This document shows positions 1 through 64,000 of a stretch of DNA of 64,000 nucleotides, piece by piece. The stretch spans positions 29,055,079 to 29,119,078 of the forward strand of contig CM049307.1 in assembly GCA_026874595.1 (NCBI GenBank). Reading direction: 5' to 3'. The stretch's first letter is position 1. The number at the start of each line of letters is the position of its first letter. The DNA comes from Sipunculus nudus (Eukaryota; Annelida; Sipuncula; Golfingiida; Sipunculidae). The notes beneath the pieces were generated by a model. The model had not been told where the DNA came from. It saw only the letters and a program-made list of their open reading frames with translations, and searched no databases. A program made the translations under genes and the position numbers.

Positions 1-151
1 TAATTATTTGTAATGAATTTGATTGTTTGCGTTGCTTGGAACTCACAAGCATAGTAGCTGATTTTGTGGCGTTTGCAATTAGTTTGTTTTTATTAAGCCA
101 TCTAGTAACTTGGTCTACAGCAGCCTGTAACTTATGTTGTGCTGATTCGCG

Positions 152-155
<4 letters not shown>

Positions 156-218
<63 letters not shown>
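156..218. repeat. (TA)n microsatellite
   Basis: About 31 uninterrupted TA dinucleotides, the first of more than a dozen such arrays in the window. The ORF running through it encodes only alternating Ile-Tyr and is not a gene. Confidence 0.97.
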
Positions 219-221
<3 letters not shown>

Positions 222-852
222 GTCACTAGTTTTGCGGATACTTCAACTTCAACTCGTTGTTCCGGGTCTTGAGGTCACACCATTGCAAAAGGGATTCACA
301 TAAGATTAAAAATAGACAATTACTTTGCTTTATTACCGCCATCTAGTGGTAGAAAGAGGAACTAGCGGGTACAACCCCCGCCTGCCAAACCGACTCCCCA
401 TCCCTGCGGTCTTCCTCATCACACTCAGGGGTGAGCTGCGGTAGATCCTTCCCAATTTGGGAGATGGCGAGTGGTATCTCTTATGATATTACACTCTTTG
501 CTCCCACCAAGTAGCCCATTCTAAAAAAAAATGCACAGCGTTATACGAGGCCACAGTGTTGTTCCGCACAGGTTCCTCAAAAACATTGCACATGCCGTGC
601 AGGTACTCGTTAGCAAAGCTGCATGCGTGTTCAGGGGGAAAAAAAAGTCGGGACACAGACAGATCAAGAACTTAAAGGTATTAATATGATTAAAACACAG
701 TATAAAACTTGCTTGTGGCACCAAGTATTGCAGAGTAGGCCGAACCGATAAATCTTTTCCGTTAAGCGTTATCTTTCAGGAGTGAGGACATGCATACAAA
801 AACGCCCCAATGCACTAGGGCTTTGTGTTGAGATACCTCAATATATCCAGGG

Positions 853-853
<1 letters not shown>
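219..853. other. Intergenic, no gene seen
   Basis: Mixed-composition sequence between two TA arrays. It contains a moderately GC-rich stretch around 360-520. No coding frame, RNA gene or recognisable element was found. Confidence 0.5.
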
Positions 854-918
<65 letters not shown>

Positions 919-933
919 TTATATATATTTATA
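854..933. repeat. (TA)n microsatellite with following repeat
   Basis: A TA array followed at 960-1070 by G-rich sequence with the motif CCCCTCACACAATATTGAAA and then GAAAATTTTGAAAA. A related arrangement of TA array, G-run, GGGGG/CCCC block and AAAATTTTGAAAA lies at 4440-4600. The array may therefore be part of an interspersed repeat and not an independent microsatellite. Confidence 0.9.
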
Positions 934-1734
934 GACATAGACTTTTGATCGATTGTGAAAGTGTTGGAGGGGACGCATAATATGTCCATAAAGCGCGAGG
1001 GTGCGTAGGCGCCCGAGAAGGGGGGGGGGCTGTCCCCCTCACACAATATTGAAAATTTTGAAAATTAAAACAAAAAATGCATTTTAGATGAAGATTTTTT
1101 AACATTTTACCATTAATCACCTGCTGAACCACAGAAACCAAAACAAATATTGAATTTATATAATCATGCGGACAAAATTAATTTATTTATATCCTCGTAT
1201 TCAGTCTTCTTCACATCACTGTGTTTTAATTTTAACCAAAGGAATGCATTGTATATGAAGCATGAAACAGATATACCTAGTGGCATGGGATGTACCATTT
1301 TCAGGGTTACATGACATTTAAGATGTAATTTTCAAATCCTTATCAGCCTGAACAATTTATGGAACACTGACCGGAATTCAGGATATAATTACACATTGGC
1401 CTAAACTCTAAAACTGTTATATTCCAAAGCAGGCCCATCTATGAGGGGATAAATTTAGAAATGTAACACTGAGTATGTATATCCCACCATTACGTACATT
1501 ATATTTCAATCGTTTGCGTCTAAAAATTGCACAATACTGACCTTCATCACAAGATACACTGGATATTTTGACCTATTATAACAATTTCAGAAGGAAAGTC
1601 CTACAAGAAACGCCTTCCCTCAACAAACTGCAGGTAACTGATGTAGCTTTTTGCCCCCCCCCCCCCAATGGGCTAAAAGGCAGGCTAAAAAGTCAAAAGC
1701 CTATGTATAATATAACTTAAAAAAAGGTCTTTTT

Positions 1735-1990
1735 ATCCAGAAAGTGAGGGTCCACGCCGCATTGATTGGAATGAAACCCTCAATACTCCATGCATGGGCG
1801 AAAAAGTATACCCCCCCCCCCGGGTTTTCTTTACTCATTTCCAGGTGTTTCCAAACAATAAAAATATGGCAAACACCCTGAAAAATCAAATTTTTTATCC
1901 CCCCCCCCCCCAAGAACTGCTCAATTTTAAAACTTTTTTTCTGGAGCGACTTTCGATTGATTATGGACCGTAACTTTCTTTTATACCTCA
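1735..1990 (-). repeat. Dispersed repeat with CTGGAGCGACTT core, copy 1
   Basis: On the minus strand this matches 45900-46225 and 11390-11710. Shared blocks are AAGTCGCTCCAGAAAAA, TTCAGGGTGTTTGCC and GGAAA(C)-CTGGAAATGAGTAAAG. It is interrupted by two C-runs at about 1811 and 1901. No coding capacity or termini are recognisable. It belongs to an interspersed family with at least five copies in the window. Confidence 0.65.
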
Positions 1991-2519
1991 TAGTAACATT
2001 ATTTTGGCTTCAATCCAATAAAAAGAGTATCAGCTGTACGATGATATGTAGTTTTACCTTAAAGAAGAAACGTGTAAATTCTTGGGCCATTTTCATACCC
2101 GACCCCTTATTTTTCTGAGAATTGACATTGTTACAGATATTATTTATACCAAAGGAATATTTATAGAATCTAGGCATATCATTGGGCCTGAGTTTGTTTA
2201 AACGTTCTTTCAGCACATATGCATATGCATATATAACATTAATTTTCCAAATTATGCAAAGTTATAAGACACAATAAACCATCATGAACAAGCAAGTTTA
2301 TATTTTCAGAAATACCGTCTTCACAGTGTATTTTGCTTCATAGCTTTTGCAAGTATCAACATATCTACAAGATCTTGGTATCAGTTAATTTGTAGGAACT
2401 TTCCTATTTCAATGATAATAGATATTTTCATCTATATGAGGACAACACGGAGCTATGTGCATATGTGTTACCCCTATATACCCCTAAAATGTGAGATAGT
2501 TTGGACCATGAACTTCTAA

Positions 2520-2690
2520 TACCATGGCTGGAGAAGCCTATATCCCCCATTGAATTTTCATGATCGGGATAGCTGGCAGTTTTAAACATTTAAATGGGAC
2601 AAACACCCTGTAAATCCCCTTTTTGCAAACAAAGTACTGGAATTCAAAACTGTATCTGGAGTCACTTTGTGCTAGTATATGCAAAAAGAC
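2520..2690 (-). repeat. Dispersed repeat with CTGGAGCGACTT core, degenerate copy
   Basis: Keeps the order of the family landmarks (GGGACAAACACCCTGTAAAT, then CTGGAGTCACTTTG) but is much more diverged than the copies at 1735 and 45900. Confidence is lower because only short blocks match. Confidence 0.45.
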
Positions 2691-2824
2691 CTTATTAATA
2701 TTATGTATCAATATTGCATAATTTTGACAGAAAGAGAATTACTTCTCAGGCAATTTTGAGTTCTCTAATGCTGAATTTATTTCCCTAAAAAATAACACGC
2801 GTATTAGTTTGATTACAAAAGCAT

Positions 2825-2985
2825 GATTGTAGGATTAAGACTTATTATTGCGTTTTAATACTTCTTTTAGCACAAAAAGCACCAATACTCTTTATAAAAA
2901 AAGGCATATTTGTAGGATTAAGATTTATTATTTAGTTTAAATATACTTTTTTAAGCACAGATGCATACATGTGGATTTTTTACAT
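2825..2985. repeat. Imperfect tandem repeat, about 82 bp x 2
   Basis: The phrase TGTAGGATTAAGA(C/T)TTATTATT occurs at about 2829 and 2911. In both copies it is followed by a T-rich spacer and TTTAGCAC or TTTAAGCAC. The sequence is AT-rich and non-coding. Confidence 0.5.
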
Positions 2986-4133
2986 TAGTTTTCCAGATTA
3001 TGCGAAATAACACCATCAGGCGCCCCAATTTATATATATATATATATAAAGTGTACAGAAAGTCATGCTTCACCCGCGAGTGTCTCTAAATTAATAAAAA
3101 CATTTGGTAATAATCTGTCATTTGAGGAGGGAGAGAGATGACATAATCGTACAAAATCCAACTCCAGCCATTGTGAATTCTTCTTGACGTAATTTGAACA
3201 GGCCAACTCACTGCCACAACCACGAAATCTCTAATTCCTTTTGGCCTAGCCTATGATCAACATGTTTTTTCCTGCGCTGAACTTTCCAGGTCGCAATCCT
3301 GTACGTAATTTGTCACGTGTCTTAATTGAAATATGAATTTTGTTATGCATTTTCGCAGGTGTTAGCCTCTTATCTGTGACCCTTAAAATGTTCATGCAGC
3401 AATATGTTTGTCAGTAGTTTAAGCAGCCGGTGTCTGCAGCTGTTTGACACTGGTTTGGTCTCGCGTTTTAAATTCAAATTGCTAACCAATCAGACTCGCT
3501 TAAAAGTTTAGTTTCTACTCAAGGATTTTATGACATTTATCCATATGTGTTTACGCGAATGACATTTGTAGCATGATTATAATATTAGGTAGTTATGAGC
3601 GGTCGCTGGCTGCCGACATCGTTTCATGGTTATACGTACACTGTCTTATATCGGCTGGAAACAATGATAACAAAAATGCATGCATATTTTTTCCATACAT
3701 ATAACAGCTTTTCCCTATGGTTTTCGTTCATTTAATCCTGAATTTTAACCGAGCAGTACATAATATTTTTTTAAATATTGCACATCGACCTCAGTAACTT
3801 TAAATGTTCAAGCATCAGTATCTGACTGAATAAACTTGGGAATTATCTGGATTCCTGCATTATTTCTCTTTATTTTGAGCAACCGGGATTTGAGAAACGC
3901 CCTTGATCAAACGGGAAATATGCCAGTTATCCGGTCTGAAAAAAAGAGGCTTGCGGGAACCTTGTTAACTGTCTTACATAATGACTTACAACTTCCATAA
4001 AATTAATCATGCATTTCCATTGCGAAGCCATGCAGCTCAGTGATATCTGCTTAAGACGAGTTCGTGTTAACATAATACTGTAGTAACTATTTACAAGATG
4101 ACAAGCTTTTTTCTTCAGCTTATCAATATTTCA
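2986..4133. other. Intergenic, no gene seen
   Basis: AT-rich unique-looking sequence with a short TA tract near 3031-3049. No coding frame of useful length, RNA gene or repeat could be supported. Confidence 0.5.
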
Positions 4134-4260
4134 CCGGCGGCTGAGCCGGTGTTTAATAATCGGCGGCGGCTGGCGCAATTCGGCGGCTCAAGAAAACTAT
4201 CGGCGGCGGCTTGCTTATAAAATAAAACGGCGGCGGCTGGCTCAATTCGGCGGCGGCTCC
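4134..4260. repeat. CGGCGGCGGCT minisatellite, 20/27-bp spacing
   Basis: Six CGGCGG cores at about 4135, 4161, 4181, 4201, 4228 and 4248, alternating near 20 and 27 bp, embedded in AT-rich linkers such as TGGCGCAATT and AAAACTAT. It stands out as a GC-rich island of about 125 bp in an AT-rich neighbourhood. Confidence 0.75.
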
Positions 4261-4340
4261 CAGGTCTGTTGCTATTCTCTACCCATTCAATCAATTGGCG
4301 GCAAAACCAAATTTTCATTGGGGGACCAAATAGTAGGCCA

Positions 4341-4365
4341 GTATATACATATATTTACACGTGTG

Positions 4366-4402
<37 letters not shown>

Positions 4403-4439
4403 ATGTATTTATATATATGTGTGTGTGTGTCTTTACATA

Positions 4440-4499
<60 letters not shown>
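4341..4499. repeat. (TA)n / (TG)n compound microsatellite
   Basis: Interrupted TA tracts with a short GTGTGTGTGT section near 4419-4430, ending in a long perfect TA tract. It is followed by a run of G (about 4525-4536) and a GGGGGATATCCCC block also seen, in related form, after the TA array at 854. Confidence 0.95.
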
Positions 4500-4501
<2 letters not shown>

Positions 4502-4599
4502 CCGAAGCCAGACCCTATTGGCCGGGGGGGGGGGGCAGTAAGCAGATTCGAGGGGGATATCCCCGACAGGGGAGGGTGAGGAAAATTTTGAAAAACTGT

Positions 4600-5181
4600 A
4601 TGTATACTACTGCATTCTGGTGCATCTTTGCTGTCATTTATTAGGCTACGCTTAATTAGTGAAACAGTACCTCCTTCCGGCCTACGCCCCCCCGCCCCCT
4701 CCTGGTTTCGCCGCCTATGATAGGCCTACATGGTTTGAACCCTGAATTCCTGGAACCTCACAACTGAGGGATCTAAGCTGTATTCCTCTATATAAACAAA
4801 TACATATATTATAAATAATTGAGACTTTTGCCCACCTGCTCCTTTTAATACTTCTAAAATTCATGTGAAACACATGATTTAAGTCACCAATATTTTATAA
4901 AAAAATCAGCATTACCAATATTATATTATGGTGTATTTAGCTTCATTCCCTCGAAATATCAATTGATGGTCTTTCGATATGTCCAATTCAAACTTTCCTT
5001 AAGAATTCTACCTTATAGATCAGACCTTTGGTCGAGCAATCATTTTCACTCATAGTTGTTTGGAGGTAGATGATATTATTAAGAATATCATTAAATCACT
5101 GAATGAATATAATAATATATGAATTATTGTTTATTAGTTCACTAAGAGCTAGATTAATATCATCATTTGATCGTTTAATAG
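4600..5181. other. Intergenic, no gene seen
   Basis: AT-rich sequence immediately left of the solo LTR. It contains a C-rich patch near 4680-4710. No gene, RNA or defined repeat was recognised. Confidence 0.5.
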
Positions 5182-5476
5182 TGTAATTATAGCTGGGGTT
5201 TTAGTTGTAATGGGTAGATATTTTACGCGCCACCAGAGCTGGTCCGTGATTGGACGGGGGACCGGAAAGATGTGGAGATCTGGCGCGACCGAGGGGAGAG
5301 ACAGTTTGTTTTCGCTGGCGCTGGAGTTATCGAGGGATATTAGACTGAAGAACCGAGAGGATAGTGTGAATAACGGGGTCAGGAAGTAGGCTGAGTGCTA
5401 AGCATTACACTGTAAGTAAATTATAAACTGTTGTTAATTGTTGACAACTGTTGATTAGTTTCTGTGGCTGAGAGGT
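5182..5476 (+). mobile_element. Solo LTR of a Gypsy-type retrotransposon
   Basis: Starts TGTAATTATAGCTGGGGTTT and ends near GGCTGAGAGGTA. It aligns along its length with 9747-9977, which is missing about 60 bp in the middle, and at its 3' end with 45541-45610. It carries AACTGTTGTTAATTGTTGA near the end and an AATAAAC-like signal in the sister copies, consistent with R/U5. No internal retrotransposon sequence follows here, so it is best read as a solo LTR. Target duplications could not be defined. Confidence 0.6.
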
Positions 5477-5531
5477 ATTGTAAGACATCAGGCCTACTAC
5501 CCCTCATCTATTTTTGGACTGACCCATCAAG

Positions 5532-5722
5532 CGGCCACCCCATTGTAAAGGGTATAAGTCGATTTCGGCCGCCGGCCTCTTAAAAACGGAAATATCGGCC
5601 GCCAGCGCCCAGCGGGCAACCATTGCGGCCGCAACCCCGACGATGCCACTGCTCGGCCCCGACTCTGGCCAGTCAACCATATCGGCCGCGACTTGGGCTG
5701 CAGGGCACCATTTCGGCCGCCG
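5532..5722. repeat. 30-bp minisatellite with CGGCCGC core
   Basis: CGGCC cores at 5532, 5566, 5596, 5626, 5654, 5683 and 5714, giving intervals of 34, 30, 30, 28, 29 and 31 bp. Most are preceded by ATTT, ATAT or CATT and followed by GCC or GCG. The sequence is GC-rich and CpG-rich in an otherwise AT-rich region. Confidence 0.75.
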
Positions 5723-5920
5723 GGCTACCTCATTACTAGCCGCCGTTCTTATGGACTACCTAATTACAACATACGCGGCTACGCATTAAGTCCTAGCTGA
5801 TTAAACCTTAAATGTGAATTAAGCCTAATCATTGGAAGAACTCGAGCGTACACATTTCAGTACACTCGTTTACACAAACACCTTCAAACAAAAGCACGCA
5901 ACCTCATACAGAAATAAATA

Positions 5921-6637
5921 AGGAAGTGTCTAGGCAGCCGACAATGTCGGCTGCGGAGCTCCAGACCCCAGGACTATCTAGGCAGCCGATATTGTGACAT
6001 TGTCGGCTGCCTATAGACAGCCACTGCACAGCTGACAATGCTTTAACTGATATCACTAAGTTTCAGCTGCCTAAATGTGTGACATTATAAACCTAGTAGT
6101 AATGGTTAGATACATTATATCATACATTAACACATAATGGACAATATTTTTAAAACTACATTTATTTGAACTTTTATTGTACAAAATGAAATCTTGGTGA
6201 TACTGATCGCCAAACCATGAAGCTAATCAATACCCACATTAACATCTGTGGATCATCAAAGGGGATCAAACGCACAATCAACAGTGTGTACAGTTCATTA
6301 ATCTTCTGACCTGGTCAGTCAATGAAACGCAAATACCTGCTTATGAAATACCAGTAGGGTAGGTGTATGTATTCCAGTGCATAAGAATTAATTTTTTACC
6401 ATACTATTTGATTAAAATAACTTGCAATGTGGTGCTGCATTTTGGTGTTTTCATTTTCCAAGTTAAAATCCAACCCTCTTACCTGTTTTCTTTTTAATTC
6501 AGCAACATTTTACTACTCGGTCTAAAATGTCACACATATAGGCAGCTGACACTTAGTGATATCAGTTAAAGCATTGTCTCCAGGGGTCTGATACTCCACA
6601 GCCGACAATGTCGGCTGCCTAGACAGTAGACACTTCT
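5921..6637. mobile_element. Palindromic MITE / foldback DNA transposon, 717 bp
   Basis: Long imperfect terminal inverted repeats of about 150 bp. The left end reads AGGAAGTGTCTAGGCAGCCG, and the reverse complement of the right end reads AGAAGTGTCTACTGTCTAGG. Both arms contain the near-palindrome GCAGCCGACAATGTCGGCTGC split at its centre, then ACAATGCTTTAACTGATATC. It is flanked by an 8-bp direct repeat AATAAATA (5913-5920 and 6638-6645). There is no transposase, so it is non-autonomous. An 8-bp target duplication would fit hAT or P superfamilies, but the end sequence does not let me assign it. Confidence 0.8.
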
Positions 6638-6645
6638 AATAAATA

Positions 6646-7907
6646 AACAAATAAAAATTTATACACCATTTTTAGAGTTTCATTTTTATTTGTTAGCAAG
6701 ATGTGTATAGTTTAAATTTATAGTTTTAAGACATAGTAATGTATGTACATATTTTGGGATAGAAAGTTTTCTTTTATGACCTCTGTATATATAGTTATGC
6801 AAGTAAGTGAAGTTTAAATGTATTTATTTCAAATGGATTTTACAAATAGCAAAATGAACTGATTGACTTATCCTTTTAACATACAATATAATCATGATAT
6901 ATATTATGATAAATATATACCATATAAACATTAGGATTGAAGTGAAAAGTAAAAAATTATAACATGATCAAACTTAATTAATCGTATTTATCAGAGGATA
7001 TATTAAACATATTTATAACTCGATCATGCATCGGTACACACGTCATAAGAAATGCAGCAATTATATACACAAACCACACAAATATAACTATATATATAGA
7101 GAAAATATGTATATATATGTAGAGAGAGAAGGGAGGAGAGAGATCAATAATTATTTATTGGTAGTGCCTGTTAATAAAATATGAGACGATTTGCTTAAGA
7201 TACATCACGACAATTGAAACCTGTTTTTTTTTCTATCCTTTTATATACATTTGTTAAAAAAAGTTTAGGACAAATAATGTTCTATATTATTCAATGCAAA
7301 TATGTGTGTTAAAATTCGAGATTTTTACTTACGCATATTTCTTATAAATATGACTAATATTTTGAATAAATAATATTTTTATTAAGTCCATCAAATTTCT
7401 GGTTGAATAAGCTAGGCCACTGGGCCCATGTCTGGTTGGCACTTGGTCAAGTCATTTTAGCGTGTTAAGGGGCTAAACGATAATCGACATTAGGCGAAGT
7501 GCAGTAGCCTGCCGCGACCGTTCTAGCTCCCTGTTTATCACGTTTAACCATTAGACAGCCACTTTTGTTAAGGACAGATCTCTCGGCTATTTCGGGATCT
7601 AGACCTTCAATTCTGTGTTGTTTTCTATTATCTGTGGGAAAAATCCTTCAATGGCGAGCGGTTACCAGCTCGTAAATCTAAACAAAAAATTACCTGCAGT
7701 GATTCGAACCTGCATTTTTTACAATATTTGTTCTTTAAGATTTTAAAAATGATATGCCACACATAAAGTACTTAGGTGGATAAATTAAGAAGAGTGAAGA
7801 TGAAGAAGGCCGCCCAATTCAGAAGTTACAGATTCTTGGAAATACTAAGGTATATGAATTTTTTGTTTGTGTTGTCATAGGGAACAATGTATGCTAAGTA
7901 CGTATCT
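6646..7907. other. Intergenic, no gene seen
   Basis: AT-rich sequence. A B-box-like element on the minus strand near 7694-7706 has no matching A box, so no tRNA is called. No coding frame is supportable. Confidence 0.5.
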
Positions 7908-8060
7908 GAAATGGCCATGAGAGGCTGGAAATGTTGAATTGCCATAGATGGCATTAGAAATGGCCCTGAGTCGCTTTGCATATAGAATTGCCGTAAATGG
8001 CATGTAAAATGGCCTGAGGGACTGAAAATATCGAACTGCTGTAGATCAAGGGCATGAGAA
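7908..8060. repeat. About 50-bp tandem repeat x 3
   Basis: Successive units begin GAAATGGCC(A/C)TGAG at about 7908, 7957 and 8006 and share GAATTGCC(A/G)TA(G/A)ATGGCAT. The array decays at about 8060 into GAAATGACCC. No coding significance is apparent. Confidence 0.65.
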
Positions 8061-8586
8061 ATGACCCAAAGCGAGGCTAAAGAAAGCCACTTTGAACTCG
8101 GCGCTCGAAGAGTTCAAAGGAATATCGACACAAGGCATAACCTGCACGCGACTCCTTGAAACCTTTCTTTGGCGCTCAAACGAGGACTGGCTGTATAAAT
8201 AAAAAATACGAAGAACCGTGCCATGGGGTAACCAGTGGGTGATAGTGCTTGTGGTAAAAAATGACACCAGTGTTGTGTTAAATGACTGGCCCGGAGGTAG
8301 GCCTTTTTTGTGAGAAAACGTACTAAATATTGTACTCATTGACATTGACATAGGTATATACTACCAGTATTTTGATGTACATGAAATGTAGAAACCGAGA
8401 CATTAATATGTTACTTTGAGTGTATCCCTTAAAAGTACAGGGCATTAGGCAGCACGCCGAACTCTTTGTATAGAGACAGAGCAGGCTGCTAAGTTTATGT
8501 AAATGTTAAGGTTAATGGTTGTTATGTAGGTAAGCATTGATATATATGTTGTAAGGGTTTATAAATCCTATTTTTGGCAATGCAGA
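8061..8586. other. Intergenic, no gene seen
   Basis: A 101-codon frame on the minus strand (8046-8351) starts inside the flanking tandem repeat, shows no recognisable domain and is not supported as a gene. No other feature was seen. Confidence 0.45.
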
Positions 8587-8637
8587 CCTTTTATGTTATA
8601 CGAGGGGACAGCCCTTTTATGTTATACGAGTGGACAG
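8587..8637. repeat. 26-bp tandem duplication
   Basis: The 25-mer containing CCTTTTATGTTATACGAG occurs at 8587-8611 and 8613-8637 with a single substitution. Confidence 0.85.
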
Positions 8638-8670
8638 AAAATTGTTGTTACATTTACTTTCTGATAAAGT

Positions 8671-8673
<3 letters not shown>

Positions 8674-8724
<51 letters not shown>
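8674..8724. repeat. (TA)n microsatellite
   Basis: Perfect TA array of about 51 bp. Confidence 0.95.
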
Positions 8725-8727
<3 letters not shown>

Positions 8728-8995
8728 ATATATAGCTACGGTGATAAAGTACAAACCCGTTAGTTTAAAGTTGACATATATAAAAACATGACAAACTAAT
8801 CAAAATCTTGTTATATAAATAAGACCAATTATTAATCCATATAAAAATTATTAAAATAAATAAATGTTAAAGTTGGCATAAAATACAGTCTACACATAAT
8901 GATATCATTCTTCATAATTGTATATCTTTGTTAGATTTGGCTGGTTTAAATGGCTTAATATGAAGTCTGAACAAGATATATAGTTAAACAGATTT

Positions 8996-8998
<3 letters not shown>

Positions 8999-9039
<41 letters not shown>
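8999..9039. repeat. (TA)n microsatellite
   Basis: Perfect TA array of about 40 bp. About 40 bp further right, GCTGCCCC (near 9083) and GGGGCAGC (near 9145) could pair as a stem with a loop of about 55 bp. Confidence 0.95.
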
Positions 9040-9042
<3 letters not shown>

Positions 9043-9746
9043 AAACCACTAAGAGTGTGTGTTCGCTCGAATCTGGATAACTATGCTGCCCCTGTAAATA
9101 GTCATGAATGTGAACGTCTGTGAATTGTCTGTCATTCACTGGTCGGGGCAGCAATTAATGACATGTTTCATCTGATATTCTGATATTTGCTTACATGTTA
9201 CAGGGCCAATAATTTCATTTACAAAAACTATAGGGAAAAAAGCTTATTAAAGAGTATACTTATAAATAAAAATATAACATAGGTACAGTCCACAGTTCTC
9301 TAAATGTTTTTCAGTCATAATTTACAAGTAAACAAATAGCGTTTGATGTTAAAACAAATAAAACCAGTAATTTACGATTTTAAAATAAATTTGACCAATA
9401 GATAAAAAGCAAGCACCAAACTCCATTAACATCAACTTGTGAAAATAGCAGTGGACCGGTTCCACCACATTCACATCCGCCACGGACCAGATCCTCAACC
9501 CATGATGTGAACACGGAGTGCCATCCACCCATCCACAGGAAGTGAGGATTGCACCAAACTTATCTTTATATTTCTTAATGGATTAATTATATTTTGCATA
9601 TAAGTTGGTGTTAAGATACCTCAGCGATATCACTGCGAACGGATTACTTGAACTTGTTTTCTCAGGATAGTAGGTAATTAGCATGTATGATTTTGTATAT
9701 TTTTTTATGTTGTTCGAGGGCGAATTTTTTTCTTTAGAAGGGGTGT
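9040..9746. other. Intergenic, no gene seen
   Basis: Holds the possible long-loop stem noted with the preceding array and an otherwise unremarkable AT-rich sequence. No coding frame was found. Confidence 0.5.
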
Positions 9747-10095
9747 TGTAATAAGCTTGGGCTTTAGTTGTAATGGGTTGATATTTTATGCGACTCCAGA
9801 GCTGGTCCGTAATTGGACGGGGTAAATTGTTTTTTGCTGGCGCTGGAATTTGCGAGGGATATAAGACGTAAGAAACCAGAGGAGAGTGTGAATAACGGCG
9901 CCGCCCTCCATTGTAAGTTATTAATAAACTGTTGTTAATTGTTGGCTACTGTTGATTGGTTTCTTTGGCTGAGAGGCTCCAAAATTGGCTCCATTTTTTA
10001 TATCCAAGTACTTGGTCCCAGTCGAAATTCGAGCTCGGGTAGGTAACCCCGTGGGCCGTGTTTCTTGAGTAGGAAGCAGTAAAAGGCAAAATACG
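9747..10095 (+). mobile_element. Gypsy-type LTR plus start of internal region
   Basis: LTR at 9747-9977 starts TGTAATAAGCTTGGGCTTTA and carries GGGATATAAGAC (TATA-like) and AATAAACTGTTG (polyadenylation-like). Internal sequence follows, including CAAGTACTTGG, GAATTCGAGC-type blocks and GTTTCTTGAGTAGGAAGCAG. The same LTR-internal junction occurs at 45541-45720, marking the left limit of the block A/B duplication. The rest of the element is absent. Confidence 0.6.
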
Positions 10096-10289
10096 GTACA
10101 AACTTGGATAACAATTTTATTGCGCAATAGTCCAATTGAACCATTATTGCGCAATAATCCAATTGAATCAGGTTTTCTGTATGAACTCTACACTCCGTTC
10201 TGCAAAGGAGTGGAGAAAGTCTGATATGTTGAAACAGGCATGCAAATATTTGCGACATTTTAATTACATTACAAATAAAGGTTTGATAA

Positions 10290-10330
<41 letters not shown>

Positions 10331-11209
10331 CATAAATTGTTAAGCCTTTCAAGTATTGGCGATTTTGTCGGCATGGTTACCACTAGTTTTGAGTTGGCTA
10401 CTATCCCATGATTTCCGAAAGCCAACCCACTGAGAAAGACTCTGCCGCCAATGCCTCATCAAGTGGCATTTACCCAAAAATAAAATGAAACATGTTATAG
10501 AATACGGTATATATGGCATATATTGTTTCGTCTGATTAAAACAAAAAAAGAGGCAAAATTCGAAACGCTTTTGAGTAAATGCACTGATGTAGATATGTAT
10601 ATCATATTATACGATATACCATGTTAAGGATGACAAATGAACATATGCCATATGTAGATCCAATGGCATTTTATAAGCAGTTCAATTTAGAAAACGGATC
10701 ATAAAGATGCAGTTGGCCAGATTTTGAAAGATAATATGAATTAAAGGGTGATAATATATGAACATAAAGGGGTAAACATAAAGGAAGTACATGTGCATTG
10801 TGGACAATTTAAGAGGCAAAACAATAAAGGACAATGAACAGTGCTTACAATTTAAAGCATTGTTATAGCATGTATAAGAAAAATGTCAAATTGCCCATAA
10901 TTTGGGGACATTGAACATTACTTTTAAATTCTGAGTTAAAAGAAACAAAGCGAAACAAAGACTGTTTATGTTATTATTTCTTTTTTTTTTTTTACTTTAG
11001 TTATGAAACAAAATGCACTATAATTTTCTTAAAGCTGATTTTTCTGATGAAGTATTCGCTCAGGTATTTCACAGGATTTAAAGAAACATTAGGAGACTAT
11101 GAACCTTAGGTCTGTTTTTGTAAATTTTGATACATAACAATATTGATGAGCTATTTTTTTCATATACGGGCACAAATTCACTCAAGTTTAAGTTTTAAAA
11201 TTAAATTTC
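10096..11209. other. Intergenic with (TA)n array, no gene seen
   Basis: Contains a TA array at 10292-10329, a tandem near-duplicate of TTGCGCAATA(G/A)TCCAATTGAA at about 10119-10165 and a T-run near 10979-10993. Open frames crossing the TA array are not genes. Block B has only about 180 bp in the corresponding interval, so most of this is block-A-specific or was lost from B. Confidence 0.5.
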
Positions 11210-11350
11210 TGGTTTGCAAATTGGAGATTTACAGGGTGCTTGTCCCATTTATACATTTGGAAACCCCTTAAAATGAGTAAAGGACACCTTAACACGGCCA
11301 ACTATTGGGACCATAAAAATTACCCTGCGATATAAGCTTCTACGGTCCAT
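11210..11350 (+). repeat. Dispersed repeat, fragment
   Basis: A further diverged copy of the CTGGAGCGACTT family: ACAGGGTGCTTGTCCCATTT, then GGAAACCCCTTAAAATGAG and TAAAGGACACCTTAA, in the same order as in the better copies. Confidence 0.45.
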
Positions 11351-11379
11351 GTCCTTGGAATCATGCGCCTTAATAATCG

Positions 11380-11852
11380 CTGTACAAATGTCAATTTTTA
11401 AGAATAATAAAGGAGTAGGATTGACGAAAATAGCCCAAAAATTAACACGTTACGTCTTTAAGGCAAAATTTTATTTCACCGTGTAGCGAAGGTTCTTCGA
11501 ATTCTATTGATGCCAAACTTATGTAATTATGATGTTATATTAAATTGTTATGGTCCACAAAAAAAATGGAAAGTCGCTCCTGAAAAAGTTTGAAAATTGA
11601 GTTCGCAGCTTGCATAAATTTGTTTCAGGGTATTGTATTTGCCACATTTATATGTTTCGAAACTCCTGGGAATGAGTGAAGTATACCTTAAGGATGGAAA
11701 CTAGGGGGGAAGAGGATTGCACTTTCAAACCAAGGTTCTTGCGCCAAGAGGTGACGGCCAGAGGGGAGGTGAAGGGGGGGGGGGGGGCTCAAGGCCGAAA
11801 TAATTAGCTTAAAACGTAATAAAAAGGGGGTTACGGCCCAAAAGGGGTTGCG
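11380..11852 (+). repeat. Dispersed repeat, block A copy interrupted by LINE
   Basis: Aligns end to end with 45900-46345 in block B, including AAAATAGCCCAAAAATTA, CACGTTACGTCTTT-type, AAGTCGCTCC, the G-run (about 11775) and CCGAAATAATTAGCTTAAA. The alignment stops at 11853-11859, where the CR1-like LINE is inserted, and resumes at 18393. This is one of the markers proving the segmental duplication. Confidence 0.75.
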
Positions 11853-11859
11853 AACATAT

Positions 11860-12289
11860 TTATTTATTAATTTATTAATTAATATATCTTTATTCAGGGT
11901 GGCTTGTTCAGAATATACTGATGTTCCACAAGGCCCTGAGAGTAATTGGAATTTTAAACATGATCAAATAGCATGACAGTAATATAAAAGCAAACATGTA
12001 TGTGCAGAATATTGTAACTGAATAAAACATATATTGTTATTTCCTGTACTAGTATGATCATTATTAGGAGTTTATTATAGAATATTATTTAGATATTCAT
12101 AGGATATTCAGGTTATTAACAATGTTGCTAACATTGTATGAAATAAGTGCAAAGAATAATATAAACCATAAGTGCAATGTATGCAAAGTTATGTTAGTGT
12201 TAATTCACTTATTGGTATTCGTAAAGCATAAAATATCAAAATGCATGCATAACATGTAAAAGTGGTATAACAGATTTATTGTAATTATG
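11860..12289 (-). other. 3' UTR and tail of the CR1-like LINE
   Basis: About 430 bp downstream of the ORF2 remnant, ending at 11860-11885 in a repeated ATTAATAAA-type sequence. Short tandem tails instead of poly(A) are typical of CR1-like elements. Confidence 0.6.
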
Positions 12290-14852
12290 TCAAGTGTTTA
12301 GTGAATATTGCTTAAGATCTTTTTTGAACTTATCTAGATTATCTATCTTACGAAGAGCTTCCGGTAACAAATTCCATAATTTCGGTCCCTGATAAATAAA
12401 AGATTTTCGCATCAATTCAGTTCTAACTGTTGGTACTTTCACTTGACAAGAGTATCTCGTGTTATAAGAGTGTATTTCAGATCGGGTTTCTGATAAATAA
12501 TTAAGATAACAAGGTGCTAGGCCATTAAGGCATTTAAACATGAATATATTAGAGAGGTACAATAATCGTTGATTGATTTTTTGCCATTTTAAGGCTGATA
12601 TCAATGTTAAACTAGCTGTATTCCTATCATAATTCCCAGAAATTATACGGGCAGCTCTATTCTGGAATTTCTGGAGAACGTTCATATTTGTTTGGCTTTG
12701 ATGGCCCCAAATGATTAAACCGTAATCAATATAGGGTTGTATGGTGGTCATATAAATATGAACGAGTTCCTGTGAAGGTAAAACTTTACTCAGACGAGCG
12801 AGAGCGCCTAGTTTAGGTTTTAATTTGGAAGCAAGTTCATTGATATGTGCTCATCAGCAAATAGGCTAATGTTACTATATTTTGGTATGTTACAAACATC
12901 ATTAAGATAAATTAAGAATAAAAGTGGTCCGAGAACAGAACCTTGAGGGACTCCCATAGAAATCTGCGAACAGTCAGAAATTGATCCATTATATTTAGTA
13001 GCTTGAGTTCGATTACTTAGATACGATTTAAACCACTCTAATTCTCGATTCCGTATTCCATATTTATAAAGCTTGTCAAGTAGCCTAGTGTGACATATTG
13101 AATCAAAACATTTACAAATATCAAGAAAGCAAACTACTGTTATATGTCCTTTGTCGCATGCTTTAACCCAATCAGATGTACTGCTGAGTAGTGACGTAAT
13201 GGTCGAGTGTTGTTTTATGAATGCCGATTGTGATGAACCTAAAAGTTTGTTATCATGAATAAATGAATATAACTGCTGGTGAATCACTTTTTCCATTATT
13301 TTAGCTACATGTGAAATTACAGAAATCGGGCGATAATTACATGGATCATCCGCAGGTCCTTTCCCTTTATAAATTGGCGTAACTCTTGCCTGTTTTAAAT
13401 CTGTGGAACTATACTTTCCTCTAAACTCATGTTAACTATGGTGCATAGGTAAGGCGTGAGCTCTTCTGCAGCTAGTTTTAACAAATACGCATCTACACCT
13501 AAAATATCTATATTAAAAGAATTCGGCATATTTTTAAGTTGCCATAATATTTCATTTTCTTGGATAGAAGTAAATTTAAATATGCAATTTTGTGATTTAA
13601 GCTCTGGAATGTGATTTTCACATGAATTTTTAATTTTAGATGCAAATTTAGGACCAATGTCGACAAAATACTCGTTGAATTGTGATGCTGTTATTGTGTT
13701 AGAAGAGCTAGAATTATTTTTATTAAGGGCAAAGCGTATTACTTTCCACATTAGTTTTTGGTTACCTTTAGCGTCTGCAATTTTACTAAAGAAGAATTCA
13801 CGTTTAGCGTCGCGAGTAAAAGTAGTTACTTGATTACGTAAGGAGCGGTATACCGTCATGAGGTAGGGATCATTGTATTTACATGCAAGTTTATGTGCAG
13901 CATCCCGTTCATGCATTAAGTGGATCAGATCGTCAGTTAGCCATGGACATTTTTTCGATTTTACTCTGTGCGTGCGCAATGGAGCGTGCATATTAGAAAC
14001 AAATAAGATAACATCATATAAGTACCTCCAAGCCGTTACTACATCAACGTGTTTAATATTATTAGCGTTAGTCATTAGCTGTGAAATGTCATTTCTAAAA
14101 CATAAATCATCAAATTTACTGTAATATCTCCTTTCGACATAATTATGTGTGTTAGTTTGTTTACAGTTTGTTTTCAAGGTGGTATATGTTATATAATGAT
14201 CACTTAACGAGTATTGTAATACTCCACTTGAAATATGCAATTTAGGTAGAGTTGAGTAAATATGATCTATAAGTGTGCTACATGTGTTAGTAACTCTTGT
14301 TGGTTCACGTATTAGTTGATCAAAATGAAAGAGGTTGCATATTTCTACTGATCGCTTATAACCAATAGAATTTATGTCTGTAATGTCCATATTAAAGTCA
14401 CCTAGAATAATGGTCTCATTAGTTCCAATTACGACACATTCTAATATTTCACAAAGTTCGTCATAATTTGCACTATCGGATGATGGACAATATACACAAC
14501 ATAACGTTATTTGTAATTTGCTGCTCAGTTCGACGTCAACACTGATGAGTTCAACATATGTATACTTATTAACTTTGTGTGGTGTCACTTTAAATCTTGA
14601 TTTCACATATATACAGACCCCACCAGCATGGTATGCTCTGTCATTTCGGAAAAGTAGGTAGTTATCAAGTTGAATTTCAGAACTATCCACGTAATCAGTC
14701 AACCAAGTTTCAGTAATACAAAATATATCAAAATCTTGTTCAATGATTATTTTCTGAAGTTCCGTAAACTTATTCATTATGCTTCTGCTGTTGATATGTC
14801 CAATCTTAATGCGGTCACTTGATTTTGCTGTTTTTGTGTTATTTAATTCCAA
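12290..14852 (-). pseudogene. LINE ORF2: APE-type endonuclease and reverse transcriptase, broken
   Basis: The first frame (14852-13395, 485 residues) contains the apurinic-type endonuclease: GHINSRSIMNKF, ITETWL, ILGDFNMDI and SDHYITY. The RT continues in a second frame (about 13410-12820) with NYRPISVISHVAK, SAFIKQHST, LDICKCFDS and GVPQGSVLGPLLF, ending LFADE where FADD is expected. Directly after FADE the sequence jumps to the INELASKLK segment, so several tens of residues are missing. A third frame (12751-12290) carries the C-terminal part (IQPYIDYGLIIWG, NRAARIISG). The enzyme would nick target DNA and prime reverse transcription of the element RNA. At least two frameshifts and the deletion make this copy non-functional. 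Confidence 0.88.
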
Positions 14853-16154
14853 GGAGGCTTTATGAACCGACTTTTCATTTTGACCATTACCTATGCATCA
14901 TGGGATTCCTAGGAGGGGGTTTGATTCCCTGGTTGACATGACTGATGCGGACAGGACAGTTCTCATATCTGTGTCCTATGCTACCACAGTGGAAACACAT
15001 GAGTCCGTTTTGTTTTCTGCATTGTTCAGCTGTATGACCAATTTGCCCACATGCAGCACATTGTAGAATACTGTAATCGTATTCCTGATGTGGTAAATAC
15101 CGCTGATGGAATGCGCTTGTATTAGTCGACTGGCTGTTGTGTGAATTTAAAGGCACATTTCGTCGTGACTGTTGAAAATATTTAGTCTGATCTGGGTAAA
15201 CTTTATGTAGATCATTGTACTGCGATACATATGCCGCGTGTGTGTTTGCTTGTGTACCCGGGTTGGATGTTCCTGGTTGACGGTCTAGTGGAGGTGTTAG
15301 AGTGTAGGGATGACCAGGGGTAAACCTACTCTCGATTGGGAGATACACGGGAACATTTCCCTGGTATTCAAGTCTATCGGGCTCCAACTTTCTGTTTATC
15401 AAGGCATCAGCCGCACGACGGTAATTTCGTTGCCAGGGATTCCATCCATGATGTTGATTTTCATCACCCGTCCTAACAAAACTTTTCATGGTCTTACCAT
15501 GACGGGGTCCATAATTTCTTCGTTCTCCTGTCTTATATCCATGTCGCCTTATGTCAGCCCCTGGACGAGGAAGTGGGGGCCATTCCTCGTGATTCTTGTT
15601 ATGGAGAGTGTAATCTTTGGTGTTACTTTTCTGATCAAAGTACTGTGAAAATTCCTTTTCGTCAAGGCCATTCATTTGATCAACAACAATTTCAGGGTCA
15701 GCACACGCCAGATTACTCAATAATGCCAGTGTCCCCCGAACTGAGAAATGCAAACCATCCGTCTGATACAGATGTTTGTTAATAGAACCATTTCAAGTAG
15801 GAAAGTTTGGTCATTGTCAACAAATTTACAGGATAGTGTTTCACATGTATCCTTTAGAGCTTTATTGACCTTCTCACACATATTTTGGTGTTCAGTAATG
15901 TCCATCCTCGGAGGGATGCTTAATATTGTAACATCATTACAAGTTTTCTTGGATGTTTTGATGAGTCTTTTGTAATCATGGAGTATCCTGTCAGTATTAG
16001 CCCCACGAAGAGAACAATCATTTGTACCGACTAAGCACACAATTTTATCAAAATCGCCTTTCTGGCTAACCGAGATGCAACTTTCCACATCATTAATGGT
16101 AGCACCTGGGAGTGTGCGGATTCGCGTTGACGGTGCAAGTGATTTCGTTTTCAC

Positions 16155-16592
16155 CGGTCTTAGTAAGGAATCCCCAACAACCAATACTCTATTATTCATT
16201 GTTTTATTGGTGTTCTTTGTAACCGATCTAATCTTGTTCTGTGGTTGGGTATTTGCTGGTGTTACCGTTGTTATAGCGCTGCCCACCTGATCACTGATCT
16301 GATCACCGCTAATTGGTGACAAGTTCACTTGGGTACTTTTTGAGGAGAGCTCTTTGTCAGTGTGTGCATTATTCAGCTCCCGTAGTACGGAATCCCCTAC
16401 AACCAATACTGAATCATTACATGAAGTGCTTTTTGTAGTCGAGCTAATCTTGTTCTTTGGTTGGGTATTTGCTGGTGATACTATTGTCATAGCCTGGCCC
16501 ACCTGCTCAATAATCTGATCACTGTTAATTGGTGACGAGTCCACTTGAGTACCTTTTGAGGATTTCTCTTTGACCGTGTGAGCGTCATTTAG
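16155..16592 (-). repeat. Internal tandem duplication in ORF1 spanning the GDS motif
   Basis: Two diverged protein-level repeats of about 72-74 residues. Each begins LN(D/N)AHT, passes through SPANTQP or TPANTQP and ends VLVVGDS(V/L)LR. Copy 1 (about 16592-16377) carries a lone GDS block. Copy 2 (about 16376-16155) carries the GDS block that continues into the full esterase. The reading frame is kept. Confidence 0.8.
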
Positions 16593-17659
16593 CGTCCGTA
16601 GGCCAGTCAGCTCCAGTTTCAATGCACAGTTTTCATCATGAATCATTTTGAGCTTTTCTGTTAGCTCCCTTTGTTTTTGTTGTTCATCCGACATTAGTTT
16701 AAGGATTTCATATACAGAGTTCAGCTTTGTTGGCATTTCCCTGCACCTCTCACATGTATACATAACACTACCGTGTAGTTCTTTTTTCAGGCACCATTGT
16801 CCATTCCATGCATATAATGCAACGAATATCAACAATCTTTTCCTTACATTTTTTCTTTTTGTCTCCCTTTCTCATGCTATCGTCATCAGCCAACATATCT
16901 CCATTATGTTCCGCTTGTAGGTTACCCTCTGCTTTAGTTTCATAATTAATTTGACCGCTGCTTGTACCATCTTGTGTTTCATCATGTGTCACCATCAATG
17001 TATTCTGTGACTGTGATTTATCTAGTTCTGTGTATGTTATGTCACTCAATGCAAGCAGTTCATCCCCGTCATCTCGACATAATTGTGACACAGGCGAGTC
17101 AGCAAGTAGCACTTGTTGGTTATGTTGTGTACATGTTTCCCCAGTGCTGAGTCTTAATAATAACGGTGTCAAGGGATTTTCTGAAAGTTTGGGTGAAGAA
17201 GATTTTACTGAAACTTCATTGATCTGATTTTCAGCTTCACAGTTATTGCCACAAAGATCATTTTCATTATCAGTTTGTACCACTCTTTTGATCCCTATCT
17301 GTTCCTTATCTGCTAGAAGGAGCCATTTTTCTTTGTCGTTTGTGTAAAGTTTGTCAACTTGTTCACAGAGAACAGGAAAATGTTCGGAGTGCCACAACAT
17401 ATATGAATTTCCTTGGACTAACAGATTTGCTGTAGATTTGTAGAATGTGAGAGAAATAGACCCATATAACACTTTATCAACTGTTGAACAGTAGCCACTT
17501 TTAAATTGCAGTCCATGCTTTATTTTTCCTGGATGTTTTGGTACTGGTTTTGTTTTGTAAAACTCTTCACATACTTCAAGCCAAACTAGTAGTGTTTTGG
17601 GATCAAGATGCACAGTTAGAGAGGATGTATTCTCTTTTATGCCCACCCTGTGTTGTTGG

Positions 17660-17868
17660 TAGGCTTGTACCTCATCATTAAGCTCAATGGTCAGAACTCG
17701 AAACGCAGCGGACATTTCCTGGAATGTTTTTATAGCTGATTTATCTTTGTTTTAGTCGGGATGGTACTTCCCCGCTAGCTCACGATACCTGTTTTGAATA
17801 TCGTCAACTGATGCATTATCAGAGAGTTGAAGTACTTTTAACGCTTCAAGTATTTCACTTTTTGTCAT
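17660..17868 (-). other. J (DnaJ) domain at the N-terminus of LINE ORF1
   Basis: In one frame with the rest of ORF1. It shows the J-domain order: helix I (EILEALKVLQL, then SDNASVDDI), helix II (QNRYRELAGKYHPD), HPD loop, and helix III (AIKTFQEMSAAFRVL). HPD is the motif by which J proteins stimulate Hsp70 ATPase activity. The stop codon after HPD is a single change from AAA to TAA, assuming the usual HPDK. The region is inside the LINE boundaries set by the target duplication, so it is part of the element and not flanking host sequence. Confidence 0.85.
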
Positions 17869-18392
17869 TTTGCTTTTTTTATTTCAAAATATCACTGTAA
17901 AATGTTCAGTATGTTGAGGCTCATAAAAGATCAGTTACTTTCTACTGGAAGACATGATTCAACAGTGCAGAGTCCAGAGTTCAACTCAGTGCGATCTTTT
18001 AAATTCCGTGAGCGATAATACAATTTGATAGTGAAATTTACTCACCAATGCTTTAAAGTCATCATGAATGGCACTTTTGTGTAAATCACAACGCATGCAG
18101 TAGTGTATATAATCCTAGCACAAATGTTGATAGTAGTATCTGTCTTTAAATGCAGAGTACATATATGTGTATATGAAGCCGCGGTGCATTATGGGGGTCA
18201 GACCTTGACGCTCAGAATACTTAAATAGCCGAGTGGTACTCTTGTAAGTCAATTTCTGCGCTGTTTTTTAACACTGAGTCGCCTGTAATGCTGTTTGCCT
18301 TTCTTATGTCTGTTTATTCCGGTGGGGGGAATCCCCACAGAGGGCCAGTTCCGTGAACGTCAATGCTCAGTGGACAGTGAACGGTAATAAAA
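17869..18392 (-). other. 5' untranslated region of the CR1-like LINE
   Basis: About 524 bp between the ORF1 start and the upstream copy of the target duplication. No open frame of note. It should hold the internal promoter of the element, but no motif could be assigned with confidence. Confidence 0.5.
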
Positions 18393-18482
18393 AACATATC
18401 CAGATGACTTACCTATTGACATTAGTCGACATTTAGCTTAAGGAATGCTAAGTTGAATCTAAGACTCCAAAAAGCGTGTGGG

Positions 18483-18546
<64 letters not shown>

Positions 18547-19270
18547 ATTGCAAGATAACGTGTGACCTAGTCCCGATTAAGCAAACATTATATAGACGCT
18601 TCTTTCTTTTAATTTATTTGCCACAAATAATCATTTATTCTGACAAGCTTATATGGTAAGATATGGCCCTGGTCTTTAAATATTCGTATCGGGGTAACAC
18701 TCGGCGGGGGGGGGGGCAGTGCATTTTTATCAGAGAGCCCTCGAAACATATTTGAATATACTAAAAAATTTGGTACCGGGTTGACACCGGGATGCATCCG
18801 GAAGACATTTGGACAGATCTGCACTGGGATACATCTGTGTGGCATTGAAAATGTGGCATTGACAATGTGCGAACAAGCCTTAAGTTCCCAACAAGGACAG
18901 AAGTAGTGATATAAAGTTCATGTAAAATAGATATGGATCAGAAACATTGAGCGGTTAGACCCTTCCCAGTGATTAAGTTTGCTTAACTGACCGTTGACCA
19001 GTGTCACACTTCGAAAAGTAAATGACCAACCCTTACTTATTGAGATGAGTCAATGCCTACCCTTGATCAATCTCGTCCGGTACTGTTGACTGCTGATCCT
19101 ACTCTCCCTAATGATCGGGGCACGGTAACAAACCAGACTTTGTCAGACAATCTGCCAGCTGTGTTTATTTCAAAATCTTTAAGGAGTTTCACCAGATGAG
19201 ACCTTTGTATATTTTAAGAAACATATTATATGCAGATGCTTTCCCCTAACAATAAATTGTATATCTTTTG
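18393..19270. other. Upstream flank of UGT gene A
   Basis: 18393-18480 and 19150-19270 align with the block B flank (46470-46690). Between them lie a TA array (18483-18546), a G-run near 18705 and about 600 bp absent from block B. The first exon of the UGT gene should lie upstream but could not be recognised. Confidence 0.5.
18483..18546. repeat. (TA)n microsatellite
   Basis: Perfect TA array with one phase slip near 18535. Confidence 0.95.
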
Positions 19271-19273
19271 TAG
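19255..19273 (+). promoter_or_regulatory. 3' splice acceptor before UGT A coding exon
   Basis: A pyrimidine-rich tract ending TTTTGTAG lies 5 nt before the first ATG. Block B has the same arrangement, TCTCTTTTACAG followed by GTGTGATG. Conservation of the AG while the tract varies supports a real acceptor and therefore a 5' UTR intron. Confidence 0.65.
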
Positions 19274-19278
19274 GTGTG

Positions 19279-20853
19279 ATGACCATGTGTCCAAGGTGTC
19301 GCAATATGCCGTGCATCACTTTCGTATGTATGTTTATGACCCTCATTGGATTGAGCCAGTCAGCGAACTTACTCCTCGTTCCATTCGACCACGCCGGACA
19401 TACCAACTTCTTCATTATTGCAGGTCAAGCACTCAAGGCGAAAGGTCATAATGTCACAATTTTCACAAATATCAAGTATCGTTCGGCGGTTGAGAATGCC
19501 GGCCTAAGGTCACTAGCATGGAAGCCAGAAAAGGCAATAAGCTTCCATGATGACAAAGAAATAACAGAAGCTTTTTCGCGTATGTCCTTCCGAAAAGATA
19601 TACCACCGAAAGAGACTTTTCAAACTGCTTCAAAAATAGTAACAAGGATGTCCGAGCAGTGTAATGAAATTTTGGAAAATAAAGACTTGCAAAGGACCAT
19701 CAGAGATTCAGTTTTTGACTTAGCCATCATGGATGGACACTTTCTGGTGAAAAGCTTTTACATAATTCCGTACAAGCATTACATCAAGTTTGTGACACTC
19801 ATGGTTATTGTGGAACCTTGGTCCTACAGAGTCCCTAGTCTTCCATCAGTGGAACCTCATCCTTTTCTGGACAGTACCAACGAGATATCGTTTACTAAGA
19901 GAATTAAAAATTTTGTTTTATACAGCGCATTACCTTTCTCCATGTCATTCTTTGAGCCAAATCATCTTGTATCAAAGTATGCTCCAGATCGTCCACAAAA
20001 GACGATCTCAGAAATATACTCTTCAGCAGAGATGGTTTTGATCAACTGGGAAATCTATGCATTGGATTATCCCAGGATATCGGCGCCGCATTATAAGTTC
20101 ATTGGTGGACTCGGTGCTAAGCCTGCAAAGTCATTACCCGAGGACCTTGAGGATTTTGCTGCCAACGCAGGTGCTCTGGTACTGGTTAGTTTTGGTTCTA
20201 TGGTAAAGGTTTTGCCTGAGTGGCTCCTTAGAAAGCTGTTTAATGTATTCCGCGAGATGCCACACATTCGGTTTATTATGAAACTTGGAAACGGTTTCCC
20301 TGGAGAGGTTCCTGAAAATGTAAAGACGATGAAGTGGATTCCGCAGAACGATCTTCTTGGACATCAGAAGGTACGAGCCTTCATTACACATGGCGGAAAC
20401 AACGGCCAACTTGAAGCTCTATACCATGGTGTACCAATGCTATCAGCACCCGTATCCTCGGACCAAGTCCACAATTCAATGCGAATCCAAAAACGAGGTT
20501 ATGGAAAAATATTATTCTTAATTGAGTCAAATGTGGAAGAAATCAAGGAAACCGTGCTGGAATTGTTAACTAATGATTCGTACAGAATAAATATAAAACG
20601 GGGTTCGGAGATCTTCAGGAGTCTGCCAAAAGCCGAAGACACGTTGGTGTTCTGGATTGATCATATTCTGCAATTTGGAAGTGATCACATCAAGTCCCCT
20701 CATATAGATATGCCTCTGTACAAATTCTTTATGTTCGATGTTTTCTTATTCTTGGGTACCATTGCGCTTTGTATCATTATTCTAGTAATCGTAAGCATAC
20801 AATATTGTTTCATCTATTTCTGCCAGAGGAATGCTAAAGAGAAGCAACATTAG
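19279..20853 (+). CDS. UGT: UDP-glycosyltransferase A
   Basis: Membrane UGT of the GT1 family, transferring sugar (usually glucuronic acid or glucose) from UDP-sugar to small lipophilic acceptors, facing the ER lumen. There are 524 codons in one exon, the normal length for the family. Residues about 11-29 form a signal peptide. The N-terminal acceptor half contains FDHAGHTNFF. Residues about 368-396 match the whole UGT signature (FITHGGNNGQ to SAPVSSDQ). Residues about 483-516 form the single transmembrane anchor, and the tail ends KEKQH, a KxKxx ER-retrieval signal. I chose the ATG at 19279, just after the splice acceptor; a second in-frame ATG lies two codons later. The nearest relative in the window is the gene at 46698. 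The frame is intact, so it is probably functional. The substrate cannot be inferred from sequence. Confidence 0.93.
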   Translation: MTMCPRCRNMPCITFVCMFMTLIGLSQSANLLLVPFDHAGHTNFFIIAGQALKAKGHNVTIFTNIKYRSAVENAGLRSLAWKPEKAISFHDDKEITEAFSRMSFRKDIPPKETFQTASKIVTRMSEQCNEILENKDLQRTIRDSVFDLAIMDGHFLVKSFYIIPYKHYIKFVTLMVIVEPWSYRVPSLPSVEPHPFLDSTNEISFTKRIKNFVLYSALPFSMSFFEPNHLVSKYAPDRPQKTISEIYSSAEMVLINWEIYALDYPRISAPHYKFIGGLGAKPAKSLPEDLEDFAANAGALVLVSFGSMVKVLPEWLLRKLFNVFREMPHIRFIMKLGNGFPGEVPENVKTMKWIPQNDLLGHQKVRAFITHGGNNGQLEALYHGVPMLSAPVSSDQVHNSMRIQKRGYGKILFLIESNVEEIKETVLELLTNDSYRINIKRGSEIFRSLPKAEDTLVFWIDHILQFGSDHIKSPHIDMPLYKFFMFDVFLFLGTIALCIIILVIVSIQYCFIYFCQRNAKEKQH

Positions 20854-21942
20854 GGGAAATTTGGTTATTTACCAACAAGAGCCAGTTACATGTGCGCGCT
20901 AGTGCCACCTAGTGTCCATCTGAATTTTTTGTTTACCATTTGAATTCTTCATCAGCAGATTGCCAACATCACATATAGAACGTGTGTGTTCAATCAGTCA
21001 TCGCTGCTTTATCAAGAGAAACCGTGTTCAGAAGTCCACTGGGAAAAAAATCTATACATGCAAAAACATATTGTTTTTTTTTGTACCAGCACTCGTAAAC
21101 ACAATTACACATAAATCAGATGAGAGTGCTGAGAAATCTATATTGACCTCATCTGTGTCACCCATTTTTTACCTGTAAATTGCATCGGGGCATGGGCTGA
21201 TATTCCCTGTTGAAGCCTATTTTATCAGGAAAAACGAGAGTGTTTGTTCTAACTGAAGCGCCTTAACTAGTAGGAAACTCAGCTGCAGAGGAAAGAAACG
21301 TAACACATTTAAATGAATAAAATTTATTCATCATAAAATTACAAATAAATTGGCATTTATTAGTGATTGTTTTTGGCATCATCCGCTACTTAAGTTTACA
21401 CATCATTTTGAATATATGGTACCCCAAGTCTGCAATGTATAAAACATATGACTCTCCTAATATAAATTAGCATATGAATTTTCATTTCTGGTATCATTTC
21501 TGTATGTAGGCTCACGGCTTTCTAAAAGCTGTTTACCATAACACTGAACATCCAGTATGAAGGAAATGTGTAATATTCGCATGCTTTTCAGTTTTTGTAT
21601 CAAAGCCTCTCGTTATTAACCGATATACAAATCCTCGCAACTAAGCACAGCACGATCAGCATTGAATCAAAAATATCAAGTCATATTTCATGTCTGCAGG
21701 GCATCTGTTGGGTACAAGGCCCAACCCCTCTTATTAAATTGTGAAACGTTGTATACTATCGACTATATGTTTAAAACCTAAAAGACAATTTCTTTGTGAC
21801 AGCCTCCCCATATTTGTCGGTTTTGGGCTTCCTATCAGCCTGCTTCTTTGTAAGACGTTTTGTCCAATTTGTGATTTGCATGTGCTTGCGGGAGGATCCT
21901 AGCTGTCACTATGGAGCCAAGTAATTCATAAAACACAGGGTG
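20854..21942. other. 3' flank of UGT A, no further gene seen
   Basis: Aligns with the block B 3' flank (48273-49208). Shared landmarks are GGTTATTTACCAACAAGAGC just after the stop and TTGCATCGGGGCATGGGCTG about 330 bp on. A possible polyadenylation signal AATAAA lies near 21317 (TGAATAAAATTTATT). About 400 bp near 21375-21780 has no close match in B. Confidence 0.55.
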
Positions 21943-21950
21943 TTGGAGTC

Positions 21951-22116
21951 TACGGTGGCTCGTATAGGAAACGCAAACAAATATTTTTTTTCTCATTCCC
22001 AACCGAAAGTATCGCTTTCCCCCGCATGGGAACGAGATACTTTCGTGTGGAAACAACATACATTCGCGTGGGAACGAGATAAAAGTAAATTTCAGTGTGT
22101 ACTATACGAGCCACCG
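21951..22116. mobile_element. Short MITE with CGGTGGCTCGTATA ends, block A copy
   Basis: Inverted ends CGGTGGCTCGTATA and TATACGAGCCACCG. Direct repeat TTGGAGTC on the left (21943-21950) and TGGGAGTC on the right (22117-22124). The interior is itself quasi-palindromic (CGTTCCCA/TGGGAACG-type motifs with GATACTTTCG). No protein is encoded. The same element sits at the orthologous place in block B. Confidence 0.8.
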
Positions 22117-22440
22117 TGGGAGTCGCTGTTGGTCGCTTGGCACATGTGCACCGCTTGAATATCAGGACTATTTCAAGATTATTATTTATAAGATCCCTAC
22201 ATTCAATGAAATTTCCAGAAAATAATAGGTACAGTTATTTTTTATTATGTAAGTAATACTAAGAGGAACATAATCAGGAGCAATATAATGCATATTCTCT
22301 TCAACTATCATTTCAATTATACTAAAGTTTCCAGTAAAACCATTCTAGGATACAGTATCAGCACCTCGCATACGGCTGTGTAACACCTTGTTATGGTTCT
22401 GCGTGTCAAAAAACAGTCCACATGTGTCTGATTACTATAA
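22117..22440. other. Block A unique flank
   Basis: Aligns with 49361-49760 of block B up to about the L1-like insertion point (ATTACTATAA against ACCATAATAA). No gene was seen. Confidence 0.5.
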
Positions 22441-22907
22441 CACTAGTGACTAGTGACTCTTATTATGGACATGATTTGGATACCTTGTTTTATATGTTAT
22501 GTGGTGTCTTTATTATTTGTAGTGATGAACAGATTGTCAGGGATATTTGAGACTCAAATTCTTACAGGTAGGGACACTAATCTTATTCATGTGTTGTCAG
22601 GAACAATGGCTCTCACTTGTAAATATGGTACTATTATGGTCTTTGTAGATTAACTTATGTTGAACAGTTCATTTAAATTTACAATTCTTTTACTTAATGT
22701 TAGAGGATTAAGGGAGTATAAAAAACGCAGAAAAATATTTAATTGGGCATTTAAGCATGGATGTAATGAAGGTATTATGTTTTTACAAGAAACCCACAGC
22801 GATATTAATTGTATAGGACCCTGGGGTCACCAATGGCACGGACTAAGCTACTTTAGTCATGGGTCAAATTTAAGCAAAGGAGTGTTAACTTTAATTGGAA
22901 GTAAACT

Positions 22908-24308
22908 AGAATTTTCACTATTAAAAAATATTATTGATAGAGACGGAAGATTAAAAATACACATTGTCTTATTCAAGGGAATGAATTTTTACTGATAAAT
23001 ATATATGGGCCAAATTTAGAGCAAATGCAAATGAAATGTTTGAAGAAAATAGTTGAAATCATAAAATTTACATTAAAAGAACCTGTTCATATAATCTGGG
23101 GTGGTGACTTTAACTTCTGTTTCACAGAAGAAGATGCAGATGGTGGTTATTTGAAATTAAAGAAAAATATCATATCCTACATGCATGATGTATGCGAAAG
23201 TTAAAATATTCATGATATATGGCGATTTAGAAATCCAAATGGAAAAAGGTTTACTTGGAGAAGATATAACCCTCTTACACAGAGAAGGTTAGACTTCTTT
23301 TTAACTCCAACTGTCTTACAGCAATTTATAACACATTGTGACATAATAACATCAGTTGAATCAGATCATTCTGCAATACTTATGAAAATCTGTTCACTAC
23401 CTGAGCAAAATATGGTTCAGGGATATGGAAATTTAATAATTCTCTGCTGTCTGACAGGGGATATACACAAGAATTTAAGACAGCAATCAATAAATGGTAG
23501 TTGGAATTAGAATGTAATCCAAAGGAAAAGTGGGAATATCTAAATTATTTAATAAGACAATTCACTATCAGGTACAGTAAAACTAAATCAAGGAAATTCA
23601 AGGCTGAGTATAAAGAACTGGAAAAACTTGTAAATAATCTTGAACCAAAAATTAACGAATCGTCTGACACATTGAAAGAATATTTAGAAACAAAACAGAA
23701 ACTTGAAGATTGCTATCAACACATTACCCAAGGAATTATAATACGGTCCCGTGCCCTATGGTTTGAAGAAGGGGAAAGAAATACTAAATACTTCTTAAAT
23801 TTACAAAAAAGAAACAAAGCATAAACTCATATTAAAAAGTTATTGGTAGATAGACATGAAATTACAAATAAACAAAATATTTTGAATGAACTCAGAGACT
23901 TTTTCAAATGTAAATATAAAGGAGTAAACAAACATTTAGAAGAAAATATAGAAACATTTCTGTTGAAAGTGGAAGTACCTAGATTAACCACAGAGAACAA
24001 TAACTTAATGAAATTAGAATTAACAATAAATGACATACGGGATGCATTAAAAAACATGAAAAACAATATAACCCCTTGGAATGATGGGTTATCTAAAGAA
24101 TTTTGTGTTTTTCCTCTCTGATATTGGAACTGAATTACTAAATTGTTATAACAATTGCTTTGAGATGAAACAAATGACACCCAGCCAAAGACAAGCATTT
24201 ATTACATTAATAGATAAACCTGGAAGGGACAACCGGTTAATCAAGAACTGGCGTCCAATTAGTCTGATAAATGTGGATGTGAAAATTTTAAGTAAGATAA
24301 TCAGTAAC
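22908..24308 (+). repeat. 1.4-kb internal tandem duplication, first copy
   Basis: Runs from AGAATTTTCACTATT to the GTAACAG before 24309. About 99% identical by eye to 24309-25708, with roughly a dozen substitutions and a few single-base indels. The breakpoint shows 3-bp microhomology (AGA). It covers the middle endonuclease, the linker and the first RT motifs. Confidence 0.93.
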
Positions 24309-25708
24309 AGAATTTTCACTATTAAAAATATTATTGATAGAGACGGAAGATTAAAAATACACATTGTCTTATTCAAGGGAATGAATTTTTACTTATAAAT
24401 ATATATGGGCCAAATTTAGAGCAAATGCAAATGAAATGTTTGAAGAAAACAGTGGAAATCATAAAATTTACATTAAAAGAACCTGTTCATATAATCTGGG
24501 GTGGTGACTTTAACTTCCGTTTCACAGAAGAAGATGCAGATGGTGGTTATTTGAAATTAAAGAAAAATATCATATCCTACATGCATGATGTATGCGAAAG
24601 TTAAAATATTCATGATATATGGCGATTTAGAAATCCAAATGGAAAAAGGTTTACTTGGAGAAGATATAACCCTCTTACACAGAGAAGGTTGACTTCTTTT
24701 TAACTCCAACTGTCTTACAGCCATTTATAACACATTGTGACATAATAACATCAGTTGAATCAGATCATTCTGCAATACTTATGAAAATCTGTTCACTACC
24801 TGAGCAAAATATGGTTCAGGGATATGGAAATTTAATAATTCTCTGCTGTCTGACAGGGGATATACACAAGAATTTAAGACAGCAATCAATAAATGGTAGT
24901 TGGAATTAGAATGTAATCCAAAGGAAAAGTGGGAATATCTAAATTATTTAATAAGACAATTCACTATCAGGTACAGTAAAACTAAATCAAGGAAATTCAA
25001 GGCTGAGTATAAAGAACTGGAAAAACTTGTAAATAATCTTGAACCAAAAATTAACGAATCGTCTGACACATTGAAAGAATATTTAGAAACAAAACAGAAA
25101 CTTGAAGATTGCTATCAACACATTACCCAAGGAATTATAATACGGTCCCGTGCCCAATGGTTTGAAGAAGGGGAAAGAAATACTAAATACTTCTTAAATT
25201 TACAAAAAAGAAACAAAGCATAAACTCATATTAAAAAGTTATTGGTAGATAGACATGAAATTACAAATAAACAAAATATTTTGAATGAACTCAGAGACTT
25301 TTTCAAATGTAAATATAAAGGAGTAAACAAACATTTAGAAGAAAATATAGAAACATTTCTGTTGAAAGTGGAAGTACCTAGATTAACCACAGAGAACAAT
25401 AACTTAATAAAAATTAGAATTAACAATAAATGACATACGGGATGCATTAAAAAACATGAAAAACAATATAACCCCTTGGAATGATGGGTTATCTAAAGAA
25501 TTTTGTGTTTTTCCTCTCTGATATTGGAACTGAATTACTAAATTGTTATAACTATTGCTTTGAGATGAAACAAATGACACCCAGCCAAAGACAAGCAGTC
25601 ATTACATTAATAGATAAACCTGGAAGGGACAACCGGTTAATCAAGAACTGGCGTCCAATTAGTCTGATAAATGTGGATGTGAAAATTTTAAGTAAGATAA
25701 TCAGTAAC
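24309..25708 (+). repeat. 1.4-kb internal tandem duplication, second copy
   Basis: Continues into the RT core (ATTAAAAAAGGTTTTACC) where the first copy jumps back to the endonuclease sequence. It shares the premature stop in the IHDIWRF region with copy 1, so the element had already decayed before it was duplicated. Confidence 0.93.
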
Positions 25709-28043
25709 AGATTAAAAAAGGTTTTACCATTACTGATACATGAAGATCAAAATGCCTTTGTCCTGGTAGGAGTGTAGGAGAATCGGTGAGATTAATTACA
25801 GATATGATGGAATATACAGACACAGAAAATAAAGGTGGAATAATCATGGCTGCAGATTTTGAAGCTGCTTTTGACTCTGTGGATCACTCATTTATGTTTG
25901 CTGTCCTTGAAAAATTTGGTTTTGAAGAATCTTTGATAAATTGGATAAAATTAATGCATAATAACTTAGAAAGTTGCATTATAAACAATGGTAAAACCAC
26001 TAGGTATTTTCCAATAGAACGGGGTACAAGACAAGGAGATCCATTAGCTCCATATTTGTTTATTTTAGTAATTGAAATTTTACGCCTGTATGGTCCGTCA
26101 GAACAGGAATTTATATGGTATTAATGTTCGGGGTACAGAAATAAAGCAATGTATATTTGCTGATGATTGCACATTTTTCCTAAAAAATTAAAAATCTATC
26201 CAGCTCATGATGAAGACATTGGAAATTTTCTCCAAATATTCTTCAATTAAAATAAATTATGATAAATCAGAGATTGCCTGGATAGGTCGTTGGAAAGACA
26301 GAACACACCATATAGGTGACTGTAAATAGGTTAATCTAAATAATAAAAGTTTGAAAATACTTGGAGTTCATTTCACATACAACACACAATTATTTAATAC
26401 TCTTAACTTTCGAAAACCTGAGAGAGATTTTAAAGCAGTTCTTAACATTTGGTCAGGAACACAATTAACTGTCTATGGAAGGATTCAGGTATTGAAGTCA
26501 TTTGCATTGTCAAAACTGTTGTATATTTGTAATTTGTACACAATTCCAAATGGGTTTATAAAAGATATACAACAGGTATGTAACAGGTTTATTTGGAAAG
26601 GAAAACGACCCAAAGTGAAATTTACAACAGCAATAGGAAATTATAATAATGGAGGTTTGAAAATGCTAGATGTAAATGCAATCATACAGACACAAAGGAT
26701 GAAATGGATAAACAGGTTACTGGATGGGAAGCGTAAAAAGTGGAAAGCTATTCCATTATTTTATTTGGAAAAAATAGGTGGTATTAATGCTATTGGAATA
26801 ATTTGGAAGTAACAGCTGTACCAGGCAAAATTCCACTGTTTTATAAGGAAGGTTTCAGAGACTGGGCTTCATTTAATAGTAAAACTCCAGAAACCTATCA
26901 AGAGGTTTTGAGAGAGCTACTCTGGAATAACCAATATATTTTAGTTAACAAAAAGAGTATATTTTACAGAGAACTCAGTGAGAGTGGAATTAACTATGTA
27001 TCTGACATTTTCAGCCATAATGGACATATGCCTAAAGTTGAAGAGGTTTTAAATCAGTGTCCAAGTATACCAAACATTACTTATTTCAACTGGGTACAAA
27101 TATACCACTCATTACCAAAATCGTGGCTAAGGATACTTAAAAATGAAAATTACCTTACTGATGTTACCAATGATCTTAAGCATATATCTGGTACTACTTC
27201 ACTTAATACCAAGGCTATATATGAAAAGATAATTGAAAAGAAATTAGTTACTTCATCAGCATTTTATTTTTGGAAGAATAATCACAAACTGGATGAAAAA
27301 CGGTGGGGATATTGCTTAGAAGCAATTTATGGGGTCCGTATAGATGCTTATTCCCGTGAGTTCCAATATAAACTGCTAAATAATTATTTGCCTCTAAATC
27401 AAATTTTATTTAAATGGAATCTAAAGGACACTGATAAGTGTTCTTATTGTGTAGAAAGTGTAGAATCGGTACAACATCTATTTTATGAATGTAGTAGAGC
27501 CACTTCTCTTTATAATAGAATTTTAAAATATTTTCTGGCAGCAAGGAAACATTACCAGAATGGAAAATTCATGTTGCATTGTTTGGTTGTGTACCTGTTA
27601 ATAACGATAATCTGTTAGTTAACCAAATTTTGCTTGTAATGAGGATAATATTGTATAAAAATCGTGAATCAACTCATGGAAATTTAGAAAGAGCAGTTGT
27701 ACAGCTGCTCCATAAATGTTTACAATACTTGAAAAATATATATATGATAGAGAATAGAATTGCAAGAAGACAACATATTAGAATTTCATCAAGAAAAATG
27801 GGAACCTGTTTTAAATAATTTATAAAAAATATTAATATATTATTTTTTCTTAGTTGAAACATGAAACGTTTTAAGTACAAGCTTTCTAAACCTATATGTG
27901 GTTGTAACGGTAGTTTGTGTATTTTCCATGTTTTGTAAATTTATGTTTCCATGTTTTTCCATGTATGTTTTGTAAACTTGTAATATGTGAAACAGTTGAA
28001 AGTGTATGTATTGGTTTACAAAATAAATATATGTTTAAAAAAA

Positions 28044-29377
28044 AGCCGCCTGACCGGAGGGCCGAGTTTGGACCTGCGTGACAAATCCCAAACAAGGTCT
28101 GATCCATAGTAGCCTCTACTTAGACCTTTATGTCCCCTGATATATCCCTGCTGGATGGATATTACGGTTCATGGACAGAATGTAAATTCACTGTAGATCC
28201 CGTCGCAACACATCTGTATGATAAGCCCAGGGCCCTTAGCTCATATGACACGCGCAACACAAAGTGAGCCCCTGTATCTGGCCCCTGAGCCATTGTTGTT
28301 TCATGTTGTTTGACGTGTTTAGAACATGAATTACATTTTTTAGCCAAGTCAGGTGGCGATACACGGTATATTTCCTGTAAATTCAAATTAATGAAATAGG
28401 TGATTAGGCCCATTTAATACAGAGGCATATTATATTTGGTATGACAGTAAAATGTAGAATAAAACATGAATGAAATGAAAAAATACAGTGTCTTGTAAAA
28501 CGTGGGAAACAAATTACAGCGATCTAAATATCGAATGAAATCTTATACAAGTTAGACGTGCTTATTCAATCTTAAACAGTTGCAATGAGTATGTGATATT
28601 GACCAGTTCTTACATGTATGTTCAAGGTGTTTGGTGTGCTCCAGAAATAACTGTTTATTAAACTCTTACTCTCCTTTTTTTATTATGGACATAGGAATAA
28701 ATTACTAAATTCCCATCTTTTTTTCGTTTACATTACATGAATTATACACATTTGAATAAATCACATGTATATAATTATTGCTTGGCAGAGGCAATTTGTG
28801 TTATCCGCAACGACATTTAGCCAAAGTAATCCTTTATGCGTAACCAAACTGATTAAAGTATTTTCCAGAGCATATTCCTGTTCAAAGATCGCGTAACTAG
28901 TACATAGTCTGTTTCCTCAAGTTTCATTATGGCAGTTCTTATATGAATTAATATAAATGTTGCCACATTTATATGATAAGCACTTTGCGCTTTGACCTGA
29001 AAGCAGGAAAATATGCAAGTGTCTTACTTTCTGAAACACATGCATAATTCATCACTGCCCATTGACGTGTTTGGTTTTGAAATCCGTCTGCTAACAGGTG
29101 TAGTGTAGCACATTAAACACTGATCATACGCAAGAACAGTCCGTCTATAGTGTTTGAGGAATTCAACGTTAACGTACAGGATAGAAGAATCGAGCATACA
29201 GGTAGCGTATTGATTTACCATATGTCTACTAACATTTGTATGCAGACAGGACAGTTACGTACTAGTGGCGTAGAAAAATATAAACTGGTGGTGGGGGACC
29301 GGGGAAAATCTGCCGAGTACAATAATTTGATACCTGAAACTACAAACACAGTGGGAAGGCGCTATCCCATCACAAAC
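28044..29377. other. Block A unique flank, homologous to 49760-51062
   Basis: Matches block B over its whole length with indels (for example TATATCCCTGCTGGATGGA, GATAAGCCCAGGG and TTCGAGCATACAGGTAG). Short frames on the minus strand at 28162-28413 and 49877-50191 are related, but their ends differ and substitutions are not concentrated at third positions. I do not call a gene. Confidence 0.5.
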
Positions 29378-29905
29378 AATGGAAAAGCAGATCAAGTATG
29401 TTCCCCGCCTCATGTGGGAATATTTAGAAAAGAAGTTGTGAATACATGTACGAAATTTGAGATGGGTCCATGTCACACACGAAGATTACCTCTGTGGCCT
29501 TGAAAACTGCATTGCGTTAATATCTTTTTAGCATTTTTGCTGCTGTGACCTCTAAAAATGCGTCAAAGGCATTCATATTCAAACTTTAGCTAGCCGTTGA
29601 AAAGTTGCATCAATGCTACAAGTTTGGTAACTGTCCCTGAAATTTTTTTTGGGTTATTGCGTGAAAAAATCGTTTGAGCATTATCGCCGCTGTGACCTTG
29701 AAAATGTGCGTGAAGGTCATCCATTTTCGAACCTGACCTAGGCCTTGAAAAGTTGTATCAATGCTGCACGTTTATTACCGTACCTCAGATTCATTACGAG
29801 TTATTGCGTTAACAAATGTGTGACGGACCGACGTACGGAGGGAAAGACGGACGAAGGCTAGCCATTTCTATGTCCCCCGCCGACGGCGACGGCGGGAGAC
29901 AACTA
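29378..29905 (+). mobile_element. HINE/pearl-like non-autonomous repeat, block A specific
   Basis: Absent from block B, where the flanks meet near 54108. It contains about 147-bp tandem units starting GCTGTGACCT at about 29541 and 29688, each with TTGAAAAGTTG(C/T)ATCAATGCT. It then has a GACGGACCGACG / AAGACGGACGAAGG tract and a strong hairpin (CCCGCCG 29876-29882 with CGGCGGG 29890-29896). Central tandem repeats with a 3' hairpin match the architecture of Helentron-associated elements; this assignment is inference. Confidence 0.6.
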
Positions 29906-32900
29906 CACGGGCAATCATGAACTGACCAGCCTGCTTCAAGTTCCAGGCTTCACAGAATGATGATTTCGCTACATTCATGAAATAATTGTCTAAGTTACCT
30001 GTACTAATTATATATAAAACTAATATATAATGACAAACTTATAGTGGTCTTTTTTGCTAATATCTTGGTTCATTTATTTTGTTTATTGACACTTTTTTTA
30101 ACTTGCCAGTTATTTCGGTTGGAATAAATTATATTACTGTTTCAATTGATCTGCTTGTGGAACTTGATTTACAAGGCAAACGTGAATATAACGATAAGCA
30201 GGACTTTGGTGTAAAATCATTTCCTTTATTTTGTTGTTGTTACATTACAATATTTTGTACACTGAAGAAATGAAACAATTTTCCTGACAATACATATCAT
30301 GATATATCACTAGGTTAAGTTAATATAATTCAATATTGGTCCTAGCCTCTTTTTTATTAAATCTAAATTTGATTCACATTACTTTTTGGGGATGAATATA
30401 AGAAGACACAGCACGCAGAGTGTTACAGTGCTAACCTTTCTTCAGGTTTACTGTCTTTAATTTTTTAACCGCTACATATGAATCACAGTCGCTTGATAAC
30501 CTTATTTTAGGGGAAATAGGAAGAAAGCGATAGAGCGTAGGACAAATCTTTTGTGATACACGCCACCTCCGTACGAGCCACTACGACAGTATGCGTAACA
30601 TGTATACTCGTTTAGTGCACAATTTTGTCCAGTTCTAGATAAAATCACACATACAAATAGGTATTCAAGTGACATTGCATGAATACATAATCATTTTGAC
30701 ATAATCTTATTTATGTTTTAACTTGAGGCTTGGAGGCTTACAATAGGTATAACGGAACTACATCATTTAATCCTGTTTCTCAGTATACAAATATATCTAT
30801 ACAAAGGATATCTTTCTCTATGTTTCTGTGAGAAAGGAACTCGTCAGATCGACTGTAATAATAGGGGAGGGGGGGTATATATGTGTATTTTCATGTAATT
30901 TGCAAAAAAAAATCCAAAACGACTGGTGAAACTTGTACCTAACTTGTTATTGCTTTCTTTATTCTCGAGTGTTATATGTTGTCCAAATGTCAGCTCTCTA
31001 GGTGATAACATGTATAAGTGCATCCTATGGGGTGCTGATTATAATGAGAAAAATAAATAATGGTGTATGAGATTCGATTATACATTAACATACAAAATAT
31101 GAACCTGCAGATATCTGTCTAAGTTTGTGAGTACTACTGATCTAAACTTTTAAAGAATGATCCTGATATTTACAATAGCAGTAAGATCTCCACACTCTTA
31201 AATATAAGGTATATCTATTTTAGAAAAGATGTTTAAAGAACTTGCACTTATGGAATTTTATCATGTTTACATTTTTCCACATCATAACAAGGAGTCTTCA
31301 CTAAATTTAAGATAAAGTCTTGACAGAGGAACTATGCACCATACAAAGAAAATAACAGTTAAGATGTGAAATATTCCAGCAACAACAGCTTTGTTGAAAC
31401 TAAATTTCAGATTAAAAAAAAAACCTTGCATAGGACTCGAATGGTTCAGTGTAACTACACTGTTATCTGCATTTATGCACGTTATTGTCATTGTTCAAAA
31501 TGTGTTCACTAGTACTTTATTACTGAGTAGAATCACTCCTTTCCCAACATAAATGATTGGCACGTGTTCATATCACAGTGTATATAGGAACCCACGGAAG
31601 GTCTCAGCAAATGTAACTGGGAAATATAATGTAGAGAAGTTAAGATCGGAATTCAAATTACTTTTAGTTTGCAACTAGTTAACCTGACATGAACAGGTAT
31701 ACTTTGGACTATGTTGAAAACACTTGTTTACTTTAGAATATCTAGATCGGTCAAATGCCTTTATGTTTTACACTTTATAGTACGTGTGTTTAAGTGCATT
31801 GAAAGAGAGCTGTTTTTATACTATTGCATTTGTTATAAAAATAATGAACATGTAAATTATGAGAATGTTCTGGCGGTAAATTAAAAATGAAAGTTTTATT
31901 CTCTTTTCCAACTTTACATTAAAGTATATTCCTGTTTTCTTTATTCTTATCATTTAAGTAGTTTGACTGTTAAATACAGAGTCAATCAATATCTGGGGAT
32001 CGGCCCCGTATTGTTGAAACTGACATTGAACTTCACTTACATATTGGGATATTCCGATGCAACAGGAATTTTACAGGAAAAGATTTACCCAGAACATCTA
32101 GAGGATTATTCCAAGAATTTATTCCAGGATATTCCATAGTTAACTGGTAGACTTTAGGATATCCCAATGTAAACCAGTGTACATTGAGATATACCAAAAT
32201 AACTAGCTGAGATTTCAATTTTTATGTAATTCCTAAGTACTTTGATGGTCAACCAGATTAGATTGGACCCAGACTCAACTAGTGTACCTTAGAATTCCTA
32301 TGTAAATTATTTGGGTTCCAAAATTAACTGGATTTCCATGTGCACTGTGACAAATATCTGTTTTGTATCAATGTTCTGAATCATGAACCTAGACTTGCAT
32401 GAAATCCAAAAAAAACAAGATTACACCTTTATACACCAAACAATTAATTGAAAGGGACGGTTATTATTAAACATGGAATTAATTAATGCAGTCTCCGGAG
32501 GCAAGGAATTCCAATTCTTTTTTTAATTGTTCCCCTGGAATTGATAAATTATTTATTATTTCCCTGATATTTTCTATCTGAGAGAAACACTGGGGACCAT
32601 TTAAGTTTTAAAATATATGCAAAGTAAAAAAAAATTAATTATTCTGTTGACATATTTATTCGGATTAGTAAGGCCTGTATAACGTACAATCATAAAAAAA
32701 GACAACATGGTCTTGTATTGACTCTGTGTATTATTGTATATGACGATGAGTAAAAAAATACGATGCAACTGAAAATACCATTTCAGCTATTATCCAAATT
32801 AGGTGGCTTTATTTTTGTAGAGTGGACGCTGGCCTTTAACTTGCACTTGTAGGTTTTGTTCACCTTGATATAATTGACATTGGGGGATGCGCATATCTAC

Positions 32901-33189
32901 ATGATCTCGGATGTGGCCAGATGGCTGATTTTTTTTTTTTTTAATCTTTATAGATGTTTATTCAATTATAACCTAAATGGAATTACATCGACAAGCGACT
33001 ATTCGTTTGTCCGCCGAATCACAGATAGACACAGAAACACAGATCTATGGTTTATTTTAGGCATAGATGTCTCCTGACATGGAACTCCACATTTCTTGCA
33101 TCAGAGATACCAGAGTATCCCAAGATGCACAGACACCAGAAAACAACACTGTAGTTGACGCAATAAGTCTTTGCATGAGAAAAAACAAT
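29906..33189. other. Right end of block A and following intergenic DNA
   Basis: 29906-30290 still aligns with block B (54125-54391 and 61725-61770, interrupted there). Homology is lost near 30290. Beyond that is AT-rich sequence with a G-run near 30868, a T-run near 32931 and, at 31990-32350, loosely repeated GGATATTCC / CCAATGTAAACCAG phrases. No gene or RNA is supportable. Confidence 0.5.
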
Positions 33190-33610
33190 CAAAGATATCT
33201 GACATGCAAAGTTTCAGGCTGAAACGTCGAACACACCTGAGCTAATTGCATGGGTGTAGTATACAAAATCGTGAATGTATAGGTGGTGCCACGACAAACT
33301 TTCATAATGATATGTCAAACCACTCCTGAGATAGAAGTACGAAAATGAAATTGTAGGTGGCGCTTTCACTCTAGTGTACGAAAATGCTCCACGAGATGGA
33401 TGGAGTTGTAAAATGTTGGGTTTGATATTCAAACCACTCCTGACATACGTGTGATTAACACCATAGATGCAAGGATGGATATCACGCAAAAACGGTTCCA
33501 GGTGGCACCACTAGCCTTGTACATGAGAAAGAAATACAAGATATATGGACATGCAAACGTTCATACCGATAGGTCAAACCACTCCTGAGATAACTACATA
33601 TTCCGGGGTC
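33190..33610. repeat. Degenerate tandem repeat, 115-145 bp units
   Basis: TCAAACCACTCCTGA(G/C)ATA recurs at about 33315, 33429 and 33574. Between the copies, GGTGGCGC, GGTGGCAC and GGTGGTGCC motifs and GACATGCAAA(G/C) phrases repeat in the same order. It resembles the core arrays of pearl-type elements, but I could not find termini. Confidence 0.55.
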
Positions 33611-33839
33611 AATTCCCATACAGGCCTTAAATTTCAAGTTTGCTGCACCCCCCCGTCATTTTTAGGTTTCATGTCATTTTTTGTTAAAGTGATTCATGGA
33701 GATCCTATTGCAAAACATTACCCCTCTGGTAAAGTGTCCAAAAGGCTTGAAATCGGCAATTTATAAACTAACCGCTAAACATAATTTTTTTAGTTATATG
33801 GGTTAATGTCCAGGGTTCACTTAACGAAATTGTAATGTG

Positions 33840-34640
33840 GAGAAATATTTACTGCTTAATTCAATCAAATATATCACTTTTAAATCTTCAAATGTTAAGT
33901 AAAAATTTTGAATATTAAAAAAGGCATGTACTTTTAAAACCTAACAGTTATTTGGGATATAAAGAGGCAAGATTATTCCAAATCATCAATTTGATGAGAA
34001 AAATGGAATAAAAATGCTTTTGTTTTGTTATTCAGCGTATTTCAAGCCTGAAAGTTTATCATTTTAAACTATTTTAAGTAATAAAAAAGTGATTGTTTAT
34101 AATCAGGGTATACATAATCTTCTGCTGGCAATATAAACTTTGATGTATACATTCCATATGAACGGCATGGGGCAATTTGTTTGTGTTTTCTTAAATTCGA
34201 CTAAAATGAAGTTACAAATGAATTTGTACTTTTTATTTGAATTTTTAAAATAAATATCTATATAAACATAAATATAAATATCAAAAGGCATATTTTTAAA
34301 AATATACTATTGCTTTGGATTTAAACAGGCATAATTAGTCATTATCATTAGTTTGATAGAACAATTTAGTCCATTCAGTCTTATGTCTTGTTTTAAATTT
34401 AAAATTTACTATTTTAAGATAATTTATATATTTTTTTAATATAAATATTTTGAGTATTAATTGGCTTTTTGAGCTGAAGCACATAAGATATATGGTGGGT
34501 CTATTCCACTGATACGGCATTGTATGTTCATTTTTTATATTTCTAAATTTGATTAAAATCTAGTTTAGTTTAAATATTTTACCTAAACCTTTAATTTTTT
34601 AATTTGATTTGAAATATAAAAAATGATTATTAGTATTAAA
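33840..34640. repeat. Degenerate tandem repeat, about 365-bp period
   Basis: The segment near 33910-34030 (AAAAAAGGCATGTACTTTTAAAA, GATATAAAGAGGCA-AGATTATT, CAATTTGATGAGA) is matched in the same order near 34275-34370 (AAAAGGCATATTTTTAAAA, GATTTAAACAGGCATAATTA, TTAGTTTGATAGAA). The repeat is strongly AT-rich and diverged. Confidence 0.4.
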
Positions 34641-34790
34641 ATTTAAAGTTGTCATGAAAATTTGCATAAGATCTTGTGAGTGAGGTGAGTCTTAAATATA
34701 TATTGCTTGACAATCATATTTCCCGTTTATAGACAAAAATATAGTGCTTTTAAGCTTCTCATAATTTAATTTTAAAACTTTGAGAACGTG

Positions 34791-34823
34791 TATTTATATA
34801 TATATATATGTATATATATATAA

Positions 34824-34868
<45 letters not shown>
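34791..34868. repeat. (TA)n microsatellite
   Basis: Interrupted TA array. Confidence 0.95.
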
Positions 34869-34870
<2 letters not shown>

Positions 34871-36639
34871 CTTCATTATTGAAGCCGGCAGCATATAGCA
34901 TAACGTATTCACACAAACGGCACGGACAAGTTTTACTTTCATGTTGAGAAAAACCACTCACAGTCGACTGCGTCTTTTGGGGGTTCCTCTGTATTATGAC
35001 CCAGCTTGGGGATGATTACGCACCAAGGACCCGCAGGTGCGGTAGACACCGGGCCTGGGTCAGACCAGGATACAAAAATAATCTGATAGAAAGCGAGTGC
35101 TATCGCCCTGTTACGCAATCCTAAGCCGAAATGGAACTCTGCAGATATACATACATTAGATAAGAGAATATTAAAAAATGGAGGTGGATTCATGGTATAC
35201 AACTGTTCCTATTTCTGTTAATTTACATTACCAAATCTCATCTGTTCCATGATGCAGTAAAATTCCGGTAAAGTTATAAATAAGATTAAAAAAGGAGGAA
35301 ATATCTGAAAGGCAAGAAGTGAATTATTCTTTCATATAAATTGGTTTTATTTCTTTTAGCTCCGATGACTTTGACTCGGACTTAGTTTCGTGGCCGGTCC
35401 TTTTATAATATCCTTCCAGCCGTTTGAAAGTGCAAATAGAGGGATTTCTTTACAAATCTTCTTGGACATACTTACATACTTTGCAAGGAAACAGACATTC
35501 GAGTCACGAGATTCATGCAAATATATGACCGAATCAATCCTTCAGAATTTCACTAAAGTCTACAAAATTCAGTGATTCGTATGAATAAGTGTATACAGGA
35601 GATCAGTTTCAAAGCGATAGCTTCACTAATTATCTCACAATTTGTTTGGCAAACATAAGAAATATTAACAAACCACATAAGCCAAAAAAAAGTTTATCTG
35701 CCTTGTATAACCTTGAGGACAAATGTTCTTTATTTTTTTTTTTTTTACTCTTTTTTAAATATCTGCTATAAATAATTTCCAATTCAGGATTGGGGGGGGG
35801 GGGGGGAGAGAGAGAGAGACTGTATAACTGGCGGTGTACAAAGATTCACATCAATACAGTTTCACCTGCTCAAACGTCTACTATCAAAAGTATTTTATTG
35901 ACAGTTTTATTGACGGTTTTTCATCCAAAGACATTAAAGGATCATCATAGGTTCAGTATAACATATATAGTGTGCGATTTAAGAAAAAGCGCTGATCTAG
36001 GGTGCCCCTGTTGAGTAGAAGAAATAAAGACTCTAATAGATCTTGCATGCCTGAACGCCATCGAGAATCTAAAAAAAAATCATGCAGAGGCATGCGTTTT
36101 GGGGTCGTCTACGTTTACAGAAATCCCTAGGGACACTAATCAAGGAAAAACCCTGCAAAAGACCAATGCCCCCTGATGGGAGTTGAGTGTCTGTCTCTTT
36201 TGCACTTTGTGCGGAAAATGTTATGAATAATCCTGTTGTTCTTTCCTTTGAATGTGTAAAGAATGTTCACTCTTGAATTCGCCAAAATATCTTGCTATTT
36301 TAAAAGCCCAAAACAACCTAATACGCCCTTTTCTATGAATCCAGTATTGTTAAAACAGTCTCCTTAAAATGCAAATGTTTTCACTTAAGCAAGTCAACTA
36401 ACGGCCAGCTGCCCAAAGCGATGGTGGTGCACCTGAAGCAGGAAACACATGGAATCCACCCCTGAAGAATAAAACCAGTTCAGAGAGCCGGCCAAAATAA
36501 CTGTGTTTCGGTTTTGGCCAGCCTGGCAACTTCCGGCGGTATTGTCCCGCATGATGGAAGAAACCCCCGGATGTGAACAAGCTAAATGCGAGGGCACAGA
36601 GAACCACCGGCTTTAGGGGGTGTGGTTGATAAAGGGTTT
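34869..36639. other. Intergenic, no gene seen
   Basis: Contains a T-run near 35733-35746, a G-run plus (GA)n near 35793-35818, and a GC-richer part at 36390-36620 that may be the decayed gag region of the Gypsy element to its right. No protein similarity could be recognised in the latter. Confidence 0.45.
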
Positions 36640-38397
36640 TGTTCAAAATAAGGTTGTGGACCTCGGTGGATAGTGATTCGGACGTGTCCTTACTGGACTA
36701 CTCTTTCTTTCGGAATCTTATGAATACCGTCAGGCATAAACTAGGAGATTCTGGTTGTGGTATTAGCACTGCCTCCGGTGAATGGATGGACATCAAGGGA
36801 GAGATTGACTTGAAGTTTCGCTAAGGCAACCAAGTATAGAACCGTATCTTTGTCATTTCAAAGTTAGGTTCCTTGAAAGGGATTCTTGGAATTGATTTTA
36901 TGCGAGATGTCGTCTGTGTTACTGATACAAAGCTAGGGATCTTGCATACAGAGCAGAAGCGGTACCTGCTACGGGCGGAAATGTGTGACAGCTGTCGCCG
37001 GTAGAGACTGAGTAAACCTGTAGAGGTGTCACCTAGACATGAGGTTAGGGCACCTGCCTTGTTAGACATTTCATGGGAACCGCTCTGGTCAACACCATGA
37101 AGGCGAGCATACCAGTCAACGTGATAAACCTAGGTGAAGGGACTAAGTATTTGCTCGCTTGACTCGCGGTGGGAGTGGAGGAGGAAGTGAACCAAATTAC
37201 TGGTGCGAATGAGTCAGGTGTGCGCAGCTCCCCCACTGACCAATCAATACCTGAACATTTGGAACCCATGTTGTAAGAGATATAATCGGCAAGTTGAGCC
37301 CTGACTGGAGGGGACAAGTTCGTCGGCTAGTAGCAGAATACAATGATGTGTTCACATCACCCGAAGGAGCCTTCGGACTCACTGACCTAGTAGAAGACAC
37401 CATTGATACTGAGGGATGCCCACCAGTGAAACAACACCCGAGGAGATTTCCGTTAGTTCGACAGGAGATAGCTAAGCAAGAAATCGATAAGGTGCTTGAT
37501 AAATGGTTTATCGAGTCCAGTGATAGTCCATTGGCTAGCCCTATAGTATTGGTGACGAAACGGGATGGATCCACCAAATTTTGCGTGGATTATAGACGTA
37601 TAAACGAGATGACCCGTAAGGATGCACATCAATTTCTGTGAGTGGATTAAACCATTGATACACTGTTGGGCGGACAGAAGCTTAGCACACTCTATCTTGC
37701 TAGTGGCGAATCATGCCATTCGGGCTCAGCAAAGAACCAGCGACCTTTTTCCGGCTTATAGCTGTATTCAGTGCAGACTTTTACTAGGCTCTGACGAACT
37801 TGGTGATTGTGTTCAACCTACTGAGATTAGCTAATCTGAGGCTGAAACGCAAGAAATGTACATTGTTCCAGCCAAGTTTTTGGGACATGTGGTGTCGTGT
37901 GAAGGAGTCCAGTGCGACCCCACCAAGATCCATTGTGTGCAGGAATGGAAGACTCCGGAATGTCTTTCTGAGGTGATAAGCTTCCTCGGTTTTGCCTCAT
38001 ACTACAGGAGGTTCATACCAGAGTACTCACAGGTCGCCGCACCGGTAACGGCGTTGACCAAGAAAAAAATCAGGTTTCAGTGGGAGGATGAATGCGAGGA
38101 AGCCTTCCAGAAGTTAAAGCAGATGCTGACCAAACGTACCTGTGTTGGCATACTTTCGCCCTGAAGGTCTACTGATCCTAGACACGGATGCTAATTGGGT
38201 CAGCAATGGGAGTTACCTCTCACGGATACTAGATGGGTAAGAGCGGGTTGTGGCTTACGGCCAGGAAGAAATGCTGCACCATAAAACGGAAGCTGCTGGC
38301 AGTGGTGACATTCGTCATTTACTTTTGCATGTACTTGTTGGGACGACCTTTTTTTTAATCAGGAAGGATCATGCTTCCCTGACGTGGCTGCTGATTT
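36640..38397 (+). pseudogene. Ty3/Gypsy pol remnant: protease, RT, RNase H start
   Basis: A protease-like segment (VDSDSDVSLLDYSFF, with the DTG active site changed to DSD; later GILGIDFM) is followed by RT: CPPVKQHPRRFPL, WFIESSDSPLASPIVLV (about 37505-37555), KFCVDYRRINEMT, then a broken stretch without an intact YxDD. The thumb/connection (FLGHVVSCEGVQCDP, FLGFASYYRRFIPEY, FQWEDECEEAFQKLK) lies at about 37875-38130. The RNase H region ends at DHASLTWLL (about 38395). Several frameshifts and stops interrupt it. It is truncated exactly at a TTAA followed by a piggyBac-like end. Confidence 0.85.
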
Positions 38398-38480
38398 TAA
38401 CACTTTCGCTGCCTATGACGAGTATACTCGTCATATTTTCTGATTCCCCCAGTGCCTATGACGGGTATACTCGTCATGTA
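38397..38480 (+). mobile_element. piggyBac-like terminal sequence with twin palindromes
   Basis: TTAA (38397-38400) is followed by CACTTTCGCTGCCT and the perfect 20-bp palindrome ATGACGAGTATACTCGTCAT (38415-38434). A second copy with one change is at 38458-38477. TTAA target plus a C(A)CTTT start is characteristic of piggyBac-type transposon ends. It interrupts the Gypsy RNase H frame. The opposite end was not found, so its extent to the right is unknown. Confidence 0.55.
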
Positions 38481-39499
38481 TTTATCAGCTATTTTCAGTA
38501 AGAAATCTCTAAAATTTATCAATAAACTCTTCGCAGGTGAGTAGTAGTTCCTTTATAAATTGGTTTCATGTCATGAAATGGAATAATTTGTTATTCATCA
38601 GTGCGCTTGATAACTCGAAAGCAGGAAAGGTGTGGAGAGCGTGAAAACAGCGACGGCTCCCGTCCTTTGCTGTGAAATAAGTTCATGACCTGCTGGAGTG
38701 TCGAATTGATTCGGTGTAGGAGTATTCCTTAGAAACAGACGAAAGAGAGGTGCGCAAAAAAATTGTGTATAGTTTTATATTTGGGCGTGTTTTGGCCACT
38801 TACTTTTGGCAAACCCGTTGGTGAGACCGAGGTTAGACAGATCACACATTAGATGTGAAATCAAGATAGCGAGGCGTGAAGTCGTTCAGGTTTATTGCCC
38901 CGCGAGGACACCCTATTGCGCAATCAACAACAATAGGGCGCGTGCCACATGCCTGACACACAGATCGGCAGGGTAATCGGAACGTAGCTGCAAATAATTG
39001 CTTTGGCTTATTTGGAGTTATTTCACATATCCTATATATTTACAGATAGCAATATGCATGTGTAAGTAGGCTACCTTCGCCAATAAGTGCATGTAAATTG
39101 TAAAATTCTGAATCAAACTTGGACGATCACTTACGGAACAGTAGTACAGTACTATACCGGCAATCCCAACCTAGCGACAGCTTGTCACCCCAAACGATGA
39201 GCTGGAGACGATGGGGTGACAGTACAAGCTATTGGGTTCGCATCAATTCTAATATGTGCAGATGTGCACGCCATTTCTGACACTACTTTTTCATTTTCAT
39301 CTACTTCTCGAACTGCCATTTTCCTGAGTTAAGACAAAAAGTAACGTTATTCTGTTGGGGAAAATAATAATTATTACATCCACGGTTTACTTACGTGTAT
39401 TCGTGCAGCAGTTTTTAATACCGAGGCTGGTTTTACTCGAAAAACTCGTCTCCACGTCTGTCAGCGGGAGAATCAGAACTTCCGGTAGGGGATTTCCAA
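38481..39499. other. Intergenic or piggyBac-like interior, no gene seen
   Basis: Contains an inverted repeat GCTTGTCACCCCA / TGGGGTGACAGTACAAGC at about 39180-39229 around ACGATGAGCTGGAGACG. No coding frame was found. It could be the interior of the piggyBac-like element beginning at 38401. Confidence 0.4.
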
Positions 39500-39765
39500 A
39501 CGGCTATGTGTAAAACTCGGAAGTCCGAAGTCGGAAGCTAGGATTTTTTTTTTAAATAAAGCAATGTTCGTAGCATAATTAAAATGTTACTACATCAATA
39601 GAAATTACCATTTCATTTTTATTGATAGAATAAGATCTTTTCTATCATTATGTAAAAAATCAAAGTTATCCATCCGAAGTTATAGACTATTTCTTGCTCG
39701 GTAATGCCCGGTTATGGTCCAAATAACATGTGTAAAACTCGGAAGCCAGTAATGGCTAATGCACT
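39500..39765 (+). mobile_element. Unnamed 270-bp repeat bounded by TGTGTAAAACTCGGAAG
   Basis: TGTGTAAAACTCGGAAG occurs near both ends (about 39508 and 39730). The interior shares GATAGAATAAGATCTTTT, ATCATTATGT and GTTATCCAT with the reverse complement of 42835-43130. The terminal direct repeats suggest a small mobile repeat, class unknown. Confidence 0.65.
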
Positions 39766-40255
39766 GGTCATCATGTCGTCAGCAAACGTGTCAAGCATTT
39801 TCAGTTTCTTCAATATCACATATTTTTCATAAACTCAGTTTGTTTTGTAACATTAATTATGCTGTTTTTTTATAATATATTATATTGATATTTTATTTCA
39901 TTTTGTAAAACAAGATTATATAATTACTCATCAATATTTTCGCTGTTACCGTTTTTTTTGTTTGTGGAAACATGAAAAAAAAAATAAAGATTTGATAATA
40001 TTTTAAAAATTACCCTGATAATATCATAGAGACTTAAACAGATAATTTGACAGAACCACAAAACGTCCAGTAAATGTTTTAACGAGGGTGTTTCGAACAA
40101 AACATTTGATTTATCATGTATCAATTGAAAAACCTTTTCCTCCATTGACCAAAAAATTTAATCATGATTATGAATCCCTTAAACTCTTATCTATTATGTA
40201 ATACTCTTTATGCCAAATTATATTTTACATTTCATGGTCAGGTTGCACACTTTTA

Positions 40256-40263
40256 TTTATATA

Positions 40264-40322
<59 letters not shown>
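40256..40322. repeat. (TA)n microsatellite
   Basis: TA array with one GT interruption. Confidence 0.95.
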
Positions 40323-40323
<1 letters not shown>

Positions 40324-42617
40324 TCACATTGCAATGTGATATTTTCCCCTATATGTTCCTGCTGTAAATGGAACCTGTTTCAATTCATGTTTTGAAATTT
40401 TGCCAAAATAGCATAATATACATGATGCTTTACAAAAATTTGTTTGCTACTGATTTCATCTGACGTATCCTGCAAAATTAAAAATAAACACAAACATTAA
40501 CAATACCTTGACAGAAAAAAAATACACAATACATGTGTAAATAGATATGATCCCGATTGTAACATTTTACAATCATATAAAAAACAATAGTTTCTGTTTT
40601 TGCAGAACGATTCAATATATAATCGATATTTTATATGCAGTTAGGTACAATATTCATCAAATTAATGTTCTGAAAATTTGCAAAACCACAGGACACAAAC
40701 ATTTATACTTTATATATATATATATATATTTGTAAAATACGTCAACTAAAAAATAAATAAAACATCAAACAAAACATTTTGCATAGCCAAAAAAAGTTCA
40801 GTAAATGTTTAAAAATAAATTGTTACAGAGCAAATGTTAAAGATATAATAAATTCTGTTTAATTATAGAACCTGATACAAGCAACTATTTAGTCCGGAGA
40901 GAAGGAGGTCCGAAAGCGCACGGTACTTCTGTGTCGAGAATTCCGATTATAGTCCGGTTAATTTTGTTTCTGAGCATAAAAATATAAGAATCAAATAAAA
41001 ATAGTGAGTATACACGGAATATTCAGATGCATATATTTTTATATAAAGATAAAAAAATTACTATACAGCAAAAGAAGAATGGGAATATTTAATATTTTTA
41101 ATTGAAATATTTATCTTAGCGGTAAATTTCTTACTTGATTTATCAATCCGGTTTGGTTCCATTATTGCATGGTGTCATCATTTTTATGTGGAATTTCAAG
41201 GAATGAATCATAAAGATGAGCAACAGGTTCAATAAAAATGCCTATATCCCGTAGCATCTTTAAGACACCAGGTCACCTCTAGACAGACTTTTACTTGAAG
41301 CCCCAGATGTCTTACGTGTCGATAAAGATTCTTTATGGTTATTTATTAAAGATTTTACATTCAAATTTGTAATTTCTTATCGAGATCCTTGTAATCTTAT
41401 ACAGTAATCCAAAGTTGAAGGGAGCACATTCTGTTTACATGCCCTTATCATGCACATATTATAACGTATGAGAGTGAAATCAGTTGCAAATATACTTTAA
41501 AATATTATTAAATATCCATTTATTTGAAGTTGAAATGTGATGTTGAAACATCAGGAGTGAATTTTAATATGTAAATATCAAGATTGAAAAAGTTTGAAAG
41601 AAAGAGTTAAAACTTGAAAAAGAATTGATTTTAGTTTTTAAAAAAATGATTTGCTTAAATATACAAATCGATAAGATTTTATAATCACACATGTATTAGT
41701 ATGTTATATATTACCTGGACTGTTGTATCCCTTTTCTAAGATATATTTTAACTTTTTGTTTAAATATCGTAGAACTCTAACATATTGAAGGACATTTCGT
41801 TTTGTATATGATACATGTATATTTTTTCCAGCGATGACCTACTGGGATATATTGAATTTTCATATTTGTTCAACGTTTGGAAAATATATTACTGTTTTTA
41901 TTTTGAATGACATCGTAATTTATAACTGTATTTTTTAATGCCGTATTAGGGTTTATTATACCATATTTATTATTCAGTGGTGCATCCATAGAGGGCGCAA
42001 GCATAACACCGAGGAATCCCCATTCCCCCCCCCCCCCCCATCGCAGTACCGTGTGAGTCATACACGGTCTCCCCACAGATCTAAGCTCGGGGTGGGATCG
42101 ACCGTGAAAAATATCACGGCTCCTCGGCTGATACTCAGACTCGCGCACTGTGCTCTGCTGTCCGAGTCTGTATGTGCGCTCTCAGATCACAAAAGTCGGT
42201 AAAATGCAAAGATTGTCATAAGACTTTAACATATCAATTATTTTACAACGAGTACTACATTTAAATACTAGTAGTGACATTTTGCAAGTTATAAATGTAT
42301 AGACGCGAATTTCATCATTGACATTAACATGTTACGAACTTTTGAATATTTGGACTTTCCAATTTATACCGTAATGTTATAGAAATATAAATATTAAAGC
42401 CCAACAACCTGCAGTTTGAATACATTGTTCCAATACATGTAGGAGTATAGTTGCGGAACAGAAAATCTTCATAATCTTTCGTTTAAGGTGCCTCAAAATG
42501 TCCTCTTTACATTACATATTTTAAAAATTAACCCCTTCCCATACCATCCCCATGTTAATACAAATAATTTTCACAAAACATAGCCCTAGATAGGGTGAAA
42601 TATATAACGTGAAAATA

Positions 42618-42622
<5 letters not shown>

Positions 42623-42664
<42 letters not shown>
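42623..42664. repeat. (TA)n microsatellite
   Basis: Perfect TA array. Confidence 0.95.
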
Positions 42665-42668
<4 letters not shown>

Positions 42669-42834
42669 TTTACAAATAAAAAATTAAGAACTTATAGTTT
42701 TCCGATTATGTATCATGTTTTGTGTTATTCACGCATTAAAAGCAGAATCATGCATAAGCTATTTTAATATATGCATGAAACTTTAATTATAATGAAACTG
42801 CATTTGGGCTGTGGCTCTTAACTGACCACAAGTT

Positions 42835-43130
42835 AACCAGTGCGTCTCTGTGACTTCCGAGTTATACACATTGGATAACATCCCAGCACTTCTGACTGAC
42901 TTCCGAGATTGCTTCCGAGCACAAAATCGTCCATAACGTTCAGATTAAAGAATGGATAACTATTATTCTTCACATAATGATAATAAAGATCTTATTCTAT
43001 CGGTGGAAAAAACAAAACGGTATTGAAGCGTTAGCATTTTGTATATGCTTTAAACTGCATTATTTATAAAACGATTCCTTGGTTTCCGGCGTCCGGCTTC
43101 CGACTTCCAAGTTTACATATACGACCGCGC
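42835..43130 (-). mobile_element. Unnamed 270-bp repeat, inverted copy
   Basis: The reverse complement aligns with 39500-39765 over most of its length, including a terminal TAACTCGGAAGTCA and AAACTTGGAAGTCGGAAG. The orientation is opposite to that copy, with about 3.1 kb between them. Confidence 0.65.
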
Positions 43131-43749
43131 CATGACACCTTCACTTTTGAATGAGAAGTACCGCTTTACGTGAATCGGTGCCACAGTGATGAAAGAAGGT
43201 AATAAATGTAATTATTTTTGTGTAACAACATTTTTTCTACGATGTTAAGCACATATAATACGACTTTATAAGCCTGTGATGCCAAATAATACCAGACAGG
43301 AAATATTTTGATCCGACCCTTAGAATGGGCGTTCTGTTGTGACTGCCATCATGACTCCAGGCCCTATCAGTTTATTTCAGAAGGCCTGAGTGTCATGTTG
43401 TCATGGCTAATCCCAACCGCACTTTGCAATTCACCATAGGCAACCCGACGTATGACTTTTAAACAATTCATAAAATAGTATTATATCATAAGCCGTAGAG
43501 GTGACCATATAAGGTTACACTTTGTTCACTCGCAATGTTCGTATAATTCCTGGCTTTGTTTGACGGTGACAGTATCCATTGCATCATGCTATCGCTACGC
43601 CTACGGTATGTAAATAACTTTATGACTGTGTGTAACATAAGATAATACAATTTTTATAATTATATTGATTGTAGAATCAGTTTGTTTGAAATGAAAGGCA
43701 AAACGTATTTTTTGCAATAAAAATACAAGTTTGAAAAATGAAGGGGGAA
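43131..43749. other. Intergenic, no gene seen
   Basis: No repeat, coding frame or RNA gene recognised beyond the tRNA-like sequence that follows. Confidence 0.5.
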
Positions 43750-43845
43750 AAAAAAAGCAATGTTTGGGTTTGAACCCATGTGGTGTTCCACCGCGCGTGA
43801 CTGACCCAAAAATAAAACCCCTGTGCCATCTTGGCACACGAATAA
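43750..43845 (-). repeat. tRNA-like SINE head or tRNA pseudogene
   Basis: On the minus strand a Pol III A box TGGCACAGGGG (43828-43818) is followed by the B box GGGTTCAAACCC (43776-43765), which forms a good T-arm TGGG-TTCAAAC-CCA. The spacing is slightly longer than in a tRNA. The flanks do not pair as an acceptor stem, so it is not a functional tRNA. A run of T follows at 43757-43749 on that strand. Confidence 0.45.
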
Positions 43846-44098
43846 TTGGAACATTTATAACAACCATAAACCAGAATGAGACAAACCCTCGCGTGTTATA
43901 TTAGATCGATACATTGATATTATAAATTCGATGATCATACATGATTATAACTGTGACGTTTTATAATTCTCCATCTTTTATTTCCACTAATAAGTCAATG
44001 ATTGATCCGAGTGTGTACAGGAGCCGCTATTGCGTGAGCCACTGGACTTTCCCGGTCCTGGTGTAAACATTTTCTCTCTCTCTCTCGATATATATATA

Positions 44099-44143
<45 letters not shown>

Positions 44144-44158
44144 CATATATACATACAC

Positions 44159-44204
<46 letters not shown>

Positions 44205-44434
44205 GCATGTGAGCGAGCGTAACAGTTTGTTTGCGCTTGTTTCCTTTGAGGTCTTTACTGGCGGTAGCCCTAATTAGCTAATTAGGCTGAACACGGTTAT
44301 GCCATCCTTCTGTGCATAATACCTCAGGCAGGTTTTATGGCCCATGCACCAGATGGACTTCACACCCTCGTTATCAGGTTTTCACACCTGGAACTAACTC
44401 ACCCGGACCTCCCCGAGACTCATGCAGGCCCTGG
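43846..44434. other. Intergenic with compound microsatellite
   Basis: Includes a (TC)n tract (44071-44086) running into interrupted (TA)n (44088-44201). A short palindrome CTAATTAGCTAATTAG lies near 44271. No gene was found. Confidence 0.6.
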
Positions 44435-45245
44435 CATTGGGGGAATATTTGGCTGGGCAGCGAATGTGTTAAGGAAGCCTGTGTCCACCTGGTGAAGGAG
44501 TCACCTAACACCTAGATGTACGGATTTCTAGATCGAGATTTCGACAGGGATCCCATTATGTCTAGAGCGATTCTTTCTAGGGACAAGCCAGCCACCTCTT
44601 GTTTGAGCTGTGCTTTGTTGTCTGGGCTTCCGAGCCATACAGTCCCTGCACTGCTTGCACCACCGTTCTAAATCACCTCGCAGTCCAGGCCAGTAGAAAA
44701 GCTGTCTGATGTTACTATTGCCTTCCGGATATCAGTGGGAGTTATCAACTGATAGATCGTTTCTGACTTGACCTTCTGGTCAAACGTGCGGCACAGGGCC
44801 CCATTACGGATCTCCAAGATACTCCATTGACTCGAAAAGGCCATTTAATCACGCCCTTCGTGAGATATTTTGTACCACTATGGTCTTTCTTGCCCCGACA
44901 CTATTCAGTGCCTAACCTTTGCAATGCCCGGATCTTCGGATTGAAGTTGGTATAGATGACCAACCGCCAACACTCCAGTTGTCTAGGCAGTTGGTTTGAG
45001 CAGATTGCTCAATTTCATTGTCTAGCTGGTTGGATTGAGCAGCCTGCTAAGTATCATAGTCCAGGCGGTTAGATTGAGTGGCCTGCTCAGTGTCTGCTTA
45101 AGTCGTCGCCAATTTCGTTTTCTTTGACACCGTGGTGACTGCACGATAATCATGTTGTTTGCACTGAGTGCACTGCTGTTGCCTGAGCCCATCTGCTTTA
45201 CCATGTATAGCTCCAGGACAATTACGGATCGTGAAGTCATAGGTG
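44435..45245 (-). pseudogene. Ty3/Gypsy remnant, inverted segment: RNase H end to integrase start
   Basis: Reading the minus strand from 45240: RNase H C-terminus and linker (AIHGKADGLRQQQ, CTQCKQ), three 14-residue tandem repeats of the type EQATQSNRLD (about 45095-44965), the integrase zinc-binding end (CKQCRDCMARKP, about 44680-44645) and the first integrase core strand (LERIALDIMGSL, LGDSFTRWTQA, about 44590-44450). Stops and frameshifts are present. The remainder of the integrase core lies on the opposite strand immediately to the right. Confidence 0.8.
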
Positions 45246-45540
45246 CCTAACACGGAAATCCACATGACAGATCAGGGGAATAACTTCGAGAGCAATCTCT
45301 TAAGGAGATGTGCAGTGTGCTGGATATTCAGTAGAGGAAGACAGCGTCCTATCACACACAGTCTGATGGGATGACAGAAGGGTTCAATCGAACAGTGGAA
45401 CAAATGCTTGCAGCTTTCGTGAGAGAGGAAAAGCAAGAATTGGACGAGTATCTCCCATACTTGACACTGGCTTACCGGAGTACCAAGCTGATGTTGAGGA
45501 GGGAGGTTACCCATCCTATTGACATCATGAGCAACCCTGC
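45246..45540 (+). pseudogene. Ty3/Gypsy integrase core, C-terminal part
   Basis: TDQGNNFESNLL (about 45268) with the second catalytic Asp, then SDGMTEGFNRTVEQMLAAF (about 45362-45418), where Glu of TEGFNR matches the third catalytic residue, then ELDEYLPYLTLAYRSTK. One frameshift lies near 45300 and one stop in the DIQ-KTAS region. It continues the integrase begun on the minus strand to its left. It is abutted at 45541 by LTR R/U5 sequence. Confidence 0.85.
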
Positions 45541-45720
45541 ATTGTAAGTTATAAATAAACTGTTGTTAATTGTTGACTACTGTTTTTTGGTTTCTGTGGC
45601 TAAGAGGTATAACTCCCATTTTGGATTTCTAAGTACTTGGGCTCAGTCGGAATTCGAGCCTGGGCATGTTCCCCCGGGGTCCGTGTTTCTTGAGTAGGAA
45701 GCAGAAGAAGGCAAAATAAT
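45541..45720 (+). mobile_element. Gypsy LTR 3' part plus internal start, block B copy
   Basis: ATTGTAAGTTATAAATAAAC, TGTTGTTAATTGTTGACTAC and GGCTAAGAGGTATAA match 9916-9980. The internal sequence up to GTTTCTTGAGTAGGAAGCAG matches 10055-10080. It marks the left edge of block B. Confidence 0.6.
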
Positions 45721-45899
45721 TTGCAGATTTGTTGATATTTGCAAAACTATGAAGCAAAAGACACTGTGACCACTGTCTTTCTGAAACTATTTCATTTGAT
45801 TGTCCGTGATTGCCTATTCTGTCTTATTTTACATGATGCGGAAAATTAATGTTAAATATGCTGATGTGTTCAGAAAGGAGGTTTAAGGAAGTTCATATC

Positions 45900-46352
45900 C
45901 ATTCATGCGCCTAAATAATCTCTGTACTAATGTCAATCATTTTAAAATAATACCGGAGTAGGCTGTACGAAAATAGCCCAAAAATTATCATGTTACGTCT
46001 TTCAGGCAAAACTATACTTCACCGTGCTGCTAAAGATCTTCGAATTCATTTCATGCCAAATCTATGCAATTATGATGTTAAATAAGAAAGTTATGTTCCA
46101 TTTACCAATAGTAAGTCGCTCCAGAAAAGTTTTAAAATTGAGATCGCGGCTTGCAAAAATTTGTTTCAGGGTGTTTCCCAACTTTATATGTTTAGAAACT
46201 CCTGTGAATGAGTAAAGAACACCTCTAGGATGGAAACTAGGGGGAAGAGGTTTGGGGAAGGTAAAGTGGGGGGGGGGGGGGGGGTCCAGGCCAAAATAAT
46301 TAGCTTAAACCGAAAAAGGGTGTGACGGCCAAAAAGGGATGGCGGACATATT
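45900..46352 (+). repeat. Dispersed repeat, block B copy
   Basis: Best-preserved copy of the family; see 11380-11852 for the aligned landmarks. Includes a long G-run (46268-46285). It continues into a 125-bp tandem duplication (46318-46560, TGTGACGGCCAAAAAGGGAT at 46321 and 46446). Confidence 0.7.
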
Positions 46353-46560
46353 CAGCTAACTTCCCCATTGGCATAAGTCGACACTAGTGATTAAAGCAGG
46401 TGCTGGCTGAGTTTGCTAACCTGAATCTAAGAATCTAAAAAAAGGTGTGACGGCCAAAAAGGGATGGAGAACATATTCAGCTGACTTCCCTATTGACATT
46501 GATCGACACTAGTGAATAAAGTAGGTGGCGGCTGAGGAATGCTTACCTGAATCGTTAGAA
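46310..46560. repeat. 125-bp tandem duplication containing the LINE empty site
   Basis: TGTGACGGCCAAAAAGGGAT begins at 46321 and 46446. Both units continue through ACATATTCAGCT(A/G)ACTTCCC. The second unit carries AACATAT (46470-46476), the unoccupied counterpart of the CR1-like LINE target. Confidence 0.75.
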
Positions 46561-46678
46561 AATCTGCCAGTAGTGATTATTTCTAAATGTTTCCGGAGTG
46601 ACGTCAGACGAGACCTATGTTTATTTAAAAAAAAACATACCACATATTATGCAGATGCTTTCCCCTAACAATAAGTTG

Positions 46679-46692
46679 TATCTCTTTTACAG
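46679..46692 (+). promoter_or_regulatory. 3' splice acceptor before UGT B coding exon
   Basis: TATCTCTTTTACAG followed by GTGTGATG, the same arrangement as in gene A. Confidence 0.65.
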
Positions 46693-46697
46693 GTGTG

Positions 46698-48272
46698 ATG
46701 ACCATGAATCCTAGGTGTCGCAATATTCCTTGCATAACATTCGTATATATATTTATAACCCATATTGGATTGAGCCAGTCAGCGAACTTACTCCTCGTTC
46801 CATACGACCACGTCGGACATACCAATTTCTTCATTATAGCAGGTCAAGCACTCGAAGCAAAAGGTCATAATGTCACCATTTTCACAAATACCAAGTATCA
46901 TTCGGCGGTTGTGAATGCCGGCCTAAGTTCACTAACATGGAAGCCAGAAAAGGCATTAAGCTTCCATGATGACAAAGAAATAACGGAAGCTTTTTCGCGT
47001 ATGTCCTTCCGCAAAGATATGCCACTGAAAGAAACTTTTCAAACTGTTTCAAAGATAGTCACAAGGATATCCGAGCAGTGTAATGAAATTTTGGAAAATA
47101 AACAGTTGCCAAGGACCATCAGACATTCAGTTTTTGACTTAACCATAATGGATGGAATGCTTCCGGCAAAGAGCCTTTATGTGATTCCGTATAAGCATTC
47201 CATTAGGTTTGTGACACTATCGGTTTTAGAGGATCCATGGTCCTATAGAGTCCCCAGCCTCCCATCAGTAGAAACGTATCCTCATATCGACAGTACCAAT
47301 GTGATGTCATTCAGCACGAGAATTAAAAATTTGGTTCTATACTGTGTAGTACATTTCTGCATGACTTTCATTCAACCAAACCATCTCGTATCAAAGTATG
47401 CTCCAGATCGTCCACAAAAGACAATCTCAGAAATATACTCCTCAGCAGAGATGGTTTTTGTTAACTGGGAAATCCATGCATTAGATTATCCCAGGATATC
47501 GGCGCCGCATTATAGGTTCATTGGTGGGCTTGGTGTTACACCTCCAAAACCGTTACCTGAGGAACTTGAAAATGTCTTATCAAACGTTTCTGAAGCGGTG
47601 CTGGTCAGTTTTGGTTCACTGGTTAAACATCTGCCGAATTGGGCCAAAAGAAAGCTATTTGCCGTGTTCCGTAAGATACCAGATGTGCAGTTTATAGTGA
47701 AACTTACCAATGATATCCCTGCGGAGGTTCCTGAAAATGTCAAGACGATGAAGTGGCTTCCGCAGAACGATCTTCTTGGACATCCAAAGATACGAGCCTT
47801 CATTACACATGGCGGAAACAACGGCCAAATGGAAGCTCTGTACCATGGTGTTCCAATGATGGCAGTACCCGTTATGTTGGACCAAATACATAATGCAATG
47901 CGTATTGAAGAACGAGGTTATGGAAAATACTTATTCATGGCAGAGTCAAACGTGGAAGAAATCAAGGAGACTGTGCTGGAATTGTTAACTAATGACTCCT
48001 ACAGGATAAATATAAAACGGGGTTCGGAGATCTTCAGGAGTCTGCCAAAATCCGAAGACACGTTGGTGTTCTGGATTGATCATATTCTGCAATTTGGAAG
48101 TGATCACATTAGGTCCCCTCATATAAACATGCCTCTGTACAAGTTCTTTATGTTTGATGTTTTCTTATTCTTAGGTACCGTTGCGCTTTGTATCATTATT
48201 CTAGTAATCGTAAGCATAAGATATTTTTTTAGCTATTTCTGCAAAAGGAATGCTAAAGAGAAGCAACAATAG
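46698..48272 (+). CDS. UGT: UDP-glycosyltransferase B
   Basis: Paralogue of the gene at 19279, of equal length (524 codons) and in a single coding exon. It has an N-terminal signal peptide ending near LSQSA, the acceptor-domain motif YDHVGHTNFF, a complete UGT signature (FITHGGNNGQ to AVPVMLDQ, about residues 368-396), a C-terminal membrane anchor and the tail KEKQQ, which keeps the KxKxx ER-retrieval form. The same GT1 reaction is expected, on lipophilic acceptors in the ER lumen. Compared with gene A it is nearly identical over the last 100 or so residues. It is much more diverged at residues about 180-225 (acceptor domain) and about 276-355, so substrate range may differ. The frame is intact with no sign of decay. 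The two genes share strand and flanks, consistent with tandem segmental duplication. Confidence 0.93.
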   Translation: MTMNPRCRNIPCITFVYIFITHIGLSQSANLLLVPYDHVGHTNFFIIAGQALEAKGHNVTIFTNTKYHSAVVNAGLSSLTWKPEKALSFHDDKEITEAFSRMSFRKDMPLKETFQTVSKIVTRISEQCNEILENKQLPRTIRHSVFDLTIMDGMLPAKSLYVIPYKHSIRFVTLSVLEDPWSYRVPSLPSVETYPHIDSTNVMSFSTRIKNLVLYCVVHFCMTFIQPNHLVSKYAPDRPQKTISEIYSSAEMVFVNWEIHALDYPRISAPHYRFIGGLGVTPPKPLPEELENVLSNVSEAVLVSFGSLVKHLPNWAKRKLFAVFRKIPDVQFIVKLTNDIPAEVPENVKTMKWLPQNDLLGHPKIRAFITHGGNNGQMEALYHGVPMMAVPVMLDQIHNAMRIEERGYGKYLFMAESNVEEIKETVLELLTNDSYRINIKRGSEIFRSLPKSEDTLVFWIDHILQFGSDHIRSPHINMPLYKFFMFDVFLFLGTVALCIIILVIVSIRYFFSYFCKRNAKEKQQ

Positions 48273-49063
48273 GAGAATGTTGGTTATTTACCAACAAGAG
48301 CAAGATACGTATGCGCTTTAATATCATGACCACTCAGTGTCCATCTGCCCATGATTTTTGTTTAACATTTGATTTCTTATTCAGCTGATTGCCAGATATA
48401 CACATGACATTGTGTGTTATGTCAGTCATCGCTGCTAAATAAACAGAAGCCGTGTTCAGAAGGATTACTGCGTCCGCTGGAAATAAAAACATTCGGTTAT
48501 TTGTATCAGCACTCGTAAACACAATCACACAAAAATCAGATGAGGGTGTTTAACTGAGCAATCTATATTGACCCCTTCTGTGACAACTATGTTTTATCTG
48601 AAAATTGCATCGGGGCATGGGCTGATTTTCCCTGATGAAGCCTATTTATCAGGAAAAACGAAAGTGATTGTTCCCACAGAAGCGCCTCAACTAGTAGGAA
48701 ACTCAGACGATTGAAACGTAACACATTTAAATGAATCAAATTTATTAATGAAAAAATTACAAATAAATTGGCATTTAATAGTAATAACATCCAATATAAA
48801 AGAAATGTGTAATATTCGCAATGCTTGTCAGTTTTTGTATCACAGCGTCTCTTTATTAACCGATATACCAAACCCCCGCAACTAATTCCAGCACGGGCAG
48901 CATGGAATTAAAAATTTATATTTCATGTGTGCAGTGCCTCTGTAGGGTATATACCCCCACCCCCACGCCCTCTGTATTAAATTGTGAAACGTTGTATACT
49001 ATGGGAAGTTTTTTTTCAAAAGCTAAAAGATATTTTTTGTCACAGCCTCCGCAGACTTGTCCG

Positions 49064-49094
<31 letters not shown>

Positions 49095-49208
49095 TTTTAT
49101 CAGCCTGCTTCCTTGTAAGACGTGTGGTAAATTTTGTGATTTGATTGTGGGCTGCGGGAGGATCCTTGCTGAGACTATTGAGCCACGTAATTCAAACAAC
49201 ACAGAGTG
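48273..49208. other. 3' flank of UGT B, no further gene seen
   Basis: Homologous to 20854-21942. Contains a T-run of about 29 bp (49063-49091). Confidence 0.55.
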
Positions 49209-49216
49209 TTGGAGTC

Positions 49217-49360
49217 TACGGGGGCTCGTATAGGACACACAGAAAATTATTTATTATCTCGTTCTCACGCTGTAGTATCGCGTTCCCACGCGATGGAACG
49301 AGATACTTTCGCGTTGAAACGAGATAAAATAAAATTCTATGTGTACTATACGAGCCACCG
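49217..49360. mobile_element. Short MITE with CGGTGGCTCGTATA ends, block B copy
   Basis: Same element as 21951-22116. Here the flanking direct repeat TTGGAGTC is perfect (49209-49216 and 49361-49368). The ends are (TA)CGGGGGCTCGTATA and TATACGAGCCACCG. Confidence 0.82.
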
Positions 49361-51062
49361 TTGGAGTCGCTGTTGATCGCAGTTGTTTACATTTAATTTA
49401 CAAAATTAGGTAAAGGTCACTCAACCAGAACCGCATCTATACACTTTCACTTGGCACATGGGCACCGCTTAAATGACAAGAATATTTCAAAATAATTCAT
49501 CATAAGATCCCTAATACAATAATATTGGCAGAAAAAAAAGAGGTACAGTTATTTTTATTATGCAAGTCATGCTCAGAGGTTCATAATCAGGAGCAATATA
49601 CTGCATAATCTCTTCAACTATTATTTCAATTATACGAAAGTTTCCCAGTATTAGCATTATAGAAAACAGTATCAGCACCTGACATACGACTGTTTAACAC
49701 CTTGTCATGGTTCTGCATGTCAGTAAACACGGTCCACATGTTTCTTTTTACCATAATAAGGCCACGTGTCCGGAGGTCCGATTTTGCGCTTGCGCGACAA
49801 ATCCCGAATAAGTTCTGGTCCACAGTAGCCTTTTCTTGAACCTTTATGTCCTCTAATATATCCCTGCTGGATGGAATTAAGGTTCATGGACAGAATTTAA
49901 ATTCACTTTAGATCCCGTTGCGAAAGATCTGATTGATAAGCCCAGGGTCCTTATGTGAAATGACACGCGTACCACAGAATGAGCCCGTGTATCGGGTCCC
50001 TCAGCCATTACGTGTTGTTTCATGTTGTTTACTGTGTTTAGAACACGAATTACATTTGAGGCCCAAGTCAGTAAAAGCTTCTCCTGATTGTCAGGTGCTG
50101 TGGCCCGGGCGATGAACGGAGATCCATGAGCTGTGTTTATGTTGAAGCCTGTGTTCCCGCCCGATCCACATTTTTCAACACTCGTGTACATGTGTAACCA
50201 ACGGTTTCAGGGCAATATTTTTTATCGACGAATTTATTTCAAAGAGACTCTATTTTTCGTATTAATTCAAAATGCTTTATAGGTAAATAGGCCCCTTATA
50301 AAATAAGGCATTATACTTGGTATGACAGTAAAATGAAGAAAGAACATGAATGAAATGAATAATACAATGTCTTGTGAAACATGGAAAAACCAATTACTGC
50401 GATCTAAATAGAAGAAAGTAGCTATACGTAATACTATGGACAAGCCATCTAGGTATCTACATATGTAAATATGAACCTATACAACTAAGACGTAATCTTT
50501 AGATAAATCTAGACGTGGTTCTTCTATTTTAACAGTTGCAGTGAGTCTGTGATATTGAACAATTCTTACATGTTATTCAAGGTGTTTGGTCTGCTCCAGA
50601 AATAACTGTTCATATAACTTTATCTATCAATTTTTAAATTATGGACATAAGAATAAATCATAAAAGTCGCCACCTTGTTCTTTTACAGAAAACGTACAGA
50701 TTTGAATTAATCATATAATTATAATTATTGCTTGTGACATCCACAACGACATATAGGGAATAATTCTGTAACTAGCGCATGTTTCCTTCAGTTCCATAGT
50801 AGCAGTTATGAATTAGTATAAACCCCACAATTAAATGATACGCACTTCGCACTTTGACCTGACCTTTTTTTTAAACACATTCATAATTAATCATTGCCCA
50901 GAGACTTGTTTGGTTATCTAATCCAACTGCTAACAGTTGTAGTGTAGCACATAGACCACTGATAAAACGCAAGAACAGTTTGAATATAGTGTTTGAGGAA
51001 CGCAACTTTAACGTGTAGGATAGAAGATTCGAGCATACAGGTAGAGTATTCATGTGACCATG
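49361..51062. other. Block B unique flank
   Basis: Aligns with 22117-22440 and then, across the L1-like insertion in A, with 28044-29220. No gene supported. Confidence 0.5.
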
Positions 51063-51341
51063 ATTTTATTACCAAATATGCCCCATGTGACAGATTGACG
51101 CAAAAAGGAGTGTAGCTATTGTACACTCTTAAAACATAATGGTTATAAAAATTAAAATTGGTTAAAATTAACCAATCTGACTGGTAGATACGTGTCCAAA
51201 CATTCTTCTAGTCAAAACAACTAGAAATAATCAAATATATTATGCTTAGATTTAAACCATTCTGGGACTGTTACATACTTATTGTAATGGTGCATAACAT
51301 TCGTTCAGGTAACTCCAGACATGGGGTCTACTACAGGTGTT

Positions 51342-51480
51342 CTATTACTATTACTATTTCTATTACTTTCAGTTTCTGAGATTACTATTACTATTACTAT
51401 TACCACTTTTATCTTCTATTACTATTACTGTTACTGGGGTATCTATTACTATTACTATTACTTTTACTATTACTATTACT
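51342..51480 (+). repeat. (TTACTA)n tract 1
   Basis: Imperfect TATTAC hexamer/trimer array of about 140 bp, with short interruptions (TTTCAGTTTCTGAGA, CACTTTTATCTT). Confidence 0.9.
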
Positions 51481-53236
51481 TAAACTTATGTGGGGATTAT
51501 AGACCTTGTGCAGCCAAATATGCTATAAACTAGCACTACAGTCACAAGTTTAAATAATATTACAAGCGCCTATATCATCCAGTTACCTACACAATTTTCT
51601 TATACTATGTCCGTCATTTACAGAAAGCTAATGATAATGGAGATCTTGATTATTTCTGTTCTTTTATATTTTGAAACCTCAATGCCCGTTATTGGGGCAT
51701 TTCAAGTAGAATATATAAGATAGTTGTATGAACTCGTGAATACATGTAATTTGAAATCAACCCATTGTAAAGGCCCTGGCATATGTAAAATATTGATTTA
51801 TAGTTATATGCATACTTGTTCATTTTTTCTTCATATATATTTCACATAAATTTATTTTATAGTACATACTTCCATTTAGATTCAATCTTCTTTCTTGTAA
51901 TTAATAAATAAAGATTTTCAGTGTAAATTAAATTATGCATGATTTTTGCATATTATTATTTAGTATCAAAGCTGACAAATCAATCCTTTACGTATGTATC
52001 AGGACAGGAATTTATGTAGGGCTATGTCCTGTTTCCCAATCCTTATTAATATATCCAATAAGAACACTGTTTATATCAATATTCTGGACAGAACCAAGCT
52101 GGAGACAAATGAACCCATCTTCTTGGGTGTATATATGTTCATTTGGAAGTGATGCCATGTTTTATTCCATTGCATAGTACATCTTGAGAGTGAACAGAGA
52201 GGTGGTAGACTTTACAATATTCGTAGCATGCATGGCCTTTATTTTTCAGGCATGCCCTACTTCAATGCAGCAAAACCAACAAAGGATAACTTAGGAATAT
52301 GGAGAGGTATTAAAACTTTTACATCAATTTTACAAAACAAATAAAATGTTATTTATATAACTTTCATAATAAATTTGGTATTAAACAATCTTGTGCTTTA
52401 AATTTAATGCATAACAGGATCTAATTATCTTATATCAGAATTTCAGTTATTAAAAAAAAATTGATATTAACAGAAACATATATTCTCATATTATATAATA
52501 AATAAATTTATATAATGAAAAAATGGTTTATTTAATTTTTAAAATATAAATCAACATAATTTTAGATACTGAGTGAAGGTATGCAAAATAGGTACTATGA
52601 AATAACAGACAAATATTAAAAGAATAGTTTTAAAAGAATATGTATATAAATTAACTATATAATACCTATGCCTGTAGTATTACTTTCTGTATCCAAGAGA
52701 TTGTAGTACTGGTATAAGTTTATAGCATTGTAGGCTTCAATACTTTATGGGTAGTGAAAACACCATAAACCTATCATAACATTTGGGTATGCACTGTATC
52801 TAGTTCCATATTATATTTCTCTTGTATGTGTCTTATTGCAATCTGTATTATTTAAATGCAAACTGGCTGGTAAAAACAAAACAAGGTACATTTCAGAATA
52901 TGCATATGGATTGCTGGATGTGAGATAAGATGTACATGTCACAATAATAATACACTATTTATCTGTCTCTTAACATCAAACATGCCTCTGTTTATCTATG
53001 GTTTAGTAATCTAAGGTCAGATTGAGGCAGGTATCTTATTTGGTTGAGACCTGCTTTGTCCAGTACTCTATTGTAATTGGCATCAGTGGTCACCAGCAAT
53101 GTGGCAGCTGGCCCATGCTTGCCTCAACAATAGGCAGAGCCTTGGCAATCACTGTACATGAACTGAGTCTGTTCAGCATTATTTTCTTATATGCTTCATG
53201 ATCAAGGGGCTCACAGGAATTAATAGAAAGTAATAT

Positions 53237-53387
53237 GTATTACTCTATTACTTCGTCTTCTGTTTCTATTACTACTACTATTACAGCTCAAATTTTTGAG
53301 TCTATTACTATTACTATTACTATTACTATTACATGGAAAAAAGCTGTAATAGTCTATTACTATTACTATAACTTATTACTATTTCCC
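53237..53387 (+). repeat. (TTACTA)n tract 2
   Basis: Same motif and orientation as tract 1, about 1.75 kb downstream within the same insertion. Confidence 0.9.
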
Positions 53388-53950
53388 CATGTCACGGTAA
53401 ATCTAGTAATAATTGTAATTAAATTAGCTAAATTAACATGCTGTGGACCCCGGCACTTGAACCAGCTATCAAAGCACAGCAGTTATTAAATCAACATTGT
53501 AGTAAGTAAGATGTTTTTAAGTTCCACAGGCAACAATACTTGTTTAATCAAATACTTATTTCTCAAGAGATTCATAATAGTTAGGCTGGCGGGCAGCTTG
53601 AACTAATTATCGACGGATTTAAGTACCCCAACCTAACCAGGAGATGACTGGCTGCGTAAGGCTGACCAACGCTGCCCTTTGCGTGCCTATATGTACATTG
53701 AAACTCTGAAATTCTGCTTTCGATAAAACATTTTATCCATATAATTCTATAATAATTAAAATGATTTGTTATTTAACTAACAATCAATAGAGAACATGGA
53801 TACGGGTAATATCTGCCAGGAATCAGCGCGAAACATATAAATATTCAGAGTTACATGTTTAAATAAGTTAAATCTAACTGTTATTCGTATGTTTCTAGAG
53901 CTGTCTCACAATATTTTCTATTTTAATTCATTATATTACCATATTTACAA

Positions 53951-54391
53951 AAGATATGTCTACTAAACTTTGTATGCAGACAGGGCAAATAGTAAGGCAC
54001 TTGAAGGGGTAGAATAATTAAAACTGGTCGAGAATCTGCTGAATATAGTAATGTGATACCTAAAACTACAAACACAATATGAAAGCCGCTATTCCAACAC
54101 AAACTACACACGGACATACATGAGGTGACCAGCCTGCTTCATTCTATGACGTCCGGTTCAACATCCAGGCTTCATAGCATGATCATTTAGCTACATCATG
54201 ATATAATTGTCTAAGTAACCTGTACTAATTATATATAACATTAATATATAATGACCAACTTATAGTGGTATTATTTTAACTTTTTGGAATAAATTATTTT
54301 ACTGAGTCTATGGTCTACCTGTGGAACTTGATTTACACGGAAAAATTAATATACCGACATGCAGGAACTAGGTATTAATTTATTTCATTTA
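53951..54391. other. Block B flank, homologous to 29220-29370 and 29906-30210
   Basis: Aligned landmarks are ATGTCTACTAA, CTAAAACTACAAACAC, CCAGCCTGCTTCA and TGTACTAATTATATATAA. The region is contiguous here but split in block A by the 29378-29905 repeat. No gene. Confidence 0.55.
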
Positions 54392-54479
54392 TCTTTAACA
54401 CAGCTGACTGAAAGTCATCCGAGCTATAGCGATCACTCTATGACCGTCATCCGTCTGTCTGTCCGTCTGTATGTCTGTC

Positions 54480-55490
54480 CGTCCGGGCACAAATCGTGAC
54501 CACTGGACTTAGAATCTTCTAAATTCACATCCAAGGAGATCCATGAAGAACCTTGGTGGCTTAGAAGTACCCCACAGAATAATTAAAAATTTGATACAAA
54601 AGCTCCAATATCTGAAGAACTATTAATTCTTTACATGTATATTGCATATTGATCATGGAGTGTTTTATCATTTCCGGTCTGGTTGCGCCACCTGCTTTTT
54701 TCACATTTTTACGCATTTTTTACTCAAGTTTTTAGACCTCCAAAGATGTGGTTGTCTGTTAACAGGGAATTAATCGTAACTATTGCACCTAGAATCTTCT
54801 GTCTTTACATCCAGGGAGGTCCATGAAAAATCTCTTTGGAAACCTGTAATTAGTTACCCAAATCCTGTGAGCTCGAAAATACCCCCAAGATTGATTAAAG
54901 ATTTGATTCCAAAACTTCAGTATCTGAATAACTAATCCATTGATCACCATAATCTTTTGCATGCATATTGATCATGGAGTGTTATATCAGTTCCTGCAGA
55001 CTGGTGGGGTCATCTGGATTTTCCCAATATTTACGATTTTTTTCTTTATTTTTGAGATCTTCAAAGCAGAGGTTGTCCTTTTACCAGGCACAAATCGTAA
55101 CCACTTAAATTGAATCTTCTAACTTCACATCCAGAGAGGTTCCTGAAAAATCTTCCAGGAAACCTGAAATTAAGTCTCTGTTACTAATATCCTCCGAGCT
55201 ATTGGGCTCAGAAGTGACCCCCCCCCCCCCATTAATTAAAATTTGATACAAAAGCTGCAGTATTTCAACAACTAATGCATTGATCACCATGATTATTTGC
55301 ATGCATATTTCATCATTTCCTGTAGACTGGCGGCGCCACCTTTTTTACAAATTTTTACGCAATTTTTCTCAATTATTAAGACCTTCAGTTTTTTACTTGA
55401 CACCCCGGGGGGTCCATGAAAATTCTCCTTTGAATCCTAAATTTAGGTATCTGTTACCCATGTCCTCTGAGCTATGGGGCTCAAAAGGTG
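54480..55490. repeat. About 320-bp tandem repeat, three or more copies
   Basis: TGATCATGGAGTGTT at about 54651 and 54969; the TTTTTTACGCA(A/T)TTTTT block at about 54700, 55020 and 55345; ACATCCA(A/G)(G/A)GAGGT(C/T)C at about 54525, 54805 and 55128; AAATCGT(G/A)ACCACT at about 54491 and 55090. Non-coding. Confidence 0.75.
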
Positions 55491-55652
55491 AAAGTTGGTT
55501 AGGTCATGGTCCCAGACAAATTGAGTGGAAAGGTGCTTAATGTCTGCAGTAAGGAATTGGCACCTATATTCACCCGTTTGTTTCAAATTTCATTAAACAC
55601 GGGATTTGTTCCAACCATTTGGAATACTTCAGAAAATATACCGCTTGCTAAA
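55491..55652 (+). pseudogene. Rex1/L2-like LINE, RT N-terminal fragment
   Basis: Open frame over about 50 codons: DKLSGKVLNVCSKELAPIF, LFQISLNTGFVPTIWNTS, then IPLAK. This is the standard entry into the reverse transcriptase of Rex1/L2-type LINEs. It stops at 55652, where an L1-like LINE is inserted, and resumes at 60211 in the same frame. The LINE is truncated at its 5' side against the 320-bp tandem repeats. Confidence 0.82.
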
Positions 55653-58600
55653 TAATTAATATTATAAATTATAAACATAACAACAATGATGTGAATTGAG
55701 TGAGTACAAGTGTTACTGCTTACCGCCCTGTTTTTGTCTGTGTTGGACATGTTTTTATAGGTAAACATAATGCTGGTCTGATCCATATTTTATTTAAATC
55801 ATGTCCTGAGAAGAAAAGTGTAATATACATAAATTTAACTGAACGCAGGTCAGGCATATGCTGTTTGAGAAATAAGATACAGATGCCAAACTGAAATTAG
55901 CACAATGGACACTGTGTTACTGTTAGGTTATATTAGCTTCTTGATATAACTGAGATTCAAAGTTCAAATGAAACTGCATTAAAGTAATATGGCAATTATA
56001 GTATGACATCCAGTATTAAACCAAGCTGTCTGGTTAAAATGAGTCAGATGACATAAGGGAAATAACACCTCTACGTGTACATGTATATTATTCCTTTGTT
56101 AGAAGCCCGACAATTCAAGGAGCAAAGGAACAGTATGTTATTATGTTTATGAGAACAAAGATTGTAATGTGACTGGATACAAACGTTTTCCTTGTTTATA
56201 TCAGACTGATTCTGTTTTATTAAAAGCAGTATATATGTCAATTAGTAGAAGACATAGGGTGGTTGATTATTGTGAGAATTTTCACATTTAATATATAATC
56301 ATGGAGACTGCTCATACTGCAGACTCTTACGAGCCTATAGGAGAGTGGAGAAAGTGTAATAGAAAGGCACACTAAACTTTTGTTATTTTGATGTAGCACC
56401 AGTGTTGTATTATTATTTTGTTGCTATGATACATTGTCCGTCGTCCGTTTGCTGCTGTATGTACTTTTAACCCATAACACCACTAAAGGAAGGAACTGGA
56501 ATTACTTGTTTTTATTGAAACAGACTATCAGTTTATCATAACAGCACTATCATAGTTAAGCTGGCACATAATATAATAAGAGTTTAATTTGTATAACACC
56601 TTGAATTCCACAAAAAAATTCTTTTTATAAGAAGCAAGATAAACATATTATAAAGCAAACTACAGAAAGTTCAGTTCAGATTCAGTATAAATATTCAAAC
56701 AGCAAAATATATTATCTGTTTTAGTATTATAAAAAAAAACCTTATAATATTTAAAAAATTATTTACTTGTTGGAAAATATAATTTTATAATAAAAATAGA
56801 AATAGGAGCCAGTTGGAATGCTGGTCATATTTGCTCATTGATCTGGTTTACAAGAACTTTGATGGGGATACAGCATAAACATGTATATAATCAACCTATT
56901 ATGTTAAGTTATACTGGAAAATATTTACTATTGATGTCAATCCATTTATATTTAATGTTCTTTGTATTATATGTCATGCCTATTATTTAAATTTCAACTC
57001 AAATTCAATGAAGTTTCAGATATCTTATATAGAGTCAAACTTTAATGGTACATGTAGATTTAGCATTATTTCAGACTGCAAGAGAAAAATAACATGATAG
57101 GAGAGGTCAAGATATTTAGTATGAATGTAAGAGACCTTAGAACCTTTAAAAAAAGAAGAGCTATCTTAAGCTGGATACGCGGAGACATAAAGCAGACATT
57201 ATTTTATTGCAAGAGACGTATAGCCAAAAACCTGATGAAAATATTTGGAAAAATGGATGGGGGATATATTCTGTTTTGTCATGGGAGTAACAACAGCAGA
57301 GGGGTAGCTTGTTTGTTTACAAACCAAATTAAATACAACATAGTCAAAGTTTTAAATGATAGTAATTTGTCAAATAGAAGTAAACGACATTTTATATAAT
57401 ATTATAAATATCTATTCTCCAAATTATGAAGGAAAGCAAAAAGTGTTCTTTAATAGTATTGTTAAAAAATTGAATGAAATGGAGTTACCACACCAAGAAA
57501 ATATAATTATCGGAAGGGACTGGAATTTTGCTCTCACTAGCAAAGATAAAAAATGTGGACAAACACCTCTAAAATCAAAAGTAATTAAAGAAATCTTAAA
57601 ATTAAAAAGTAAGTTTGATCTCATTGACATATGGAGAATCAAGAACCCAGAGAAAGAACAATACACATGGAGACAAAAAACAAAATAGTTTTACAGTAGA
57701 TTAGACTATTACTTTATTACAAGTCATTTACAGGATGAAATAACAGATAATTCTATCACTCCAGCTTTTATGTCAGATCACTCAGGAATAAAAATACAAT
57801 AAAAGAAAATTCATTTGAAGAGGGAGGAAAAGGATACTGGAAATTTAATAATCAGCTTCTTAATAATCAATATTATATAACTTTGATAAATAATAAAATT
57901 GATGAATGGTTGAAGGAAAATGAGATGCTAAATCCAAGCAGCCTCTGGGAATTCATTAAATATAAAATAAGACAAGAAACAATAAAATTTGCAAAAATTA
58001 AAAAGAAATGATAAAGAAAGAGAATTGTGTCTAATGGGGGAAATAGAAGCTCTAGAAGATATTCAACAGGAAAAAGACCACTATGAACAGCTTCAAGAAG
58101 AACTATATGATCTTTATGAAACTAAAGTGGAGGGAATAATAACAAGAGCAAAAATAAGATGGATAGAAAAAGGTGAGAAGAGCATGAAGTATTTATATCA
58201 TTTAGAAAAAAGAAATGGACAAAAAAGCATATAAAAAAATTGGTAGATGATGAAGGAAAACTAATAATAGGTACACAAAACATATTAAATGAGCAGAAAA
58301 GATTCTACCATAAATTATATTCTTCTCAAACAAATAATCAAACAGACTTTAAAGATAATATTTTTTAAAATAATAATAACATTCCAAAATTAACCATTGA
58401 AAAGCAAAATAAATGTGAAGAATATCTGACTGTTGAAGAATGTTTGAAATCTTTGAATACATTTAAACCTTGTGCATGATTTAGAGACCCCTAAAATTGT
58501 TTTAAACTTGTTTAGACTGTTCAGGCAGTATTCAGGTTTGAAAATTAATACAGATAAAACTGAGGAAATGTGTTTAGGGAAACTTAAAAATAGTAATGAA

Positions 58601-60210
58601 AAACCATTAGGATTAATATGGTCCACTTGTATCAAATTTCTAGGTATCCACATATCCTACAACCAAGAGACGTGCAATAAATTGAACTTTGAATCACAAA
58701 TAAGAAATATTTATGAGCTTACAAACATTTGGAGACAAAGAAACCTAACATTACAAGGAAGAATGTTATTAGTTAAAACATTATGTTTTTCAAAATTGGC
58801 ACATCTAATATCAAACTTTATTTTACCAAAAAGCTATAAAGAGAGAATAAAGAAAATATTATGGTCATTAATATGAAAAGGTCAAACAAAAGGAAAAGTA
58901 AAAAGAGAAATTTTAGTGAAACCAGTGAAGAGTGGAGGTCTGAACATGCTACACATAGATAGTTATATTAAAGGGCAACAAATTATGTGGATCAAGAGAT
59001 ACTTAGATAATACAGATAAAGATTGGAAATTTTTCATTGATAATTATAGTGCCAGGTATGGAAGCTTAAACTTTTTGCTACACTGTAACTAAACCATAGA
59101 TTGTCTAAAAGGGACTATTCCCAATTCTTATCTTGATATACGTAGGAGTTGGAAAGATATGAGTTCAAGATGAATCCGTATCTATTTGGAATAATAGATC
59201 TATAACAATTATATGAAAGCGGATTTGTCCACGTAAATCAGATATTTAAAGATGACGGTACGGTAAGAAAGTTTGAGTACTGGCTAGCCAATGGTGCAAA
59301 ACAAAGAGACTATTTAGTATATAGATCCGTGGTTAAACAGGTCAGCTTATTGTACAGTCATACTATAAGAGACAACTGTAATGATCTTGGCACAGATATA
59401 ATTGATATGGATATATGTAAAACAGTACAGGGTTCTGCTGTTATGGAAAATATTACTTCAAAAACGGTTTATGACTATTTTGTTACTCAGCTTAGACCAA
59501 CTTCTGAAAAAAATTAAAATATAGCCTTAAATATAATATTTCGGAAGAAGAGTGGGGTACTCTCAATTCAAATTGTTTTAGCCTGTGTAGGGAAAAAAAA
59601 ATGTGAATTCCAGTATAAAATATTGTATAGTTTTTATATCTTAAAGGAAAGCTACATAAGTTTGGAATCACTGATAATCCAAAGTGTAGATTATGCAATC
59701 TAGAAATAGAAGATATTAAACATCTATTTTTATTTTTTAATTGTGATATTGTACAGAGATTTTGGCAAGATGTATGCATTGCTTATGAAATATCACTAGA
59801 TGTTATTACAGAAAAACATATAATCCTGGGGATACAAGAAAGTCAACAGAAGGATAAAATCTTTATTCATGGTAAGGCCTATAACTATAAAACCAAAGAA
59901 TCATTTATATTGGATATAGAAAACTTTAAAAAGTATCTAAATTATCAGAAGAAAATAGAATATGCAGCTGGATACAAGGGGGGAAACAAATGGAAATTAT
60001 TATGGGAAAAATAGGATGAAGAATTTGGATATCTGAAACAAGGGAATTAAGTACATATATTCATTATGTCTTATTCAATGTGACGTATACATTGGTTACT
60101 GTATTGTCCTTATTGTCTTATTTTTGCGTGCGTTATATTTTCTACTTGATGTGTTTGTATTATTTTATAATATGTAATTTGTAACATGTGATTTGTTTTG
60201 CAATAATAAA
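55653..60210 (+). mobile_element. L1-like LINE nested in another LINE
   Basis: 4558 bp between perfect 15-bp direct repeats ATACCGCTTGCTAAA (55638-55652 and 60211-60225). It contains an ORF2 remnant (57094-60015) and a 3' UTR ending in AATAATAAA. About 1.4 kb precede the endonuclease with no recognisable ORF1. Confidence 0.92.
57094..60015 (+). pseudogene. L1-like ORF2 lacking the RT catalytic core
   Basis: Endonuclease pieces (VKIFSMNVRDL, FCHGSNNSRGVA, NIINIYSPNYEGKQK, IDIWRIKNPEKEQYTW) run from 57094 to 57690 with stops and a frameshift. The linker IRWIEKGEKSMKYLYHLEKRN is at about 58155. The RT starts (ECLKSLNTFKP, about 58440) but jumps near 58478 directly to the post-FADD region (LETPKIVLNLF, GLKINTDKTEEMCLG). 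By comparison with the L1-like element at 22441 about 700 bp, containing the whole palm, are missing. The thumb (NIWRQRNLTLQGRMLLVKT) and the C-terminal zinc-binding segment (KCRLCN, then NC) follow. Dead copy. Confidence 0.85.
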
Positions 60211-61665
60211 ATACCGCTTGCTAAAATCAATTCCCCCAAGGTTTTAAACGACTTCAGACCAGGGCACTCAATGCAATTGTCATGAAATGTTTGAAAGATA
60301 ATGAAAGCGATGTCATGTAGAAATATTTAACAGCACCAAGACCCTTTACAATTTGCCTACACCACCAAGCGGAATGTTTAGGATCGTACCATTCTGATCA
60401 AACACGATATTCTAAAATTCATTGATTCGCCAAGTAGCAAAGGAAATAGCAAGTTTGAAAAAAATCCTTTTTATAGATTTCTCTAGCGCTTTTAATACAA
60501 TTCAACCACACTTGCTTCTAAAGAAACTTCTTAACATAAATGTCAGCAATTCTATCATAAGATGGACATATAGCTTTTAAACATCCAGCTACAAGTTTGT
60601 CAGATTAAAGAATGTCAAATCTGAGAAAATTCACACAAATACAGGTGATCCACAGGGATGCGTTCTCTCATCCATATTATTCACTTTATATACAAGTGAC
60701 AGCTAGGTAATCTCTCAGAGTTGTAAATTGATCAAATAGGCCGATGACATGGCACTGATTGGCCTTTGTAATAATTCAGACTTAGAATATAGGCTAGAGG
60801 TACAAAGATTTGTGGAGTGGTGTGGCAATAACTATTTAAAACTGAATATTAGAAAGACAAAAGAAATGAATATAGATTATAGGTTAGGTCACAAAAAAAA
60901 CATGATTCTCTTGCCATAAATGGCCAAACCATAGAAAATGTGACAGAATACAAATATCTGGGTACAATAATTGACGACAATTTTACTTTTGAAGCTAATG
61001 TACAAAACATTTACAGAAAGACAAATATGAGATTGTTTTTCCTGAGAAAACTGGACCGGATGAATGTTGATACGAAAACAATGTAATTTCTTTTATGTCT
61101 GTGATTCAGTCAGTGCTAACATGCTGTATCAGAAGCTGGTTCGGAAATTGCAATACCGCATCCAAAAACAAACTGGGAAGAATTTTTCGTGCAGGGAAAA
61201 AGTTTGGTCTCAAGAATGTAAAGCTACTGAATGAACTCTATTGCTGCCGTGTCAGACGAAAGGCACAGTCTATCAGGGCTGATTCTATACATGAACTGTC
61301 TTGTTTATATCATACCTTAAGGTCGGGAAAAGGCTAAGGGCAGAATATTGTCGCACAGCAAGATACAGGAAAGTTTCAAACCCATTGTGTTAGATTGTTA
61401 AATGGTACAGAAAGCAATGTGATGAAAGTGGTATAGGAATTGTATATATTTGATGTAGTACAGATCAGCTCATCCTTTTGTGTATAATGCCTGCGAAGTG
61501 CTATTACGCCTGTGATATTCTTAATATAATTGTCTGTTATGTGCCAAAATGTCTGTATTTGATTCATGTACAATACTTGTAGGTGTCTATACGTGTGATA
61601 AAATTGCTTGCGAACTGAATTATAAGCCTTGAATGATGAATAAAGACTTATTTTATTTTTTCCTA
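60211..61665 (+). pseudogene. Rex1/L2-like LINE, RT core and 3' end
   Basis: Continues the fragment at 55491. Frames carry INSPKVLNDFRP, a shifted ALNAIVMKCLK, FLFIDFSSAFNTIQPHLLL (about 60465), GDPQGCVLSSILFTLYT (about 60645), ADDMALIGL (about 60740), the NYLKLNIRKTKEM segment, YKYLGTIIDDNFTFEANV and the C-terminal SVLTCCIRSWFGN. At least four stops and frameshifts are present. The end, near 61665, reads GAATAAAGACTTATTTTATT. The second D of the catalytic pair is retained. Confidence 0.85.
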
Positions 61666-61724
61666 TCTCTTTTCTTATGTCTTTCTAGTCAGCTGAGTGT
61701 CATGACCAATGGGTCACTTGTTTT

Positions 61725-62059
61725 CTGTTACATTACAATATTTTTTACACTGAAGAAATGAAAATATCCATGTCAAAACATAACATGAACATAATTATGT
61801 CATTACTACAACACGTTTATGCCTCCGATACTTTTTAAAAAACTTCCATTATAATCACTTTCCCCTTTTTGACACACACATTTTTTTTCTTTTTCTTGCG
61901 GGGGGGGGGGGGTGTCTCAGTATCACTAGATATTTATTTATAACGTTCTTTTTCATCATCGACATCCCACGGAAAATGAAAAAACTTACAAATCTTGTGT
62001 TTATAACATGAACATTTTCAGTATTGCAAGATTTTAAACAATGGCATTAATGTCTGGCA
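61725..62059. other. Right end of block B, no gene seen
   Basis: 61725-61770 aligns with 30230-30275 of block A (TACATTACAATATTTT(G/T)TAC, ACTGAAGAAATGAAA). Homology then fades. A G-run lies at 61901-61913. Confidence 0.5.
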
Positions 62060-63938
62060 TATTTATTCCCTCCATTTTCTTTTTCACTTATAAGTACCCC
62101 ATATTTAATCTTTGGTTTTCGTCTAAACCATATAAAATCTACCATTATATTCATAACTTTCTTGATAAAGTCTTGGGTTGGAGTCATAATATTCATAAGA
62201 TATTCTAATTTTGAGATTTCAATGGTTTTTATAACTGTATTTCTTCCAAATACTAGTTCGCGATTTACACATATTAAATGCGATTTTTATCTTGTCGTAG
62301 ACTTTATCGAATATGAGTTTTTGAGAGAGATTTTCATTATATGTAAACCATATTCCTAGGATTTTAATCGCGTCCTTATGTAAATTCACCCATTTCATGT
62401 CACTCAAAGATAAAGCTGTAGGAATTGATTTTCCCTACCCAGCCATGCCGCTTCACATTTTGTATAATTTATTTCTACTGATGATACCTTTGTAAAATTT
62501 ATTTTACATTTTTTTTACTAAATAACAGAAATCTATTACATCATTTATTTGACGAGTTGTATCTGATATTCTTCTGTCTTTTATACCTCACAAGCATTTA
62601 CTTCTTGTCCTGACAAAATGAGTAAGTTTAATTCGGAAAGGAAATCTACACAGTCGCTCTTTTTAATGGCATTTACATTCTCAAATTTACGTTTAAAAAA
62701 GGATCTAATTCCATCCATTATTTTTTGCTGGTTTACTTCTTCTTTATCATTTATAATCAATTTCCTCACAGTAGATTTCTACTTATTCTTGACCATAGTG
62801 TTAAAAAAATATTTCGCTCTCCTTGTTCGAAAAATTCGACTCTGGATTTAACAATTAACCCCTTAGTGTATTTTTCATAATATTCTTTGATTTCTTGACG
62901 AATGGTATTATAGTTTTAAAAAGTCGTTTTGTCAGAAGCTGATAAATTCATTTCTGCGTCTTGTAATTTATTTTCTAAAATATATAGCCTTAATTTTTCC
63001 CTCTTCCGCTTCATCTTTGAGAAAATTGTTTTATTTTGAAATTTAAATAATCCCATCACGTATTTCCATCTAAATTGCACCTCTCGGTTCTCTGTAATAA
63101 TTTAATGTGATCTCTTAAACCTGTTGCATTATCTGTGTGTTTCTTTCAGTAAGGATACGTTTAACTTCCAATGTGATGGGCCATATAATGCCTTTTGAGT
63201 GTAACTGAAATCGGTAATAACGGCGGAGTGATCAATAAATATTGCAGGCCTAATCTTAACATCGGTTACATTTGCGTTTAAATATGAAGAAACGAAAATA
63301 TAATCCAGCCAAAATATAATCGTTGTCTGAGAGGATTGGTTGAATTCCATGTATATCTACGAACATCCGGGTTTCTTACTCTGAACAGGTCAACTAAATC
63401 AAAACTGCGTGTAAGATAAGTTACACGTTGGATCGATTTCGTCTTAGGAGTGTACTTATCGCCATCTCCATCGACATATGAAAGACATATATTTAAATCA
63501 CCACCCCAGACAATTTGCGTTTCCGAATCTATTTGTATGTTTGTTAATATTTACAAGATATTGTCATAAAATATCACCTGTTGTAATTCGGTGTTATGGA
63601 CATAAGTATTTATAAGCAGCGTCTCCCTACCTTGAACTAATGCTTGTGCAATAATAAAACGTCCGTCTTTATCCATAATTTTAAATAGTTCCTGAAATTC
63701 TTAATCACGACCTACAAGTTACAAATCACCTCTTGCCTGTTTTGTACCATGAGAAAAATAGGTATGTCCAGACCAATTTTGTAACCATTCTGATTCCACA
63801 GTATCTGTACAATGGGCTTCCTGAAGAAAATTACACTTTTTGCCCTCTGTTGTTTAACAAACAATTATAGATATCTAGTCTTTTCTTTTTTCTTCTTATT
63901 CCTTTTACATTAAGTGTTATAACTGGGAAATCCGACAT
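62060..63938 (-). pseudogene. L1-like LINE ORF2, deleted and 3' truncated
   Basis: Begins at ATG 63936-63938 with VITLNVKGIRRKKKRLDIY. Endonuclease motifs follow in shifted frames: FLQEAHCTDT, WSGHTYFSHGTKQARGDL, IVWGGDLNICLS, YTWNSTNP and FIDHSAVITDF. A pre-RT segment (KIMDGIRSFFKRKFENVN, about 62720) comes next. RT is represented only by RISDTTRQINDVIDFC (about 62575) and then the post-FADD EINYTKCEAAWLG (about 62480), so the palm is missing. The thumb region (KILGIWFTYNENLSQKL, about 62340; FIKKVMNIMVDFIWF, about 62150) leads to a truncation near 62060. The upstream part lies beyond the window edge. Confidence 0.82.
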
Positions 63939-64000
63939 ACAGAAAACTCTTGTTATTGTAAATTGTCAATGTCTGCAAATTGCTCAATAGAAGCTAAGCA

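Follow-up and report, generated by a model that had tools for sequence, protein, structure and literature searches.

Viral J proteins such as polyomavirus T antigen carry a J domain that lets a parasitic genome use host Hsc70, and in the J-protein family the HPD motif is required for stimulation of Hsp70. Among LINEs, the ORF1 domains of 448 Jockey-superfamily elements were mapped by Metcalfe and Casane in 2014 (PMC4120745). Table 1 of this survey lists PHD, RRM, CCHC, coiled coil, esterase, Tnp22 and zf/lz but no J domain, and in a word search of the article "DnaJ" occurs only within a journal citation. Esterase ORF1s are reported there only in two vertebrate subgroups of the set, and Schneider et al. 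(2013) included chordate, cnidarian and sponge sequences in an alignment of LINE esterases (PMC3905857). Among the titles and abstract openings listed from the open-access PMC literature on DnaJ or J-domain proteins and retrotransposons, none described a J domain in a LINE. An excerpt of one article contains a ZAP interactome table with DNAJA1, DNAJA2 and HSPA4, and nothing on ORF1p and Hsp70 (PMC4441479), and an excerpt of another uses HSP70 as a loading control (PMC7873242). The LINE described here (J-LINE) has an ORF1 of the esterase kind extended by a J domain, a combination that was not found described in the literature searched. An earlier note made from the sequence alone (the original prediction) had stated that no CR1-type ORF1 with a J domain was known, in agreement with the survey and with the PMC literature searched.

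The window, the whole stretch of Sipunculus nudus DNA that was analysed (64,000 nt, GCA_026874595.1, contig CM049307.1), contains the J-LINE on its minus strand. The frame starting from the ATG at 17868 reads MTKSEILEALKVLQLSDNASVDDIQNRYRELAGKYHPD*NKDKSAIKTFQEMSAAFRVL in the window copy (asterisk, stop codon). With the stop read as X, the frame matched Pfam DnaJ at E 1.9e-13 and 50.7 bits (cut-off 27.8), and the C16 copy of the element, from the same genome, matched at E 1.3e-13 and 51.2 bits. The core of the domain lies at the ORF1 N-terminus, at 17689..17838 of the minus strand (residues 11-60), and helix II, HPD and helix III follow one another in order within the segment. Searched against the PDB, the J segment gave 42 matches at E ≤ 0.001, almost all of them bearing DnaJ or J-domain names, and the best solved match was DNAJC5 (E 1.2e-8). 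The J domain that had been predicted in the frame at 17660..17868 is thus real, its HMM score being significant in both copies. A chance resemblance to a J domain, in favour of which nothing was found, was rejected on these Pfam matches and on the order of the motifs, and its probability is negligible. Of the 63 positions of the Pfam model, 4-54 are matched; the domain's two ends (the start of helix I, and helix IV) thus went unrecognised, and this counts against a functional J domain. No DnaJ family other than PF00226 matched the 987-residue ORF1 of the C16 copy in Pfam, the zinc-finger and C-terminal domains of class A and B DnaJ proteins being absent. The protein is like class C J-proteins such as DNAJC5 in having a J domain with HPD, and unlike DNAJC5 in that its remainder is a LINE ORF1.

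In the C16 copy (L009), a single frame is open for 987 codons from the ATG and encodes the J domain, a D2-containing stretch with no domain assigned, a degenerate PHD, the SGNH esterase and two CCHC knuckles; frames with the same beginning are open for 729 codons in C9 and 518 codons in C3. The claim that J is fused in frame to an esterase-type ORF1 is right for the element, because the C16 frame stays open into the esterase and the knuckles, while the window frame runs beyond the TAA down to 16768 and then shifts. D2, a conserved segment that follows J (17329..17631, minus strand), was found in the S. nudus genome in J-bearing copies only and had no PDB match at E up to 10 and none in Pfam; it may resemble segments of other animal LINE ORF1s. 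The PHD-like stretch (16743..16821, minus strand) was located by aligning the C16 ORF1 to the sister LINE L061, and no Pfam PHD match was obtained in the window copy or the C16 ORF1. Its middle ligands are gone in the J-LINE, leaving CxxC...CxxC, whereas L061 retains them. A tandem duplication of ~220 bp (16161..16601, minus strand, 78% identical in self-BLAST) doubles the GDS motif, at 16175 and 16397, and is also present in the C16a, C9, C13 and C17 copies. The SGNH esterase lies at 15742..16175 (minus strand), and its motifs GDSLLRP, GTNDC and DGLHFS in the C16 ORF1 correspond to the GDS, GxND and DxxH motifs of an esterase-type (type IV) ORF1; Pfam Lipase_GDSL_2 scored 35.0 bits (2.5e-8) in the C16 copy, above the cut-off of 32.9, and 28.8 bits (2.1e-6), below it, in the window copy. 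Two CCHC zinc knuckles end ORF1 (14941..15063, minus strand), with Pfam zf-CCHC matching two stretches at 9.5e-6, above the cut-off, in the shorter piece of the window and at E 0.0036, below it, in the 987-residue ORF of C16. ORF2 encodes an AP-type endonuclease (14196..14768, minus strand, Pfam Exo_endo_phos 4.6e-12) and a reverse transcriptase (RT; 12850..13344, minus strand, Pfam RVT_1 2.8e-25), as expected for a LINE. The window copy is decayed, with the TAA after HPD, frame changes that split the PHD-like stretch and the esterase, and a loss in RT at 12851 of ~260 nt that are present in most other copies.

On its ORF1 content, the element is classed as a CR1/L2-like LINE. In CR1/L2 LINEs with an esterase-type ORF1p (ZfL2-1; type IV; PMC4120745, PMC3905857), as in the J-LINE, ORF1 combines an SGNH esterase with a coiled coil (a probable one in the J-LINE, judged by eye) and lies before an ORF2 with endonuclease and RT. 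Unlike them, the J-LINE adds the N-terminal J domain, D2, the degenerate PHD and the two CCHC knuckles.

When the 5′ portion of the element was searched as DNA against the window's own genome (1.43 Gb, 153 contigs), at least ten places on eight contigs were detected, window included. All ten copies found with the 5′ region encode the J segment, namely the window copy (C2), C16a, C9, C3, C13, C17, C15, C7a, C7b and C16b, the last having J only to about codon 58, after which similarity jumps far downstream. A search with D2 alone (E up to 1) found at least nine copies, one of them (C17) split into three pieces; all were J-bearing, and no copy with D2 but without J was present among these nine.

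The limits of the element were defined by comparison among copies. The whole insertion in the window, ~6.3 kb at 11857..18161 of the minus strand, begins at 18161, where similarity to the C16, C9, C3, C13 and C17 copies starts (18149 for C15), and ends with an AATA-type tail near 11857, similarity to the C9, C3 and C13 copies stopping at 11857-11861. Sequence beyond this 3′ end (11501-11860) recurs at 46044-46352 and 1823-2014 with 70-72% identity and represents another repeat family, and a 556-codon open frame beside the LINE, at 19183-20853, resembles a UDP-glucuronosyltransferase gene. Five copies (C9, C3, C13, C17 and C15) have a common 5′ terminus ~50 nt upstream of the window's end; compared with full-length copies, the window copy is therefore truncated by about 50 nt in its 5′ UTR (17869..18161, minus strand), and C16a falls about 18 nt short of the common end. 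No homology was detected among the 1.1-2.1 kb upstream of these five copies (matches over 60 nt, E ≤ 1e-5). In an RT search in which 150 of 7768 candidates were scored, 39 matches, window included, showed at least 62% identity and the rest 40-49%. The 3′ end was located at query 7136-7145 in 23 of 29 RT loci other than that of the window, and 17 of the 29 lose similarity within the stretch examined, at query 4254 to 5724, the other 12 reaching its edge. The common 3′ end and the varying points of 5′ loss in these loci indicate target-primed reverse transcription with 5′ truncation, and dispersed copies with these ends are what is expected of a LINE. As five copies with the same 5′ end lie in unrelated flanks and 23 of 29 RT loci have a common 3′ end, the J domain travels with the LINE.

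The original prediction had placed J inside an element bounded by a 7-bp target duplication. That J belongs to the LINE stands, given its presence in ten of ten copies with common ends, but the duplication was not confirmed, no clear target duplication being found at the junctions of the five copies tested (window, C9, C13, C3 and C16a). The best repeat at the window junctions is a 6-bp ATATGT that overlaps both of them, C9 and C13 have only 6-7 bp matches away from the element start, and C3 and C16a have no junction match of at least 6 bp, though C16a is no fair test because its 3′ tail is lost.

These copies bear on two other accounts of how J came to lie beside an esterase. A host DnaJ exon or retrocopy might have landed by chance beside or inside one LINE insertion, as could be supposed while only the window copy, with its stop, was known from the original prediction. 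This was rejected because there are ten J copies on eight contigs, five of them starting at one 5′ terminus amid unrelated flanks, and because J is in frame with the esterase in C16; moreover, a comparison with six host loci (four distinct) revealed no donor, the best match, 51% identical over 49 residues, being too distant for a fresh one. Such a local capture is very improbable. Equally improbable is the spread of a single J-LINE fusion by segmental duplication rather than retrotransposition, for which the C7a and C7b copies (L023 and L028) speak: they are 24 kb apart and have ~250 nt of upstream sequence in common that was not seen in other copies, and so may be a local duplicate. As a general source, segmental duplication was rejected on the unrelated flanks of C9, C3, C13, C17 and C15, which have no common sequence before the 5′ end, and on the differing 5′ cuts with a common 3′ end. 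In C7a, C7b and C16b similarity begins only about 70-85 nt before the ATG; about 1 kb further upstream in C7a there is a 66-nt piece resembling the 5′ UTR, and the deviating upstream sequence of the C7 pair may thus equally well reflect an insertion or another 5′ UTR.

The HPD motif, located between helices II and III as in the J-domain family, is retained in seven of the ten copies, comprising the six closest to one another (window, C16a, C9, C3, C13 and C17) and C16b. The usual loop is KYHPDKN, with KDHPD in C13. It is lost in the other three, which read HPG (C15), NPD (C7a) and NP with a frameshift (C7b); these losses count against a functional J domain, and all three copies also have stops or frameshifts nearby. 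The TAA right after HPD (17752..17754, minus strand) had been considered a later mutation of the window copy, and it is indeed missing in eight of nine other copies (C16a, C9, C3, C13, C17, C15, C7b and C16b); its presence at the same codon in the decayed and dissimilar C7a is probably a coincidence. Thus, J lies in the mobile unit, shares a reading frame with the esterase and the knuckles, and has HPD in most copies found.

Selection on J was estimated by NG86 over codons 1-76, from copy pairs that differ by 4 or more changes. The dN/dS ratios were 0.08-0.27 among the six closest copies and 0.12-0.25 between these and C16b. Comparisons with C15 gave 0.31-0.70, lowest with C13 (0.31) and highest with C9 (0.70), and a decayed C7 copy against any other copy gave 0.39-0.87; C7a against C7b gave 4.56, on 1.5 synonymous changes. 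The C9-C15 ratio and those involving C7 copies count against a functional J domain. We also compared the number of synonymous changes with that expected if the same base changes were placed at random, a calculation that treats sites as independent and involves few changes. Among J changes common to at least two copies, which should mostly be older than the insertions, 10 of 23 were synonymous in the ten copies (one of the 23 being a stop) against 4.8 expected (P 0.011), and 3 of 4 against 0.7 when the C7 copies were left out (P 0.016). Private J changes were synonymous in 12 of 46 cases in the ten copies (10.5 expected, P 0.35), which again counts against function, and in 11 of 25 without C7 (5.8 expected, P 0.016). 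For D2 in seven copies, all 3 shared changes were synonymous (0.9 expected, P 0.025), as were 9 of 33 private ones (8.1 expected, P 0.42). These data are moderate evidence, on small numbers and with sites taken as independent, for purifying selection during the active life of the element and for later decay of dead copies. J is very probably a genuine functional part of ORF1p. An unlikely alternative is that J, though part of ORF1p, has no co-chaperone action, either by loss or from the start, and serves only as an interaction or oligomer-spacing module; some J-like proteins function without HPD, three of ten copies here are without it, and the selection signal is modest. The retention of HPD in the six mutually closest copies and C16b, in the usual KYHPDKN loop, argues against such a module. 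The J domain probably works through Hsp70.

The sister LINE copy L061 in the same genome (C7:4700700-4704300) encodes a PHD and an SGNH esterase as the J-LINE does, and in the esterase region the two ORF1s are 35% identical; the sister PHD retains its middle ligands. No J or D2 was seen in this one copy, residues 1-330 of the J-LINE ORF1 having no significant match in its 3.6 kb (best E 1.8). Of 54 J matches listed in the genome, 8 were copies of the J-LINE and 46 were not. Ten of these 46 were inspected, three as full frames (L001, L002 and L029) and seven as stretches of 801 bases, and none showed ORF1 features; six of the seven stretches contained HPD-bearing frames resembling exons of cellular J genes, and the seventh (L091) contained no HPD frame. 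Since no J or D2 was seen in the sister copy and the other J loci inspected showed no ORF1 features, J with D2 looks like a gain of the J-LINE lineage. Among viral contigs, the similarity of 33 candidates at 26 loci was confined to J (query residues 1-74), with no RT and no ORF1 match ending beyond residue 90.

Taken together, these observations suggest, with a probability of roughly 0.75, that a LINE lineage with PHD and SGNH esterase gained a real J domain and D2 at the N-terminus of ORF1p and spread with both, and that ORF1p, as a J-protein, brings host Hsp70 to the RNP, the last step being one that we infer. ORF1p would act as a class C J-protein. Through its knuckles and coiled-coil-like stretch it would multimerise and hold the element RNA in the RNP, and J would dock host Hsc70 via HPD and stimulate its ATPase. 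Hsc70 would then be delivered to ORF1p itself, either to fold it or to dismantle the oligomer ahead of target-primed reverse transcription. This targeting of Hsc70 to ORF1p itself is the reading that we favour, although whatever goes beyond an HPD-bearing J domain in ORF1p we infer from the sequence. That the Hsp70 step is specifically RNP remodelling or disassembly is a tentative proposal, with chances somewhat below even. Equally tentative is a stronger version, in which the element encodes a retrotransposon Hsp40: by capturing J into ORF1p, the LINE would have made host Hsp70 an obligate motor of RNP remodelling, and ORF1p would be both the particle protein and the co-chaperone of its own disassembly, a LINE counterpart of viral J proteins. 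As with polyomavirus T antigen, a parasitic genome carries a J domain, and the J-LINE may likewise use Hsc70; unlike in that case, the domain sits on a LINE RNP protein, the replicon and the protein being unrelated to the viral ones.

The assembly and maintenance of LINE RNPs, and their opening for target-primed reverse transcription, are still poorly understood; here a J domain in ORF1 points to a host factor, Hsp70, and offers a residue-level handle (HPD). The J-LINE adds a cellular co-chaperone module to the ORF1 domain list of the 448-element survey, suggesting that ORF1 shuffling goes beyond nucleic-acid-binding, chromatin-reading and esterase modules and that the element brings its own chaperone helper.

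Separately from the J-LINE, intronless DnaJ frames of 379 or 388 residues were observed on nine contigs of the assembly (C61, C62, C72, C74, C77, C79, C83, C89 and C90). Seven of these contigs (L002-L008) span 0.2-2.2 Mb, and the L002 frame looks bacterial; the nine contigs possibly belong to a bacterial companion of the animal.
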